Shown one piece after another: positions 1 through 64,000 of a DNA stretch of 64,000 nucleotides. Position numbers and translations under genes: made by a program. The stretch spans positions 4,695,001-4,759,000 of the forward strand of contig NZ_CP150096.1 in assembly GCF_038396765.1 (NCBI RefSeq). The letters run 5' to 3'. The notes under the pieces are model-generated. The model was not told the origin of the DNA. It was given only the letters and a program-made list of their open reading frames with translations, and searched no databases. The DNA is from Chitinophaga caseinilytica (lineage in GTDB: Bacteria; Bacteroidota; Bacteroidia; Chitinophagales; Chitinophagaceae). Every line of letters starts with the position of its first letter. Within the stretch, counting starts at the first letter, position 1.

Positions 1-103
1 CGTGCCATGCACGAAAACGAAGATATTTTGCAATAATATAGTCCGGACGGCACCCGGTAAGGGTTTCGGCCACAACACACGTTTTATAAACTCAATCGTA
101 AAG

Positions 104-976
104 ATGAAAACAAACAATCTGTTACTTGTTGCGCTGGGAGGTCTTGCTCTGGCCAGCTGCGGTAAAAGCGGCCCGAGAAAAACCCCGGGTGGCATCGAGT
201 TCATCGTTCCTAAAGAAGGTAAGGGTGACAAACTGAAAGAAGGCGATACCATCGTAGTTCACTTCTCTTCTTACCTGAACGACTCCCTCATGATGTCGTC
301 CCGCGAGCAGGCACCCACCGGTATGCCGCTGGTACTGCAGAAAACCCAGAACAAGTATGACCTCATGGACGGCTTCGCGATGCTGACCGAAGGCGACAGC
401 GCCGTGTTCCTGCTGCCTGTGGATTCCATGCCGCAAATGCCTCCCATGGCTAAAAAAGGCGACGTAATGAAAGTTGCGTTCGTGGTGGAAACCAAGTACT
501 CTTCTGCCAAACAAAACCAGAAAGACGAAAAGGAAATCGCTGAATACATCAAGAAGAACAACCTGAACACCCGCAAGTCTCCCAAAGGCGTTTACATCGC
601 CGAGACGGTTGTTGGTACTGGCGTACAAGCCAAAGCCGGCGACGAAGTGAGCGTGAACTACACCGGTAAACTGCTTGACGGTACCAAGTTCGATTCCAAT
701 ACCGACAGCACCCTGCGCCCCGGCATGCCGCTGGAGCCCCTGAAATTCAACGTAGGCGAAGGCCGCGTGATTCCGGGATGGGACGATGCGCTGGCCCAGC
801 TGAAAGTGGGTTCCAAAGCCACCATCGTAATCCCGTCTTCCCTGGCTTACGGCCTGAACGGCTCCGGCCCCTTCATCAAGCCGAACAGCATCCTGGTGTT
901 CGACGTGGAACTGCTCGACGTGAAACCCGCCGCTGCAGCACCCGTTGCTCCCGTAGCTCCGGCTCCCTCCAAATAA
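104..976 (+). CDS. FKBP-type peptidyl-prolyl cis-trans isomerase, lipoprotein
   Basis: Predicted exported proline isomerase that would assist folding of envelope proteins. The 290-residue product starts with a lipoprotein signal (lipobox LASC, Cys near residue 19). A degenerate FKBP-like first half is followed by a clear FKBP domain over about residues 155-275, recognised by VNYTGKLLDGTKFDS, VIPGWDDAL and IPSSLAYG. The protein ends in an Ala/Pro/Val-rich tail. The frame is open to the window edge, but the ATG at 104 places the signal peptide at the N terminus, so I prefer it. The first half lacks the usual active-site residues and may only be structural. A strong hairpin follows the stop codon. 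Confidence 0.9.
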   Translation: MKTNNLLLVALGGLALASCGKSGPRKTPGGIEFIVPKEGKGDKLKEGDTIVVHFSSYLNDSLMMSSREQAPTGMPLVLQKTQNKYDLMDGFAMLTEGDSAVFLLPVDSMPQMPPMAKKGDVMKVAFVVETKYSSAKQNQKDEKEIAEYIKKNNLNTRKSPKGVYIAETVVGTGVQAKAGDEVSVNYTGKLLDGTKFDSNTDSTLRPGMPLEPLKFNVGEGRVIPGWDDALAQLKVGSKATIVIPSSLAYGLNGSGPFIKPNSILVFDVELLDVKPAAAAPVAPVAPAPSK

Positions 977-1002
977 GCAACAGCAATAGATTGCAGATAT
1001 CG

Positions 1003-1028
1003 AAAGCCCGGCCATCGCGCCGGGCTTT
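1003..1028 (+). terminator. Rho-independent terminator after the FKBP gene
   Basis: Inverted repeat AAAGCCCGG / CCGGGCTTT with an 8-nt loop, 27 bases after the FKBP stop codon, followed by a T-rich stretch (TCTTATTATT). Confidence 0.8.
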
Positions 1029-1043
1029 CTTATTATTATCAAA

Positions 1044-1076
1044 CAAAAGGCCTTGTCCATTTGCTGAACAAGGCCT
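1044..1076 (-). terminator. Terminator of the purB-DCC operon
   Basis: Perfect 9-bp stem AGGCCTTGT / ACAAGGCCT at 1048-1056 and 1068-1076. Read on the minus strand it runs into TTTTGTTTG, so it fits the end of the leftward purB operon. Confidence 0.75.
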
Positions 1077-1094
1077 ATACATAAGCGTTACTAT

Positions 1095-1493
1095 TCAAAG
1101 AAATTTCCCACGAACCCTCACATCCGGGACCATACAAACATCCATCTTCCCGAACCAGCGGTATCGGTTCCGCGCGATCCAGTCGTACACCGCATCCCTC
1201 AGGAACCGCGGTACGATGTTGAACGCCCACAGCAGGTTCCAGGGAAACCCCAGCCCGCGGGCCACCCGCAAAGCCGCCGAGCTCTTCACCCAGGATTTCC
1301 CGTCGCGTATCAGGACGAAAGAATCCGTTTCCCCGGCGTCGATCCCATGCGTCTGCAAAAGCGACCGACCTGCATCCGACTGCAAAGGCGCAAACCGGAA
1401 CCGGTCGGCCCGGTCGTGGCGGATCACGAAATTCACGCTGCCATTACAAAAACGGCAGACGCCGTCGAACAATATGACGGCCTTGTCGTGCAT
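1095..1493 (-). CDS. DCC-family thiol-disulfide oxidoreductase (DUF393)
   Basis: Small 132-residue protein of the DCC (DUF393) family. The family signature is near the N terminus: FDGVCRFC, a DGxCxxC motif like that of thioredoxin-like oxidoreductases. Its substrate is unknown, and the redox role is known only at family level. The ATG shares one base with the purB stop (TAATG), so the two genes are translationally coupled and form a leftward operon. No signal peptide is seen, so it is probably cytoplasmic. Confidence 0.85.
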   Translation of the reverse strand: MHDKAVILFDGVCRFCNGSVNFVIRHDRADRFRFAPLQSDAGRSLLQTHGIDAGETDSFVLIRDGKSWVKSSAALRVARGLGFPWNLLWAFNIVPRFLRDAVYDWIARNRYRWFGKMDVCMVPDVRVRGKFL

Positions 1494-2833
1494 TAGTGGA
1501 TCCCGGTATAGTTATGCGGCGTGATCGCTTTCAGCTCCTTTTTCAGGGCGGCAGTGATCTTCAGTCCGTCGATAAATTTGTGCATCGTTTTCTGCGTGAT
1601 CTGTTCCCCGCCGCGCGTGAGCTCTTTCAGCGCTTCGTAAGGCTGGGGGTAGTTTTCGCGGCGCAGCACGGTCTGAATGGCTTCGGCCACCACCGCCCAG
1701 TTGTGCTCCAGGTCGTCGTGCAGCTTGGCCGCGTTGAGGATGAGCTTGTTCAGCCCTTTGTCGAGGCTCTTCAGCGCCAGGAGGCTATGCGCGAAGGGAA
1801 CGCCGATGTTGCGGAGAACGGTGGAATCCGTCAGGTCGCGCTGCAGGCGCGAAATGGGCAGCTTGGCCGCCAGGTGCTCGAACAGCGCGTTGGCGATGCC
1901 CAGGTTGCCTTCGGCGTTCTCGAAATCGATGGGGTTCACTTTATGCGGCATGGCAGAGGAGCCGACTTCGTTCTTCTTGATCTTCTGCTTGAAGTAATCC
2001 ATCGAAATGTACGTCCATACATCGCGGGAGAAGTCTACCAGGATGTTGTTCACGCGTTTCAGCGTATCGAACTGGGCCGCGATATTGTCGTAATGCTCGA
2101 TCTGCGTTGTATACTGCATACGCTGCAGGCCGAGGATGTTGTTCACGAATTTATTCCCGAATTTCTCCCAGTTTACCGCCGGAAACGCTACGTGGTGGGC
2201 GTTGAAGTTGCCGGTAGCACCACCGAATTTAGCGGCGAAGGGGATTTCTCCGAGCAGTTTCACCTGGCCTTCCAGGCGCTCCACGAACACCTGGATCTCT
2301 TTACCGAGAATGGTGGGGGAAGCGGGCTGGCCGTGGGTGCGGGCGAGCATGGGAACGGCTTTCCAGTCTTTGGCCAGCTTTTTCAGGTGGATGATGAGGT
2401 TGGAGATGGAAGGGAGGTATACATGCTCGATGGCCTCTTTCCAGAGCAGGGGCGTGGCCGTGTTGTTCACATCCTGGGAAGTGAGTCCGAAATGCACCCA
2501 TTCCAGCTTGTCTTCCAACCCGAGGCGCTTCAATTCGTTCTTCAGGAAGTATTCTACCGCCTTTACGTCGTGGTTCGTCACTTTTTCGGTGTCTTTCACC
2601 AGCTGGGCCTGTTCCACGGTGAAATCGCGGTAAACGGCGCGCAGGGCGGGAAGCTTGGCTTTGGGAAGGGTGAACAGCTTCTGTTCGGACAGGGCGATGA
2701 AGTATTCCACCTCCACCTGTACACGGTACCGGATCAACGCAAATTCGGAAAAATAAGGGGCCAGTTCTTCGAGCTGACCTCTGTAACGCCCGTCTACCGG
2801 GGAAATAGCAGTTAAAGCTTGTAATTGCATCAT
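1493..2833 (-). CDS. purB: Adenylosuccinate lyase
   Basis: Catalyses two fumarate-releasing steps of purine synthesis: SAICAR to AICAR, and adenylosuccinate to AMP. The product is 446 residues, within the family range. It carries the fumarase/aspartase-superfamily signature GSSAMPHKVNP on the catalytic loop, the upstream TSQDVNNTA segment, and the conserved ARTHGQPASP segment holding an active-site His. The N terminus LTAISPVDGRY is typical of PurB. It is the first gene of a two-gene leftward operon with the DCC protein. An ATG one codon downstream is an equally good start. Confidence 0.97.
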   Translation of the reverse strand: MMQLQALTAISPVDGRYRGQLEELAPYFSEFALIRYRVQVEVEYFIALSEQKLFTLPKAKLPALRAVYRDFTVEQAQLVKDTEKVTNHDVKAVEYFLKNELKRLGLEDKLEWVHFGLTSQDVNNTATPLLWKEAIEHVYLPSISNLIIHLKKLAKDWKAVPMLARTHGQPASPTILGKEIQVFVERLEGQVKLLGEIPFAAKFGGATGNFNAHHVAFPAVNWEKFGNKFVNNILGLQRMQYTTQIEHYDNIAAQFDTLKRVNNILVDFSRDVWTYISMDYFKQKIKKNEVGSSAMPHKVNPIDFENAEGNLGIANALFEHLAAKLPISRLQRDLTDSTVLRNIGVPFAHSLLALKSLDKGLNKLILNAAKLHDDLEHNWAVVAEAIQTVLRRENYPQPYEALKELTRGGEQITQKTMHKFIDGLKITAALKKELKAITPHNYTGIH

Positions 2834-2925
2834 GTTAATATTATCCTGTCAATAAAGCCCCCGGTTATCCCAAAGCAGGTAATTACGGGAATTACTTTAA
2901 TTTAGCAGGCTCAAAATTACAGAAA

Positions 2926-3663
2926 TTGGAACGGAAAGTAAAAGTAGCAGCAGTGAGTTATCTGAATACGAAGCCTTTATTATACGGATTCAGGGAACAC
3001 CCGGTACTGCGGAACATGGAACTGACGGTGGATTACCCGGCAAAAATAGCCGGTGAACTGGTGGATGGAACGGTGGACGTAGGGCTCGTTCCGGTAGCGA
3101 TCATCCCGAAAATGAAGGAATCGCACATTATTTCCGATTTCTGCATCGGCGCGGAAGGCCCGGTAGCGTCTGTCTGCCTCTTCAGCGAAGTGCCCCTGCA
3201 GGATATCAAAAGAATTTACCTCGATTACCAGAGCCGCACCTCCGTGGCGCTCCTGAAAGTGCTCGTGCGCGAATACTGGCGCCTGAACGTGGAATTCGTG
3301 GAAACCACGGGCGATTACCAGCACCTCATCACCGGAACGGACGCCGCCCTCGTCATCGGCGACCGCGCCCTGTCCCAGCGGCTGATCTCCTCGTTCATCT
3401 ACGACCTGGCCGAGCACTGGATCCGCTTCACCAGCCTGCCTTTCGTGTTCGCAGCCTGGATCAGCAACAAACCGCTGGATATCAAGTTCATCCAGCAGTT
3501 CAACGACGCCAACGCCATCGGCCTCAACAATATCCCCGCCGTGGTGGGTGAAAACACGTATGGCGCTTACGATCTGACCGTCTATTACACCAAAAACATC
3601 AGCTACCGACTCACGCCCAGCAAACGCCAGGGTTTATCGCGTTTTTTGAGCTATCTGCAATAA
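2926..3663 (+). CDS. mqnA: Chorismate dehydratase MqnA (futalosine menaquinone pathway)
   Basis: Converts chorismate to 3-(1-carboxyvinyl)oxybenzoate, the first step of the futalosine route to menaquinone. The 245-residue product has the periplasmic-binding-protein-like fold of the family. It shows the N-terminal signature VAAVSYLNTKPL, the DVGLVPVA motif and the SRTSVALLKVL segment. The start is TTG: no in-frame ATG lies nearby upstream, and the conserved domain begins only a few residues later. It is divergent from purB, with about 90 bp between them. No other mqn gene is in the window. Confidence 0.9.
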   Translation: MERKVKVAAVSYLNTKPLLYGFREHPVLRNMELTVDYPAKIAGELVDGTVDVGLVPVAIIPKMKESHIISDFCIGAEGPVASVCLFSEVPLQDIKRIYLDYQSRTSVALLKVLVREYWRLNVEFVETTGDYQHLITGTDAALVIGDRALSQRLISSFIYDLAEHWIRFTSLPFVFAAWISNKPLDIKFIQQFNDANAIGLNNIPAVVGENTYGAYDLTVYYTKNISYRLTPSKRQGLSRFLSYLQ

Positions 3664-3709
3664 TCCCGCAGGATTTGCTTAAATTAGAATAGAAGCAAAT
3701 CTGTTCGGT

Positions 3710-4363
3710 ATGAAGATCGCCATCCTCGGGTCCGGCGACGTAGGCCTGACGCTGGCCGCCGCTTTCTCAGAGCGCGGCCACGCCGTGATGATCGGGACCC
3801 GGCACACGCAAAAGGAAGGTTTGCAGGATTGGCTCAAAGCCCATCCCGCCGCCCAATCAGGCACATACTCGGAAACCGCCGCCTTCGGGGACGTTATCGT
3901 GCTTTGCACGGGGTGGACAGGCACCAAATCTGCCATCGAAATGGCCGGTATCTGGAATTTCAAGAAAAAGATCGTGATCGACGTGACCAACCCGCTGGAC
4001 GGGAAAGGCCCCGACGCGGCCGGGCGCCTGCACCTGGCCACCGGCCACGCTAAATCGGGCGGGGAGCAGGTGCAGTCCTGGCTGCAGGACGCGCACGTCG
4101 TCAAAGCCCTCAATACCATCGGCAACACCCGGATGGTGGCGCCCTCGTACGCAGACGGTACCCCGGCCATGTTCATCGCCGGTAACGACGATCTGGCCAA
4201 GCTCGCCGTTACCGACATTCTTGGCCAGCTGGGATGGAAAGACGTTGTGGACGTGGGAGAAATCCCCATGAGCCGGCACCTCGAATCCATGTGTGTGGTC
4301 TGGTGCGCATACGGCTTCCGGAAAGGTAGCTGGGACCATGCCTTCGCCCTCCTCCGGAAATAA
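3710..4363 (+). CDS. NAD(P)-binding oxidoreductase, F420-dependent NADP reductase-like
   Basis: A 217-residue Rossmann-fold protein with the dinucleotide-binding motif GSGDVG at residues 7-12. The rest resembles the NADP-oxidoreductase/F420 family, with DVTNPLDGKG, VKALNTIGN and a C-terminal helix bearing MSRHLESM. Members of this family often act as NADPH-dependent reductases in bacteria that lack F420. The substrate cannot be read from the sequence. It is convergent with the MFS gene; the two stop codons lie two bases apart. Confidence 0.8.
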   Translation: MKIAILGSGDVGLTLAAAFSERGHAVMIGTRHTQKEGLQDWLKAHPAAQSGTYSETAAFGDVIVLCTGWTGTKSAIEMAGIWNFKKKIVIDVTNPLDGKGPDAAGRLHLATGHAKSGGEQVQSWLQDAHVVKALNTIGNTRMVAPSYADGTPAMFIAGNDDLAKLAVTDILGQLGWKDVVDVGEIPMSRHLESMCVVWCAYGFRKGSWDHAFALLRK

Positions 4364-4365
4364 CC

Positions 4366-5592
4366 TTACTTCAGCTCCGCTTTCGTATGCTTCCGGAACG
4401 CCCGGATGGCCAGCATGGCGCCCAACAGCGTGAGAATGGCCGCCATGAGGAAGGGGGCAGACGGGAGATGGACCAGCGCGCCTTCCTGCGTGCTGAAGTG
4501 GAAAAGGCCCGTCATCAGCAACGGCCCCACGATGTTCGTCAAACTGATCAGACTGGTAAACGTGCCCTGCAGCTCGCCCTGCTCGTTGGCAGGCACCTGG
4601 TTGGAGACCACGCCCTGCAGGCTGGGCCCGAAAATCCCGCCCAGGCCGTACAGGCCCAGAATGGGGAACATCATCCACCCCTCCGTTGCCAGCGCGAACA
4701 GCAGGAAAGAAACCCCGTAAATCAGGAGCCCGATATACACCGCCCGGTGGTAGCCAAGCTTCGGCAGCACAATGCGGATCAGCCCACCCTGCACGATGAT
4801 GAGCATCAATCCCGCGAAAGAAAGCGAATACCCCACCATCGTTTCCGTCCATTTAAACACGAACATGGTATAATACGTCCAGTTGCTCTGGATGGCGTGA
4901 ATAGCCGTGTAAATCAGCGCCACGGAGCCCAGCAGCGGATAAATGTACCGGTACCGCTTCATCTGCCGCAGCCCGCCCCAGGGGTTGGCGCGCGACCAGT
5001 CGAACGGCCGCCGGTTCTCCGGTTTCAGCGATTCGGGGAGAATGAAATAGCCGTAGAGCGCATTGAGGAGCGAAAGCCCCGCCGTTAAGAAAAACGGCGC
5101 CCGCAGCCCCCAGGCATGGCTCACCAGCCCGCCGATCACCGGCCCGAGCATGAACCCGATACCGACGGCCATGCCCAGCAAACCAAAGTTCTGCGCGCGC
5201 TTTTCCGGCGTGCTGACGTCGGCGATGTAGGCGGATGCGGCCGTCATGCTGGCGCCGGTGATCCCGATGAAAATCCGGCCTACGAACAGCCAGAAGATCG
5301 TGGGCGCATAGGCGAGGAACAGGTAATCGATGCCCATGCCGGCCATAGACAGCAGCAGTACCGGCCGGCGGCCGTATTTATCGGACAGGCCGCCGAGGAT
5401 GGGGGCGAAGAAGAATTGCATGAAGGCGTAGGCGAAAGTGAGCCATCCGCCGTACCAGGCAGCATCGCTTTCGTTGCCGCCGATCAGTTGTTCGATCAGT
5501 TTGGGTACCACGGGCATGATGATCCCGAAGCCGATAAAGTCGATAAGTAACGTAATGAAAATGAAGGTCAATGGCCCCGAGAATCGCCGCAT
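4366..5592 (-). CDS. MFS transporter, TetA/TCR-type drug:H+ antiporter family
   Basis: A 408-residue inner-membrane protein with about 12 hydrophobic segments. It has the MFS motif A between helices 2 and 3 (GGLSDKYGRRPVLL) and a DHA1-family N terminus (LLIDFIGFGIIMPVVP), so it resembles TetA-type proton-coupled exporters. Resistance to any specific drug is not shown by sequence. The frame extends to a TTG at 5613, but a TAnnTTTG -7 box overlaps that codon, so I place the start at the ATG at 5592. Confidence 0.88.
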   Translation of the reverse strand: MRRFSGPLTFIFITLLIDFIGFGIIMPVVPKLIEQLIGGNESDAAWYGGWLTFAYAFMQFFFAPILGGLSDKYGRRPVLLLSMAGMGIDYLFLAYAPTIFWLFVGRIFIGITGASMTAASAYIADVSTPEKRAQNFGLLGMAVGIGFMLGPVIGGLVSHAWGLRAPFFLTAGLSLLNALYGYFILPESLKPENRRPFDWSRANPWGGLRQMKRYRYIYPLLGSVALIYTAIHAIQSNWTYYTMFVFKWTETMVGYSLSFAGLMLIIVQGGLIRIVLPKLGYHRAVYIGLLIYGVSFLLFALATEGWMMFPILGLYGLGGIFGPSLQGVVSNQVPANEQGELQGTFTSLISLTNIVGPLLMTGLFHFSTQEGALVHLPSAPFLMAAILTLLGAMLAIRAFRKHTKAELK

Positions 5593-5610
5593 TTTGTGGT
5601 AAAATTTGCG

Positions 5611-5618
5611 CAAAACTA
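5611..5618 (-). promoter_or_regulatory. Bacteroidota-type -7 box for the MFS gene
   Basis: Minus-strand TAGTTTTG matches TAnnTTTG and lies 19 bp before the ATG at 5592. No clear -33 TTG was found at the expected distance, so this is a partial match. Confidence 0.45.
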
Positions 5619-5725
5619 CAGGAATCGGGCTACGAATGCGCTTTTAAATGACATATGGTATTCGTGGAATGATGTTTGCCCGATATCGGGTATAACAACA
5701 TTGTTCCACTTTAAAATCCAATATT

Positions 5726-5887
5726 ATGATACGCTGGGCAGTTATTTTCCTCATCATCGCCATTGTGGCGGCCATATTCGGGTTCGGCGGCATCGCGGCG
5801 GGCGCCGTGGGCATCGCCAAGATCCTTTTCTTTATATTCCTGGTATTGTTCCTGATATCCCTCATCACCGGGCTTATCCGCCGGTAG
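5726..5887 (+). CDS. Small DUF1328-family membrane protein
   Basis: A 53-residue ORF that encodes almost nothing but two hydrophobic helices. The first starts right after MIRWAVIFL; a Gly/Ala-rich turn ([15 protein letters not shown]) follows, then the second helix, and it ends in IRR. This layout matches the DUF1328 (YtjA-like) family of tiny inner-membrane proteins. The function is unknown; relatives are often linked to stress. Its stop lies two bases before the convergent recF stop. It is short, but its composition and family resemblance make it credible. Confidence 0.75.
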
Positions 5888-5889
5888 GG

Positions 5890-6978
5890 TCAGTTTTCCT
5901 GCATGGAGATCAGCTGGATGGCATCGGGACAGGCGGCGAAGGCGTCTCTGAGGCGCTCGCCGTGGGTATCGGTGATGAAAACCTGCCCGTAATCGGGCCG
6001 GAGCACCAGTTGAATGAGCCGGGAAACCCGCTCCTGGTCCAGCTTTTCGAACACATCGTCGAGCAGCAGGATGGGAGGGAAGCACTTGTGCGCACGGATC
6101 GCCTCGTATTGTGCCAGCTTGAGCGCGAACAGAAAGCTCTTGCGCTGGCCCTGCGAGGCGCTCGTTTTCATGGGATGCTCGTCGAGCAGGAACAGCAGAT
6201 CGTCGCGATGGATGCCCTGGGTCGTCCGCTGCACCTGCTTGTCCCGCAACCTGGACTGCGCCAGGAGCGTGGCCAGCGGCTGTTCCAGCAACTGGCTCTG
6301 GTAGCGGAAGGCCACGGTTTCGTGGCTGCCGGCGAGGTAATCGTACCGTTCCTGGACCTGGTCGATGAACGCGGGAAGGAATGCCTTCCTGGCTTCGAAC
6401 ACGGGCGTGGCGTGCTGTACGAGCTGTTCGTCGAAGATATCGAGCAGGGGATCGGGGCTCTGGACCATGGAGGCCATGGATTTGAGCAGGGAATTCCGTT
6501 GCTGGAGGATTTTATGGTAGGCGAGGAGATGATCGAGGTAACCGGGCACGAGCTGGGAAAGCAACCCGTCGAGCCACTTGCGGCGGTCTTCGCTGCCGCC
6601 GAGGATGATCTCCGCATCGTCCGGCGCGATCATGACGGCCGGGAAGTGGCCGATATGGCGGGAGAAGCGGTCGTACGGCTCATCGTTGAGCGCGATGTCC
6701 TTTTTCCCGTCTTTGACGGTGCAGACGATCTTTTCGGGTTGGTCGTGGCGGATGAGGGACGCTTCCAGCCGGAAACCGTTCATGGTGTACTGGACGTTCT
6801 GGCTTTCGATGGAGCTGAAATAGCTTTTGGTGAAGCACAGATAATATATGGCGTCGAGCAGGTTGGTTTTGCCCGAACCGTTCCTGCCGGTGATGCCGAC
6901 GATGCGGGAACTGAACCGGAAGGTGCGGTGCGAATAATTCTTGAATTGCGTGAGCGCTATGGAGGATATCGTCAACAA
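5890..6978 (-). CDS. recF: DNA replication and repair protein RecF
   Basis: SMC-like ATPase that loads RecA at gapped DNA with RecO and RecR. The N-terminal signature LTQFKNYSHRTF is followed by Walker A (GRNGSGKTN), ASQGQRKSFLF as the ABC-type signature region, and Walker B (ILLLDDVFEKLD). The length, about 362 residues, is normal. The start is uncertain: there is no ATG near the N terminus, and TTG codons at 7044, 6978 and 6975 are possible. I chose 6978 because family homology begins just after it and the 7044 codon would add an unlikely Ser/His-rich extension. It is divergent from pdhA. Confidence 0.88.
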   Translation of the reverse strand: MLTISSIALTQFKNYSHRTFRFSSRIVGITGRNGSGKTNLLDAIYYLCFTKSYFSSIESQNVQYTMNGFRLEASLIRHDQPEKIVCTVKDGKKDIALNDEPYDRFSRHIGHFPAVMIAPDDAEIILGGSEDRRKWLDGLLSQLVPGYLDHLLAYHKILQQRNSLLKSMASMVQSPDPLLDIFDEQLVQHATPVFEARKAFLPAFIDQVQERYDYLAGSHETVAFRYQSQLLEQPLATLLAQSRLRDKQVQRTTQGIHRDDLLFLLDEHPMKTSASQGQRKSFLFALKLAQYEAIRAHKCFPPILLLDDVFEKLDQERVSRLIQLVLRPDYGQVFITDTHGERLRDAFAACPDAIQLISMQEN

Positions 6979-7050
6979 GCTATGCGAATGGTTTGAACTG
7001 TCGGAATGCCGTCTGCCGCAAGGCGTTAAGACATCCTTCTGCAAAATTGC

Positions 7051-7080
7051 TTGAATTTGCAGATTTTCCTGTTATATTTG
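7051..7080 (+). promoter_or_regulatory. Promoter of pdhA (TTG-N19-TATATTTG)
   Basis: A -33 TTG at 7051-7053 and a TATATTTG -7 box at 7073-7080, separated by 19 bp, match the Bacteroidota sigma-ABfr consensus. The box lies 36 bp before the GTG at 7117, which argues that the upstream in-frame TTG at 7051 is promoter, not start codon. Confidence 0.65.
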
Positions 7081-7116
7081 CGAACAAATTTAGAAATAGT
7101 GCAAACTTTAACAGAC

Positions 7117-8109
7117 GTGAAAACGAAATTCACCAAAGAGACATATCTGTACTGGTACGAATTGATGCTGTTACTGCGTCGCTTCGAGGAGAAGTCAGGG
7201 CAATTATACGGAATGCAGAAGATACGCGGTTTCTGTCACCTGTACATTGGTCAGGAGGCGATTGCGGCAGGCGCTATGACGGCCACGAAACCCGGCGATA
7301 AATTCATTACGGCATATCGCGACCACGCTTTGGCGATCGCGAAGGGTATTTCGGCGAAGGCCTGCATGGCCGAGCTGTACGGTAAAGCAACCGGTTGCTC
7401 GAAAGGCAAAGGCGGATCGATGCACTTTTTCTCCAAGGAACACGGATTTTTCGGCGGTCACGGTATCGTGGGCGCACAAATCGGCACCGGCGCAGGCCTG
7501 GCATTCGCCGAGCAATACCTGGGCACCGATAACGTAGTGCTCGCATTCTTCGGTGACGGCGCCGCCCGCCAGGGTATGCTGCACGAAACCTTTAACATGG
7601 CGATGCTGTGGAAACTTCCCGTAATTTTCATTTGCGAGAACAACCACTACGCCATGGGCACTTCCGTTGAACGTACCTCTAACGTACTCGATATCTACAA
7701 ACTGGCAGACGCTTACGAAATGCCTGCCGATTCCATCGACGGCATGAGCTGCGAAGCCGTTCACGAAGGCATCGCCCGCGCGGTGGCCCGCGGCCGTGAA
7801 GGCGGTGGACCGACCCTGCTGGAAATCAAAACCTACCGCTACCGCGGCCACTCCATGTCCGACCCGGCTAAATACCGCACAAAGGAAGAAGTGGAAGAAT
7901 ACAAACAGCGCGACCCCCTCACCATCGTGGAAGAAACGCTGCTGAAAAACAAATGGGCTACCGAAGCCGACATCGAAGCCATCGCAGAAAGAGTTAAACA
8001 GGAAGTGGAAGAATCCGTTCAATTCGCGGAAGAAAGCCCCTGGCCGTCTGACGACGAGCTGCTGAAAGATGTTTACATCCAGGAAGACTATCCGTTCATC
8101 GTCGACTAA
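7117..8109 (+). CDS. pdhA: Pyruvate dehydrogenase E1 component, alpha subunit
   Basis: Thiamine-diphosphate-dependent E1-alpha subunit, which decarboxylates pyruvate together with an E1-beta subunit. The 330-residue product has the TPP-binding motif running from GDGAARQGMLHE to ENN about 30 residues later. It also has the HGIVGAQIGTG loop and the phosphorylation-loop region YRYRGHSMSDP. I start it at GTG 7117 (VKTKFTKETYLYWYE) because the promoter covers the upstream TTG and the family N terminus begins there. No E1-beta or E2 gene is adjacent, so its partners are elsewhere in the genome. A branched-chain 2-oxoacid E1-alpha is less likely. Confidence 0.9.
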   Translation: MKTKFTKETYLYWYELMLLLRRFEEKSGQLYGMQKIRGFCHLYIGQEAIAAGAMTATKPGDKFITAYRDHALAIAKGISAKACMAELYGKATGCSKGKGGSMHFFSKEHGFFGGHGIVGAQIGTGAGLAFAEQYLGTDNVVLAFFGDGAARQGMLHETFNMAMLWKLPVIFICENNHYAMGTSVERTSNVLDIYKLADAYEMPADSIDGMSCEAVHEGIARAVARGREGGGPTLLEIKTYRYRGHSMSDPAKYRTKEEVEEYKQRDPLTIVEETLLKNKWATEADIEAIAERVKQEVEESVQFAEESPWPSDDELLKDVYIQEDYPFIVD

Positions 8110-8140
8110 ATCCATCCCTGTCTACCTATTATAGTTCATT

Positions 8141-8851
8141 ATGCAAACAACCATGGCAGAAAATAAAAACACCAAACAGCCCGAAAAGGCGGTGAAAAAC
8201 CAGGACTTCGACCTGCAGGCATCTGCAGACAGGGCTTCTGATTTCTACAGCAAGAACAAGAACGTCATCAACATCGCACTGCTGGCATTCGTGCTGGGCT
8301 TCGGCGGATACTTTGCCTACAAGCGTTTCGTGAAAGCCCCGGCAGAAGAGAAAGCACAGGTAGCCATCTTCCAGGCGCAGAACTTCTTCGCGGCCGACTC
8401 ACTGAGCAAAGCGCTCAACGGTGACGGTAACAACTACGGTTTCCTCCAGGTGATCGATAAATACGGCAGCACCAAAGCCGGCAACCTCGCCCGTTACTAT
8501 GCAGGCGTTTGCCACGTTCGCCTCGGTGAATTCCAGAAAGGGATCGACCAGCTGAAACAATTCTCCAGCACCGACATCGTGATCTCTTCCATCGCAAACG
8601 GCCTCATTGGGGACGCTTACATGGAACTGAACAACGCTGCAGACGCCGTTAGCTTCTACAAAAAAGCAGGCGCATCCGATAACGAGATCACTTCGCCCAT
8701 GTACCTCATGCGCGCAGGCCTGGCCCTCGAAAAAGCCAACAAGCCCGATGAAGCGATCGCCGTTTACCAACAAATCAAACAAAAATACCCCCGCACCAAC
8801 GAAGGCCGTGAAATGGAGAAATACCTGGCAAGATTGGGCGTGGTGAAATAA
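8141..8851 (+). CDS. Membrane-anchored tetratricopeptide repeat protein (YfgM-like)
   Basis: A 236-residue protein with a charged cytoplasmic N terminus, one transmembrane helix at about residues 45-62 (IALLAFVLGFGGYFAYK), then TPR-like helical repeats. The architecture resembles YfgM, a SecYEG-associated chaperone-like protein, but that role is not shown here. A second ATG at 8153 (MAENKNTK) is an equally plausible start. It lies 31 bp after pdhA and 8 bp before ribH, probably in the same transcript. Confidence 0.75.
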   Translation: MQTTMAENKNTKQPEKAVKNQDFDLQASADRASDFYSKNKNVINIALLAFVLGFGGYFAYKRFVKAPAEEKAQVAIFQAQNFFAADSLSKALNGDGNNYGFLQVIDKYGSTKAGNLARYYAGVCHVRLGEFQKGIDQLKQFSSTDIVISSIANGLIGDAYMELNNAADAVSFYKKAGASDNEITSPMYLMRAGLALEKANKPDEAIAVYQQIKQKYPRTNEGREMEKYLARLGVVK

Positions 8852-8859
8852 TCCGGGAA

Positions 8860-9363
8860 ATGTCCGTACACAATCAGACTTTACTCAACAACACTGGCAT
8901 TCTTCAACTGGAGGGTGCCAGTGTTGTTATTGTATCTACAGAATGGAACGATTTCGTCACCAACGAACTGGTGGCGGGTGCAGAACGTACGCTCACCGAG
9001 CAGAAAGTAAACTTCAGCACCTACATCGTGCCGGGTTCCTTTGAGCTGCCGTTCGCCTGCAAACAAATCTGGGAACAAACCCGCGGCACCGGCGCCCAAC
9101 CGTCTGCCATCATCGCCTTCGGATGCGTCATCCGCGGAGAAACCCCGCACTTCGATTACGTGTGCAAGGCCGTGACCGACGGAATCCTCGAACTGAACCT
9201 CGAGCTTCCCATCCCCGTGATCTTCGGCGTGCTCACCGTTAACACCGTAGAACAAGCCACAGACCGCCTCGGCGGCGCTCACGGCCATAAAGGGGAAGAA
9301 GGCGCGCTCACCGCCCTCAAGATGATCGGATTTCAACGTCAACTGGCAAAAAGTGCCCGATAA
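8860..9363 (+). CDS. ribH: 6,7-dimethyl-8-ribityllumazine synthase
   Basis: Condenses a ribitylaminouracil with 3,4-dihydroxybutanone phosphate, the penultimate step of riboflavin synthesis. The 167-residue product has all family landmarks: STEWNDFV with the substrate Trp, the PGSFELPF loop, GCVIRGETPHFDYV with the catalytic His, and FGVLTVNTVEQA. About 20 residues precede the conserved core. That N-terminal stretch is encoded by a perfect 13-bp inverted repeat at 8887-8928. It lies 8 bp after the TPR gene. No FMN riboswitch is visible upstream. Confidence 0.95.
   Translation: MSVHNQTLLNNTGILQLEGASVVIVSTEWNDFVTNELVAGAERTLTEQKVNFSTYIVPGSFELPFACKQIWEQTRGTGAQPSAIIAFGCVIRGETPHFDYVCKAVTDGILELNLELPIPVIFGVLTVNTVEQATDRLGGAHGHKGEEGALTALKMIGFQRQLAKSAR
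8887..8928 (+). repeat. Perfect 13-bp inverted repeat inside the start of ribH
   Basis: AACAACACTGGCA at 8887-8899 is followed, after a 16-nt loop, by its exact reverse complement at 8916-8928. It lies 27 bases into the ribH coding region, before the conserved domain. There is no T tract, so it is not a normal terminator; an mRNA hairpin that affects translation is possible. Confidence 0.7.
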
Positions 9364-9382
9364 TAGCGAAGTTAACAGCAGC

Positions 9383-9409
9383 TTGAATTGTTTGCAGCCC
9401 TTAACTTTG
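9383..9409 (+). promoter_or_regulatory. Candidate promoter of the LutA-like gene
   Basis: TAACTTTG at 9402-9409 fits the TAnnTTTG -7 box and lies 31 bp before the ATG at 9441. The nearest -33 TTG (9383-9385) is 16 bp away, slightly short of the usual spacing. Confidence 0.45.
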
Positions 9410-9440
9410 TCTGCTCATTACCCAAACTGATAACACCAGC

Positions 9441-10160
9441 ATGAACGTACATCTTTTCATACCGTGCTTCGTAGACCAGCTCTTTCCTGAAACCGCCTTC
9501 AACATGGTGAAAGTCCTGGAAAAACTCGGCTGCACCGTGCATTACAATACCGATCAAACCTGCTGCGGCCAACCCGCCTTCAACGCAGGGTACCAGGATG
9601 AATGCCGGAGCGTGGCCACCAAGTTCCTCAAAGACTTTCACGTGTACGACTATATCGTGGCGCCCAGCGGGTCCTGCACCGGTTTCGTACGGAATTATTA
9701 CGGCAAACTGTTCGATAATTCCGCCGCACATAACGACGTAAAACTCCTCCGCAAAAACCTCTACGAATTCACCGAATTCCTCGTAGACGTGCTCGGCGTA
9801 ACCGACATCGGCGCCACCCTCGAAGGCGTCGGCACCTATCACGATGCCTGCGGCGCCCTGCGCGAATGCGGCATCAAGGAAGGCCCGCGCAAACTTCTGG
9901 CCAACGTGAAAGGTCTCGAACTGCGCGAGATGAACGAACCGGAAACCTGCTGCGGGTTCGGCGGCACCTTTGCCGTGAAATTCAAACCCATATCCCTGGG
10001 AATGGGCGAACAGAAAGTGCATAACTCCACAGACACCGGTGCGGATTACCTCATCTCCACCGACCTTAGCTGCCTCATGCACCTCGACGGATACATCCGT
10101 AAACACGGACAAAACATTAAAATCATGCACATCGCGGACGTACTGGCCAGTGGCTGGTAA
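9441..10160 (+). CDS. CCG-domain (Fe-S)-binding protein, LutA/GlcF-like
   Basis: A 239-residue protein with two cysteine-rich CCG domains, seen as TCCGQPAFNAGY near residue 40 and TCCGFGGTF near residue 170. Each domain also has an upstream Cys (IPCFVDQLFPE, HDACGALREC). This is the LutA/YkgE layout, an iron-sulfur subunit that works with LutB and LutC in L-lactate oxidation. Those partners are not in this window, so the exact role is uncertain; it could also serve another oxidoreductase of the heterodisulfide-reductase type. It appears to have its own promoter. Confidence 0.82.
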   Translation: MNVHLFIPCFVDQLFPETAFNMVKVLEKLGCTVHYNTDQTCCGQPAFNAGYQDECRSVATKFLKDFHVYDYIVAPSGSCTGFVRNYYGKLFDNSAAHNDVKLLRKNLYEFTEFLVDVLGVTDIGATLEGVGTYHDACGALRECGIKEGPRKLLANVKGLELREMNEPETCCGFGGTFAVKFKPISLGMGEQKVHNSTDTGADYLISTDLSCLMHLDGYIRKHGQNIKIMHIADVLASGW

Positions 10161-10184
10161 CCCGCGCCCATAAAGCGATTCGGA

Positions 10185-10592
10185 ATGCAATATTGGTTAG
10201 TGAAATCGGAACCGTTCAAATATTCCTGGGACCAATTCGTGAAAGACAAGCAGACGTTCTGGGACGGCGTGCGCAACTACGCCGCGCGCAACAACCTCCG
10301 CTCCATGAAAAAAGGCGACCAGGTGTTGTGGTACCACAGCAACGAAGGGCTCGAGATCGTCGGCATCGCCAAAGTGGTGAAAGAATCCTACCAGGACCCC
10401 ACCACGCCCGATCCCGCCTGGCTCGCGGTAGACCTCGCACCGGTGAAGAAGCTCAAAAAGCCCGTCACCCTCGCGCAGATTAAGGCTGAAAAAAGCCTCG
10501 CGAACATGGACCTCATACGGCTCGGCCGCCTATCGGTCGGAACGGTGAAACCCGAAGAATTCGAAAAAATCATGGAAATGGCAGGCATGTAA
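10185..10592 (+). CDS. EVE domain-containing protein
   Basis: A 135-residue protein that is essentially a single EVE domain (PUA-like fold), starting with MQYWLVKSEP and containing WDGVRNYAARNNLRSMKKGD and VLWYHSNEG. EVE domains are thought to bind modified bases in DNA or RNA; the target here is not known. The length and N terminus are typical of stand-alone bacterial members. It lies 24 bp after the LutA-like gene and 30 bp before the sirtuin gene, so the three may form one transcript. Confidence 0.9.
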   Translation: MQYWLVKSEPFKYSWDQFVKDKQTFWDGVRNYAARNNLRSMKKGDQVLWYHSNEGLEIVGIAKVVKESYQDPTTPDPAWLAVDLAPVKKLKKPVTLAQIKAEKSLANMDLIRLGRLSVGTVKPEEFEKIMEMAGM

Positions 10593-10622
10593 GCCTGTCA
10601 TTTCTTATTAAACCCAAAAGAT

Positions 10623-11306
10623 ATGAAACCCAAACTGGTCGTGCTTTCCGGCGCAGGCATCAGCGCCGAGAGCGGTCTCCGCACCTTCCGCGATTCCGAC
10701 GGCCTGTGGGAAGGGCACGACGTCTACGAAGTGGCCTCGCCCACCGGCTGGCAGAACAATCCCTCCCTCGTCCAGGAGTTTTACAACCTGCGCCGAAAAG
10801 ACGTGCTGGCCGCCATGCCCAACGCCGCGCACAGCGGACTGGCACAGCTGGAGCAGTGGTACGATGTAAGGGTGATCACCCAGAACATCGACGACCTGCA
10901 CGAGCGCGGCGGCTCCACCCGCGTGCTGCACCTGCACGGCGAAATCCTCAAAATGCGCAGCGTGCATGATGAAACCACGCTGTACGAGATCCGGGAAGAC
11001 ATTCAAATGGGGCAGCTGGCGCCCGACGGCGGACAGTTCCGGCCGCACGTAGTGTGGTTCGGGGAAGATGTAAGCATGATACAACCGGCGGTGCTGGAGA
11101 TCGTGCAGGCAGATGTGTTCGTGCTGATCGGCACCTCGCTGAACGTGTACCCCGCGGCGGGGCTGGTGAATTATCTGCGGGCGGATGTGCCGCGGTACAT
11201 CATCGACAAAAAAATCCCGCCGGTGAGCGATTCCCATAGCTGGACGCTGATCGAAAAACCGGCGACAGAAGGAGTGGAGGAGCTGCTGGCTTTGCTGCAA
11301 CCCTAA
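10623..11306 (+). CDS. cobB: SIR2-family NAD-dependent protein deacylase
   Basis: A 227-residue sirtuin that would remove acyl groups from lysines using NAD+. Visible motifs are GAGISAESGLRTFRD (NAD binding), TQNIDDLHERGG, HLHGE with catalytic His105, and GTSLNVYPAAGL. Tyr54 and Arg57 in FYNLRRK match the Tyr/Arg pair that defines class III desuccinylases such as E. coli CobB and human SIRT5, so acidic acyl groups are likely substrates. The protein has no cysteine at all, so the four-Cys zinc site of most sirtuins is absent. The symbol is by resemblance. Confidence 0.88.
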   Translation: MKPKLVVLSGAGISAESGLRTFRDSDGLWEGHDVYEVASPTGWQNNPSLVQEFYNLRRKDVLAAMPNAAHSGLAQLEQWYDVRVITQNIDDLHERGGSTRVLHLHGEILKMRSVHDETTLYEIREDIQMGQLAPDGGQFRPHVVWFGEDVSMIQPAVLEIVQADVFVLIGTSLNVYPAAGLVNYLRADVPRYIIDKKIPPVSDSHSWTLIEKPATEGVEELLALLQP

Positions 11307-11338
11307 AAAAATAGCCGTCCCGGTACTACCGGGACGGC
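11307..11338 (-). terminator. Strong hairpin between convergent cobB and saccharopine dehydrogenase genes
   Basis: Perfect 11-bp stem GCCGTCCCGGT / ACCGGGACGGC (11314-11324 and 11328-11338) with a 3-nt loop. On the minus strand it is followed by a run of seven T, so it terminates leftward transcription; it may also act on cobB. Confidence 0.8.
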
Positions 11339-11449
11339 CCATACTTTCACTTGTTCAACTTCCTCTTCTAGGAGTAGTCATAGGAAAAATGACTTGGGTC
11401 CCGGGATGAAAGCGGCTGAATCTTCGGCCAATGTGCAATGTGTTTTTCC

Positions 11450-12775
11450 TCAATCGAAAGTTTCTTCGAACCTGATATCGAATTCCTCCAGTTCACGGAG
11501 GACGGGATTGTAGATGTCTGGCATAACGGGAATCTGCAGGCCTGTGAGGCTTACCTGGCCGGAGAGGACCAGTTTGGCCAGGATGCCGAGGGGCAGCCCT
11601 ACCGTTTTTGCCATGGCGGTGCGCAGGTTATCTTCTCCCTGCACGATCATGTAACTTGATAATTTAGTGCTCATGTTGCGCCGCTCGAACTCGATCTCGT
11701 GCAACATAACGATCATGTCTTTATCGGATGGCTCCATTCTCAGGCGGGCTTCGAGTACATGCTGCAAAACGCCCGCGTTGGTCTGTTCCCCTAAGTTAAT
11801 CAAATCTCCGTTCAAAATGCCCAAAAATTTCAGCTGGCGGATCAGTTTGCTTTTGCTGCTGACGCCGAGGAACTGGGCCACGTTCTCTTCCGGGCTGAGC
11901 TGATCGTCTGCCGTCACGTTCTGCATGGCCCATGCGGAATAGGCCAGCTTGTCGGTCGGGCGTTTCTTCTTATCGTCGGTAAGTCCCAGCCGGACCACCG
12001 CGTTCCAGCCTTCGCAGAAATCGGGGTAGCGGAGGGTGGCGCGCATGAAGGTGGGCACGTTGGAGAGGTTGTAGATATCGGTGTAGTTGAGGGAATCGCG
12101 GTTGGGATACCAGGCGAGCTTGCCGAGGCCGGGCACCTGGATGGTCTTGGACTGGTCGAACAGGTGCTCGTATTCCACTTCCTTCACCTTGCCCTTTTCG
12201 CGGTAAATAGCGCCGGAAGCGCCCGCCAGCACGATGTTCCGTGCGTTCCACGAGATCTTGTACTGCCAGGGGTTGTCGTTGCTTTCGGGGGAGATGAGCC
12301 CGCCGCAGTAGGAGCGGAAGCAGGAGATCTGGCCGCCTTTCTTTTCGATCGACTGGATGAGTTTCATGGCAGACATATGATCGATCCCGGGGTCGAGGCC
12401 CATTTCATACATGAATAGCAGGCCGGCCTGTTCGATTTCCTTTTCCAGTTTGCGGATTTCCGGGTCGATGTACGACGCGGTGAGGAGGTTCTTTCCGAAT
12501 TGCAGGCAGTCGCGCGCCACCGTGATGTGCAGGGCGGGCGGGAGCAGGGAAATGACGAGGTCGGTTTCCCGGACGAGGGGTTGGCGGACCGATGCGTCTT
12601 TCACATCGATCGCCGCTGCTGTGGCGTAATACGACTTTCCGATCTTGGATTTGATCAGCATGAGGTCGTTGTCCACAACGGTGATATGCCATTTTTGCCG
12701 GGGCGCATTGGCCAGCAGGTAATCGATCAGTACGGTCGCTGACTTGCCGGCGCCAAACAATAGAACATGCTTCAT
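11450..12775 (-). CDS. Saccharopine dehydrogenase family protein
   Basis: A 441-residue enzyme with an N-terminal Rossmann domain (LLFGAGKSATVLIDYL) and the saccharopine dehydrogenase C-terminal domain, including MYEMGLDPGIDHMSA and GGLISPESNDNPWQYKISW. Family members with this layout resemble the glutamate-forming (Lys9-type) saccharopine dehydrogenase of lysine metabolism. Other bacterial members act in polyamine or amino-acid metabolism, so the substrate is not certain. It stands alone on the minus strand with a strong terminator at 11,307-11,338. Confidence 0.85.
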   Translation of the reverse strand: MKHVLLFGAGKSATVLIDYLLANAPRQKWHITVVDNDLMLIKSKIGKSYYATAAAIDVKDASVRQPLVRETDLVISLLPPALHITVARDCLQFGKNLLTASYIDPEIRKLEKEIEQAGLLFMYEMGLDPGIDHMSAMKLIQSIEKKGGQISCFRSYCGGLISPESNDNPWQYKISWNARNIVLAGASGAIYREKGKVKEVEYEHLFDQSKTIQVPGLGKLAWYPNRDSLNYTDIYNLSNVPTFMRATLRYPDFCEGWNAVVRLGLTDDKKKRPTDKLAYSAWAMQNVTADDQLSPEENVAQFLGVSSKSKLIRQLKFLGILNGDLINLGEQTNAGVLQHVLEARLRMEPSDKDMIVMLHEIEFERRNMSTKLSSYMIVQGEDNLRTAMAKTVGLPLGILAKLVLSGQVSLTGLQIPVMPDIYNPVLRELEEFDIRFEETFD

Positions 12776-13109
12776 AAGAGACTCAGGTGGTTAAAACTAC
12801 CAAACGAAAACAATAATTTCCGGCGAATGTTCAGATAACCGCTGTTTTCCAGAACATTCGAACAATTGCTTACGCTCGATTATAAGGGCTGATTTTCATA
12901 GGGTTATAAACAAATTGCTTGCCAATTTGTGATCGGCTGGTATATATCAATTTTAAGATATATAGAACATTTACCGGAGATGACGCGAAAGTAGGAATAT
13001 TCCCCCATTTTTATTCACAAATAGCCCCCAAAGCGCCGGAATCCGGCCTGAAATCATTATATTTGCTCTTTATTTAAGGATACGGAAAAACCTGTAAACC
13101 AATAACATA
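12776..13109 (+). promoter_or_regulatory. Intergenic region with the gyrA -7 box
   Basis: This 334-bp gap separates the divergent saccharopine dehydrogenase and gyrA genes. A TATATTTG -7 box at 13,058-13,065 lies 44 bp before the gyrA ATG. No convincing -33 element was seen. The rest is AT-rich and I see no gene in it. Confidence 0.5.
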
Positions 13110-15734
13110 ATGATAGATAACACGGACAATCAAAACAATCAAAAGGAAGGTAGAATTGTTCCGATCAACATTGAGGAGCAGATGAAGACGGCGTACATCG
13201 ATTATTCGATGTCCGTGATCGTAGGCCGCGCGTTGCCGGACGTAAGAGATGGTTTCAAGCCTGTTCACCGCCGCGTACTGTTCGGCATGCACGAGCTGGG
13301 GAACACGCACAACAAGCCTTACAAGAAATCTGCCCGTGTTGTTGGGGACGTAATGGGTAAATATCACCCGCATGGTGACGCTTCCGTGTACGATACCATG
13401 GTACGTATGGCCCAGCCCTGGTCGCTCCGCTACATGTTGATCGACGGGCAGGGTAACTTCGGATCGATCGACGGCGACATGCCTGCGGCCATGCGTTATA
13501 CCGAGGTGCGCCTGCAGAAGATCGCTGAAGCGATGCTGGAAGACCTCGAAAAAGACACCGTGGATTTCACGTTCAACTTCGATGACACCCTCGAAGAGCC
13601 CCTGGTACTGCCTACCCGCATCCCGAACCTGCTCGCCAACGGCGCCAGCGGTATCGCGGTAGGGATGGCCACCAACATCATGCCCCACAACCTGTCCGAA
13701 CTCGTGGACGGGCTCACGGCCATGATCGAAAACCGTGACATCACTACGGAAGAACTCATCAAGCATATCAAAGCCCCCGACTTCCCGACAGGCGGCATCA
13801 TATACGGTTTCGAAGGCGTTAAACAGGGCTTCGAGACCGGCCGCGGAAGGGTAGTAGTGCGCGGTAAGATCATGTCCGAAACGGCTAAAACCGGTAAGGA
13901 AAAACTCGTGATCTACGAACTGCCTTACCAGGTGAACAAAGCCGTGCTGCACCAGAAAATCGCACAGCTGGTCAACGATAAAGTGATCGAAGGCATCTCC
14001 GATGTGCGCGACGAAAGCGACCGCGAAGGCATGCGCCTGGTGATCGACCTCAAGCGCGAAGCGATCCCCAACGTCATCATCAACCAGCTGTACAAATACT
14101 CCGAGCTCCAGACTTCTTACGGTATCAACAACGTGGTACTCGTAAAAGGCCGGCCCCGGATCATGAACCTGCGCGACCTCCTGACGGAATTCATCGAGTT
14201 CCGCCACGAAGTAGTGACCCGCCGTACGCAGTTCGAACTGCGCGAAGCGGAAAAGAAAGCCCACATCCTCGCGGGTTATCTCATCGCCCTCGACCATCTC
14301 GACGAAGTGATCGCCCTCATCCGCAACTCGGCCACCCCCGACGTAGCGCGTGAAGGCCTCATGTCCAGCTTCGGGCTGAGCGAGATCCAGGCGAAAGCCA
14401 TCCTGGAATTGCGCCTGCAAAGGTTGACAGGCATGGAACGCGACAAAATCCGTGAAGAATACGAAGAGATCATGCAACTCATCGGCAGACTGAAGGAAAT
14501 CCTCGGGGACGAAGGCCTCCGGATGCAAATCATCAAGACGGAACTGGAAGAAGTGAAAAAGAAATTCGGCGACGAAAGAAAGACCGAAATCCAGTACCTC
14601 GCAGCCGAAATGCGCATCGAAGATATCATTGCCGAAGAAGACGTGGTGATCACCATTTCCCACCTGGGTTATATCAAACGTACCTCCGCGTACGACTACC
14701 GCCAGCAGAAACGCGGTGGCCGCGGCGCCATGGGCGGCAAAACGCGCGACGAAGACTATATCGAGCACCTGTTCGTAGCGTCTACCCACCACACCATGCT
14801 GTTCTTCACCGAAAAAGGCCGCTGCTACTGGCTCAAGGTGTACGAAATCCCCGAAGGTGAGAAATCCGGCAAGGGCCGCGCCATCCAGAACCTCATCACC
14901 CTGCCTTCTGACGATAAGATCCGCGCGATCATCGACATTAAGGATTTGGGCGACAAAGATTTCATCAACAGCCACTATATTGTGCTCTGCACCCGCAACG
15001 GTATCATCAAGAAAACCTTGCTGGAAGAGTTCAGCCGCCCGCGCACTAATGGCGTGAACGCGATCACGGTGAACGACGGCGACCAGCTGCTGGAAGCTAA
15101 GCTGACCAACGGCAACAGCGAGATCATGATGGCTGTGAAGAGCGGCCGCGCCATCCGCTTCCCTGAAAATACCGTGCGCGACACAGGTCGCGGCGCCATC
15201 GGGGTAAGGGGCATCGAGGTCGATAACGAGAAAGACGAAGTGGTTGGTATGATTTGTGTTGATAAGGAAGATAAGACGAAAACCGTGCTCGTGGTATCCG
15301 AGAAAGGATTCGGCAAACGGACCGATATCGAAGAGTACCGCATCACCAATCGCGGGGGTAAAGGGGTAAAAACTATCAGCATTACCGAAAAGACCGGCTC
15401 TCTCATTTCCATCGTGGACGTTACCGAAACGAACGACCTGATGATCACCTGCAAATCCGGCATCACCATCCGTATGGCGGTGGGAGACGTCCGCGAAGCA
15501 GGGCGCGCTACACAGGGCGTAAGGCTCATCCGTATGGACGAATCCGACGAAATCGCGGCCGTAGCACGGCTCGACGAGCAGGAGGAAGACGAGATCGTTG
15601 AAATCGCCGAAGGCGTGGAAGGCGGTGAAGAAGGCGCAGAAGGTGCTGCAGAAGGTGCCGGATCAGCCGGTGAGGCTGCTGAAGGCGGCGAAGAGGCCGC
15701 TGGTGAAGCTGCTCCCGAATCCACTGAAGAGTAA
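13110..15734 (+). CDS. gyrA: DNA gyrase subunit A
   Basis: DNA-cleaving subunit of gyrase, which introduces negative supercoils with GyrB. The 874-residue product has the catalytic Tyr130 (AAMRYTEVRL), the quinolone region around residues 86-106, and the GyrA box QKRGGRG in the C-terminal wrapping domain, which separates it from ParC. At the quinolone contact site the sequence is GDASVYD, with Ala91 where E. coli has Ser83; Asp95 matches Asp87. Beyond the last beta-pinwheel repeat is a ~50-residue Glu/Ala/Gly-rich acidic tail. The TPR gene follows 42 bp later. Confidence 0.97.
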   Translation: MIDNTDNQNNQKEGRIVPINIEEQMKTAYIDYSMSVIVGRALPDVRDGFKPVHRRVLFGMHELGNTHNKPYKKSARVVGDVMGKYHPHGDASVYDTMVRMAQPWSLRYMLIDGQGNFGSIDGDMPAAMRYTEVRLQKIAEAMLEDLEKDTVDFTFNFDDTLEEPLVLPTRIPNLLANGASGIAVGMATNIMPHNLSELVDGLTAMIENRDITTEELIKHIKAPDFPTGGIIYGFEGVKQGFETGRGRVVVRGKIMSETAKTGKEKLVIYELPYQVNKAVLHQKIAQLVNDKVIEGISDVRDESDREGMRLVIDLKREAIPNVIINQLYKYSELQTSYGINNVVLVKGRPRIMNLRDLLTEFIEFRHEVVTRRTQFELREAEKKAHILAGYLIALDHLDEVIALIRNSATPDVAREGLMSSFGLSEIQAKAILELRLQRLTGMERDKIREEYEEIMQLIGRLKEILGDEGLRMQIIKTELEEVKKKFGDERKTEIQYLAAEMRIEDIIAEEDVVITISHLGYIKRTSAYDYRQQKRGGRGAMGGKTRDEDYIEHLFVASTHHTMLFFTEKGRCYWLKVYEIPEGEKSGKGRAIQNLITLPSDDKIRAIIDIKDLGDKDFINSHYIVLCTRNGIIKKTLLEEFSRPRTNGVNAITVNDGDQLLEAKLTNGNSEIMMAVKSGRAIRFPENTVRDTGRGAIGVRGIEVDNEKDEVVGMICVDKEDKTKTVLVVSEKGFGKRTDIEEYRITNRGGKGVKTISITEKTGSLISIVDVTETNDLMITCKSGITIRMAVGDVREAGRATQGVRLIRMDESDEIAAVARLDEQEEDEIVEIAEGVEGGEEGAEGAAEGAGSAGEAAEGGEEAAGEAAPESTEE

Positions 15735-15776
15735 ACCATTAACAATTAACGATAATTATTTAAAAACCTGAGCCAC

Positions 15777-17030
15777 ATGAAAAAACTATTTGTAACGCTT
15801 CTCTTTTGCGGCGCCGGATTTGCAGCCATGGCGCAGAAAGCAAAAGTGAACAGTGCAGATGAATACCTGAAAAGCGACAAAATCGACCAGGCGAAAGCTG
15901 ATATCGAAGCGGCGCTCGCTCATGAAAAGACCAAGGACGATGCCCGTACCTGGTACGTAAAAGGCAAAATCTACGAAGCCCTTGCTACCAAGAACAAAAG
16001 CGCGGCCGACGCGGAAGTTGCTTTCGAAGCTTTCAAAAAAGCCCTCGAAATCAACCCCAAACTCCCGGAAGCCCTCCTGGAAATGAATAACCGCATGTTC
16101 AACGTGTACGCCACCATCGGCAACGCCGGCTATGGCAACCTGAACGATCAGAAGTGGGACTCCTCCTTCATCTACTTCAAAAAAGCGGTAGAAGTACGCG
16201 ACTACTACAACGGTAAAAACCTCGGCGGCTCCATCCCGACAGATACCGCTATGGTATTCTACGCCGGTTACGCCGCACAGCAGGCCGGTAAAAAGGACGA
16301 CGCTTTCGAACTGCTGAAAAAAGCAGCCGATCTCCAGTTCAAAACCGAACCCGCCCTCTACGTGGTACTGGCTCAGCAATACGAAGAACGAGGCGATAAC
16401 GCCAACTGGCTCGGCACCATCGAAAAAGCGAAAGGCCTCTTCCCGGCAGACAAACGCTTTAACGACATGGAAATGCTCTACTATTCCAAAACCGGTAAAA
16501 CGGACGACCTGTTGAGCATGCTCGAGAAAAAAGTGAACGAGAACCCCAGCGATTTCAGCCTCGTGCTGGACTACGCCATCCGTCTCGATAACGTAGCCAA
16601 CCCCCGCGACGAGAAAGGCAACGATGTGGCGAAACCCGCCAACTACGACGCCCTCATGAACAAAGCGGAAGAAGCTTACAAAAAAGCACTGACCATCAAG
16701 GCAGACGACGCTACCGCCAACTTCCAGCTCGGCGCCCTTTACTTCAACCGCGCAGTAGCCAGCAACAAAGAGCTGAACTCCCTGACCAGCAAGGAGCAAA
16801 CCGGCCCCAAAGCGAAAGAACTGCAAGGTAAAGTACAAGGCCTCATGGACCAGTCGCTCCCGTACTTCGAGAAAGCCGACGCCGGCTTCACCGCCATGGG
16901 CAGCAAAATGGAAGCCAGCGACAAACGCACTTTCGAAAGCGCCCTCTACGCACTCCAGAAAATCTACGCGATCAAAAACATGAACGATAAAGTAGAAACC
17001 GTGAAAAAGAAACTGGAAGGCCTGAACTAA
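15777..17030 (+). CDS. Exported tetratricopeptide repeat protein
   Basis: A 417-residue protein with a Sec signal peptide (cleavage expected after the AMAQ at about residue 20) and several TPR motifs along its length, for example in AFEAFKKALEINPKLPEALLEM and in the ANFQLGALYFNRAV region. It probably acts as a periplasmic scaffold. No enzymatic motif is seen and the partner is unknown. It follows gyrA by 42 bp and is closed by a strong terminator, so it may be cotranscribed with gyrA. Confidence 0.8.
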   Translation: MKKLFVTLLFCGAGFAAMAQKAKVNSADEYLKSDKIDQAKADIEAALAHEKTKDDARTWYVKGKIYEALATKNKSAADAEVAFEAFKKALEINPKLPEALLEMNNRMFNVYATIGNAGYGNLNDQKWDSSFIYFKKAVEVRDYYNGKNLGGSIPTDTAMVFYAGYAAQQAGKKDDAFELLKKAADLQFKTEPALYVVLAQQYEERGDNANWLGTIEKAKGLFPADKRFNDMEMLYYSKTGKTDDLLSMLEKKVNENPSDFSLVLDYAIRLDNVANPRDEKGNDVAKPANYDALMNKAEEAYKKALTIKADDATANFQLGALYFNRAVASNKELNSLTSKEQTGPKAKELQGKVQGLMDQSLPYFEKADAGFTAMGSKMEASDKRTFESALYALQKIYAIKNMNDKVETVKKKLEGLN

Positions 17031-17048
17031 TCAGGTTCCATTCCATAT

Positions 17049-17080
17049 AAAAAAGGCAAGGGGCAACCCTTGCCTTTTTT
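17049..17080 (+). terminator. Rho-independent terminator after the TPR gene
   Basis: Perfect stem formed by AAAAAAGGCAAGGG (17049-17062) and its reverse complement (17067-17080) with a GCAA loop. The 3' arm ends in six T. Confidence 0.93.
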
Positions 17081-17309
17081 GTTGCCCACCGCTGCCGCAC
17101 GTCCCAAACTGCCGCCATATTTCCACAGTCGTTTCCCTACGCAAACAAGTAAGTGATTTTCATGGGGTTGTAATAGCGTATTGCTAATCAGGCATTATCA
17201 TTTTAACATCAATAATATGTATGCAGCCGGATGCGTTGGCATGGTAATTCGCGTATGTGATTGGAAGACATGTAATTAATTCCATTAACCATATCAAATC
17301 CTTACAATT

Positions 17310-17654
17310 ATGGTCACACGAACAAAACCTACTGACATGCAGGAGCAACATCACGAAAACATGCTGATGAAAGACGCGAACAGGCAGGAGCGTTACGGAG
17401 AACAGGAATTCAACGACGATAACAACAACCAGCTGGAAGGATACGACGAAAACGAACTGAATACTACCGACCGCCGTCACCAGCGTGAAGCCGAAATGGC
17501 CGACGGAGATGCTGCCGCACATGGCGAAACGCCCAAAAGGACACCCAGCAGAAGGGGATTTGCGGCTATGGACAAAGAAAAACAACGCCAGATCGCCAGC
17601 AAGGGTGGCAAGGCCTCGCATGGCGGCGGCCGCAAACCCAGCAAACCCCGCTGA
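17310..17654 (+). CDS. KGG-motif stress-induced protein
   Basis: A 114-residue, very hydrophilic protein rich in Asn, Gln, Glu and His. Its C-terminal third carries the KGG motif (RGFAAMDKEKQRQIASKGG, then KASHGGGR), known from general-stress proteins such as YciG. It is predicted to be largely disordered, and its biochemical role is unknown. An in-frame ATG at 17,337 (MQEQHHEN) is an alternative start. It is a monocistronic unit between terminators at 17,049-17,080 and 17,672-17,707. The 229 bp after the first terminator show nothing else I can name. Confidence 0.8.
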   Translation: MVTRTKPTDMQEQHHENMLMKDANRQERYGEQEFNDDNNNQLEGYDENELNTTDRRHQREAEMADGDAAAHGETPKRTPSRRGFAAMDKEKQRQIASKGGKASHGGGRKPSKPR

Positions 17655-17671
17655 GGTGGATAAGGACATTC

Positions 17672-17707
17672 AAAAGCGTGTGCCCGTTTCCGGTACACGC
17701 TTTTTTT
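17672..17707 (+). terminator. Rho-independent terminator after the KGG gene
   Basis: Stem AAAAGCGTGT (17672-17681) with ACACGCTTTT (17695-17704), followed by further T residues. Confidence 0.88.
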
Positions 17708-17754
17708 ATGCCCGGGCCGGCATTTTACGTAAATTGACATTCAATCATTCTCTT

Positions 17755-18705
17755 ATGAAAGCTGTAGCAGTCAACCAGTTCAAAAGCATTCCCCAGGTGA
17801 TGGACCTGCCCGAGCCACCCGTGAAAGCCGGCACCATCCGCATCCGGCTCGCCGCGGCGGGGCTCAACCCATTCGACTGGAAGTTGGTAGACGGTATCCT
17901 CGAAAACCAGATGCCACATGTATTCCCCATGATCCTCGGTACAGACGGAGCCGGCGTGGTGGAATCGGTGGGCACGGGCGCAGGCCGTTTCAAGGTGGGC
18001 GATCGGGTGTATGGCCAGATGATCCATCCGCCAATCGGCGAAGGGTCTTATGCCCAAATGGTGACCGTTCCCGATTCCGCGGCCATCGCTGCCGCGCCAC
18101 ATTCCATTGCGCTTTCCGATGCCGCGGCGCTGCCGACGGCGGGGATGACGGCGCTTCAGATCCTGGACCGCGCCGGGCTCACCGAAGGGCAAAAGCTCCT
18201 GCTCGTAGGTGCAACCGGCGGCGTGGGCTCGTTTTTGACGCAAATCGCCAAAGCAAGGGGGATATACGTCATTGCTACCGCATCCGGTGAGGATTCGGCG
18301 GCGCGGATCAAAGCGTTGGGCGCTGCGGAAACGATCAATTACAAAACGGCTCCCGTGGAGGAACAGTTTGCCGGCGGGGCCGATGCGCTGATCGACCTGG
18401 TGAGCGATAAAGTGAATTTTGAAAAGATGTTGCCGCTGGTGAAGAAAGGCGGACATGTGAACACCACGCAGTTTGTGGCGGATAAAGACCGCATCCATGA
18501 GCTCGGGCTGCGGGGCGGGAATTTCGAGACCAAAGGGACACCGGCTTCGCTCGATGCGCTGCGGGAACTGATCGATAACGGAAAGGTTACCGTACCGGTG
18601 GACCGCCGGATCCCGCTCGACCAGGCGCCCCAGGCTATCGCGGATAGCCGTGCGGCGAAGAGCAAGGGCAAGACCATCCTCCTCATCGACACGTCTCTGG
18701 AATAA
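17755..18705 (+). CDS. Zinc-independent MDR alcohol dehydrogenase / quinone oxidoreductase
   Basis: A 316-residue medium-chain dehydrogenase/reductase. It has the N-terminal GroES-like domain (AAAGLNPFDWKLVDG, GTDGAGVVESVG) and a nucleotide-binding motif (LLVGATGGVGSFLTQIAKARG). The usual structural and catalytic zinc cysteines are missing, which fits the NADPH:quinone reductase branch. The substrate is unknown. A long upstream open frame exists, but the ATG at 17,755 gives the family N terminus (MKAVAVNQF) and follows the previous terminator. Confidence 0.88.
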   Translation: MKAVAVNQFKSIPQVMDLPEPPVKAGTIRIRLAAAGLNPFDWKLVDGILENQMPHVFPMILGTDGAGVVESVGTGAGRFKVGDRVYGQMIHPPIGEGSYAQMVTVPDSAAIAAAPHSIALSDAAALPTAGMTALQILDRAGLTEGQKLLLVGATGGVGSFLTQIAKARGIYVIATASGEDSAARIKALGAAETINYKTAPVEEQFAGGADALIDLVSDKVNFEKMLPLVKKGGHVNTTQFVADKDRIHELGLRGGNFETKGTPASLDALRELIDNGKVTVPVDRRIPLDQAPQAIADSRAAKSKGKTILLIDTSLE

Positions 18706-18727
18706 CCCTCCGATATTGCAACAGGAT

Positions 18728-18772
18728 CGCCGCCGTGGCCGGGTACAACCGGGCTGCGGCGGCGTCGTTTTT
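18728..18772 (+). terminator. GC-rich hairpin after the alcohol dehydrogenase gene
   Basis: CGCCGCCG at 18728-18735 pairs with CGGCGGCG at 18757-18764, with further imperfect pairing inside, followed by TCGTTTTT. Confidence 0.65.
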
Positions 18773-19118
18773 AGCCGAGCTGCTCGCGGACCTTTTTGGG
18801 CAGTCCCTTTACGACGAGATCGTAGGAGTTGCGGGTCCATTCCAGGAGCAGCCGGTCCGGGATGGAGCCGTCGAGCAAAACGGTGTTCCAATGCTTTTTA
18901 TTCATATGATAGCCGGGCAGCACGCCTTCATACCTTTCCCGCAGCTCTTCCACCAATTCCGGATCGCATTTCAGGTTGATACTTTCGAACGATTCGATGT
19001 CGACCAAAGCGAACAGTTTACCCATGACGGTAAATACCAGCGTGGTTTCCCCGAAAGGGAACCCTTCGGCGGTGCCGGGAAGAGAAAGGCAGTATTTCTG
19101 GAGTTTCTCGAGATTCAT
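18771..19118 (-). CDS. MmcQ/YjbR family DNA-binding-like protein
   Basis: A 115-residue protein of the MmcQ/YjbR family (CyaY-like fold). Features are the N-terminal CLSLPGTAEGFPFGE, then MGKLFALVDIE, and a C-terminal part with LPGYHMNKKHWNTV and LLLEWTRNSYDLVVKGLP. The family is annotated as DNA-binding from structural resemblance; the actual function is unknown. A start two codons upstream (19,124) is equally possible. It is convergent with the alcohol dehydrogenase gene. Confidence 0.85.
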   Translation of the reverse strand: MNLEKLQKYCLSLPGTAEGFPFGETTLVFTVMGKLFALVDIESFESINLKCDPELVEELRERYEGVLPGYHMNKKHWNTVLLDGSIPDRLLLEWTRNSYDLVVKGLPKKVREQLG

Positions 19119-19124
19119 GCCCAC

Positions 19125-19588
19125 AATTTACTGAAAAACTTCTTTGTGGAGGAAAGACCGGTTTCGGATAGGAATCCTTACTTTTTTGGCCAGCCTTTCC
19201 ATTTGATTTATAAAGGAATGCCGGCATTCAACGAACATTTTACATCAACTCAACAGACTGAAAATCAACGTTAACTTACAATTAAATGTTAAATAACGGC
19301 TGTTTTGATGGGAAATGGTTAGGGTAGGGGTTTAAGTAACCGTGGATAAGATTTTAATGCTCAGGATATTAATTCTTACCAAAAAATGTGGTATTGTTTC
19401 AGCATTGGCCCTGCATCACCCCAAAAACAGCTTTTGGAGGAGCCGAAAAACGCCTGTGCGGAAAATCGGGCGCGACCGAAATTTACATTGGTGGTTTTTC
19501 GGAATATGTGATGAAAAACGGTAATTTGGCTCGCCATGAAAACCGTAGGCTAATCCCGATTCCTTCCACTTTGCATGCAATAACAACC
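19125..19588. other. Non-coding gap upstream of the signalling operon
   Basis: A 464-bp stretch with no ORF I can support. It separates the leftward MmcQ gene from the rightward four-gene operon and must hold both promoters, but I see no clear TAnnTTTG box with a matching -33 element. Confidence 0.5.
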
Positions 19589-20236
19589 TATATGAGTACA
19601 TTCAAATCCATCCTGATCCCAGCTGTTACGCTGGCCGCCGGACTAGCGGCAGGTTATTGGTGGGCCCAATCCAAGAATTCGGGGGGCATCACCGGCATTC
19701 CTGTACCAGACTCGTCGCGGTACGTATGCAATTCATCGACGAAAGTTCCTGATGAAGACCTTCTGACGGTAGACACCGCCTTCAACATGATCGCCCGGTA
19801 CGGCAAAAAGCTCCCGCCGGATTCCACCCACACCCGCAGCATCTGGTTCTCGACGGAACGGATCCATTCGCTGCTTTGCATCCTGCAGCGCGACAAGCTC
19901 AGCGGTGTCCGTTTCTATTTCGCGGAATATGCGGAAGACTATCCGGTAGCGCATGAGCCCGGCGCGATCGGCCACAATCCGGTTAAACCGTACTGGGGCC
20001 ACACCACCATGGTGCTCGTGACCACCCGCGAACAGGGCAGATTGCACCTAGACCACATCAAAGTCAAACTTGGTGGCAACGGCGCCCCCGAAGAAGGCGC
20101 GATCTTCACCGGCACACCGCCAGACGATCCGGAAAACAACGGGGAACTCTGTCCGCCGCCCAAAAATTGCTTCTCGAAAGGCGCGTATTTCCTCGCGCCG
20201 AACGTCGACAGCACCAAAAAACACATTTATAACTAA
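19589..20236 (+). CDS. Hypothetical membrane-anchored periplasmic protein
   Basis: A 215-residue protein I do not recognise. It has an N-terminal hydrophobic helix (LIPAVTLAAGLAAGYWW), then a soluble region with WFSTERIHSLL and SGVRFYFAEYAEDYP, and a Pro-rich segment with three Cys near the end. It is probably held in the inner membrane facing the periplasm. The ATG at 19,589 puts the helix at the N terminus; the frame is open further upstream without merit. Its stop overlaps the next ATG (TAATG), so it is coupled to the membrane protein, kinase and regulator that follow and may be an accessory sensor. Confidence 0.7.
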   Translation, partial: YMSTFKSILIPAVTLAAGLAAGYWWAQSKNSGGITGIPVPDSSRYVCNSSTKVPDEDLLTVDTAFNMIARYGKKLPPDSTHTRSIWFSTERIHSLLCILQRDKLSGVRFYFAEYAEDYPVAHEPGAIGHNPVKPYWGHTTMVLVTTREQGRLHLDHIKVKLGGNGAPEEGAIFTGTPPDDPENNGELCPPPKNCFSKGAYFLAPNVDSTKKHIYN

Positions 20237-20889
20237 TGCATTATTTCACCGTCAACACGGTAGCCGAATGGATCTGCTTCCTCACCGCCCTTGTCTGCCT
20301 CCGGCGCGACAAGGACCCGGTGTGGAGGCGGTTTCCGTTCTACCTTCTCCTTGTTTGCCTCGTCGAAACCGGCGGAATTTTCATGCGGACCGAACTGAAG
20401 ATGCCCAATGCACCTATCTACAACGTCTACATGCTCGCCGAATGTTTCGCCATGACTACCTTCCTGTACCATCTTATTAAGCCGTATGGCATGAAAATCT
20501 GGGTCCCGCTGGCTTGGGGCGCCATCTTCCTCGCCGCATGGCTCGTGGAATCGCTCGACGGCGACTTCGGGACGTACTCCCGGCAAACGGCCATCCTGCT
20601 TTCCATCGCCGTCGTAGTAGCCTGCCTCTATTATTTTTACCTCGTGCTGCGGGACGACCGTTACGTTCGCCTGGCCACCCATCCGCCGTTCTGGTGGGTG
20701 AGCGGTACGCTCATGTTTTACTTCGGCGGCATCGCCACGTACATTTTTTTCCAGTATCTCCTGGAGGCTTCTTCGGTCGAGGGTATCCGGTTTTCCCTCA
20801 GGTATGTTATTTTTAAGGTCCTGAACGTGCTGTTATACGGCAGCTGGACTTACGCTTTTATATGCAGGTACCGACAAACGAAATATTAA
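20236..20889 (+). CDS. Polytopic membrane protein coupled to a two-component system
   Basis: A 217-residue integral membrane protein with about six or seven hydrophobic helices and no soluble domain. I do not recognise a named family. It starts on the last base of the previous stop codon and overlaps the kinase gene by 28 bp. That close coupling suggests it supplies membrane sensing for the following kinase, which has only one membrane helix of its own. This role is inference from gene order. Confidence 0.75.
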   Translation: MHYFTVNTVAEWICFLTALVCLRRDKDPVWRRFPFYLLLVCLVETGGIFMRTELKMPNAPIYNVYMLAECFAMTTFLYHLIKPYGMKIWVPLAWGAIFLAAWLVESLDGDFGTYSRQTAILLSIAVVVACLYYFYLVLRDDRYVRLATHPPFWWVSGTLMFYFGGIATYIFFQYLLEASSVEGIRFSLRYVIFKVLNVLLYGSWTYAFICRYRQTKY

Positions 20890-21668
20890 CCCTGATCATC
20901 TGGGTGAGCGCGGTTTTCCTCATCGCCCCGCTGTTCCTCATTGTATATGTGAGCGTGTATAACGCCCGCAAAAAGAAACATCTGGAAGAAACCGAGCGCA
21001 TGCGGAACGCATTCAAAACAGAGCTTTTACAGACCCAGATGGAGGTGCAGGAGCAAACGCTCAAAACCATCGGCAACGATCTGCACGACAATATCAACCA
21101 GCTCCTCGGGCTGATGACCATCACTTTAAGCGCGGTCGACCTTTCCGACAAGGAAAAAGCGGCAGAGAAGATTTCTGCCGCGGAAGCCCTCGCGCGCCGG
21201 TCTATCCGTGAAATCCGCGCACTGTCGCGCCTCATGCATGGCGAAGAGCTCGTAGGCAAAGGGCTCCCGCACGCCATTTCGTTCGAGCTGGACTGGCTGG
21301 AGAAATCGGGCCGGTACCAGGTCCACCGGAAAGGCACGCTCAACGGTATGCCGAAACACCCTGAAACTGAATTATTTGTGTTCCGCATTTTCCAGGAAAC
21401 GCTGCATAACATCATCCGTCATGCCCAGGCCACGTCGGTGACGGTGGAACAAGCCTGGGTGGATAACATCCTGACGCTCACGCTGATCGACGACGGCGCC
21501 GGCTTCGATGTAGAAGCGGCACTTTCGAACCCCTCGGGCATGGGCCTCCAGAATATCCGCAAAAGAGCCGCCATGATAGGGGGCTCGGCCGTTATAAAAT
21601 CCGTTCCCGGAAAAGGATCATCCGTTACCATCACCGTTCCCCGCGCAAATCACAACCATGCAACATAA
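20862..21668 (+). CDS. Sensor histidine kinase, NarL/LiaS type
   Basis: A 268-residue kinase with one N-terminal membrane helix (about residues 9-31), a coiled linker and a HisKA_3-type dimerisation domain. The phospho-acceptor is His75 in NDLHDNINQLLG. The ATPase domain shows the N box (HNIIRHAQA), D box (DDGAGFD), GMGLQNIRKRA and GKGSSVTIT. There is no separate sensor domain, so input probably comes from the adjacent membrane proteins. It overlaps the previous gene by 28 bp and the response regulator gene by 11 bp. Confidence 0.93.
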   Translation: MQVPTNEILTLIIWVSAVFLIAPLFLIVYVSVYNARKKKHLEETERMRNAFKTELLQTQMEVQEQTLKTIGNDLHDNINQLLGLMTITLSAVDLSDKEKAAEKISAAEALARRSIREIRALSRLMHGEELVGKGLPHAISFELDWLEKSGRYQVHRKGTLNGMPKHPETELFVFRIFQETLHNIIRHAQATSVTVEQAWVDNILTLTLIDDGAGFDVEAALSNPSGMGLQNIRKRAAMIGGSAVIKSVPGKGSSVTITVPRANHNHAT

Positions 21669-22311
21669 AACCATCCACATCGCTATCGTAGACGACCACA
21701 CGCTGTTTCGCCAGGGGCTTACCAGCCTGCTGTCGGAATACCCCGATATCCGCGTCGCCTTCGAAGCCGCCCACGGCAATGAAATGAAAGAGCGCCTCGG
21801 ATCTGCGCCGCCGCCAGACGTGGTTTTGATGGACATCAACATGCCCGTCATGGACGGTTTCGAGTCTACTCAATGGCTCAAACAGCATCACCCCGACGTG
21901 AAAGTACTGGCACTCAGCACTTTCGAAGACGACAAGCCCATTATCAAAATGCTGAAGAACGGCGCCGGTGGCTACCTCGTGAAGGAATCCCGCATCGCCG
22001 ATGTGGTGCACGCCATCCGCACGATCCACGAGCAGGGGTATTTCCTCAACGAGCTTATTTCCGCGAAAATGCTCCGCAGCATACAGGACAATCCCACACC
22101 CGGCGCATTGCAGGTGCAATTGAGCGACAACGAGATCACTTTTCTCCGGCATTGCTGCTCGGAATTGACTTACAAGGAGATCGCTTCGGAAATGAAGCTC
22201 AGTCCGCACACGATCGACAATTACCGCCAGGAACTGTTCGACCGCCTGGCGATCAAATCGCGGACCGGGCTCGTGCTTTTCGCCATCAAAAACGAACTTT
22301 ACGCGCCCTGA
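21658..22311 (+). CDS. LuxR/NarL-family response regulator
   Basis: A 217-residue regulator with an N-terminal receiver domain (IVDDHTLFRQGL; phospho-acceptor Asp59 in VVLMDINMPVMDG; GAGGYLVKES near the end). A C-terminal LuxR-type HTH follows over about residues 148-210 (LTYKEIASEMKLSPHTIDNY). It is the cognate partner of the overlapping kinase. Target genes are not evident; no neighbour downstream shares its strand before the terminator. Confidence 0.94.
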   Translation: MQHKTIHIAIVDDHTLFRQGLTSLLSEYPDIRVAFEAAHGNEMKERLGSAPPPDVVLMDINMPVMDGFESTQWLKQHHPDVKVLALSTFEDDKPIIKMLKNGAGGYLVKESRIADVVHAIRTIHEQGYFLNELISAKMLRSIQDNPTPGALQVQLSDNEITFLRHCCSELTYKEIASEMKLSPHTIDNYRQELFDRLAIKSRTGLVLFAIKNELYAP

Positions 22312-22339
22312 TCCCTGCGATCAGGCGCGATACGGATAT

Positions 22340-22376
22340 AAAAATCCCCGGTCTTTGAAGCAGGCCGGGGATTTTT
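22340..22376 (+). terminator. Terminator of the two-component operon
   Basis: AAAAATCCCCGG (22340-22351) pairs with CCGGGGATTTTT (22365-22376), 28 bp after the response regulator stop. Confidence 0.92.
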
Positions 22377-22504
22377 GTTTTCGATTCGGATGGAGTGAAG
22401 GAAACCGGCGCGGGAGAACCAGCGCCGGTGCTTGTTTCATGTGTTACTTAGTGAAAACTGAAGGTAAATGGAATAGGGATCCTTAGGATGGCAAGACAAT
22501 TAAG

Positions 22505-22957
22505 TTAGACGACAGCTGCCAGCATCCTGGGTTCCATGAAACCAGCCGGCGCCCTGGCAACGGTAAGCCAGGCGCCGTCGGTTTCGTACTTGTACGTGCA
22601 GAAGCCTGATTTCCAGGCATTATCCAGTTCGAGAAAGATTTCCATGTTGGGCTGCGGGACCACGTTGCTGTAAGGCGGCGCCAGGTACGGCATACCCATG
22701 ATGATCAAAACGTTGGGGAATTCCACAATGGGTGAGGCCGGCGAGGAGAAGTAGTAACCTTTCAGATAACTGAGGCCAAACGAATGGTGAAATGCACCGG
22801 ATTTTAGTTGTCCGGTGCCGGTCAACTGCTTTGTGGACTCGTTGACGGTCAACGAGATGTGCAGTGCCGGGGTGCCGGGTTGGGTTCCGCCGATATCGAT
22901 CTGGACGGAAAACAGCCCGGGGGCAATGGGAGCGTCTGATAAAATGGTCTTAAGCAT
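22505..22957 (-). CDS. Hypothetical protein, possibly DUF1842-like
   Basis: A 150-residue protein with no signal peptide or membrane helix. It is rich in predicted beta strands, with alternating segments such as LFSVQIDIGG, ALHISLTVNESTKQLTGTG and FPNVLIIMGMPYL. The pattern recalls the DUF1842 family, but I am unsure of that match. The function is unknown. It stands alone on the minus strand between the two-component operon and a long non-coding region. Confidence 0.6.
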   Translation of the reverse strand: MLKTILSDAPIAPGLFSVQIDIGGTQPGTPALHISLTVNESTKQLTGTGQLKSGAFHHSFGLSYLKGYYFSSPASPIVEFPNVLIIMGMPYLAPPYSNVVPQPNMEIFLELDNAWKSGFCTYKYETDGAWLTVARAPAGFMEPRMLAAVV

Positions 22958-24317
22958 ACAGAGAAAAGCGAACGATCAAATTTCCAAAATGGCGGCCACC
23001 CCTGAAAGGTTGTTTTTCCCCTGTGCCGGGGGGATTTTCAGCCTTTTATAGGTAACGTAAGGATGTTTGATTTTCAATGCATTACAGAAGGAAGGGCAGA
23101 TGAGTGGATATAAACCGGTTTACCGATTACCGGATTTCAGCTTCAGATCGTTGGAATGGATCGCGCGGAAAGACGGGTCAAAAAGGTTTCCAATAGCTAT
23201 AAACGACTAAATTTCAATCTATTAAGGGCTAAAATGGGAATTCATGCAGAAAATTCACGACCCGAATGCGTCTTTAGCCAATTTGTAGTTGATTTCGGGG
23301 GATGAGGAACATTTTTGCATGTGAATCTTCCGAAACAATTCATATTCAATCGATTAAGAGAAAAGCCAATTAGCCAAAAGTCGGATATTATTGATTATCA
23401 TCACTTAAACGAGCGAACCTGGGAGTGGTAAAATCTATAAAGCATAAAAATTCGTTCCGCCACAAGTACTTGCCAGCGAATTCGAGCCGTTGGGAGTTAC
23501 AAAATCCAGACAGCCTCACAACGAATTTTGTTCGAAAGCAAAACAAAATCCGGTCATAAATACAGCGGAACCTTCTGGAAACAATCCCAAATATTCCGCA
23601 ACGAAACATCCAACAATACCAAAATGGAATCCCGGTTTTTCGCAAAACATTCCCAAAAGACTGGTTCAGGGCCATCGAAAAAACCAATCCGTCAATGCCA
23701 AAACGGAATCGCGGTTTTCCTAAATAACGTTCCGAAAAGACCGGATCATCGCCACCGGAAATTAGAATATTTCCATTTTAAAATTGGATCAAAGGAGTGA
23801 TACATCGTACGAACATCTTCAACACAACAAACGAATAATTTCCAACCTAAAGAATCGAGGATGAGTTTAACACACCAGGATTAACGATAAACTTGAAGGG
23901 GAGAATTCTCCAGGAAAACGATTTGTTTTATTTAACATAATGTAAATTATAAAGCAAAATAGGCAAACGACTGAATAGAAGTAAATGTTTATCAAATCGT
24001 TAGTTTCTGCGGTTTCCTGCAAGAATTCAATGATCCGGGTTTGAACCGTTCCTGGAACCAATACTCGAACCCGATGTCATTTAAATCACGGATCCGCTTA
24101 AGATTTGTGACAAATCGTGAGGAGGATCAGAAAGGAATTTTATAAACTAGATATTTCATAATCAATTCGATCTATCCGGTCAATTCATTAAAAACTGGAG
24201 AAATTTTTTGGCTCGAAATCATGCCCGAGAATTGTCACAAATCCGGCGAAAGCCCCTCGCCCGCCGAATTTTCATTTTTAGGCCCCCTATCGATCGTTTT
24301 GCGAAGATTTTGGGTAT
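22958..24317. other. 1.36-kb AT-rich non-coding region
   Basis: No ORF here has a recognisable family, plausible composition or good start, although short frames occur on both strands. By eye the region is richer in A and T than the flanking genes. It contains imperfect internal repeats (see 23,621-23,764) and looks like decayed or rapidly changing sequence at the downstream edge of PUL 1. Confidence 0.6.
23621..23764. repeat. Imperfect tandem duplication, period about 79 bp
   Basis: The segment beginning AAAATGGAATCCCGGTTTTTC at 23,621 resembles the segment beginning AAAACGGAATCGCGGTTTTCC at about 23,700. Later parts also match loosely (CCCAAAAGACTGGTTCAG against CCGAAAAGACCGGATCAT). The copies have diverged. 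Confidence 0.5.
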
Positions 24318-24352
24318 AAAAAACGGGCAAATCCAAAAGGATCTGCCCGTTT
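24318..24352 (-). terminator. Terminator of PUL 1
   Basis: AAACGGGCA...ATCC and GGAT...TGCCCGTTT form a stem with one mismatch and an AAAA loop. Read leftward it ends in a run of T. It lies 31 bp beyond the GH76 stop. Confidence 0.82.
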
Positions 24353-24382
24353 CCCGTGCTTACAATTTAAAATGATATCAGC

Positions 24383-25525
24383 CTATTCCATCAAATCCCG
24401 CGACTTCAACTCCGCCGCCGCTTCCATCAACATGCACCCAGATAGCTGCGTGCTGAGATCCACCGTAGAGCCCGTCGCGCTCCATTTACTGCCGAACAGC
24501 ACCTGCGGCCGCACGGTTGCCTGGAGCCAAAGCGTTTCGGCATTCACCTGTAAAAAACGGACAAACTTCCCGGCATCCGAAGTGGAAATGTTGCCATCTG
24601 TGATCAGGAGCATCATGTACCGCACCAGGATCCCTTTGAAAAGCCCGCCGTCGCCGGCGCCTTCGTCTTTCATAAGGTTTCCCTGCGTCAAATCGCCGGT
24701 CAGGGAGTTGTTGGCGGTTTTCAGCGCGTCGTTCAGGTACACCTGCTCGCCCGTGATCTTGTACAATTCCACGGCTGCGCCGATGAAAACGCCCTGATTA
24801 TAAGTGAATTTCCAGTTTTTGTTGGTGCCTGTGCCATCGAGGCCATCCCAAACAAGGCCAGTTACCGGGTCTACGAGATTGTTCTTCTGCCAGAGATAGA
24901 TTTTCCGTGCCCAGTCCAGGTCTTCAGGACGATGGTCCAGCAGGTACAGTCGCGCTGCGATGATACCGGCGGGCGCGTTGGCGGGGGTATTTTTGTTCTT
25001 GCGCTCCTTGTTCCAGTAAATCCCGCCGCCCCAGGTATCGTCCCATCCGCCTTTGATATCGTTCCACAACGTTTCGGCCACGGTTTTGTACTTCGCATCG
25101 CCCGTCACTTCAAACACCCGGATGCATGCCAACGCCATCCATTCCATATCGTCGTAGAAATGATTGATGTACGTGTTGCCGTTGCGGGTTTTCATCCCGT
25201 CCAGCAAATCGTCCATCCGCGCCTTGATCTGCGGATCGTTTTTCCGGATGTACGCATCCAGCAACACGTCCAGCGCATGAGCGTTCCGCCAGTAATGAAA
25301 GGTATTGGCGCCGCTGTGGTTTTCGTTGAAGTATTTACCGGATGCGTTATAGAAATTGGCGATCAGCGAGTTATACGAAGAATCCGCGATCGAGGGCCAA
25401 TTGAAAACGTATGTTTTCTTTCCCGCGCCCGGGCCGGGCCCATCGTCTACCGGCTCTTTCAAACAGCCGGCAAACGATGTCGCTATCAACACCAACGCAG
25501 CAATATTTTTAATGATTTTCAGCAT
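24383..25525 (-). CDS. GH76 family endo-alpha-1,6-mannanase, lipoprotein
   Basis: A 380-residue lipoprotein (lipobox FAGC near residue 20) of glycoside hydrolase family 76, which cuts alpha-1,6-mannan backbones. The paired catalytic aspartates are in YDDMEWMALA. Other family landmarks are GGGIYWNKERKNKNTPANAPA and FTYNQGVFIGAAVELYKITG, seen as short conserved blocks. The lipid anchor suggests surface display. It is the last gene of PUL 1, 12 bp after susE, and a terminator follows. Confidence 0.93.
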   Translation of the reverse strand: MLKIIKNIAALVLIATSFAGCLKEPVDDGPGPGAGKKTYVFNWPSIADSSYNSLIANFYNASGKYFNENHSGANTFHYWRNAHALDVLLDAYIRKNDPQIKARMDDLLDGMKTRNGNTYINHFYDDMEWMALACIRVFEVTGDAKYKTVAETLWNDIKGGWDDTWGGGIYWNKERKNKNTPANAPAGIIAARLYLLDHRPEDLDWARKIYLWQKNNLVDPVTGLVWDGLDGTGTNKNWKFTYNQGVFIGAAVELYKITGEQVYLNDALKTANNSLTGDLTQGNLMKDEGAGDGGLFKGILVRYMMLLITDGNISTSDAGKFVRFLQVNAETLWLQATVRPQVLFGSKWSATGSTVDLSTQLSGCMLMEAAAELKSRDLME

Positions 25526-25537
25526 GTTGTGTGTTTG

Positions 25538-26665
25538 TTATTTGATAATTACTTCATGCGTATAAGGCTTGTCGGCCCGGAAATACACGTTTACGTCGCA
25601 GGCTTTGGTATCTACTTCGGTCCTGAACTTGTAGCAAAAATTCCAACGATCGCTGTTGGTAATGGTTTTCAGTTCCCAAAACGCGGCGGGCGTCGAGGAA
25701 GTGGGCCGGTTATTGTCGGCATTCGAGCTGCCCCACCATTCCTGTCCGTCCACACCACCATTTTTCACGTTAAGGCGGAATTTGTAGCGTTCGTCGCGGC
25801 CCCAGGATTCCTGTTTGAAGGTGATGACTTTGTCGGTGAACGACCAGGTACTGTTGCCGGCATAGCTCAGTTCGTGCATGATCTTATCGTCTGGCGCAAA
25901 CCACAATCCGATGCCGGTGATTTCGGTGACGGTGACGGCTGCGTTATTGAAATCGAGCCGCAGGCGATATACTTTGGTGCCGCCGGCCTGGGTGGTTTCG
26001 CCGCCTTCGCGGATCAGGCCGTTATCAATGGAGAAAACGTTGGGCGTTCCGCTGTTGCGGTCGGTGAATTTGTATTTGCCGTCTTTGAGCGAAGTATAGA
26101 TTTCGAAGACACCGGCGGTCACGGATTTGAGTTTCAGGGCTTTGGACAGGTCGGCCCCGGTTTCCGTGGCATCTCCGGTCAGGAAAACGTCTACCGGGAT
26201 TTCGGCGAACCCGTTGGGCCGCTCCACTTCGATCACCCGCGCTTCCTTCGCCGGCTGGATGTTAAAACCTTTCGACGCGAGCACCGTCCATTTGATCCGG
26301 CCGGTCCCCAGCGCGGGAATCCCCGCTTTGCCGGCCAGGCTGTTCAGGTCTTTATGCGAGAGGTTCAGTTTATTTTGTACCCCGCCGCCGTCTGACGGGA
26401 TTCTGGCGATGGGATTGCTGAAATCGCCGTTCTCCTTATCGAACGCCACTTCATATAATACCAGCGAACCGTCTTCGGCCCGGGCCTGGTCCCATTCAAA
26501 AAGCACTGACGCGCTGGTGGCGGGCTGTAGCTTGGTGAACTTGTTATTCAGGGGCGCGGTCAGCTTATCGACCGGCTGGATATTGGTGTTCAGTTTGTAA
26601 TCGTCCTTTTTGCAGCCGGCTACCAGGGCGGCCAGGAAGGTTATTATGGAAATATATCTGATCAT
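25538..26665 (-). CDS. SusE/SusF-like surface glycan-binding lipoprotein
   Basis: A 375-residue lipoprotein (lipobox VAGC) with a SusE N-terminal domain (LTAPLNNKFTKLQPATSASVLFEWD) followed by beta-rich domains that carry Trp-rich patches such as GIGLWFAPDD and GQEWWGSSNAD. SusE/F proteins bind glycan at the cell surface and are not enzymes. It sits between susD and the GH76 gene, the usual position in a polysaccharide utilisation locus. Confidence 0.85.
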   Translation of the reverse strand: MIRYISIITFLAALVAGCKKDDYKLNTNIQPVDKLTAPLNNKFTKLQPATSASVLFEWDQARAEDGSLVLYEVAFDKENGDFSNPIARIPSDGGGVQNKLNLSHKDLNSLAGKAGIPALGTGRIKWTVLASKGFNIQPAKEARVIEVERPNGFAEIPVDVFLTGDATETGADLSKALKLKSVTAGVFEIYTSLKDGKYKFTDRNSGTPNVFSIDNGLIREGGETTQAGGTKVYRLRLDFNNAAVTVTEITGIGLWFAPDDKIMHELSYAGNSTWSFTDKVITFKQESWGRDERYKFRLNVKNGGVDGQEWWGSSNADNNRPTSSTPAAFWELKTITNSDRWNFCYKFRTEVDTKACDVNVYFRADKPYTHEVIIK

Positions 26666-26697
26666 GACGAATCGGTTGAGTGGATGTTAGAATTGGA

Positions 26698-28308
26698 TTA
26701 CCATTGGGGATTTTGTCCGAGGTTCTTGTTCTGGTCGCGCTCGGCGGTAGGCACGGGCCAGAGGTAATGTTTCGGATTGTCGAACCGGCGGTTTTCCACG
26801 ATGATGTAGCCGTTCGGGTCTTTATTGAACGCGCCCGACGTCACTTTGATCCCGCGGACCGGCCTGGCCAGCACGGTTTCTGCGATTTTCCAGCGGCGGA
26901 TGTCGAATGCCCGGACGCCTTCGAAGGCCAGTTCCGCCCGTCTTTCCCGGCGGATGATGTCCCGGAGCGTAGCCTGGTTGGCCCCTGCGGGAAATTCCGT
27001 GGCGCCGGCATCGGTGAATCCTGCGCGAACGCGAAGGGCGCGGATGGTTTTGTTCCAGGTGTCGGCATCGAGCTGGCCTTGTTCATTCTTCGCTTCGGCG
27101 AACCCGAGCAGCACTTCGGCGTACCGGATCAGCGGGAGGTTGAGGCCGGAAGCATAGTTGGCGGCGGTGGGATCATAATGTTTGCGGAAATAATATCCCG
27201 TGGGAGAAGCGCCCTGGTCGTCGACGCTATTGGTAGCCGGCACGGAGCCCGGCTGCGTGAGGATCGTTTGCGTCCGCCCTTCGAAATCGACGATGGTGCC
27301 GCCGTGATGGATGATCGTGGCGTTGAATCGCGGGTCGCGGTTGACGTAGGGATCGTTTTCGTTATACCCCGAACCGGCTTCCCGGATGCCTTTTCCGTTG
27401 GCCATGATATAATCGTCGACGAGGTCTTGCGTCGGCACGAGCACGCTCCGGAGGAGCGCCACGGTTTGCGGCAGAAAACTGCGCTGGGTGCTGTAGGTGC
27501 GCCCTCCGCCATATTGCAGATCGAGGATCACTTCCTGATTAAATTCATTGGCCGGCCTGAACAGGTTTTCATAACTCCCCAGCAATCCGTACGTTCCGTT
27601 TTGTGTACCGTTCATGAGCGAACCGTATTCCTGCGCGGCGGTTGCCCATTCCCCTTTCCAGAGGCGCACCCGGGCGGCGAGGGCGATGGCGGCGCCACGG
27701 GTGATGCGGCCACGGTCTTTTTCGGCGTAGCTGGTGTTAACGGGCAGATCGTTCCGGATGGCGTTCAATTCTTCCAGCACGAAACGAACGATTTCGTCGC
27801 GGTTTGTACGGCTGATGGTGCGGGCGGCTTCTACGGAAATGAGATCGAGATAGAAAGGTACGCTGCCGAACCAATCGGTCATATTAAAATATGCCCAGGC
27901 GCGGATGAACCTTGCTTCCGCCACGATCCGGCGGCGGAGGAATTCGTCCATCTGCTTCACCTTGGCGATATTCAGTACTACCACATTGCATTTGCGGATG
28001 GCGGCGTAGTGATAGCTCCATTCCGCGCGCACCCGGGCGTGGGCGGCATCGTAGCTTCCCCCGGCAATGAGCGATACACCGCTGAACCCTCCGCCGGCCA
28101 CGTAGGCGTTATCGCTGAGGGCTTCGTTGCCGAAGTAGAAACCGTCGCCGTACATGTTTTCGTAGCAGCTGGTGAGTGCGTCGAGCGCATCCTGCGCGTC
28201 GCGCCAATAGGCTTCTTCCGTGAACTCGCGGGTGTTGGGCTGCTCCAGTTTGCGGCAGCCGGCGGCGAGTACGGAAAGGCATGCTATGGCGAGGATCAAT
28301 TGTTTCAT
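26698..28308 (-). CDS. RagB/SusD family nutrient-binding lipoprotein (PUL 1)
   Basis: A 536-residue SusD homologue that forms the lid on the SusC channel and binds glycan outside the cell. It has a lipoprotein signal (lipobox AAGC at about residue 18), an N-terminal TPR-rich helical part (EARFIRAWAYFNMTDWFGSVPF) and the C-terminal SusD domain (RYAEVLLGFAEAKNEQG, RRERRAELAFEG). The open frame extends upstream, but the ATG at 28,308 gives the signal peptide. It starts 13 bp after susC. Confidence 0.93.
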   Translation of the reverse strand: MKQLILAIACLSVLAAGCRKLEQPNTREFTEEAYWRDAQDALDALTSCYENMYGDGFYFGNEALSDNAYVAGGGFSGVSLIAGGSYDAAHARVRAEWSYHYAAIRKCNVVVLNIAKVKQMDEFLRRRIVAEARFIRAWAYFNMTDWFGSVPFYLDLISVEAARTISRTNRDEIVRFVLEELNAIRNDLPVNTSYAEKDRGRITRGAAIALAARVRLWKGEWATAAQEYGSLMNGTQNGTYGLLGSYENLFRPANEFNQEVILDLQYGGGRTYSTQRSFLPQTVALLRSVLVPTQDLVDDYIMANGKGIREAGSGYNENDPYVNRDPRFNATIIHHGGTIVDFEGRTQTILTQPGSVPATNSVDDQGASPTGYYFRKHYDPTAANYASGLNLPLIRYAEVLLGFAEAKNEQGQLDADTWNKTIRALRVRAGFTDAGATEFPAGANQATLRDIIRRERRAELAFEGVRAFDIRRWKIAETVLARPVRGIKVTSGAFNKDPNGYIIVENRRFDNPKHYLWPVPTAERDQNKNLGQNPQW

Positions 28309-28321
28309 AACGGATTGTTTA

Positions 28322-31300
28322 TCAGAATTTGATGTCGAGCCCGAAAGCGTACGTCGCCGCGTTCGGATAGTTGCGCCCTGCGATGGCGTTATAGTTGGCA
28401 AAGCCCATCTTGTCGTCAAACTGCGTGAATTCAGGGTCTACCCCGATCTCGCGGAATCGTTCAGGCATGAGCGTGAGCAGGTTCTGGCCCGTCAGGTAGA
28501 GCCTTGCGCCCTGGATCCGCAGTCGTTCCGTGAACGATTTGGGGAGCGAATAGCCGAATTGCAGGTTCTTGAGCCGCAGGTATTTGGTGTCGAACATCCA
28601 GTAATCGGAATATGCGAAATTGTTGGCGTTGGCGGTGCCGATGGTGAGCCGCGGATAGGAAGCACCGGGATTGTTGGGCGTCCAGCGGTCGAGGTGCTGC
28701 ACCATGGCGTGGTCTTCATTATTATGGAATGCCTCCACGATATCGCCCCGCAGGAATTGCGAGCGCTTTCCCACGCCCTGCCAGAACATGGTGAAATCGA
28801 AGTTCTTCCAGGTCAGGTTATAATTGATCCCGAAAGTGTACCTGGGGAAAGGGTTGCCGAACACGAAACGGTCGTCTGCATCGATCACGCCGTCTTCATT
28901 GCGGTCTATATACCGGATATCGCCCGGCATCACCTGCTGGTTGAACGCGAAAGGCACTTTGGGCGCGTTTTTCAGGTCGTCCAGGTTTTGATACAGTCCG
29001 TTGGATTTATACCCGAAATACGAAGCGATGGGAAAACCTTCGCGGATGATGTACGCAAAGTCGGAACCGCGGATGGATTCCTGTCCGAACTTCACCACTT
29101 TGTTCAGGTTGTCAGACACGTTTGCGCTGAGGTTATGATGGAAAGCCCCGGTTTTGGCGCGCCAGGACACGGTCACTTCCCATCCCTGGTTGCGCACTTC
29201 GCCGGCGTTCTGGAGGCTGGAGCCGATGCCCGCCGTTCCCGGCACTTCCTGGAAGAGGTAAATGCCGGTGGTCCGTTTGTCGAAATAGTCGAACGAAACG
29301 GCGAGCCGGTTGTCGAGGAATTCCGCGTCTACGCCGTAGTTCGCCATGGCGGAAGTTTCCCATTCGAGCAGCTCGTTGTAGGGCGAAAAGTCTGCGCCGG
29401 CGTTGGCGGTATTGTTAAAGGGATATTTATTGGGGTTGATGGACACGCGCGCCAGGTAATTGAATCCGCCGATATTGGAGTTGCCCACTTTGCCCCAGGA
29501 ATACCGCAGCTTGAAGTTCCCGTATTTGTCGCGGAAATCGTGGAGGAAAGGCTCGTCGGTCACCCGCCATCCCAGCGAAAACGCGGGGAACAATTGCCAG
29601 CGATGGCCGGGCGCGAGTTTGGAGGAACCGTCGTACCGCCAGGTGAACTCCGCCAGGTAGCGCTCTTTGAACACATAGTTGAACCGTCCGAACAGCGAGT
29701 TGAGCGCGAAGAGGTTCGGGTTGACCAGTTCGTTGTACGTGCCGATCGTGGCGTAATCCAGGGTACCGTCGGGCTTGGGGATGTATCCGCCGCCGATGCT
29801 CCAATCCTGATCGAGGTTCGTGGTGCCGTAGCGGGTGGCGCGCAGACCGTAATATTCGTTCACCGCATCGCTCCTGCCGCCCACCTGTGCTTTTACGTAA
29901 TGGTCTTTGGCAAAGGTGTTCTCATATTCCGCCGTGGCGTACACGTTGGTGGTAAGGTCCCTGTACGAAGCGTTCGACTGCTGATTATATATCGGCGGAT
30001 TGGCCGTGGTATAATACGGTGCGTACGAATATTTGTTCTGCCGGTAATAATGGTTGTTGATCGTGTAATTGCCGGATGCGTTGAAGTTGAATTTCAAATG
30101 GTCGACGGGCGTGATGGTCACATCCACACCGCCGAGGAGGTTATCCCTTTCCGTGCGGTTGTACCCGCCGTACACGAGCTGGGCGATGACGTTGTTCGAA
30201 TTGAGCGCGGGCACCACGAAATTATCCAGCGAATCCTTGATCGCGTAAATCCTGGGCGTGCGCATGGCATCGCGCATGAGGATGCCGATATCGGCCTGCT
30301 GGCGGTTGAACCAGGATTTCGTGTAAGCCATGTTCACATTGACCTGCACGTATTTGCTGACTTCCACGCTCACGTTGGCGCGGGCGTTGTATCTGCGGTA
30401 GCCGAGGTCGAGGTCGGAGGGTACGTATTTGTTGCCGAGCATGTTTCCCTGGTTCACATATCCGACGGAAAGCAGGTAGCTGGTGGATTTGCCGCCGCCG
30501 GTGAGGCTGAGGCTATGATTTTGCTGCGGCGTGGATTTGCGGATCATTTCGCGGAGATAGGCGGGCTCGGAGCCGCGGGTCTTCCAGTAACTGATCTGTT
30601 CCGGCGCGTACTGAGGCGTTTTCCCGGAATTCACGAGCGCTTCGTTTTTGAGGGTCATGTATTCCCAGCCTTCCACCTGCCGCGGAAGCGCCGTGGGCGT
30701 TTGCCAGCCGTACATGCCGTTGTACTGGACGGAAGGCCGCTGGTCTTTGGTGCCACGCTTCGTCGTAATATAGATCACGCCGTTTGCCGCCTGCGAACCG
30801 TAGATGGCCGAAGAAGCCGCGTCCTTCAGCACCGAAATACTTTCCACATCGTACGGGTTGAGGTTCTGCAAACCATCGCTGGCCTGTACGCCGTCGATAA
30901 TGATAAGCGGTGCATTGCCCGTCAGCGAGCCTACGCCGCGGATATTGAGCACCATGGAAGCGCCCGGCTCCGCGGTGGCTTGTTGCAGCGTGAGGTTGGG
31001 CGCTACGCCCTGCAGCGCCTGGAACATATTGGTGACGGGCCGGCTTTCGATATCCTTCGTGGAAATGGTGCTGATGGCGGCGGTCACCTGTGTTTTCTTT
31101 TGCGAGCCGTATGCCGTGATCACCACTTCGCTGAGCGCCTTCGAATCGGATTTGAGCAGCACGGTCAATTGGGTGCGGCCGCCGATGGGCACCTCCGTGG
31201 AAAGGTACCCCACAAAGGAGCAGACGAGGATCCCGTTCGCTTCTTCGGCGGGGATTTGCAGCGAGAAATCGCCGGTTTCGCCAGACGCTGTGCCTACAGC

Positions 31301-31816
31301 AGGTTTGCCTTTGAGGCGGATACTAACTCCGGGAAGACCTTCGCCGTTTTCGCCCACCACCCGGCCTTTAATGGTGACGTTTTCCTGCTGCGCGAATACG
31401 GCGGCTGTTACGTTTCCCTGTTTGAGGATGATCTTGTTGTTGATCAGTTCATACCGGATGTCCAGCGGAGAAAGCAGCATATCCAGGATCTCGCTCAACT
31501 GGCGGTCTTTGACATGCAGGGTGATTTTCCGCGAGATGGCGATTTCGTCGTTGGAATACACGAAAACATAAGGCGTTTGCTGCTCGATGCGGTCCAGGAC
31601 AGACGAAAGTTTTTCGTCGCGCACCTGGATGCTGAGGCGGTTTTCCGGTTGTTTGCGGGGATTGTCGCGGGACGGGTCCTTCGATTGCCGGACGGTGCTG
31701 GCGGCCCATGCGTCTTGCGCATGCAGATCGAGCATACACAGGAAAGCTGTGCTGAAGACGATGGCGCGGAGCAACGAACGGAAGCGACCCGGCTTGCAGA
31801 GCGGTCTTACTTTCAT
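28322..31816 (-). CDS. SusC/RagA TonB-dependent transporter with STN domain (PUL 1)
   Basis: A 1,164-residue outer-membrane transporter for oligosaccharides. Domains in order: signal peptide (about 1-40), an STN secretin/TonB N-terminal domain (about 60-130), a carboxypeptidase-regulatory-like domain (GRVVGENGEGLPGVSIRLKG), the plug (VLNIRGVGSLTGNAPLIIIDGV) and a large beta-barrel ending in an aromatic residue. The STN domain is the part that contacts a periplasmic FecR-type anti-sigma factor, which fits the fecR and sigma genes just upstream. The other two SusC proteins in this window lack it. Confidence 0.96.
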   Translation of the reverse strand: MKVRPLCKPGRFRSLLRAIVFSTAFLCMLDLHAQDAWAASTVRQSKDPSRDNPRKQPENRLSIQVRDEKLSSVLDRIEQQTPYVFVYSNDEIAISRKITLHVKDRQLSEILDMLLSPLDIRYELINNKIILKQGNVTAAVFAQQENVTIKGRVVGENGEGLPGVSIRLKGKPAVGTASGETGDFSLQIPAEEANGILVCSFVGYLSTEVPIGGRTQLTVLLKSDSKALSEVVITAYGSQKKTQVTAAISTISTKDIESRPVTNMFQALQGVAPNLTLQQATAEPGASMVLNIRGVGSLTGNAPLIIIDGVQASDGLQNLNPYDVESISVLKDAASSAIYGSQAANGVIYITTKRGTKDQRPSVQYNGMYGWQTPTALPRQVEGWEYMTLKNEALVNSGKTPQYAPEQISYWKTRGSEPAYLREMIRKSTPQQNHSLSLTGGGKSTSYLLSVGYVNQGNMLGNKYVPSDLDLGYRRYNARANVSVEVSKYVQVNVNMAYTKSWFNRQQADIGILMRDAMRTPRIYAIKDSLDNFVVPALNSNNVIAQLVYGGYNRTERDNLLGGVDVTITPVDHLKFNFNASGNYTINNHYYRQNKYSYAPYYTTANPPIYNQQSNASYRDLTTNVYATAEYENTFAKDHYVKAQVGGRSDAVNEYYGLRATRYGTTNLDQDWSIGGGYIPKPDGTLDYATIGTYNELVNPNLFALNSLFGRFNYVFKERYLAEFTWRYDGSSKLAPGHRWQLFPAFSLGWRVTDEPFLHDFRDKYGNFKLRYSWGKVGNSNIGGFNYLARVSINPNKYPFNNTANAGADFSPYNELLEWETSAMANYGVDAEFLDNRLAVSFDYFDKRTTGIYLFQEVPGTAGIGSSLQNAGEVRNQGWEVTVSWRAKTGAFHHNLSANVSDNLNKVVKFGQESIRGSDFAYIIREGFPIASYFGYKSNGLYQNLDDLKNAPKVPFAFNQQVMPGDIRYIDRNEDGVIDADDRFVFGNPFPRYTFGINYNLTWKNFDFTMFWQGVGKRSQFLRGDIVEAFHNNEDHAMVQHLDRWTPNNPGASYPRLTIGTANANNFAYSDYWMFDTKYLRLKNLQFGYSLPKSFTERLRIQGARLYLTGQNLLTLMPERFREIGVDPEFTQFDDKMGFANYNAIAGRNYPNAATYAFGLDIKF

Positions 31817-31851
31817 AACGTTAACATGTGTTGATAATAGGAACGGATACT

Positions 31852-32685
31852 TTATTCACTGATCAGCAGGGTGCTGTCTGTGATGGTATATCGGAAATTT
31901 TTGGATCTGGAAAGGTAGAAGAGGATCTCGGGCAGACTGTTGTTCCGGAAAGCGCCGGTCATGCGGTAATAGCGGGGCGCGTCGGAATTGAACTGTACTT
32001 TTTTCCCGAAGGTCCTTTCGAGTTCGCGGCAGATGTCTTCGAGGGAAGCGTCGCGGAAAACGAGGCCGCCGTCTGTCCAGGCGCGGTCTTCATCGCCGCT
32101 GGTGGCGGATTTTTCCGGTCGTTCGCCTTCGTGATGCCAGGTAACTTTTTCATCGGGTGTGATGTAAAAGGTGTCTGGTGCGCGGGCGTCGTCGTATTTC
32201 GGGATGAAGGCGACTTTCCCGGTGCTGACGGATGTTTGCACGGGTTCGTTATCGTAGGCGCGGACGTTGAACGAGGTGCCGAGTACGCGGATGGTGCCTT
32301 TGCTGAGGTGGACGATGAACGGTTTTTGCGGTGAGCTGGCTACCTGGAAGAAGGCTTCTCCGGTGAGGAACACTTCGCGGCTGCGGGGCCCGAACTGTTC
32401 GGGGTATGATAATTTGGAATCTGCGTTGAGCCAGATTTTGCTACCGTCTGCCAGTTCGAGGACGGCGCGGATGGCTTTCCCGTTTTGCCGGTGGAGCCAT
32501 TGCAGGGTGTCTGTTGCCGGCTGGAAAACTATGGTGTTGGGAATTGGTGTTTTCGACGGGCCCCAAAGAGCCCAGGCGCATCCGATGAGCAGCGCGGCGG
32601 TAGCGGCGACAGACCACCATTTCCAGGCGTTTCCTTTCCGCGATGCGACGGAGATTTCCGGGGATCCGGTATTGGATGGGAGCAT
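31852..32685 (-). CDS. FecR-type anti-sigma factor, C-terminal fragment
   Basis: Membrane and periplasmic part of an anti-sigma factor, 277 residues from the first ATG. It has one membrane helix near residues 24-40 (WWSVAATAALLIGCAWALW), a FecR domain (LADGSKIWLNADSKLSYP, GEAFFQV, GTSFNVRAY) and a C-terminal DUF4974 domain (LEDICRELERTFGKKVQF). The cytoplasmic sigma-binding part is missing and is encoded upstream at 32,972-33,397 in another frame. Adding one base at each of two C5 tracts in the intervening repeat would join both parts into one 515-residue protein. As it stands, this piece could only be made by reinitiation. Confidence 0.8.
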   Translation of the reverse strand: MLPSNTGSPEISVASRKGNAWKWWSVAATAALLIGCAWALWGPSKTPIPNTIVFQPATDTLQWLHRQNGKAIRAVLELADGSKIWLNADSKLSYPEQFGPRSREVFLTGEAFFQVASSPQKPFIVHLSKGTIRVLGTSFNVRAYDNEPVQTSVSTGKVAFIPKYDDARAPDTFYITPDEKVTWHHEGERPEKSATSGDEDRAWTDGGLVFRDASLEDICRELERTFGKKVQFNSDAPRYYRMTGAFRNNSLPEILFYLSRSKNFRYTITDSTLLISE

Positions 32686-32761
32686 GCGTTCGGTAGTATT
32701 TTCCGGAGTGTTTGGGCCCGCGGAAGGGATGTTGCCGGTCGCATTTTCAAAGTTGTTGAGG

Positions 32762-33149
32762 TTGGATGAGGGATCGTTTGGATGGAGGTTGCTGAGGAGG
32801 TTTTGGGGGTGTTGGATGAGGGATTTGATTGGCGGTCGCTGGCGAATGGGTTGGATGAGGAATCAGCTACCCGGTTGACGTCGGAGTTTTGGAGGGTGTT
32901 GGATGAATTATTCGCTGCGCGGTTGCTGGCGAATGTGTTGGATGAGGAATCAGTTAGACGGTTGGCATTGGCTATGTTGGATGAGGACTCAGATACGCGG
33001 TTGCCGTCTGAGTTTTGGGGGGTGTTGGATGAGGGATTTGATTGGCGGTTACCGTCGAATTTGTTGGATGAGGAATCAGTTGGACGGTTGCCGTCGATTG
33101 TGTTGAATGAGGGATCAGAAACACGGTTGCCGTCTGAGTTTTGGGGGTG
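32762..33149 (-). repeat. Nine-unit 39/48-bp tandem repeat inside fecR
   Basis: Nine units start with TTGGATGAG (plus-strand view) or a close variant at 32762, 32812, 32851, 32899, 32938, 32977, 33025, 33064 and 33103. In that order they are 50, 39, 48, 39, 39, 48, 39, 39 and 47 bp long. The order 48-39-39 recurs, giving a higher-order period of about 126 bp. In one minus-strand frame all units are open and encode Asn/Ser-rich 13- or 16-residue repeats with the core GNRxxxxSSN. That frame breaks only at C5 tracts in the first and last units (plus-strand G5 at 33143-33147 and 32805-32809). The matching tract in the unit at 32977 has six (33017-33022). Confidence 0.9.
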
Positions 33150-33397
33150 TTGAAATTCGGAGATGAATGCGACTCATTAGAACGGATCCTATCGAGCAGG
33201 CGCGTGAGGGCTTGCTCGGTGTCTGCCGAGGCATGAATGGGCGTATCGGAGCAATAGCGCTGGATGAGTTGTGCGCGCGATTGCTGCGAGGGATCCTGGG
33301 CGAGGAGGTTCTCCAGTTCGCGCAGGTCTGCATCCGAAGCTTCGCCCGCCAGCCGGGCCGCCAATAACCGTGTGATTCTTTCTTCGTTCGTCATCAT
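32972..33397 (-). CDS. FecR-type anti-sigma factor, N-terminal fragment
   Basis: Encodes the cytoplasmic anti-sigma domain (about residues 1-76, TNEERITRLLAARLAGEASD, LENLLAQDPSQQSRA), typical of FecR proteins that bind ECF sigma factors. The frame then enters the tandem repeat, shifts at a C5 tract and stops at a TAG in the unit at 32,938, giving 141 residues with an out-of-frame His/Pro/Thr-rich tail. The membrane helix and periplasmic domain are encoded downstream (31,852-32,685). In FecR of E. coli the isolated N-terminal part is known to keep the sigma factor active, so this truncation could leave PUL 1 switched on. Confidence 0.75.
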   Translation of the reverse strand: MMTNEERITRLLAARLAGEASDADLRELENLLAQDPSQQSRAQLIQRYCSDTPIHASADTEQALTRLLDRIRSNESHSSPNFNTPKTQTATVFLIPHSTQSTATVQLIPHPTNSTVTANQIPHPTPPKTQTATAYLSPHPT

Positions 33398-34092
33398 TCA
33401 TACATGGAACCTTTCAGACGTTGGACGGCCAAATGCCAAACCGGTTTCGGATTTCCGCGAACCGTTGCAACGTTGCCCGCTGCCTGATGGTCAAATTCAT
33501 AAATATTACTTCCTTACTGATTCATCCGATGGATGTGATGTAAAATCTTCACTCCCCTACCTTCCCCTATCCTATCTATAATCAATGGTTGAAATTTTTC
33601 AACTTCAGATTTGAATTATTTCATAACACCCTGACATACAGCGAACATTCTGACGCAAGCGATCTATAACCATCATTCCAACTCAAATCCAGTTTATCAA
33701 AACAATTCACCGATGTTCGTACTGAAAATTTCCACTTCCAGTTCATTTGTCACATCATCTATCAACCCAACGCGATCCAGGCATTCAAACCAGTTCTAAA
33801 ACCTCACCTGACAAGCTTTTGAATGTTCTTCCGGCATGACATTTTCAATCAAACCAACAACAAGTCTCTTTCACTTTTAATATTCACTTTTTGTCTGAAA
33901 CCATTATCTGACATACATTTCGATATTCTACCTTCATCAGCATTCTCCATCAAACCAACAACAATTTCATTCACCCCAATCTTCACTTTCCACCTGAATC
34001 CTCTACATGACAAGCTTTTGAATATCCTTCCTGCATAGGTTTCCCCTTCTCAATCCATCAATCCCCATTCACCCTAATATTCAAAATCCCCA
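33398..34092. other. 695-bp AT-rich gap between fecR and its sigma gene
   Basis: ECF sigma and FecR genes are normally adjacent, but here about 0.7 kb of AT-rich sequence without a credible ORF separates them. It contains a degenerate ~100-bp repeat (33,807-34,032). I see no terminator or clear promoter box in it. Confidence 0.6.
33807..34032. repeat. Degenerate ~100-bp direct repeat, about 2.3 copies
   Basis: Copies begin at about 33,808 (CTGACAAGCTTTTGAATGTT), 33,908 (CTGACATACATTTCGATATT) and 34,007 (ATGACAAGCTTTTGAATATC). The first two share the block TCAAACCAACAACAA at the same offset. The copies are diverged. Earlier sequence back to about 33,700 may hold further decayed copies. Confidence 0.65.
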
Positions 34093-34674
34093 TCACGTTC
34101 CTCCTTTCCGGAACTTCTCCGGCAGCCACTGGCCCACGGCGGCCTGCAGGCGGCGAACGGCACGTACGAGCTGCGTTTCCACGGTGCGGGGCGAAATGTT
34201 GAGTATCTGGGCCACCTCTTTATACCGGAAACCTTCTTCCTTGATAAGCCGGAACACTTTACGGCATTGATCGGGCAATTGATTGACTTCCCGGTCCAGC
34301 CGCGCCACCATCTCCTTCCATTCCAGGTCGCGGCCGGGATCGTTGCCGTTGGACAATTCCCACTCGCCATTGCCCATGGGCATCACCCGCATCACGGAAT
34401 ACTTCTCCAGGTAATTGTACGCCGCATTCCGGACAGACACGAACAGGTACACCTCCAGGTTCGCTACCTCCATCAACTGCGCACGCCGCTCCCATATCCT
34501 GACGAACACGTCGGACACCACTTCTTCCGCAGCTTCCCGCGAATGCACATATTGCTGGCAAAATCGAATTAGCCGATCATAAAAAAGCCTGAACAGCGAT
34601 GCAAAAGCTTGTTCGCTGTCACAACGTGCAATTTGCGCTTGCAACTCCCGTATGTGTTTGTTGCTTTCCGGCAT
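34093..34674 (-). CDS. ECF RNA polymerase sigma factor (FecI-like)
   Basis: A 193-residue sigma-70-family factor of the type that drives SusC/D loci. Region 2 lies at about residues 20-90 (FASLFRLFYDRLIRFC, VVSDVFVRIWERR) and region 4 at about 120-180 (LPDQCRKVFRLIKEEGFRYKE, then ILNISPRTVETQLVRAVRRL). It begins PUL 1 and would be held by the FecR protein encoded 0.7 kb downstream, whose gene is split here. It probably activates susC (28,322-31,816) and following genes. Confidence 0.93.
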   Translation of the reverse strand: MPESNKHIRELQAQIARCDSEQAFASLFRLFYDRLIRFCQQYVHSREAAEEVVSDVFVRIWERRAQLMEVANLEVYLFVSVRNAAYNYLEKYSVMRVMPMGNGEWELSNGNDPGRDLEWKEMVARLDREVNQLPDQCRKVFRLIKEEGFRYKEVAQILNISPRTVETQLVRAVRRLQAAVGQWLPEKFRKGGT

Positions 34675-34836
34675 AAGCCTGAACCCCCTGTTCCTGGTTT
34701 TTTAGTTTGGCTACGAATATCAGTTTACCGACCTGGTTGATGCGCGGCGTGGAAACCGCTTTTCGAGATAAGGACAGGCAAATTGGGAAAATTACTGACA
34801 AGGCGTAAAAAAAATTTCCAGCGGCCTTTTGGGGCA

Positions 34837-34870
34837 TAAAAAAAGGCGATGGACATTTTCCATCGCCTTT
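34837..34870 (-). terminator. Terminator after the desaturase gene
   Basis: AAAGGCGATGGA (34842-34853) pairs with TCCATCGCCTTT (34859-34870) and is followed on the minus strand by a T run. It separates the desaturase gene from the sigma gene. Confidence 0.88.
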
Positions 34871-34894
34871 CTTAATATTTTGAATATCAATTTA

Positions 34895-35677
34895 CTAAGC
34901 CGCACTGCGCTCTTTCTTCGGCACCGCGATCTTCGCTGTAGCCGTCTGGCGCAATTTGATCATGCCCAGGAAATCCATCACGCGCATCACCGGGTAGGTA
35001 GGATCGAACTCGAACCATTTCTTCGCGAAATTGGCGCTGTCCTTATGCTTGTGGTGGTTGTTCTGGAACAGTTCGCCCAGCAGGAAAATACCCCAGGGCT
35101 CAGAGTTACGGGAATGATCGCCGTTGTCGAAATTGCTGTAACCGTATTTGTGACCGCACCAGTTCACAATAGCACCCTGGATAGGGCCCATGAGGAAGTG
35201 GATCGGCAGCAGGAAATACCACCACCAGGCCGCGCCGGCGAAAATCACATAAAACGCAATATAAATAGCAATCCAGGTTAAACGGGTTGCACGGTGGTCA
35301 CCGAATTTGTCCATACCATTCCAGATCGGCAGCGGATCTTTGGTAAACTGCTCTGCAGGCAGTTTATCGCCCGATACAAAACCAGCATAAATCTCGCGGG
35401 TATGGATCATCATATGCCAAACGTCCTTAAAGAAGTGCGGGCTATGCGGATCGTGCTCCGTATCGCTATATTCATGGTGCATACGGTGCATCACACCGTA
35501 AGCGCGGGGGATCAGGTAAGACGAGCCCTGGAAAAACCAGGTGCTGAAATAAAACACACGCTCCCAACCTTTGCTGGTGTCGTACATCTGGTGAGATGCA
35601 TAACGGTGAAGGAAAAATGTATGGAAGAAGAGTGATAAAAACCAATGTGAGAAGAAAAAGATCAGTATCGCAGTCAT
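34895..35677 (-). CDS. Acyl-CoA/fatty acid desaturase
   Basis: A 260-residue membrane di-iron desaturase that would introduce a double bond into fatty acyl chains, affecting membrane fluidity. The histidine boxes are visible as HRYASH, HRMHH and NNHHKH, with hydrophobic segments between them. It is somewhat short compared with Delta-9 desaturases. The frame extends to an ATG at 35,725, but a TAnnTTTG box at 35,712-35,719 lies inside that extension, so I start at the ATG at 35,677 (MTAILIFFFSHW). Confidence 0.88.
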   Translation of the reverse strand: MTAILIFFFSHWFLSLFFHTFFLHRYASHQMYDTSKGWERVFYFSTWFFQGSSYLIPRAYGVMHRMHHEYSDTEHDPHSPHFFKDVWHMMIHTREIYAGFVSGDKLPAEQFTKDPLPIWNGMDKFGDHRATRLTWIAIYIAFYVIFAGAAWWWYFLLPIHFLMGPIQGAIVNWCGHKYGYSNFDNGDHSRNSEPWGIFLLGELFQNNHHKHKDSANFAKKWFEFDPTYPVMRVMDFLGMIKLRQTATAKIAVPKKERSAA

Positions 35678-35711
35678 GAACGCCTCAATTTTAGTGTTGA
35701 AAGTTGAACCG

Positions 35712-35719
35712 CAAAGGTA
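35712..35719 (-). promoter_or_regulatory. -7 box of the desaturase gene
   Basis: Minus-strand TACCTTTG matches TAnnTTTG and lies 34 bp before the preferred ATG. No -33 TTG at the normal distance was found. Confidence 0.45.
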
Positions 35720-35810
35720 ACCCATAAATCCGGCCTAACCTAATAATCAAGTCCCCCGCCAAAAATTAACCCCTTCTTAATGAATATATTATTACTTGAT
35801 ATGTGCCGCC

Positions 35811-37427
35811 CTATTTCTCCCCGATCCGCACCCGCCGCAATTCCAGCGTATTCAGCCCGTCGCTGCTGAGGCCCAGCACATTAGGCTGCCGGAACCGCAT
35901 CACCATATCATAAAATACCGGCACCACCGGCGCGTCTGCCACGATCATCCGGTCCATCTCCTGGTACAATTTATACCTCACGGAATCGTCATTTTCCTGG
36001 AGCGCACGTTCGTACAGCTTGTCGTACGCAGGATTGCTGTACCGCGTATAGTTCGGCGGCGCGGGGTTCTTACTGTAGAACATCGCCAGAAAGCTTTCCG
36101 CATCGGGATAATCCGCGATCCAGCTGGCGCGAAAAAACGGTACGGCCGATTTGGCCACCAGGTCTATCAACGGCCCCCGCTGCATGACTTCCACCTGCAC
36201 TTTCACCCCCAATTCCTGCAACTGCCGCGCGGCATAATCGGCCAGGTCGGCATACAACGGTATCGACACCAGCGTGATCACCGGCATCCCCTTCCCGTTC
36301 GGGTACCCTGCTTCCGCCAACAGCTTCCGCGACCGCGCAGGATCGTAATAATATCCCTTTACCGCCGCCGTATCGAAAGAAGGCAACCCCGCCGGCACAA
36401 AGCCCGAAGTGGCCGGAATGCCCTTGCTGTTGCGCAAATAAGTCAGCATTTTCACCCGGTCGATCCCGTAATTTACCGCTTGCCGGACGCGGAGATCGCG
36501 GAGGGGACTGCCTTTCACTCCCGGCTTTCCGGGATCCATGACGATGCCGAAATATTCCGTGCTCAGGTAGGGCGTTTTCATCATGACGATCTTCCCTTCC
36601 CATTCCTTTTTCAGCTCGCCCTGCCGGGTGATCACTTCGTCTTTGAACGTGGCATCAATTTCATTGATGAAATCCAGCTGGCCCTGGCGGAACAGAAGGA
36701 ATTCCGTGCCTTTGCTGTCTACGAACGATATCTGCACCGCGTCCAGGTACGGCAGGCGCCGCCCGGTTTCGTCAATTTCGTGGTAACGGGGGTTTTTATG
36801 CAGCACCAGCGCCTGGCCTTCGTCCCAGAAAAAGAACCGGAACGGCCCGGTGCCCACCGGATTTTTCCGGAAATCCTTCCCGTAATGCGCCACGATTTCC
36901 TGTGGCACCACGCTGCAATATTGCATGCTCAGAATGCCCATGATGGGCTGGAATGGCTGGAGCAGCCGCAGGCGGAAGGTACTGTCGTCCAGCGCGGCGA
37001 ACCCTGTTTCCGGGTCCACTTTCCCGTTGAACACCCAGGCGCCGGACGAAGCCGTGGCGGGGTCCATGATCCTGCGGAAACTGTACACCACGTCCTGCGC
37101 CGTCATTTTCCTTCCAACGCCGCCCGGAAAGAGCGGATGGTCGTGGAAATGGACGTCGGTACGGAGGTGAAAAACGTATTCTCTGCGGTCGGCCGAAACG
37201 TCCCAGCTTTTGGCGAGCGATGGACGGATGTTGAGCGCACTATCCGTTTCCACAAGCGTGTTGAACACCTGCCGCACGGCCCACATGACAGCCTGGTTTT
37301 TGGCGAAGGCGGGATCCAGCGTGGGGATGCCGCCTTCCTGGTTGTAGCGGAACACCATTTTGTCGCCGGAGCGGCGTTGGCCGCAGGCGCAGAGGATGAT
37401 CAGCAGGAAGAGAACGAAATATCTCAT
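35811..37427 (-). CDS. ABC transporter substrate-binding lipoprotein, family 5 (OppA/DppA-like)
   Basis: A 538-residue extracellular solute-binding protein of the oligopeptide/dipeptide family. The N-terminal lipobox is LCAC near residue 15. Family landmarks include the start of the mature domain (EGGIPTLDPAFAKNQAVMW), WDVSADRREYVFHLR and VRQAVNYGIDRVKML. It would capture peptides or similar solutes for import. No permease or ATPase gene is nearby, so it is an orphan here. A start four codons upstream (37,439) is possible. It is divergent from the M1 peptidase gene. Confidence 0.88.
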   Translation of the reverse strand: MRYFVLFLLIILCACGQRRSGDKMVFRYNQEGGIPTLDPAFAKNQAVMWAVRQVFNTLVETDSALNIRPSLAKSWDVSADRREYVFHLRTDVHFHDHPLFPGGVGRKMTAQDVVYSFRRIMDPATASSGAWVFNGKVDPETGFAALDDSTFRLRLLQPFQPIMGILSMQYCSVVPQEIVAHYGKDFRKNPVGTGPFRFFFWDEGQALVLHKNPRYHEIDETGRRLPYLDAVQISFVDSKGTEFLLFRQGQLDFINEIDATFKDEVITRQGELKKEWEGKIVMMKTPYLSTEYFGIVMDPGKPGVKGSPLRDLRVRQAVNYGIDRVKMLTYLRNSKGIPATSGFVPAGLPSFDTAAVKGYYYDPARSRKLLAEAGYPNGKGMPVITLVSIPLYADLADYAARQLQELGVKVQVEVMQRGPLIDLVAKSAVPFFRASWIADYPDAESFLAMFYSKNPAPPNYTRYSNPAYDKLYERALQENDDSVRYKLYQEMDRMIVADAPVVPVFYDMVMRFRQPNVLGLSSDGLNTLELRRVRIGEK

Positions 37428-37547
37428 AGTCGAAGGCATCAAGGTAATCAGTTTTCGGGGGAATGACAAGGCCGTGTTGCCGCCTGTCAAAAAAATGCCG
37501 GACCGTCTCCCCCAACTGGATTATATTGCCGTTTAAACTTTACCTGT

Positions 37548-39179
37548 ATGATGAGGCTGCTGCCCTTCCTGCTGACGTTGCTCACCGTCTCCAACGCTTT
37601 CAGCCAGCATAACCAACGTTTTACGCGGCAAGACACGCTGCGCGGCACCCTCGGGCCGGAGCGCGCCTGGTGGGACGTAACGTTTTACGACCTGCAGGTC
37701 CGCGTTTACCCCGACACCAAATCCATCGAAGGCACCAACGTGATGCATTACCGGGTAACGGGCGCGGCCAATCGCATGCAGATCGACCTCCAGCAACCCA
37801 TGGAGCTGAAAAAGGCGGTGCAGGACGGGAAGGAACTGACGTTCGTGCGGGAAGGCAATGCTTTCTTCATCGACATGCCGGCCAACCAGCCAAAAGGCCA
37901 GGTAAAGTCCATCGCGCTCACGTTCGGCGGCAAGCCCCGCGAGGCGAAGAATGCGCCCTGGGACGGGGGCATCGTCTGGAAAACCGACTCCCTGGGCCGC
38001 CCCTGGATCGCCAGTGCCTGCCAGGGCCTCGGCGCCAGCGTGTTCTGGCCCAATAAAGACCATCAGTCCGAAGAGCCGGACAGCATGCGTATTGCCGTTA
38101 CCGTGCCCGCGCAACTTACCAATGTGTCTAACGGCCGCCTGCGCTCCGTGAAAGACGGACCGGAAGGTACCCGCACGTTCACCTGGTTCGTCGCCAACCC
38201 GATCAATAACTACGACGTTGCCCTCAACATCGGCCACTACACACATTTCTCCGATACTTTCAAAGGCGAGGCCGGCACGCTGCCCCTCGATTTCTGGGTG
38301 CTGGATTATCACCTCGCTGCCGCTAAAAAACATTTCGGCGTCGTGAAGCCCATGATGCAGTGCTTCGAGCACTGGTTCGGCCCCTACCCTTTCTATGCAG
38401 ACAGCTACAAACTCGTGGAAACGCCGCACCTGGGCATGGAGCACCAGAGCGCCGTGGCGTACGGGAACCAGTATAAGATGGGCTATCGCGGCAAAGACCT
38501 TTCCGGGTCGGGCTGGGGACTGAAATGGGACTTCATCATCATCCACGAAACGGGTCACGAATGGTTCGGCAACAACATCACTACCAAAGATATCGCCGAC
38601 ATGTGGGTGCATGAATCCTTCACCAACTATTCCGAAACGCTTTTCACCGAATGCCGCTATGGCAAGGAAGCCGGAAATGCTTACCTGCAGGGCATCCGCA
38701 AGAATATCGCCAACGATGTTCCCATCATCGGGCCTTATGGTGTTAATACCGAAGGTTCGGGGGATATGTATTACAAGGGCGCGAACATGCTGCATACCAT
38801 CCGGCAGATCGTGGGTAACGACGAAAAATTCCGCCAGGTATTGCGCGGACTTAACAAGACCTTCTGGCACCAGACGGTGACCACGGAACAGGTAGAGGAT
38901 TATATCAACAAAACGACCGGCATCAATTTCGATAAGGTTTTCGATCAGTACTTACGGCATACCCAACCGCCCGTTTTCGAATACGCCGTCGCCGACGGAC
39001 AGCTGAAATACCGCTGGGTGGCGGATGTAAAAGGGTTCGACATGCCGCTGCGCGTGACCGCCGGCACGGGCAAACCCATCCTGCTGGAGCCTACCGGCGA
39101 ATGGAAGGCGATGCCGTTGAAAGACGGGGCCAGATTCACGATCGATCCGAATTTCTATATCCTGGTAAAGAAAAACTAA
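37548..39179 (+). CDS. M1 family zinc metallopeptidase (aminopeptidase)
   Basis: A 543-residue exported metallopeptidase with a Sec signal peptide (cleavage near residue 19, after AFS). The zinc site is complete: His333 and His337 in HETGHEW and Glu356 in WVHES, the HEXXH-18-E arrangement of the M1 family. The substrate-binding motif appears as GMEHQ in place of the classical GAMEN, as in many Bacteroidota members. It likely trims peptides in the periplasm, and its divergent neighbour is a peptide-binding lipoprotein. Its stop codon overlaps that of the convergent uvrA-like gene by four bases. Confidence 0.92.
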   Translation: MMRLLPFLLTLLTVSNAFSQHNQRFTRQDTLRGTLGPERAWWDVTFYDLQVRVYPDTKSIEGTNVMHYRVTGAANRMQIDLQQPMELKKAVQDGKELTFVREGNAFFIDMPANQPKGQVKSIALTFGGKPREAKNAPWDGGIVWKTDSLGRPWIASACQGLGASVFWPNKDHQSEEPDSMRIAVTVPAQLTNVSNGRLRSVKDGPEGTRTFTWFVANPINNYDVALNIGHYTHFSDTFKGEAGTLPLDFWVLDYHLAAAKKHFGVVKPMMQCFEHWFGPYPFYADSYKLVETPHLGMEHQSAVAYGNQYKMGYRGKDLSGSGWGLKWDFIIIHETGHEWFGNNITTKDIADMWVHESFTNYSETLFTECRYGKEAGNAYLQGIRKNIANDVPIIGPYGVNTEGSGDMYYKGANMLHTIRQIVGNDEKFRQVLRGLNKTFWHQTVTTEQVEDYINKTTGINFDKVFDQYLRHTQPPVFEYAVADGQLKYRWVADVKGFDMPLRVTAGTGKPILLEPTGEWKAMPLKDGARFTIDPNFYILVKKN

Positions 39180-41443
39180 CCGATATAAGCGCGGAGAAAG
39201 CGCCCCGTTTGTGATCCGGGATGCGTCAGCAGTTGTGCCGGCGTGCCCTGGAACACAATGGTGCCGCCATCTCGCCCGGCGCCGGGCCCCATGTCGATGA
39301 TATGGTCTGCCTGGCTCACGATGTCGAGATTGTGTTCCACTACGATCAGCGTATTGCCCCTGTCCACGATCCGCCGGAAAATCCCCAGCAACCGTTCCAC
39401 ATCGCTCATGTGCAGGCCCGTCGTAGGCTCATCCATCACAAACACCTGGTTGGCCGCGTCTTCCAGCCGCATGGCGAGTTTGATGCGCTGGCGCTCGCCG
39501 CCAGACAGCGTGCTGAGCGGCTGTCCCAGCGTGAGATAGCCCAAACCCACGTCCGCCAACCGTTCCAGCATACCGGAAATAGCGGGCGATGACGCGAAGA
39601 ACGGGATGGCTTCGCTGACGGTTTGCCGGATAGTTTCGTATATATTCTTCCCGTTATACCGGTATTGCAACGTTTCCGCTTTGTAGCGTTTCCCACCGCA
39701 TTCTTCGCAGATGGTGGTGATGGGGTCCATGAAGGCCAGGTCGAGCGTGATTTCTCCTACTCCTTTGCACACGGGGCAACCGCCTTCAGAATTGCTGCTG
39801 AACAGGGCAGCCTTCACGCGGTTGTGCCGGGCGAACATCTCCCGTATCTCGTCGAAAATACCCGTATAAGTGGCCATGTGCGAGCGTTTGCTGCCGGTGA
39901 TGGCCGACTGGCTGATACGAACGGCCGTGGGCACCTGTTTGGGCAATACCCCATTCACCAGGCTGCTTTTCCCCGACCCGGCCACGCCCGTCACAACCGT
40001 CATTACGCCCGTGGGGATTTCCACGTTTACGTTCCGGAGGTTATGCAGTTTGGCATTCTTGATGGAAATGGAACCGCTTGCGGGCCGCGGCAAATCGTTG
40101 ATCGTCCGTTTCCGGCTCCAGTAGCGGCCCGTCAGCGTATCGGCTTCCTGCAGCTCTTCCAGCGTTCCTTCGAAAACGATCCTCCCTCCTTCCGTTCCCG
40201 CGCGCGGCCCCATGTCTACCACATGATCGGCCACGGCAATTACATCGGGATCATGTTCCACGACCAGTACCGTATTTCCTTTGTCGCGCAGCTGGAACAG
40301 CAATTGGTTCAGCTGGTGAACATCGCGCGGGTGGAGGCCGATGCTGGGCTCGTCGAGGATATAGGTCATGTCTGACAGGCTGCTGCCGAGGTGCCGCACC
40401 ATTTTGATGCGCTGCGATTCCCCGCCGGAAAGACTGCCGGTTTCGCGGTCGAGCGTCAGGTAATGCAGGCCGATGTCGGTCATATGCTGTAAACGTTCCC
40501 GGATGGCTTTTACCATCGTTACGGCGCGATGATCGGTAATGGTGGCGATGAAATCCGCCAGTACGGGGATTTCCATGGCTGCGCAATCCGCGATATTGTA
40601 CTTCCCGATCCTGCAGGAGCGCACTTTTTCGTTGAGGCGCGAACCTTTGCACGACGGGCATTTGCCGCGGGTGAGTATTTTCTCGAAATCGGCTTTGTAT
40701 TTACCCGTCATCGCTTTTGAATCTTTGGCGAGGTAGCTCCTTTTGAAGCGCGGAACGATCCCTTCATAAAACTTCTGCGACTGCGGCCAGCAAGGCAGCG
40801 GATCGGTGAGCCTGATGTTGTCGGCGTAAAGCAGGTTATGCCATTCTTCTTCGGTGTAATCTTCGAGTTTTTTGTCGGGATCGAAGAGGTTGGAACAGGC
40901 GTAGCGGGAGAACCGCCAGCCGCCTTTGGCAAACGTGGGGAACAGGATGGCACCGCCGTTGAGGGATTTGGTGGTGTCGAAAAACAGGTCCGTATCGAGT
41001 ACAGACACCTGTCCCAGCCCGTCACATTCCGGGCACATGCCGTTGGGATGGTTGAAGGAGAAAATGTCGGAATAGCCGATGAAAGGTTCCCCGATCCGGG
41101 AAAACAGCAGCCGCAGCAGTGTAAAGATATCGGTAGCGGTGCCCACGGTGGAGCGGGCGTTTCCGCCGATCGGTTTCTGGTCAACGATCACTGCCGGCGA
41201 GAGGTTTTGCAGTTCATCCGCTTCCGGTTGGCCGTAGTGCGGCAACCGGTGGCGGATGAACGAAGGAAAAGTCTCATTCAGCTGGCGTTGCGATTCCGCG
41301 GCGATAGTATCGAATACGAGCGATGATTTCCCGGAGCCGGAAACGCCGGTAAAAACGGTGATCCTGTTCTTGGGGATACGCAACGAGATGTTCTTCAGGT
41401 TATGCTCGCGCGCACCTTTGATGATGATATGGTCTTTCCGCAT
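39176..41443 (-). CDS. Compact UvrA-family excinuclease ATPase subunit
   Basis: A 755-residue tandem ABC ATPase of the UvrA family. There are two Walker A motifs ([14 protein letters not shown] and [14 protein letters not shown]), two signature motifs (LSGGESQRI and LSGGERQRI), and zinc-finger cysteine pairs ([20 protein letters not shown] with CEECGG). It is about 190 residues shorter than canonical UvrA, so it is probably a UvrA2-like paralogue and not the main repair protein; part of the UvrB-binding region may be missing. Such paralogues have been linked to tolerance of DNA-binding drugs. It is convergent with the M1 peptidase gene. Confidence 0.88.
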
Positions 41444-41464
41444 GGTTCCCGATATTTCGGGAAA

Positions 41465-41833
41465 TCACTTCAATTCCCGTACCGTAATCTGCGCTTTCCC
41501 GTCCATCTCCCAGCGGTCCCCGGAAACGGTCAGCGTATCGCCGGGCTTGGCGGACCTGTACTGCGCATGATCTTTCAGATTGGCATGCGAAATGGTTACA
41601 TGGTACACCGAATCCTGTGCGGATTTGATCACGGCGGTGTAGCCATCTTTCCCCATCATCACTTCCTGTACCACGCCTGTTACGGCTCCCGGCGCTGCGG
41701 CTTCGGCAGGCGCCGGTGTTGCGGGTTGTACCGAATCGCCGGTAGTAGCCGCGTTTTCCTGTTGGGCGTTATTACTGTTGCAGGCCATTATTGCACTGGC
41801 GGCCATTGCGGCCATCATGATCCCGATTTTCAT
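41465..41833 (-). CDS. Small lipoprotein of unknown function
   Basis: A 122-residue lipoprotein (lipobox IMAC near residue 18), a low-complexity Ala/Pro/Gln/Thr linker, then a ~70-residue globular domain with [18 protein letters not shown] and [15 protein letters not shown], which looks beta-rich and OB-like. I do not recognise a named family. The frame is open upstream, but the ATG at 41,833 gives the signal peptide. It is just upstream of the uvrA-like gene on the same strand (21 bp). Confidence 0.7.
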
Positions 41834-41889
41834 AAGACTGATTTTTAAGTGGATGAAATTACGGAATCTCCGGGAACGGGCGCCACCAT

Positions 41890-41924
41890 AAAAAAGGCCG
41901 CACCATGGAAAGTGCGGCCTTTTT
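41890..41924 (-). terminator. Terminator of the PUL 2 SusC/SusD pair
   Basis: AAAAAGGCCGCAC (41891-41903) pairs with GTGCGGCCTTTTT (41912-41924) with an 8-nt loop, and a T run follows on the minus strand. Confidence 0.88.
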
Positions 41925-41943
41925 CGGGTATGCATATACCGGG

Positions 41944-43707
41944 TTATTCCATCGTGGGATTGAACGTTCCGCCCCAATTGTTGTTTTGCTGCAACTTGGC
42001 GTTTCGGTCGAGCACATCTTTCAGGATGGGAAAGAAATAGTACGTGTCCGGCACGGAAGTCACTTTCACACCGGTGCGGGGCACCTGGAGGAGACTGTAT
42101 TTGAAGTTGGCTTCCGTCAGCTGGTTGGCGGTGGCTTTCGCGCGCGCTTCGCTGATGGGCATTTCCGATCCGTCAGGATTGATGGCGATGGCCTCCACGC
42201 CCCACTTCGTGAGGTTGTTCAGCCGGTTCAGCATGCGCAGCCTGCGGAGGTCCCAGAAGCGTTGGCCTTCGAAGCATAGCTCGATGTTACGCTCGTCCAG
42301 GATGGCTTCCCGCATTTGATCGCGCGTGGTGGCGGTAATGCCGTAGTTGCCATTCGTTCCCGGCTCGATGCCCGCGCGCTGGCGGATCTGCTTCAGGATA
42401 TCGAGCGCATCCGCCAAGCGACCGGTTTCGTTGGCGGTTTCAGCGTAGTTGAGCATTACTTCCGCGAACCGCATCAGCACAAAATCCACATCGTATTGCT
42501 GCACTTCCGCCTGTTTGAGGCGCAGCAGGCTGTTTTTCAGCACAAAAAATCCGGTGTAGCGGTCGAGGTTCGTGGAGTTGATCTGCGCTTTGGGATTGAT
42601 ACCATAGTCGTCGAGCTCATGCGCCACGCCCAACGCCGTGTACTGGCGCTTGTCGGCTTTGCCGGAAACGGCGTAGGGCTTGCCGTTCCATACCACGGAT
42701 TTGTTGAACCGGGGATCGCGGTCTTTCCAGTAGTTCTGCAGGAAGTCGGCGTCCGATTTATAGTAAGCCCCGGAATTGTCGTTGTATTTCTTACCGTCCT
42801 TCATGGGGAACGTTTTCACGAACTCCCAGGTGGGCACGGCAAATGCGGGGCCGCGGCTTTCGGAACCGGGGCGAACGCCATTGTCCCACTCCGTGGTCTT
42901 GTTCGGGTATTGGTTCACCACGGCGAAGACGGTCTCGGTATTCTTCTCCTGCAGCGCGATGTTGCTATAATCCTCCACCAGTTTGAAGCCCAGGGCTTTC
43001 AGATCGTCGTACGCCTTTTTGTTGGCGGTATACGCTTCTGCCCAATACGCATTGCCCCAGGGGTTGGAGGGGTTGAACTGCGGAGAAGCTTTATACAGCA
43101 GCACTTTCGCTTTGAACGCGAGGGCAAAGGCGCCGTCGATCCGGCCATAGTCGGCCGAAGAAGTGGCGATTTTGGGCGGCAGTTTGGCGATGGCGTCGTC
43201 CAGGTCTTTGATGATGAGATCGAAGCATTCTTTGGTGGAGTTGCGCGGCGTATTGAGGTCGTCGGTTTCGCGGTCCTGCGGTTTGGTGATATACGGTACG
43301 CCGCCATGGTGCATGACCATGTCGAAATACGCGTAGGCGCGCATGAAGAGCGCCTGGCCGAGGATCCTGTCCTTAACGTCTTGTTTCAGGCCGCCGGTCA
43401 GTACTTTGGTGGCCGCTTCGTTGATCAGCCGGATACGGCTATAGTTCCAGCTTTTGAATTCGCCGTTCGTGATGGTCACGCGGTCGGGATAGAAGAAGAT
43501 GCCTGCCATCTGTTCGCTCTTCTGTTCGAGGCCGGGGCTCCAGTTCCCGAACATGGGATAGATATTGGTTATGAAGGCATTGGCCAGGTTCTCGTCGTTC
43601 CAGACCTGTTCGGGGCTATAGCCCTCCAGATCGTCTATCTCCAGCACTTTTTTGCAGGAGGCGAACATCCCGCCCAGCAGTAATATGGCTATTAATGTCT
43701 TTTTCAT
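41944..43707 (-). CDS. RagB/SusD family nutrient-binding lipoprotein (PUL 2)
   Basis: A 587-residue SusD homologue with lipobox FASC near residue 18 and the usual N-terminal helical part (QALFMRAYAYFDMVMHHGG) and C-terminal domain (MRFAEVMLNYAETANETG, DERNIELCFEGQRFWDLRR). It pairs with the SusC gene 14 bp upstream. An in-frame ATG at 43,713 is an alternative start. No enzyme or regulator gene belongs clearly to this pair, so the ligand is unknown. Confidence 0.93.
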   Translation of the reverse strand: MKKTLIAILLLGGMFASCKKVLEIDDLEGYSPEQVWNDENLANAFITNIYPMFGNWSPGLEQKSEQMAGIFFYPDRVTITNGEFKSWNYSRIRLINEAATKVLTGGLKQDVKDRILGQALFMRAYAYFDMVMHHGGVPYITKPQDRETDDLNTPRNSTKECFDLIIKDLDDAIAKLPPKIATSSADYGRIDGAFALAFKAKVLLYKASPQFNPSNPWGNAYWAEAYTANKKAYDDLKALGFKLVEDYSNIALQEKNTETVFAVVNQYPNKTTEWDNGVRPGSESRGPAFAVPTWEFVKTFPMKDGKKYNDNSGAYYKSDADFLQNYWKDRDPRFNKSVVWNGKPYAVSGKADKRQYTALGVAHELDDYGINPKAQINSTNLDRYTGFFVLKNSLLRLKQAEVQQYDVDFVLMRFAEVMLNYAETANETGRLADALDILKQIRQRAGIEPGTNGNYGITATTRDQMREAILDERNIELCFEGQRFWDLRRLRMLNRLNNLTKWGVEAIAINPDGSEMPISEARAKATANQLTEANFKYSLLQVPRTGVKVTSVPDTYYFFPILKDVLDRNAKLQQNNNWGGTFNPTME

Positions 43708-43721
43708 GATCATGCGTTTTA

Positions 43722-46700
43722 CTAGAATCTGATGTCAGCTCCTACGGTGAAGGTTTTCATGAGAGGATAAGAATCGTAGTTCTTTTGTTCCGGGTCATGA
43801 AACTCGTTCATGGGCGAAATAGCGAAAAGGTTGGTACCGTTGAAGTACAGTTGCGCGCTCGTGAGGCCGATGGTACGCACCCAGTTCTTGGGCAGGCTGT
43901 ATCCCAGGTTCAGCATCTTCATGCGGAGATAGGCGCCACTGCGCATCCAGAAGTTGGTGGCCACGCTGCCGGACTCCTGCCAGTTGCTGCCGACAGGGCG
44001 GGGATACTTCGCATCGGGGTTCTCGGGTGTCCATACATCGTCTGCCCAGATGGGGTAATACGGACGAACGCTGCCACCGTGCTGGCGCATACCTGCACCT
44101 TCCTGGTTGCTGATCACGCGGTCGTAAGCGGTAACGCCCTGGAAGAACGTCTGCAACGCCCAGTTTTTGTAAGACAGGTTGAGGCCCAAACCGAAGTTCA
44201 CGCGGGGGGTGGCGTTGTCGGAGAGCAATTGCATATCGTTGTTGTCGATCTTGCCGTCGGGACCGGGCGCATAGTTTTCGCCGCGGATATCTTCGAACAG
44301 GATGGCGCCGAGGTACGGATTACGGCCGTATTGCTTGAAACCCTTGGCCAGCAAACCATCCAACTGCTCCTGCGTGCGGATGAGGCCGAGCGACCGCAGG
44401 CCTACGATCCTCGTTTCCGGCCGTCCGATGCGCGATTCGAAATTACGCAGGCCGTTGGGGCCCAGCGCGGCGTCTTCATCATAAATATCCCAGCGGTCTT
44501 TCACATAGCCAACATTGGCATTGATGGAGTAATTGATCTTTCCGGAAGCAGCTTTGTCGCGCCATTCCAGCGTCAGCTCACCCCCTCTCCAGGAACGTGC
44601 CGCATAGTTTTCAGGCGCCAGCGACTGGCCATAGTTGTCCGGTACGCGCACCTGGCGGTAACCGAGGATATCGGTTTCCTTGCGGACGAACACGTCTACC
44701 GTACCGTTAAAGCGGCCACGGAGGATGGTAAAGTCGATACCTGCGTTATAGGAAGCGGATTTTGCCCACGTCAGGTTCGGATTGGGCGTAGCGCCGGGAG
44801 CGATACCCTGGTAGAGGCGATCGCCAAACATATAGCTGCTGCCGTTCACGATCCGCTGGCGGAACGAGAAGGGCGATATCCTGTTGCCCGCAGCATCCAG
44901 GTCGTTACCCGTGGTACCGTAGGAAGCGCGGATCTTCAGGTCGTCGAACGCACGCGTGGCGTTTTTGAACCAGGTCTCTTCCGACAGGCGCCATGCGGCA
45001 GACACAGACGGGAAGAAGCCCCAACGGCTATTGCTGGGGAACAGCGTGTTACCGTCGTACCGGAAAGAGAATTCGGCGATATAGCGGCTGTCGAAGTTAT
45101 AGTTCACGCGGCCGATCCAGGACTGGCGTGCGCCCACGGAGTCTTTACCGCTGGAGTTGCGGAACTGCCGGTCGGTCGGATATGCGATAAACTGATCATA
45201 CGGCGTGATGGGATTCTCCGCGCGGGAATAGGCGATGCTGCCACCGGTTTCCGACTGTTCGAATACCATCAACGCGTCGATGCCATGCTTGCCGAAGGTA
45301 CGGTTGTAATTCAGGAACCAGTTCAACTGATAGCTCCACCAGGTGGAGATATTGTAATCCATGAAAGGCTGATTGGAACTGAATGTGAAAATGTTGGTCT
45401 TGTTCGGGTCTGGCGGGGCGGGAATGAAACGGTTGCCGTCCGGGTCTTTAGGGTTGAACACATAGTTCTTCTGGTAGGTGAGGAATCGCTTGCGCATGTA
45501 ATCTTCCGCCAGGTAGCTGCCCGATACTTTCGTGGTCAGGCCTTTCACGTATTTGCCCAGATCGATGTCGATACCGAGGATGGAGTTCAGCTGGCGGTTG
45601 CGCGTTTTGATATAGCGGTTGCCGATCACCTGGTCGATCACGCTCCAGGCCTGCCAGCTGCCCATGGGCGTCTGCACCGGGTAATCCGTTACATAATTGA
45701 CGGGCGTACCGTCGGCCAGCGTATAGAACGGGAATGTTTTGGGCCAGTTGAACGTTACACGGTAAAGATCGGATACATCGAAATCGTCGTCGCCGGTGAA
45801 CGGCCAGTAGAAACGGTCGAGATTCTGCTGGTTAGCGGCAATGTTGAGGTTGATCTTGATCGCATCCGAAACTTTGGCGGTGACGTTGCTGCGGAGATTG
45901 ACCTTGCTGTTGTCGAGGCTTTTGTAGGAACCTTTTTCTCCCCGGTAGCTCAGCAGCGAATAGTAGGTGATCTTTTCGCTGCCGCCGGCAACGCTGAGCG
46001 AGTGGCGGTGGCTGGACGGATCGCGCCAGATGAAATCGTGGACGTTGTAATGTTTGTCTTTGAAGTAGTCGAACTCTTCCTGGCCGTTGGGTTTCGGGGT
46101 ACCGAGGAATTCGGCCACGCGGTTTTGGTAGGTGAGCTCGTCTGCCGCGGTGGTCTTGTCAGACAGCAGCTCGCGGGTGGGCCGTGCGGTGGTGTAGTTC
46201 GTCTGGAAGCTAAACACAGGTTTGCCGAGCGAGCCTTTCTTGGTGGTCACCAGCACAACGCCGTTACCTGCGCGGGAACCATACACGGCAGCGGTAGCCG
46301 CGTCTTTGAGGAAGCTCATCTGGTCTACTTCCGCAGCCTCGAGCGCGTCGAACGCTTCTTTGTCGCGCACCACCCCGTCTATCACATAAAGCGGTTCAGC
46401 AAAAGCGCCGCGGATGCGGATGCCCGCGGTAGAACCGGAAAGGCCGGAAGTATTGGTCACGTTGACCCCGGGTGCGCGGCCGGCGAGGGTATTGGAAAGG
46501 TTAGCCGGCGCCATGTTCACCAGTTCCTCCGCGCGCACGGCAGTAACCGGCCCGGTGAGGTTTACTTTCTTCTGCGTGCCGTAACCCACTACCACGAGCT
46601 CGTTGAGCCCTTTGGCGGCGGCGGTCATTACCACATCCAGCCGGTCCTGGTTGCCGACGGCGATTTCCTGGGTGTTGTAGCCCACAAACCGGAAGATAAG

Positions 46701-47003
46701 GACGGCCCCGTTGTCGGGCACGTTGAGGGAATACTCACCGTTGACGTTGGTGACCGTGCCGCTGGTGGCGCCTTTGATGGCGATGGTTACGCCGGGCAAT
46801 CCGCCGCCGGTGCCGTCCGTAACGCGGCCCGTGATCTTTCGGTCAAAAGCTGCCGCTTCGTACGGCGCGCGGGCGATGCCCATGGAGGCGTAGCCCATCA
46901 GGAGGCAGACGGAAAGCGCCGCCGGGACGAGCCCCGCGATCCGCCGGACCGTCCGGTTACAGCCACTGTTGTGCTGCAGGGATTTCGATTGATGGAATAG
47001 CAT
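43722..47003 (-). CDS. SusC/RagA TonB-dependent transporter (PUL 2)
   Basis: A 1,093-residue outer-membrane transporter. After a rather long basic signal region (hydrophobic core about residues 25-45) come the regulatory beta domain (GRVTDGTGGGLPGVTIAIKG), the TonB-box-like ELVVVGYGTQKK, the plug (GIRIRGAFAEPLYVIDGVV) and the beta-barrel ending RF. No STN domain is present, so it probably does not signal through an anti-sigma factor. The frame is open to 47,084, but the ATG at 47,003 is the more plausible start. It forms a two-gene unit with susD. Confidence 0.93.
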   Translation of the reverse strand: MLFHQSKSLQHNSGCNRTVRRIAGLVPAALSVCLLMGYASMGIARAPYEAAAFDRKITGRVTDGTGGGLPGVTIAIKGATSGTVTNVNGEYSLNVPDNGAVLIFRFVGYNTQEIAVGNQDRLDVVMTAAAKGLNELVVVGYGTQKKVNLTGPVTAVRAEELVNMAPANLSNTLAGRAPGVNVTNTSGLSGSTAGIRIRGAFAEPLYVIDGVVRDKEAFDALEAAEVDQMSFLKDAATAAVYGSRAGNGVVLVTTKKGSLGKPVFSFQTNYTTARPTRELLSDKTTAADELTYQNRVAEFLGTPKPNGQEEFDYFKDKHYNVHDFIWRDPSSHRHSLSVAGGSEKITYYSLLSYRGEKGSYKSLDNSKVNLRSNVTAKVSDAIKINLNIAANQQNLDRFYWPFTGDDDFDVSDLYRVTFNWPKTFPFYTLADGTPVNYVTDYPVQTPMGSWQAWSVIDQVIGNRYIKTRNRQLNSILGIDIDLGKYVKGLTTKVSGSYLAEDYMRKRFLTYQKNYVFNPKDPDGNRFIPAPPDPNKTNIFTFSSNQPFMDYNISTWWSYQLNWFLNYNRTFGKHGIDALMVFEQSETGGSIAYSRAENPITPYDQFIAYPTDRQFRNSSGKDSVGARQSWIGRVNYNFDSRYIAEFSFRYDGNTLFPSNSRWGFFPSVSAAWRLSEETWFKNATRAFDDLKIRASYGTTGNDLDAAGNRISPFSFRQRIVNGSSYMFGDRLYQGIAPGATPNPNLTWAKSASYNAGIDFTILRGRFNGTVDVFVRKETDILGYRQVRVPDNYGQSLAPENYAARSWRGGELTLEWRDKAASGKINYSINANVGYVKDRWDIYDEDAALGPNGLRNFESRIGRPETRIVGLRSLGLIRTQEQLDGLLAKGFKQYGRNPYLGAILFEDIRGENYAPGPDGKIDNNDMQLLSDNATPRVNFGLGLNLSYKNWALQTFFQGVTAYDRVISNQEGAGMRQHGGSVRPYYPIWADDVWTPENPDAKYPRPVGSNWQESGSVATNFWMRSGAYLRMKMLNLGYSLPKNWVRTIGLTSAQLYFNGTNLFAISPMNEFHDPEQKNYDSYPLMKTFTVGADIRF

Positions 47004-47682
47004 ATCGATTTGGTTTATGAAAAAGCAATGATGAACGGCTTTGGCATGTGCGCACGAAGGCGCAATCGGTTGCAGGCATGGCAATCCCGATCGGCGTTCT
47101 GCACGTCGTTTTTCGATGTTGAAATGGGATCGGATTTCCCCGGTCCGGGGAATACTAGCTGGCTAACCGCAGCAACGGGCTACGGCATGCATGGCTCACT
47201 GTCCAATAAATGCATCATACTTTCGTCAGGTTTATTGCTTAAATAGAAATGGTACGAATATTCCTTTGCCTGCCGGATGGATTCGTAAAAAACAATGTGT
47301 AATGATTCCTGTAAAAAACCTTTTCACTGTGACTAATGTCCATGCTTCGATTTGATTTTATTCGCTGTAAATAGAAAGTCGATAACCCAGGTGCAAGCGC
47401 ACAAAAGCTATTTGAATGGAACTTGAAAAATATGGTCAAACACGACGGGTGCTATATGCTCGATTTACGGTTTCTCAATCCTGCACGCCGTTATGCCGTT
47501 TAAAATAGTGTTTTGCAAAAGATGACGATCAGAATTTGGTTTCTTTGCGTTGCTTACAAATATATTCTTAAAACTTTCTTTTCCTAACTTTTTTTAACAG
47601 ATCGATATTATATTTTCTTCACTTTTATTAAAGTCTTTCAAACTTCTATAAAATTTTTCACCAAGTTTCATTTCCGAAATAT
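47004..47682. other. Long AT-rich leader region before the PUL 2 susC gene
   Basis: About 680 bp without a credible ORF. It is AT-rich, especially at 47,540-47,680, and must contain the susC promoter and 5' leader. I could not single out a promoter box or operator. Confidence 0.5.
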
Positions 47683-47706
47683 AAAAAAGGCCCGTTTCCG
47701 GGCCTT
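47683..47706 (-). terminator. Terminator after the NamZ gene
   Basis: AAGGCCCG and CGGGCCTT form an 8-bp stem with a 4-nt loop; the minus strand continues with a T run. Confidence 0.85.
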
Positions 47707-47733
47707 CATGAAAAGTTGGCGGTTATGGCAGGA

Positions 47734-48915
47734 TCAGGGGTACAACAGGTATTTCTTTCGCATCTGTTTGTATTGGCTTAAACCGGGCTCCCAGCTCTTG
47801 CGGATCTCCGCTTCCGACATTCCGGCTTCTATCTGTTTGCGGAATTCGCGCGTGCCCACCAGTCCGTCGATACTGTTGATCTGCCGGCTGTAACTCCGGT
47901 CGAAGAACTTCGATTTGTCGGGATATGCTTTATACAGCTCGATCATCCAGCCGATATTGAGCTGCCCCTTTTTGCGCCAGGGCGAAATATCGAAAGTCCG
48001 CAGATCGAGGCCGTAACAGGTTTCGTTCTGGTGGAGGGGCGTCTCGCTTTTGCCAGGCATGCTTACCGGCTTGAAACTGAAATCGTATTTCCCTTTCAGC
48101 GCCGGCGCGCCCAGCACGGTAAACGGCATATCCGTGCCGCGGCCCTGGCTGAGGATCGTACCTTCGAACATGCATAAGGATGGGTACAGTATGATCGACT
48201 GCTGTGTGTTCAGGTTGGGCGACGGCGCCACGGGCAGCACGTAATCCATATCGTGCCGGTAATTTTTCAGCTGGATGATCTTCAGGTTGCATTTCTTTTT
48301 GTTGCGCATCCATCCCTGCCCGTTGATCATCTGTGCAAACTCGCCGATGGTCATACCGTGCGTCATGGGTACAGGATATCGCCCGATCCCCGACTCCAGC
48401 GTCATATCCAGCACCGGCCCGTCTACAAACCCGTTGGGATTGGGCCTGTCGAGAATGATCAGCGTCTTCTTCGCATCGGCACAGGCTTCCATGATCTCGC
48501 GGAGGGTATTGATGAGCGTATAGAACCGGCAGCCCACGTCCTGCAGATCGAACACCATCACATCGATGGCGGCCATCTGCGCGGGCGACGGCTTCCTGCG
48601 GTTGCCGTACAGCGATATTACGGGAATGCCTGTCTGCGGGTCTATCTCGTCTTTCACCACCGCGCCGTTGCTGGCGTTGTTCCGGAAACCATGCTCCGGG
48701 CCGAAGATCGTTTTGATCTTCACGCCGCGCTTCAGCAAACTGTCTACAATGGGCTGATCGCCGATGATGGACGTTGGGTTGATCATCATGCCGACTTTTT
48801 TCCCTTTCAGCAGCGGCAGGTATACTTCCACCTGGTCTGCCCCCGTCCGGATGGGCTGCTGGGCCTTCGCGGCCGACAATCCCGCCACGGCGATCAATAC
48901 GAGTAAATACTTCAT
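47734..48915 (-). CDS. namZ: DUF1343/NamZ-type exo-beta-N-acetylmuramidase (GH171)
   Basis: A 393-residue exported protein (signal peptide ending around AKAQ) of the DUF1343 family, shown in other Bacteroidota and in Bacillus to be exo-beta-N-acetylmuramidases of family GH171. These remove terminal MurNAc residues from peptidoglycan fragments for recycling. Conserved blocks are GMMINPTSI, IFGPEHGFRN, FDLQDVGCRFYT, LDRPNPNG and APSPNLNT. It may be cotranscribed with the upstream coiled-coil protein gene (123-bp gap, which holds a terminator). Confidence 0.9.
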   Translation of the reverse strand: MKYLLVLIAVAGLSAAKAQQPIRTGADQVEVYLPLLKGKKVGMMINPTSIIGDQPIVDSLLKRGVKIKTIFGPEHGFRNNASNGAVVKDEIDPQTGIPVISLYGNRRKPSPAQMAAIDVMVFDLQDVGCRFYTLINTLREIMEACADAKKTLIILDRPNPNGFVDGPVLDMTLESGIGRYPVPMTHGMTIGEFAQMINGQGWMRNKKKCNLKIIQLKNYRHDMDYVLPVAPSPNLNTQQSIILYPSLCMFEGTILSQGRGTDMPFTVLGAPALKGKYDFSFKPVSMPGKSETPLHQNETCYGLDLRTFDISPWRKKGQLNIGWMIELYKAYPDKSKFFDRSYSRQINSIDGLVGTREFRKQIEAGMSEAEIRKSWEPGLSQYKQMRKKYLLYP

Positions 48916-48974
48916 AAACGTGATTTCGCTTTCCTTTCAGACAAACTTAACACTTACAGCCGTTATATTCCATC

Positions 48975-49008
48975 AAAAAAGAAAGGGCGCCCTTCGCAGC
49001 GGCGCCCC
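48975..49008 (-). terminator. Terminator after the coiled-coil protein gene
   Basis: GGGCGCC (48985-48991) pairs with GGCGCCC (49001-49007); the minus strand continues CTTTCTTTTTTG. It partly isolates namZ from its upstream neighbour. Confidence 0.7.
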
Positions 49009-49038
49009 TATCCACACATCCGTTCCTTCGCCTCCCCG

Positions 49039-49812
49039 TCAAGGGAGCTCCTTCAGCCATTGTTCCGCGTAGGAACGGGCGGCTTTCACCGTTTCCGGCC
49101 CGGCGCGGAAGCATAGCTTCCAATCGCGGCTCCTTTTCTCCAGTGCGGGATCTTCAAAAACCATTTTACTGCCTTTCTTCACCAGTTTCGCGTTGAAATC
49201 GATATCGGATGTAAGTGCCAGAAAGGCTTTCAGGCGGAGCTTGAGCATCCCTTCCACGGTACCGGGATAGGTTTCCTCGTACTTCGCCAACTGGGCTTTG
49301 AACGCGGCCGTCGGGGGACCGGGCAGTTCGCCAACCATGGATTGAACGTATATCTTGTGCATCTTGTGCTTCGGGTCTTTCAACGCCGCAATGAGCTCTT
49401 TCATGGATTTCAGCGCTTCGCCGTAGCTTTCCTTGTACTCCGCTTCGGCGGTTTCGTGGATTTTCTCCAGTTCCTTGTAATCTTTTTCGGCTTTGCGGAT
49501 GGCCGCTTTCAGTTTGGCGTTGCCGTCTTTCGGCGCGTCTTTTTCCCATTCTTCCACATACGCCGTTTTGTATTCCGGTGTGGAAACGTAGGCTTTGATG
49601 TAGTCGCCCATTTCCCTGACGGCCTGCGCACGTTCTTCGGGCGGGATCTGTTTGCCTTTATAAGCGCCTATGAGCTCGAGTTTTCCGGAAAGCAGGTTGC
49701 GGTCGATGGACTTGTGCGCATCTTCGTCCGTAACACCGAGGCGGGAGATGATGTTGCTGGCGCCGAACGCCAGGATGCCCGTGGCGAGCACGGCAATCGT
49801 TAATTTGATCAT
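49039..49812 (-). CDS. Hypothetical exported coiled-coil protein
   Basis: A 257-residue protein with an N-terminal hydrophobic segment (about residues 3-20) that is a signal peptide or anchor. A long Lys/Glu-rich helical region with predicted coiled coil follows (about residues 95-150, for example KLKAAIRKAEKDYKELEKI), and then a globular C terminus. I do not recognise a family or enzymatic motif. It is on the same strand as namZ but a terminator lies between them. Confidence 0.65.
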   Translation of the reverse strand: MIKLTIAVLATGILAFGASNIISRLGVTDEDAHKSIDRNLLSGKLELIGAYKGKQIPPEERAQAVREMGDYIKAYVSTPEYKTAYVEEWEKDAPKDGNAKLKAAIRKAEKDYKELEKIHETAEAEYKESYGEALKSMKELIAALKDPKHKMHKIYVQSMVGELPGPPTAAFKAQLAKYEETYPGTVEGMLKLRLKAFLALTSDIDFNAKLVKKGSKMVFEDPALEKRSRDWKLCFRAGPETVKAARSYAEQWLKELP

Positions 49813-49934
49813 AGCTGAAAAATGTTAGGGGTAACCAATATGCAAAAGTATCGCTGCCGTTGTATCCGGGAGCGATGCCGCGCTCAGACCGTCGTTTCCA
49901 TCCACCGAAACGCATTTTCCGCATCCTGAAACGT

Positions 49935-49969
49935 AAAAGCCCCCCAGCCAGTGAACTGGCCGCGGGGGC
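49935..49969 (-). terminator. Terminator of PUL 3
   Basis: GCCCCC and GGGGGC arms enclose an inner AGCCAGT / ACTGGC stem. The leftward strand continues CTTTTACG. It lies 36 bp beyond the GH71/99-like stop. Confidence 0.75.
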
Positions 49970-50005
49970 ATGTATTTGTGTAACACCAGGAAAGCGGTGT
50001 GCCGG

Positions 50006-51337
50006 TCAGTTGCGGACCGGTTTGATAGCGCCAAAACTTCCTTCGCCATGGAACCAGCGCGCCGCCTGGCCCGTGAGCCAGAGGTAATAATCGCTGGCCA
50101 GGTCTGCGTCGATGCCGACGAACCGGCGGTCGCCATGTTGCGGCAACTCCCCTTCCCGGGCGCATTTGTATATCGCCGTGCCTTCATCTATCTCGTCGAA
50201 CATGGCCACGTACAGCGACCGCGCGCCTGAAATCTTCGCGCCGGCCACCTGCTGCCAGAGGAAATCCCCTTTCAGCCGCGGAATGGAATTATACTGCGCC
50301 GGATCGTTTTTCAGGTTCCCCCAGCTGAACCCGGGGAACGCCAGCGGCACATAGGTAATGTTGTTGTTTTTGCACCACTGGATGTCGGCCGCCAGCTCCA
50401 CGCCCGCCACCTGCGTGTAATTACCGCTGCTGTAGCGGCCCACGGCCCAGGGCATCACGATGTCCGTTTTCTTAATAAGCGCATGCAGGGCAGGATTGTT
50501 TTCCGTATCGTTGCGCATGCTCCGCCAGTAATACGGCACGCCCAGCATGACGGACACGCGTTTCTCCGGCCCCTTCAGCCTTCCCACCAGCTGGTCCACA
50601 TCTGCCGTGGTATAGCGGCGATTGTCGTTAAAACCCACGCCCCAGAGCACTACCAGCGGTTTCTTGTTGTGCCGCAGGTAGGTGGGATGGGCTTTGTTGT
50701 CGAACAGGTTGAAAGTGGTCTGCAATTCTTTCCAGTCTTTCTCGATATACGCCACGTCTTCGGGCGCGCATCCGCTCAGGTCGTACATCACGCAGATGGC
50801 GCGGCCATGCTTTTTCGCAGCTTTCAGGGCGTTTTCGAGGACTTTGTTGAAATGCCTTTTGCCTTTGGGATTGGATTCCTTCACTTCCACCACGAAGCGC
50901 TGCATGAATACGCCGTCGATCCCGTAATCCTTCATCCATTTGAAATGCAGGTCTACGGTAGATTCGTCGTACGGACTGTACATATACACGTCTGACCCGT
51001 CGGCGTACTTGAAATCGGTCTTGTATTTCTGCGTGTACTCGGTCATATCCGGGTAGAAATCCACCGCGGAGCAACCGGGCTTGAAACCGCCGCAGTGGCC
51101 CATGCCGAGATGGTACCAGCCGCGGTCGGAGCCGTCGCCCTGCGCGGCGAACCAGCCCTGGTAGCCGGCCATGACGAGGTTGTCGTAAGCGGTGTACAGG
51201 CAACCGGATTCGTCGTACACGATCTCCTTCACAGGAGGCTGCGGTGGCGGAGGGCCTTCGCCGCCACTGTTGGAGCCGCTTTTGGCGCAACTCAGCGCCA
51301 CGAGCGCGAGCGCGGATAAGAAAATGGTCTTTATCAT
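50006..51337 (-). CDS. GH71/99-like glycoside hydrolase lipoprotein
   Basis: A 443-residue lipoprotein (lipobox LSC near residue 17, then a Ser/Gly/Pro linker) that resembles the GH71/GH99-like group, which includes endo-alpha-mannosidases and endo-alpha-mannanases. Landmarks are MAGYQGWFAAQGDGSDRGW at the start of the domain, WMKDYGIDGVFMQRF, and MFDEIDEGTAIYK near the C terminus, where the acidic residues are candidates for catalysis. Many proteins of this group are uncharacterised, so the activity is a prediction. It is the last gene of PUL 3. Confidence 0.8.
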   Translation of the reverse strand: MIKTIFLSALALVALSCAKSGSNSGGEGPPPPQPPVKEIVYDESGCLYTAYDNLVMAGYQGWFAAQGDGSDRGWYHLGMGHCGGFKPGCSAVDFYPDMTEYTQKYKTDFKYADGSDVYMYSPYDESTVDLHFKWMKDYGIDGVFMQRFVVEVKESNPKGKRHFNKVLENALKAAKKHGRAICVMYDLSGCAPEDVAYIEKDWKELQTTFNLFDNKAHPTYLRHNKKPLVVLWGVGFNDNRRYTTADVDQLVGRLKGPEKRVSVMLGVPYYWRSMRNDTENNPALHALIKKTDIVMPWAVGRYSSGNYTQVAGVELAADIQWCKNNNITYVPLAFPGFSWGNLKNDPAQYNSIPRLKGDFLWQQVAGAKISGARSLYVAMFDEIDEGTAIYKCAREGELPQHGDRRFVGIDADLASDYYLWLTGQAARWFHGEGSFGAIKPVRN

Positions 51338-51388
51338 AGATCGGAAGCATAAATGCCTGCGGAAGCGGATGCCGCCGCAGGCATGGGT

Positions 51389-52078
51389 TTACAGATCGAA
51401 GGGCACGGCCTTCGCGTAGTTCGGTTTGGATTCCACGGCATCGATGAGCGCACCGATGCGGAAGTAATAGGTTTTGCCGGGCTTGAGGATGTCGCGCACG
51501 TTCGGGCTTTGCAGGTCGATCGTGAGGGTGTACGTGGTGTTCGGGTCCGTCACGGCGTTGATGTCCTGCTCGGCGGCGGTGAGCCGGAGCGTCTCTCCCA
51601 CCCTGAAATCGCTGTGGGCATACAGCCCGATCTTGCGGACGTTATTGGTCACCTGCTGTTGCAGCTTGAAGGTGGCCGTTACGATGTTGCCGTTTTTGGT
51701 GACGGAAGGGTTCACGATCCGGATGTACGGCGTCACGTTGAAATCCATTTTCGTGCGCCCGGCGATGCGGATGTCTTGCGGCTCCACGGGAATGAAGTTG
51801 CCGCGCACGGGCGCCACGGAATAGTCCGCTTCGAACAGCAACGAGTTTTCATAATTGCCGTCTGCCTTGAAGATGAGCCATTGCGGCTGCACGTTGTCCC
51901 ATCCATGTTCCTTCAGTTCCACTACCGATCCGCGGATAACATCCTGCTCCAGCAGTTGTTTGGTACCGGCGTCATAAATACTGCCGTACAGGCCGGCGGT
52001 GGGCGCATCGTAGTTGTCTTTCTCGCACGCGGTGAGCCCGACGAGCAGCAAGCCTAATATAAAAGCGGTTCTTTTCAT
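51389..52078 (-). CDS. DUF3823-family PUL lipoprotein
   Basis: A 229-residue lipoprotein (lipobox LTAC near residue 18) matching the DUF3823 pattern: the N-terminal motif DAPTAGLYGSIYDAGT, ENSLLFEADYSVAPVRGNF in the first beta domain, then a second beta domain with RIVNPSVTKNGN. Such proteins sit beside susCD and are thought to be surface glycan-binding or assembly partners. It lies 18 bp after susD and 51 bp before the GH71/99-like gene. Confidence 0.82.
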   Translation of the reverse strand: MKRTAFILGLLLVGLTACEKDNYDAPTAGLYGSIYDAGTKQLLEQDVIRGSVVELKEHGWDNVQPQWLIFKADGNYENSLLFEADYSVAPVRGNFIPVEPQDIRIAGRTKMDFNVTPYIRIVNPSVTKNGNIVTATFKLQQQVTNNVRKIGLYAHSDFRVGETLRLTAAEQDINAVTDPNTTYTLTIDLQSPNVRDILKPGKTYYFRIGALIDAVESKPNYAKAVPFDL

Positions 52079-52096
52079 GTTCGTAGTTTTTTCGGA

Positions 52097-53989
52097 TCAA
52101 TACTGCGGGTTTTGTACCAGTCCGTTAGACGCGATACCGGGAATAGACCGGTAATACGAGCGTTCGGAGAAGGTTTTGGGCGTATAGTTCGGCACCACCA
52201 CGCGCACGAAGATGTACTTGGTGGCGGGCAGCGCGCGCAGGTCCTGCAAAGGCAACAGCGAATGCACGACACGGTTGTTGAATTCGGTATGGTATTCGCG
52301 GCGGCGGATGAGGTCCCAGAAACGTTTGTTCTCGAACGCCAGCTCCACTCTCCTTTCCCGCTGCACATTCGCGGAAGTGAGCGCGATGGCAGTGGTATGG
52401 CCTGCGCGGCGGCGGATATCGTTCAGCGCCTTTGCGGCTTCCGCGGCGTTGCCCGTCCCGCTTTCCACCACGGCTTCGGCGTAGTTGAGCAGCACTTCGG
52501 CATACCGGAACTCGATGAAATCGGAGGTGCTCTGGTTCCAGCCTGCTACCACGGGCGCGGTATGGTTCATGAACTTCTTGAAGGAAAAGCCCGTCCGCGT
52601 GTTATTCCCGCCATACGAATCGAAACCGGAATACTGCGAGGTATTGGCCGCGCCATATGTGTAATACGTGTGCCCGTTGACGGTGATCTCCGCCTTGGTG
52701 CGGATCACGGCCTGCCCGTTGGGCTGCACGTAACCCGCCTGGATAACGATGGGAGTACCTTTCCACGCCGTTCCGGGCAGGATGGCCGTGCCCCAGAGGC
52801 GCGCGTCTTTCCCCTTGAAGATATCGTTGGGGGAATCGAACTGGAGATAGTGCAGGCCGGCGTTGAACCCGCCGTAATCGGTGACGTCGCCTTCGGTGGT
52901 GGTAACAACCGGGGATGACTGTCCCGGACGGTCATATCGTTCGTACAGGTCGATGAGGTCGAGCGTAGGGTTCATCCGCCCGGGGTGCGGCCAGCCGTTG
53001 GCGGATTGTGCGGGCTGGTACCAGATGTCGTAGTTATGACCGGTGAACTGCCCCGGCAATGTGAACCCTTTAATGAGGATCGTTTCCTTATCGCCACCGT
53101 TGGGATTGGCAAAGAGCATGCGGTAATTTTCCGCCGCCTCTTCCGGCGAAGCCGGATTCGCCCCGTACAGCGCGAATTGGCCCGACTGGATGATTAGTTC
53201 ACTAGCCTGGATACAGGCGGTGTAATACGCCGCTGCGTCGCCGGCCGTCATCCCCACCAGTTTATCCGTCACGGCGGCACCCGACATGGGCGCACGGCCC
53301 CAGAATTTGGCGACAGACGCGGCATGCAGGGCAGCGCGCGATTTCAGTGCGGCGGCGGTGTACTTCGTAGCACGGCGACTTTTCCCGTCGCCCGGTTCCA
53401 GGTTGGCGATGGCCTGGTCGCACAGTTCCATTACATAGTCCCAGGTTGCTTTTTCCGTGCTGCGCGGCACTTTCAGGCTTTCCACATCGCCGGTGTATTG
53501 CTGGGTCTGCTTGATGAGGGGAACGCCGCCGTAGCGTTTCGCCAGGGCGAAGTAAGCATATGCCTTGATGAAGGCGCTCTCGCCGATGAGTTTTTTCTTA
53601 TCGGCTTCGATCACGTCCAGCGTGGGAATGGCGTCTGCCAGGAGGTTCACGTCGCGGATGAGCTTGTAGCCCTGGTCCCACCACTGAAAATCCCCGTCGC
53701 CCACGAAATCGCCGAATTCGGAATGCACGGCTTCATCGGTGACCATGGCCGGCGCGAAGCCGCCGTTATTGGGATCGCCGCCGTTCTGATTGAAGCCTCC
53801 GCGGAAAAACGCGAAATCTTCGATCGGCAGCTGGTAATATAAGTTGGCCATGTAAAGCTTCACGCCTTCGGGATCGCCGAAGAGGTCTTTGGCCAGGATC
53901 TTGTCTGTAGGCTCGAGATCCAGCACAGACTTGCAGCTGAAGAGCGTCACGGCCAGCAGGCATGTCAGTAGTTTACGGTAATTCTGCAT
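52097..53989 (-). CDS. RagB/SusD family nutrient-binding lipoprotein (PUL 3)
   Basis: A 630-residue SusD homologue with lipobox LFSC near residue 19. The N-terminal helical part contains ESAFIKAYAYFALAKRYGG, and the C-terminal part contains FRYAEVLLNYAEAVVESG and RERRVELAFENKRFWDLIRR. It would cap the SusC transporter encoded 11 bp upstream and bind the glycan imported by PUL 3, which by its enzymes is likely an alpha-mannan or a mannose-rich glycan. Confidence 0.94.
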   Translation of the reverse strand: MQNYRKLLTCLLAVTLFSCKSVLDLEPTDKILAKDLFGDPEGVKLYMANLYYQLPIEDFAFFRGGFNQNGGDPNNGGFAPAMVTDEAVHSEFGDFVGDGDFQWWDQGYKLIRDVNLLADAIPTLDVIEADKKKLIGESAFIKAYAYFALAKRYGGVPLIKQTQQYTGDVESLKVPRSTEKATWDYVMELCDQAIANLEPGDGKSRRATKYTAAALKSRAALHAASVAKFWGRAPMSGAAVTDKLVGMTAGDAAAYYTACIQASELIIQSGQFALYGANPASPEEAAENYRMLFANPNGGDKETILIKGFTLPGQFTGHNYDIWYQPAQSANGWPHPGRMNPTLDLIDLYERYDRPGQSSPVVTTTEGDVTDYGGFNAGLHYLQFDSPNDIFKGKDARLWGTAILPGTAWKGTPIVIQAGYVQPNGQAVIRTKAEITVNGHTYYTYGAANTSQYSGFDSYGGNNTRTGFSFKKFMNHTAPVVAGWNQSTSDFIEFRYAEVLLNYAEAVVESGTGNAAEAAKALNDIRRRAGHTTAIALTSANVQRERRVELAFENKRFWDLIRRREYHTEFNNRVVHSLLPLQDLRALPATKYIFVRVVVPNYTPKTFSERSYYRSIPGIASNGLVQNPQY

Positions 53990-54000
53990 ATCGTCCCGTT

Positions 54001-57000
54001 TTAGAAGTTAGCGTTGATACCGAAGTTGTAGGTCCGCATGAGCGGATAGTTGAACCCGGCGTTGAAGAGGCCTTCGAGCCTTTCGGGGTCGAAAGGTTTC
54101 ACGAACGAATCGGCGAAGGTGAACAGGTTGAAGCCGCTGGCGTACACGCGGATGCGTTCCAGGCCGGCTTTGCGGTAAAGCCTGTTGGGAACGGTGTATC
54201 CCAGCTCGAGGCTCTTGAGGCGGAGGTACGATGCGTTGCGGCGCCATACGGAGCTTTCGGCGTACATCATGCCTACGTTGTAATTGAACCGGGTGGCGGG
54301 CCATTTACCGGCGATCCACTGGCTGTTGGGATCGTAGGCATCGGCTTTATGCCAGCGGTCGAAGAAATAGGCGGGCGTGTTGCCGCGGAAAGCGAGCACT
54401 TCGGCGTACACTTCGCTGAACCGGACGGTGTACATGGCCGCGCCCTGGAAGAGCATGTTAAGGTCGAAGCCTTTGTAGCTGGCGCCGAGCGAGAAACCAT
54501 AGTTGATCTTGGGGTTCTTGCCGCTGGGGTTCTGGTTGTCGTTGGTACCGTTCTGACCGAGGAACAGCGGCAACAGGTCTGCGTCGTTGATCACCCCGTC
54601 GTTGTTCACGTCCTGGTACTTGAAATCTCCCGGCAGTTCGCGCGTGTTGGCCTGGTCGCCGCCCTGGATGGGGTATTTATTGATCTCGTCCTGCGTCTGG
54701 AACTGGCCGAGATAGGTGTATCCCCAAACAATGTCGTTATACCGGTTGGTACGCCCGTTGCGCCAGCGTTCGAAGCTGTTGCGCGGAAGGTCGCCTTCCT
54801 GGTAGAGATTCATGATGCGGGAATAGTTGAAGTTGGCGGAGATGTTGTACTGGAATTCGCCGATGCGGTTGTTGTGCCCAATGGTGAAATCGAAGCCCTG
54901 CACGCGGTCGCTGTTGAGGTTTTCTTCGGGGAGCGATCCGCCGAAGGTATTGGGCAGGGAAATATTCCTCCGCGCCAGCAATCCCGAACGGTTGCGACGG
55001 TATACATCGAACTCGAGGGTGAATTTATTCTGGAACAGACCGAGATCGATGCCGATGTTGATGATCTTCGAGGTGAACCAGGTCAGTTTCTCATTGGTGA
55101 TCCCGGGCGAAGAGGCGCCACTGGTCAATGTTCCGTTTGCGAACTCATAGGTGCCGCCGCCCTCGGTCGAGAAGCCGGCGATGTACTGGAACGGTGCGCC
55201 CGCGTCTTCCCCTACCGACCCGTACGAAGCGTCCAGCTTCAGGTTCGATACCACGGGAAGGGCTTTCTGGATGAAGGGTTCTTCAGACAAGCGCCATCCG
55301 CCCGTCACCACCGGGAAGAATCCCCATCTGCGGTCTGGATGATAGCGGTAGGAACCGTCTTCGCGGAACGCGAATTCCACGATGTATTTCCGTTTGAAAT
55401 CATACGAAAAACGGCCGATGTACGAGAGGTTGGCGAACTCGTTCTCCATCCCCGAATTCTCCTGCCGCGCACGGCTCGCCCGGTCTATCTGGTCGTTGGT
55501 GAAGAAATCGTAGTACCGGCGCAGATAAGCGTCCCGTCCCCAGTTCTGCTGCTGTTCCACCACCATGGTTGCGGCTACGTTGTGGTTGGCGGCGAAAGTC
55601 CGGGCGTAATTGATCTGCCCCTGGAGCGTAACGCGGTTGCCGTTGCCATAGTTATTGGAAATGGAGCCGTTACCGTCGCGCTGGCGCTCTTTCAGGTATT
55701 GGCCATTCACATATTTATAGAGGTCGTACGCTTTGCTGAGGTCTTTATTGGAATAGCTCGTAAGGTCGTACCCCGCTACGCCGCGGATGCTGAGCCCTTC
55801 CACGAAAGGTACCGTATAAGTAAGCGAGCCGGTGGCCTGTACGTTGCGGGTCACGCTTTCGTTATAGCCGGTGATGCCGCGCTGGCTCAGGATCACGGGG
55901 TTTTGGTTGCTGGGCGCCACCACGCTCGGGTATTCCGGGTTATTGTTGGCGTACACGCGGTCTGTGGGCAGGGAAACGCGGGTGCCTTTGAAGATGTTGA
56001 AGAAGTTCTCGCCGGGTACCGTCCGGTTATCGTACCGCCCTGCGATGAGGAGCTCGGCCTTCAGGTTGGGATGCAGCATGGTGGTGATGTTGGAGCGCAG
56101 GTTGAAACGCTTGTACCACATATCGTTGCTGCGGAGCAGGGAGTTTTCGTCGGCGTAGCCGAAGCTGAAGAAATACTGCGTTTTTTCGTTTCCGCCGGAG
56201 GCCGACAGGTTATGCTGTTGCTGCATGGCGGTGTTTTTCATGGCCGCGGCGTACCAGTCGGTGCTTTCGTAGCCGGGTTCCTGGTTCACCCATTTCTGCA
56301 GTTCGTCTTTGGTGAGGTACGGTGTTCCCAGGCTGAAGAGGTCTGCTTCGTTGCGCATCGTGAGCCATTCGCCGGCATTCGCCATGCGGGGCACGTCTGT
56401 CGGTTTCATGATGCCGACCACACCGGCGTAGTTGAAGTTCGCTTTGCCGGAAGCGCCTTTCTTGGTCGTCACGATCACTACGCCGTTGGCGGCGCGGAGC
56501 CCGTAAATGGCGGCAGACGCGTCTTTGAGGAAGCTCACGCTTTCGATGTCGTCCGGGTTGAGGCGCTGGAATTCGTTGGCCCCGTCCCGCGCGATGCCGT
56601 CGATCACGAAGAGCGGCGTACCGAAACCGCGGATGTTGATCATGTTATTGAAAGTGCCGGGCTCGCCGCCGAGCTGGCGGATCTGGAGGCCGGCTACCTT
56701 GCCCTGGAGTTTCTGGGCAAGACTGATGTTGGTCGTGGTCTGGATTTCCTTGCCGGAGATGTTGCTCACCGCGCCGGTTACGACTTCTTTTCGCTTCGTA
56801 CCGTATCCTACGACCACCACGCCGGCGAGCTGTTCTTCGGTGGAGGTAAGGGCTACGTCGATCACGGAGCGGTTGCCGATCGTTTCGGAAACGGAAACCA
56901 TGCCGAGGAACGCGAAATGCAGCTGGGAGGCTCCGTCAGGGAGCTGGATGAGGTATTGGCCCCGCGCGTCTGTAGTGACGCCGGTCCTTTTCCCGGCGGC

Positions 57001-57141
57001 GTCTGTCGTATATACGCTCACACCGGGCAAGGGGGGACCGTCTTTGCTTTCCTTCACCTTCCCGCTAACCGATCGTTGCTGGGCGATCAGGCTGAGGGGC
57101 AGAAGGGATAGCAGCATCAGTAGTACATGGATTTTCTTCAT
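54001..57141 (-). CDS. SusC/RagA TonB-dependent transporter (PUL 3)
   Basis: A 1,046-residue outer-membrane transporter: signal peptide (1-20), regulatory beta domain (GKVKESKDGPPLPGVSVY), VVVGYGTKRKEVVTG at the TonB-box region, plug (MINIRGFGTPLFVIDGIARD) and beta-barrel. There is no STN domain, so regulation probably does not go through an anti-sigma factor; the divergent membrane regulator at 59,806 is the likely sensor. The ATG at 57,141 gives the signal peptide, although the frame is open to 57,243. Confidence 0.95.
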   Translation of the reverse strand: MKKIHVLLMLLSLLPLSLIAQQRSVSGKVKESKDGPPLPGVSVYTTDAAGKRTGVTTDARGQYLIQLPDGASQLHFAFLGMVSVSETIGNRSVIDVALTSTEEQLAGVVVVGYGTKRKEVVTGAVSNISGKEIQTTTNISLAQKLQGKVAGLQIRQLGGEPGTFNNMINIRGFGTPLFVIDGIARDGANEFQRLNPDDIESVSFLKDASAAIYGLRAANGVVIVTTKKGASGKANFNYAGVVGIMKPTDVPRMANAGEWLTMRNEADLFSLGTPYLTKDELQKWVNQEPGYESTDWYAAAMKNTAMQQQHNLSASGGNEKTQYFFSFGYADENSLLRSNDMWYKRFNLRSNITTMLHPNLKAELLIAGRYDNRTVPGENFFNIFKGTRVSLPTDRVYANNNPEYPSVVAPSNQNPVILSQRGITGYNESVTRNVQATGSLTYTVPFVEGLSIRGVAGYDLTSYSNKDLSKAYDLYKYVNGQYLKERQRDGNGSISNNYGNGNRVTLQGQINYARTFAANHNVAATMVVEQQQNWGRDAYLRRYYDFFTNDQIDRASRARQENSGMENEFANLSYIGRFSYDFKRKYIVEFAFREDGSYRYHPDRRWGFFPVVTGGWRLSEEPFIQKALPVVSNLKLDASYGSVGEDAGAPFQYIAGFSTEGGGTYEFANGTLTSGASSPGITNEKLTWFTSKIINIGIDLGLFQNKFTLEFDVYRRNRSGLLARRNISLPNTFGGSLPEENLNSDRVQGFDFTIGHNNRIGEFQYNISANFNYSRIMNLYQEGDLPRNSFERWRNGRTNRYNDIVWGYTYLGQFQTQDEINKYPIQGGDQANTRELPGDFKYQDVNNDGVINDADLLPLFLGQNGTNDNQNPSGKNPKINYGFSLGASYKGFDLNMLFQGAAMYTVRFSEVYAEVLAFRGNTPAYFFDRWHKADAYDPNSQWIAGKWPATRFNYNVGMMYAESSVWRRNASYLRLKSLELGYTVPNRLYRKAGLERIRVYASGFNLFTFADSFVKPFDPERLEGLFNAGFNYPLMRTYNFGINANF

Positions 57142-57292
57142 AACGTAAATGTTTTCATGCTGTTCATTTGGAAAGGATGATGAGTTCACTCCTGGAATAG
57201 CCGCGTGGCGGCTGGCGCCACTAGGGCGGGAACGTGGTCGCATAGTGCATAAGGGGAACGTTGATCTTGGTTAATAATATGTCGGAAACCTT

Positions 57293-59479
57293 TTATTCTG
57301 CGCCGAGCTTTTTGTTGGGCAGCGGCCCCATCTCCAGTTCCAGGTGCCCGCCGTTCACAAGGTCGGCGTGGGAGAACGAGAGTTTGGACAGCGGCTTGCC
57401 GTTGAAGCGTGCGCTTTGGATATATTTATTGACGATGGAACTTTTCGGTGCGGAAACCCTGAACGTTTTTCCGTTTTGCAGCCGGATGGAAACGCTGCTG
57501 AAAACGGGGCTCGTGATGGTGTATTCCGGGATGCCCGGTGTGAGCGGGTAAAAGCCCATGCTGGCAAAGACGACGAAGGCAGACATGCCTCCGCCGTCTT
57601 CATCGCCCGGGATGCCGAAGATGTTGTCTTTGAACCAGGTGTCCAGCAGAAAGCGGGTGCGCTTTTGCGTTTTCCAGGGCGATGCGGTGAAATTGTAGAG
57701 GAATGGAATATGAAAACTCGGCTCGTTGCCCATGGAAAATTGCCCCACGAGCCCCGTTGCATCAGGGAATTTGCTCCAGAATTCGTACTTCGAGCGGTCG
57801 AGGCTTTCGCGGAACAGCTGATCGAGCCGCGCTTCGAAAGCCGCTTTGCCGCCGTTGAGGGCGATGAGGTCGGGGATGTTCTGCTGCACCTGCCAGGCGT
57901 AGGTCCAGCCGTTGTTTTCGTCGTAATATTCGCGGCCGCCCATGCCGCCGTCGAACTTCGCGTCGATGGAGATCCAGTTGCCCTTATCGTCTTTCGGCAG
58001 GAACAATTTCTTTTCCGGGTGCCAGAGGTTGCGGTAATTCCGTCCGCGCGGCGCAAAAATCGCCGTATCGGAATTTTTCCCGAGGTCGGCGGCGAGCTGC
58101 GCCAGCGCCCAGTCGTCGTACGCATTCCCCAGCGTCACCGCCACGGCCTGCCGTTTTTCGAAGGAATGCACTTTCTCTACCGGCTCCTTTTCGCCCGGCG
58201 CCAATGCGGGGAAATATCCTTTTTCGTGGTAGAAATCGTCGAGCGGGGTTTTGTCTTCGTTCCGCCAGGGCAGCATGGTGGCGCTCACGGCATTTTTGCG
58301 CATGCCGGCATAGGCGGTTTCCATATCATAATGGCGGAGGCCTTTGCGCCAGGCGTCGAGGAACACGATGGTGGAATGGAAGCCGTTCATGCAGGCATGG
58401 TCGCCGAAAAGCACGGGAAACGTAGGCATCCAGCCACTTTGCTCGTACATTTTCACGTAGGATTGCAGCATGTCTTCTTCGCCTTTGGGGTCGAGGATCA
58501 TGCGGAGGGGATGATGGGCGAGATAAGTGTCCCACGACCAATCGTCCACATAAAACGGCCGGTCCGTTTTCTCCACGCGTTTACTGTAACCGCTGTAATA
58601 CTGACCGTTTTCCGTGACGTCGGTCATCCGTTCGTAGCAGCGGTACAGCGCGGTGTAGAAGGAACGTTGTTGCGCCGGGGTGCCGCCCTGCACGGTAATC
58701 TGGCCGATGGCGCGGTCCCAGGCTTTTTGTCCGGCGGCGGTAAACTGCGCGAAGCTGGATTTTTCCACTTCCTGTTCGAAGTTCCGTTTCGCCTGTTCGG
58801 GGCTTACGTAGCTGATGGCATATTTCAGTTCCAGGGTGCGCGCAGCGGATGAAAAGACCGCCGCGGCGCGGGGGCCTTCCTGCATCGCAGGTGTGGGTGT
58901 TTCGCTGAAGGCGCCGTACATATAGACCTTTACGTCGCCCTGCCAGGTTTCCATGCCGCGGATGCGGTTGCCGGGGAGGAACTCCAGCTGCGAGGGGCCC
59001 GGGTTATAGGCATCGAACAAAACCGCTTTCGGTTTCCCTTCCGGGAACGTAAACCGGAAAATCCCCGTCTTCTTACCCGCCGTAAATTCTACTTTTATCT
59101 CATCGTCGATCAGGTAGGTCGAATAATACCACGGACGGTTCACTTCCAGCTCATGGTCCCAGGTCTGCCGCTGGCGCCAACTTTCCTTGCCAACCGGTTT
59201 CACGGAAGGCTTCAGGGCAAAAACCTGTCCGAGGCGGTGGGAAACAACGTTCATGGGGAAGCTGGAGATCTGATCGTCCAGGAAATCTTTCCTTTGCGGC
59301 GTAAACCGGACCATCTGGTTGGGCAGTTGCACCGTGGGGCGCGTCGGCTCCAGTAAAGCACCTACCGCCCCGATGGTTGGGTCAATGCTTTTCAGATACC
59401 CCGGCTCGTTGGTCACCTGGGCATGGCAAGCGGTAAAAACGAGATGGCCCGCCAGGAGGATTTGCATCATTTTTTTCAT
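57293..59479 (-). CDS. GH92 family alpha-mannosidase
   Basis: A 728-residue exported exo-alpha-mannosidase of family GH92, calcium-dependent enzymes that release mannose from alpha-1,2/1,3/1,4/1,6 linkages. Landmarks are IDPTIGAVG at the N terminus, WDTYLAHHPL, GDHACMNGFHS, and the typical C-terminal block GDEDGGGMSAFVVFASMGFYP split across the active site. The signal peptide has a Cys (TACHAQ) and may be lipidated. It is the first gene of PUL 3, with about 150 bp before susC, and is divergent from the Kelch-domain regulator gene. Confidence 0.93.
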   Translation of the reverse strand: MKKMMQILLAGHLVFTACHAQVTNEPGYLKSIDPTIGAVGALLEPTRPTVQLPNQMVRFTPQRKDFLDDQISSFPMNVVSHRLGQVFALKPSVKPVGKESWRQRQTWDHELEVNRPWYYSTYLIDDEIKVEFTAGKKTGIFRFTFPEGKPKAVLFDAYNPGPSQLEFLPGNRIRGMETWQGDVKVYMYGAFSETPTPAMQEGPRAAAVFSSAARTLELKYAISYVSPEQAKRNFEQEVEKSSFAQFTAAGQKAWDRAIGQITVQGGTPAQQRSFYTALYRCYERMTDVTENGQYYSGYSKRVEKTDRPFYVDDWSWDTYLAHHPLRMILDPKGEEDMLQSYVKMYEQSGWMPTFPVLFGDHACMNGFHSTIVFLDAWRKGLRHYDMETAYAGMRKNAVSATMLPWRNEDKTPLDDFYHEKGYFPALAPGEKEPVEKVHSFEKRQAVAVTLGNAYDDWALAQLAADLGKNSDTAIFAPRGRNYRNLWHPEKKLFLPKDDKGNWISIDAKFDGGMGGREYYDENNGWTYAWQVQQNIPDLIALNGGKAAFEARLDQLFRESLDRSKYEFWSKFPDATGLVGQFSMGNEPSFHIPFLYNFTASPWKTQKRTRFLLDTWFKDNIFGIPGDEDGGGMSAFVVFASMGFYPLTPGIPEYTITSPVFSSVSIRLQNGKTFRVSAPKSSIVNKYIQSARFNGKPLSKLSFSHADLVNGGHLELEMGPLPNKKLGAE

Positions 59480-59805
59480 ATCCGTTCGTGGAATTGTTGA
59501 TTGTTGATGCAAGTAACCCGCAACCCACTAATAAAGTCATTAACGGATCCACTAACCGGGAAATTAATTTTCAAATATTTTACAACAAATTGATTTTATT
59601 ACGTTAACGAATATATTAATTTCATCAAACCGACAAGTTTTCCCCGCTTTGCCGGCCAACGCAAACCTGATCCCCCCGAAATCCCGCGTTTCGTTTTGCG
59701 TTTATTCCTCATTTTTTTGTTCCTTTAGAACGGAACGGATTTGTGTAGCGAAGAAGTGTAAAAAAGACATCCACGTAAATATTCAACCAAGATTGCGCGC
59801 CTCCC
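59480..59805. promoter_or_regulatory. Divergent control region with inverted repeat
   Basis: This 326-bp AT-rich gap lies between the GH92 gene and the membrane regulator gene and should hold both promoters. A perfect 9-bp inverted repeat, GAAATTAAT at 59560-59568 and ATTAATTTC at 59615-59623, and two TTAACG elements (near 59540 and 59603) are candidate operator sites. Their AT-rich nature means chance is possible. Confidence 0.4.
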
Positions 59806-62313
59806 ATGAGGAAGTATATATATTGTATCGTTGCCTGTTTGTGCCAGGGGTTTGTTGCGATGAGCCAATCGCACGGACTGGAGTTTTCCAGTCACGAAGT
59901 GGTGCCCGAGCATCGCACGGCGCTCGACCTTACTCCCGGTACGCCCTACTGCCTGAAAGGCGGGCAGACGGAAATTTCCTTCCAGCTGGCTTTCCGTCCC
60001 CATCTCGAAACTTATTTCGGGTATATTCTTCGCATGTTGACGGAAGAGCGGCAAAACATTGACCTGGTGTACAACCAGCGGACGATGACCATTCATTTCG
60101 TCATCGGGGAAACGATTACCGGCAGCGCTCCGCTCGACAGTTCCCTGCTTACCGGCCAGTGGCTCCGGCTGCGCGTGGTGCTGGATGCGGGGAAGAATAC
60201 CGCTTCGTTTTATTGTAACGACAAGCTGGCCGGCAGTGGAAAGCTGCCTTTTGCGAAGGGTTCCTGCTGCCGCATCTTCTTCGGCGCCATCAAACACGAA
60301 GGTTTCCAGACGCTCGACGTACCGCCCATGCGCCTGCGCGACGTCCGCCTCCTCGAAAACGGCGCCGTCAAGCGCTTCTATCCCCTGAACGAATCCTCCG
60401 GCCAGGAAGCCCGCGACGCGGAAAGCGGCCCTTCCGCCCGCGCCGCCAATCCCGTCTGGATCAAGCCGAGGCACCAGCAATGGGAAAACCGCCTCACCCT
60501 CGAAACCACCGGTACACCGAGCGTTGCTTATAACGAGCGCGACGATCAGTTGTACGTTGTGACGGACGATACCCTGTTCACCTACTCTTTCCGGAACGGC
60601 GCGCTGCGGGCAGACGCCGCGGCGAGGGGCAACCGCATCCTGCCAGCCGGCAACCAGTCTGTCTACGATCCCCACCGCCACCGCCTCATTAACTTTTATA
60701 TCGACGAAAAGAAAGTGGCGACGCTGACGCCGGGGGCCGACCGTTGGTCGAACACCTTTTACGCGACCTTGCTTACGGAATGGTGGCAGGCCAACAAGTT
60801 CTATTCGCCGGTCGACAGTAATTTATACATCATCGGCGGGTATGGCCAGTTGCATTACAAGAACGGTGTACAACGGTACCGCTTCAACGAAGACCGCTGG
60901 GATTCCATTCCTTCGCATGGCGACGCGTTTTCTCCCCGGTACCTCGCGGGGCTGGGGCTCAATGCGGCGGGCGACACGGCTTTCATCATCGGCGGGTACG
61001 GCAGCAATACGGGCGACCAGGCCGTGAATCCGCGTTTTACGTACGATATGCTGGCGTATAGCGTGCGGACCGGGGTTTTCACGCAGCTGTATACCCTTCC
61101 GCAGCCGGAGCATCATTTTTGTTTTGCGAACAGCCTTGTTATCGATTCGGCGAGCCGGGAATATTATGGGTTGATTTACCCGACAGACCGGTTCCAGTCG
61201 AGCCTCCAGCTGGTGCGGGGCTCTTTGTCGAAGCCAGAGTTCCAACTCATGGGGGATTCTTTGCCATACCAGTTTTACGACATCGGATCGTTTGCGGATT
61301 TGTATTACAGTCCACGGAGCCGCCAATTGATCGCGGTAACGATCTGGAACGGGAAAGACAGTATGTCGGGCGTGCGCGCCTGGTCGCTGGATTTTCCGCC
61401 GAACGCGTTGCAGCCGGTGGTGCCGGTACGGTCGTCGACGGGATGGTATTGGGTGTTGCTCGTGCCGGTGGGTATGGCGGTATGGTTGCTGTTCCGGAAG
61501 CGGAAAAGGAAACCTTCGGGCGGGGTGCCGCAGCAAGTTCCCCAGGCTTTGGAAACTTCGGAGCCGGCGCCGGGGATGCCGGAACGATCGGCCATTTTCC
61601 TGTTTGGGCAGTTCGAAGCGTTTGACCGGGAAGGGAATGATATTACGAAGCAGTTTACGCCCTTGTTGAAGGAATTGTTCCTGTTGCTGATGGTGCATTC
61701 GATGAAAGATGGTAAAGGGATTTCGTCGGATTCGTTGTATGAGGCGTTGTGGAGTGATAAGGCGCCGAAAGACGCGAAGAACAATTTTTCGGTGAATATG
61801 GTGAAATTGAAAGGGGTGTTGGAGAAGATCGGCGGGTTCCATATCGGGAAGGAGCCTGGCCGCTGGAAGCTCGATGTGCTGGAGGGTTCCGCCTGGATCG
61901 ATTATGAAGCTTTCACGAAACTGACGCAGCGCCCTGGCAGTGAGAGGCCTGATAAAGCCACGGTGACCGCGGTGCTGGAGATCGTGCAGCGGGGCGCTTT
62001 CCTGCGGACGACGCATTACGAGTGGCTCGACGATGTAAAATTCCAGGTGGCCGACGCGGTGACAGGACTGTTATTGCGATATATGTCCACGGCCGATCGG
62101 CAAACCGAGGCGGATTTTATTCTCCGTGCGGCCAATGCCATTTTCCTGTTCGACAATCTGAACGAAGAAGCGTTAACCTACAAATGCCGGATACTCAACC
62201 AGCTGGGGCGTCATAGCCTCGCGCGGGATGCGTACGAGAAGTTCGCCAAGGAGTACCGGGAAAGTTACGGGCAAGAATTTGGAACGGCGTTCGTGGATTT
62301 GTTGCAGCATTGA
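59806..62313 (+). CDS. Transmembrane one-component regulator: lectin-like, Kelch-like propeller, SARP-like DNA-binding domain
   Basis: An 835-residue membrane-spanning protein. Parts in order: signal peptide (about 1-20); a LamG/concanavalin-like beta domain (about 25-200); a Kelch-like beta-propeller region (about 230-540) with repeated motifs such as YIIGGYGQLHYKNGVQRYRF and FIIGGYGSNTGD; one membrane helix at about 547-563; a basic stop-transfer run (RKRKRK); a cytoplasmic winged-helix-like domain from about 596 to 690; and a C-terminal helical region resembling bacterial transcriptional activation domains. It would sense a glycan in the periplasm and act on DNA directly. Its neighbour PUL 3 is the probable target. 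Confidence 0.75.
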   Translation: MRKYIYCIVACLCQGFVAMSQSHGLEFSSHEVVPEHRTALDLTPGTPYCLKGGQTEISFQLAFRPHLETYFGYILRMLTEERQNIDLVYNQRTMTIHFVIGETITGSAPLDSSLLTGQWLRLRVVLDAGKNTASFYCNDKLAGSGKLPFAKGSCCRIFFGAIKHEGFQTLDVPPMRLRDVRLLENGAVKRFYPLNESSGQEARDAESGPSARAANPVWIKPRHQQWENRLTLETTGTPSVAYNERDDQLYVVTDDTLFTYSFRNGALRADAAARGNRILPAGNQSVYDPHRHRLINFYIDEKKVATLTPGADRWSNTFYATLLTEWWQANKFYSPVDSNLYIIGGYGQLHYKNGVQRYRFNEDRWDSIPSHGDAFSPRYLAGLGLNAAGDTAFIIGGYGSNTGDQAVNPRFTYDMLAYSVRTGVFTQLYTLPQPEHHFCFANSLVIDSASREYYGLIYPTDRFQSSLQLVRGSLSKPEFQLMGDSLPYQFYDIGSFADLYYSPRSRQLIAVTIWNGKDSMSGVRAWSLDFPPNALQPVVPVRSSTGWYWVLLVPVGMAVWLLFRKRKRKPSGGVPQQVPQALETSEPAPGMPERSAIFLFGQFEAFDREGNDITKQFTPLLKELFLLLMVHSMKDGKGISSDSLYEALWSDKAPKDAKNNFSVNMVKLKGVLEKIGGFHIGKEPGRWKLDVLEGSAWIDYEAFTKLTQRPGSERPDKATVTAVLEIVQRGAFLRTTHYEWLDDVKFQVADAVTGLLLRYMSTADRQTEADFILRAANAIFLFDNLNEEALTYKCRILNQLGRHSLARDAYEKFAKEYRESYGQEFGTAFVDLLQH

Positions 62314-62348
62314 TGAAGAGGTAACTACGTTCTTATTTATGTTCCCTG

Positions 62349-62783
62349 TCAGGCAGATGTTCCTTTTCTTCTGATATACTTTTTCAATTGGCGGTATTGC
62401 TTTTCAACGAGCTGCCTGTCGCCGGAAAAGGAACAATGAAATACTTCGAAATGATCTTTCTTTTTGAAGGCGAATACCAGGTAAACTTTATCCTTTTCGA
62501 AGCGGAATGAGCAATTGGATGGATTGTCGGCGTCGAAACGCATCTCCTGCCCGACCGAAACGTTACCTTTCAAAACTTCCAGGACTGCTACGGTCGCGCG
62601 AACCCCGGATGCGGGCTGAAACTCCTCGCGTTCATAATCCATCGTTTTCACCACCAGGATATATTCACTGGTTTTTACATGGCTGGTAACCGGGTGTACC
62701 ATGAGGCAATCGCAAGCGGACATCGTTGCCGGGATAATCATTAAGATTGACTGAAGGCACAGGAATAAAAGAAGTTTCTGCAT
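62349..62783 (-). CDS. Exported TIMP/NTR-like protein
   Basis: A 144-residue protein with a signal peptide followed at once by Cys-Asp-Cys (SACDCLMVHP), then a beta-barrel-like domain (YILVVKTMDYE, VLEVLKGNVSVGQEMRF, NCSFRFEKDKVYLVF). A mature N terminus with CxC and the 'V.KG' strand recalls TIMP/netrin-like (NTR) domains found in many exported bacterial proteins, whose function is unknown. A start four codons upstream (62,795) is possible. It is convergent with the large regulator gene. Confidence 0.6.
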   Translation of the reverse strand: MQKLLLFLCLQSILMIIPATMSACDCLMVHPVTSHVKTSEYILVVKTMDYEREEFQPASGVRATVAVLEVLKGNVSVGQEMRFDADNPSNCSFRFEKDKVYLVFAFKKKDHFEVFHCSFSGDRQLVEKQYRQLKKYIRRKGTSA

Positions 62784-62795
62784 TGTATAATTCAT

Positions 62796-63118
62796 TAAAA
62801 CGATTATTAAAACGCTTCACTCCTCCCAGCGAAGGACAACGAACAGGTGCCTTGTGACTGAGTTTAAAACAAGCACCGTGAACACTGCTTGGATGTGGAG
62901 ATGGCGGCAGATACTGAATACTTCGAGCGGGCTGCATTAATGAAAATAGCCAAATTTCCATGCAACTTGAATTCAACAAACTCCGCCCATAAACCCCGTA
63001 AAGAGATCGTTACAAACCCTGCAAGCGCCGCCCTGATGCGAAGACGGCGGTAGTCCCCGTCTGTTATTCAACTCGAATGCAATCTCGGCAGCAGCCCAAT
63101 TCCTATACAACCTATACA
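62796..63118. other. Non-coding gap
   Basis: A 323-bp stretch between two leftward genes in which I see no credible ORF, strong hairpin with T run, or promoter box. It may hold the promoter of the TIMP/NTR-like gene. Confidence 0.45.
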
Positions 63119-63730
63119 TCAACCGATTTTGTACAAAATCCCCGTAAACGAGATCATAACAAGCACAGTAATCATTGCCCCGAGCGCAAATATGACGAAA
63201 GATTCACGCTTGATGTTTGCCAACTTTACTGAATGGACGGTATTTACCGGCCAATTTGTTCTTTTCAGGTAGTGAATGCTCGCGACATGCGCGAAAACGC
63301 TCAGGATCGATAGCGTGTAATATGGAATAAAGAACAACTTGGACGGATATTCAACCGCTACATTCGCGGCAAAATAAAAATCGGTTTCGATATGCCATTG
63401 ATAGCGCGCCAACATGACGGCGGCAACGTGATTGATGAGAAAAAGCGCCAGATAAATACCACTGAGCGCCTGCACCTTAACGGCAACGGACTGCCGCCTG
63501 AAACCTTTTCTTGCGATGAGGGTTACGCCACTGACGATCTGCGAAACAACGCAAACCAACAGCAATATTTCCACCGGTGGAAAGCGGTAGAACTTCCGGA
63601 AAATTTCCATCACCCGGATATGCGATTGCGGCCCCGCCAGCGCGAAGAGATGATTGGTAAAATGTAGTAACAGGAAGCATGCAATGATAATTCCGGATAC
63701 CCGGTGAAATTTCTGGAGTGCCGTGGCCAT
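63119..63730 (-). CDS. Cytochrome b-like integral membrane protein
   Basis: A 203-residue protein with about five hydrophobic helices and histidines placed inside or next to them: KFHRVSG, LLHFTNHLFAL, LINHVAAVM and FAHVASIHYL. This resembles the haem-binding helices of succinate dehydrogenase/fumarate reductase cytochrome b subunits, but no dehydrogenase subunits are adjacent and the family assignment is tentative. It is an inner-membrane protein with no signal peptide. The 174 bp before the partial gene at the right edge show nothing else. Confidence 0.5.
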   Translation of the reverse strand: MATALQKFHRVSGIIIACFLLLHFTNHLFALAGPQSHIRVMEIFRKFYRFPPVEILLLVCVVSQIVSGVTLIARKGFRRQSVAVKVQALSGIYLALFLINHVAAVMLARYQWHIETDFYFAANVAVEYPSKLFFIPYYTLSILSVFAHVASIHYLKRTNWPVNTVHSVKLANIKRESFVIFALGAMITVLVMISFTGILYKIG

Positions 63731-63904
63731 AGGTTTTGCGGTTTCAAGATGTAGGATGAATGAGCCAATCCCTCAGCGAATTCCGGATTGCGCGAAAATT
63801 CGCCCTAAACGTAACGAAGGTACGCATCACATACTATGCATCGAAAAGAATGTTCTTTTCATTTCCCAAAATACCGAAAAACCGGTAGGCGCAAAAAATC
63901 CGAC

Positions 63905-64000
63905 TCACTGTAGCAACAGCCTCACCACATGCCGGTAATTCTTCCCCAACGGCAATTGCTTCCCCGATTTCAACTGGATCACGTTCCATCCTATCAAGCA
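63905..64000 (-). CDS. C-terminal tail of a LytTR-type DNA-binding regulator (partial)
   Basis: An open frame enters from the right edge and ends at TGA (63905-63907), giving 31 residues. The sequence IQLKSGKQLPLGKNYRHVV matches the end of LytTR DNA-binding domains, where a glycine turn, a Leu-Pro and a Ser/Gly-Arg/Lys-x-Tyr motif precede the last helix. The remainder, presumably with a receiver domain, is outside the window. Confidence 0.5.
   Translation of the reverse strand, partial: CLIGWNVIQLKSGKQLPLGKNYRHVVRLLLQ

Follow-up and report, generated by a model that had tools for sequence, protein, structure and literature searches.

The stretch of DNA analysed here, referred to as the window, comprises 64,000 nucleotides (positions 4,695,001–4,759,000) of the genome G000, which is assembled as a single contig of 6.52 Mb. 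On its minus strand, the window carries a gene for an ECF sigma factor (34093..34674, 193 aa; TIGR02985, 144.9 bits against a cut-off of 126.4; Pfam Sigma70_r2 and Sigma70_r4_2), the partner of a FecR-type anti-sigma factor whose closest named relatives are from Chitinophaga. The two genes are separated by a gap of 695 bp containing a degenerate non-coding repeat (33795..34036, minus strand; 2.4 copies of 99 bp as called by TRF on the gap), which was not seen in the sigma–fecR gap of the relative G035, where matches did not exceed 19 bp. In the assembly, fecR is present as two minus-strand pieces. The first (32972..33397) encodes the N-terminal cytoplasmic domain of about 80 residues, followed by a repeat array read out of frame; its first 75 residues are 71% identical to those of the orthologues from G035 and G006, and it matched no Pfam or NCBIfam profile. 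The second (31852..32685) encodes 277 residues from an ATG at 32685, comprising a transmembrane helix, a FecR domain (PF04773, 64.1 bits against a cut-off of 24) and a FecR_C domain (PF16344, 60.8 bits). Downstream, on the same strand, lie genes for a SusC protein with an STN signalling domain (28322..31816, 1164 aa; TIGR04056, 846 bits; PF07660), SusD (26698..28419; PF07980, 188 bits), a SusE-like protein (25538..26665; PF14292) and a GH76 enzyme (24383..25525; PF03663, 158.5 bits), a family that we take to include α-mannanases and that fits the mannan PUL label given to the locus. The SusC and sigma genes are open frames. Among the 18 relative loci compared, a SusC gene of the same type lies downstream in all (partial at a contig end in one, L090), and 17 have, in the conserved order, an upstream sigma gene with 56% identity or more. 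The locus is an ordinary cell-surface-signalling unit, composed of an ECF sigma factor, a FecR anti-sigma factor and an STN-bearing SusC, ahead of a GH76 PUL; FecR is the putative regulator of its partner sigma factor.

The fecR region read on the minus strand from 33397 to 31852 spans 1546 nt (3 × 515 + 1). As the original prediction had stated, its domains are encoded in separate frames: the N domain in frame 0, which extends over 141 aa from 33397 to its stop at 32972, the array in frame 2 and the membrane/periplasmic part in frame 1, as an ORF at 32685–31852 (277 aa) belonging to a stop-free stretch that begins within the array. Frames 0 and 1 have no stop-free overlap in common. The array (32800..33152, minus strand) is built of 39-, 39- and 48-bp units forming a 126-bp superunit, and the nine 39/48-bp repeats described earlier were recovered as eight unit cores, spaced by 39, 39, 48, 39, 39, 48 and 39 bp, plus a last NTPQN start. 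The array was also called independently by TRF (period 126 bp, 83% matches), so that chance is not an issue. Frame 2 alone is open across it, frames 0 and 1 both hitting stops there, and the previously reported C5, C6 and C5 tracts were found at the same positions. A C5 tract in the first unit (33143..33147) marks the passage from frame 0 to frame 2 and another in the last unit (32805..32809) that from frame 2 to frame 1, both in the −1 sense, while the frame is kept at the C6 tract of the fourth unit (33017..33022) and at the CCCTCC that takes the corresponding position in the seventh unit (32891..32896). The unit spacings are multiples of 3 throughout, except at the two C5 tracts. Differences among the eight units show no excess at third codon positions; the amino-acid sequence of the array is therefore not visibly constrained, and a coding role is neither supported nor excluded by this comparison.

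A protein query consisting of the three native fecR pieces joined by X ranked first P0001, a protein of 473 residues encoded on a contig of 6,525,546 bp and 98% identical over the full 277-aa part. P0001 is a single intact FecR that reads through the array in frame and has NTPQN at both positions where the frame breaks in the window (...SSPNFNTPQNSDGNRV... and ...NPSSNTPQNLLSNLHPND...). As an independent protein, it bears out the gene model of the original prediction, in which the pieces belong to one gene properly read in the array frame and NTPQN is recreated once the frame is restored. Given the identity over the whole 277-aa part, P0001 probably comes from another strain of this species. 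P0001 does not contain units 1–3 and has 42 residues fewer than the 515 implied for the window, which corresponds to one 126-bp superunit; the copy number of the array thus differs by a whole in-frame superunit in this one pair of presumed conspecific strains. Three members on two contigs are listed for the cluster of the 277-aa piece; either another assembly may carry this break as well, which would weigh against an under-call, or one record may be present twice.

Orthologues were searched for in 59 genomes including G000, of which 35 of the others belong to the same genus. Among the matches listed from the other genomes, the best 23 orthologues of the genus (identity of 55% or more) are all open, with no stop, and in the two nearest, from G006 and G035, the linker joining the N domain to the membrane helix is shorter than 20 residues and has no array. 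Relatives are generally short, with 118 of the best 120 of 917 proteins not exceeding 368 aa. The linker of P0001 is 133 residues above the median of 43 measurable relatives; that of the more distant P0002, which is also open, is about 139 residues above the median and differs in sequence, and P0034 has about 47 extra linker residues, in frame, in a protein cut short in its periplasmic part. Long linkers therefore arose in a small group of relatives, and they are in frame in all three of these proteins. The array DNA was found in its own genome as the window copy only, and was absent from the matches listed in 78 other genomes of the genus, for each of which at most four candidates were scored. 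Together with the short linkers of G006 and G035, this suggests that the array is probably young.

A structure model of P0001, of low overall confidence (mean pLDDT of 63.9) and used for domain layout only, displays a four-helix N domain (helices within residues 4–75), a helix at residues 220–237 and a β-rich periplasmic domain. Residues 78–212, which make up the linker, almost all have pLDDT values below 50, with block means of 34–43. The linker of the window FecR is read, on the basis of this model, as a disordered segment. Comparison of coding sequences gave dN values to the outgroup G032 of 0.209 for the C part of the window gene versus 0.236 for G035, and of 0.538 versus 0.491 for the 75-codon N part, where the window is slightly higher; between the window and G035, the dN/dS ratios of the C and N parts are 0.13 and 0.26, respectively. 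These values show no clear rise in dN, the N part being slightly higher, and the unit lengths remain multiples of 3, for which reasons an old pseudogene is not the preferred reading.

The homopolymer spectrum of 464 kb of G000 was compared with that of 629 kb from the relatives G006, G032 and G003, G006 being classed as a short-read assembly solely on its 530 contigs. The ratio of G/C6 to G/C5 runs is 34:371 in G000 versus 69:445 in the relatives (p = 0.020), 41% lower; G/C runs of at least 7 number one versus nine (p = 0.049) and A/T runs of at least 9 none versus eight (p = 0.055), whereas A/T6 and A/T5 runs show no deficit (378:1192 versus 546:1612, p = 0.40). The three tests that point to a deficit give, combined, p = 0.003, although two of them share G/C counts and each alone is weak. 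With a relative G/C6 shortage of 41%, two miscalls among three C6 tracts would be unremarkable. A tblastn frameshift scan, in which homologues covered 114 of the 464 kb of G000, returned two candidate shifts, compared with one in 93 kb of G006 and two in 131 kb of G035; not all candidates were convincing, and the scan undercounts, as it missed the window fecR itself. Elsewhere in G000, in L191 (G000:C1:4900001-4920000), a SusC-like and an adjoining SusD-like gene each contain one frame change (near 6455 and 10701), which may reflect either a decaying PUL or more indel errors, and the late shift of a SusD gene near 4.906 Mb escapes a test based on open-frame length. In another genome, G094, with a listed completeness of 65%, several FecR frames are short, as an error-rich assembly would give.

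The most likely explanation for these observations, and one in which we place reasonable confidence, is that the window encodes a FecR anti-sigma factor of the ordinary kind, whose repeat linker is disordered and varies in length without loss of frame, and that two homopolymer under-calls split its gene in the assembly. Sequencing error, which the original prediction had named as its own alternative, is now the leading explanation. We infer that both C5 tracts were miscalled from the anatomy of the gene, the intact P0001, its single length difference and the homopolymer deficit. In the cell, fecR would then most likely be read, like the gene for P0001, in one uninterrupted frame. The cytoplasmic linker connecting the sigma-binding domain to the membrane helix would have grown into a tandem-repeat linker in this lineage, its length changing in frame by whole 126-bp superunits. 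SusC would signal to the periplasmic domain of FecR, proteolysis of FecR would follow and the N-terminal domain would then control the sigma factor.

Recent, strain-private mutations at the two C5 tracts are less likely than under-calls, and we regard them as an unlikely alternative. If the frameshifts are real, full-length FecR has been lost, leaving a free N domain with a nonsense tail and perhaps a re-initiated membrane piece. The sequence as given is in keeping with this reading, as are the open SusC and sigma genes of the window. The earlier claim that the free N-terminal part of FecR can keep its sigma factor active is supported for Escherichia coli, in which N-terminal fragments of FecR render FecI constitutively active (PMC9249621; PMC8144685). 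Expression of the PUL might consequently be constitutive or blocked, as the effect could go either way. Against real frameshifts stand the requirement for two independent lesions in a gene without clear decay otherwise, the intact state of the near-identical P0001 and the homopolymer deficit of G000.

Other FecR genes of the genome also bear on this alternative. G000 contains 74 FecR domain matches, and 50 of the 74 loci were inspected, including the window and some picked for unusual frame length. In four further FecR genes of G000 (L067, L108, L109 and L112, near 5.154, 1.659, 1.372 and 6.241 Mb of G000:C1), the frame likewise changes past an intact N domain, seemingly at a homopolymer or next to one. 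The lesions of L108 and L109 apparently lie at A5/T5 runs, for which G000 shows no deficit, and L109 is open in all five relatives searched; at least some FecR lesions of G000 may therefore be real. At L067, the gene is broken at an A7 run both in G000 and in G035 (L128, G035:C1:5469800-5472500), while in G006 (L146) the run is A8 and the gene is open, so that the break points to miscalling or simple slippage; the shared A7 break is either a common miscalling or a real slippery site. A conserved programmed frameshift at this site common to G000 and G035 was also considered, and is weakened by the open A8 gene of G006. Judged by frame length, at least five of 74 FecR genes are broken, versus two of 112 SusD genes in G000, a difference that is not significant (p = 0.12). 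An observation of another kind was made in G035, where L131 (G035:C1:5107600-5110200) holds a sigma factor and a FecR in one 608-codon open frame, representing a fusion or a lost stop.

Improbable, in our estimation, is a mechanism in which units carrying C5 or C6 tracts, and hence forming superunits of 125 or 126 bp, recombine by unequal exchange and thereby both adjust the length of the linker and flip the frame, freeing the N-terminal pro-/anti-sigma domain. The FecR linkers of this lineage would on this view be dials whose length changes rapidly. When units 1 and 4 are joined in silico, the 5′ array junction of P0001 is obtained and the frame shifts at a stroke; the second frame break remains. 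Were the two C5 tracts real and such exchange to occur, recombination between repeats, and not homopolymer slippage, would reset the PUL.

A phase switch driven by slippage in the C tracts, as put forward in the original prediction, has a still slimmer chance of being correct. The frame changes do sit at C runs, and lengths of 5 and 6 both occur among the units. However, the lesions lie in two separate tracts and one slip cannot undo both, which excludes a one-step switch for the window allele; because both tracts would need to change together, a switch of this kind was rejected for this allele. In addition, the nearest orthologues have no array, none appears among the matches listed in other genomes of the genus, tracts of five or six C are short for a contingency locus, and the assembly shows signs of under-calling. 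Programmed −1 frameshifting that would yield some full-length FecR from the split gene is the least credible reading, since, although both shifts are in the −1 sense and, in the paralogue L067, two species share a shift of this kind at one A7 site, two recoding events would be required per message and the third species, with its A8 run, has a plain open gene at L067.

Returning to the preferred reading of an in-frame repeat linker with two under-called tracts, arrays placed after the N domain and ahead of the membrane helix were found in three of the 50 FecR loci inspected. Besides the window, these are L086 (G000:C1:2817918-2821196), with 18-bp units in an open frame of 509 aa, and L107 (G000:C1:303000-306500), with 108-bp units in an open frame of 583 aa. 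L132, the apparent G035 counterpart of L086, has no array. A search with L107 gave five matches, the four close ones being proteins of 338–340 aa without an array; as the protein of L107 itself was absent from its match list, this search says nothing about copy number. A count over 464 kb of G000 gave seven arrays with about three copies or more, two of them in FecR genes, and no enrichment of arrays in FecR genes is claimed, given that the window was not randomly chosen. Tandem repeats were also seen near two other FecR loci of G000, in L065 (150–387; 123 bp, 1.9 copies) and L082 (806–1036; 76 bp, three copies). No description of repeat arrays in FecR linkers was found in the literature searched, of which coverage was partial.

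The analysis removes a tempting regulatory switch, and indicates that homopolymer frame breaks in tandem arrays of single-contig genomes need to be checked first against a second genome. What remains are repeat linkers at the same place in a small fraction of FecR loci, one of which differs in length between near-identical proteins. Should linker length influence how the sigma-binding domain is released, the strength of the PUL response to the glycan would vary from strain to strain.

The window FecR resembles the anti-/pro-sigma factors of the FecR family, such as E. coli FecR and Pseudomonas FpvR, PupR and FoxR, in its cytoplasmic N domain, single membrane helix and periplasmic PF04773 domain, and in the position of its gene beside those of an ECF sigma factor and an STN-bearing TonB-dependent transporter; the N-terminal helical domain and the one membrane helix are also displayed by the P0001 model. 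It differs from these proteins in its FecR_C domain (PF16344), in its array-bearing linker and in a frame broken twice in the assembly, which in P0001 is continuous. Contingency genes governed by homopolymer slippage are known, for example, in Neisseria and Helicobacter, and as in these genes the window fecR contains coding-region homopolymers whose length sets the frame; in contrast to them, its tracts are only 5–6 nt long and two must change together. Intragenic in-frame minisatellites vary in copy number between strains, and the array shares with them a unit length that is a multiple of 3, a whole-superunit difference between two genomes and a low sequence constraint, but, unlike the minisatellites of surface proteins, it lies in an anti-sigma factor, within the cytoplasmic linker.
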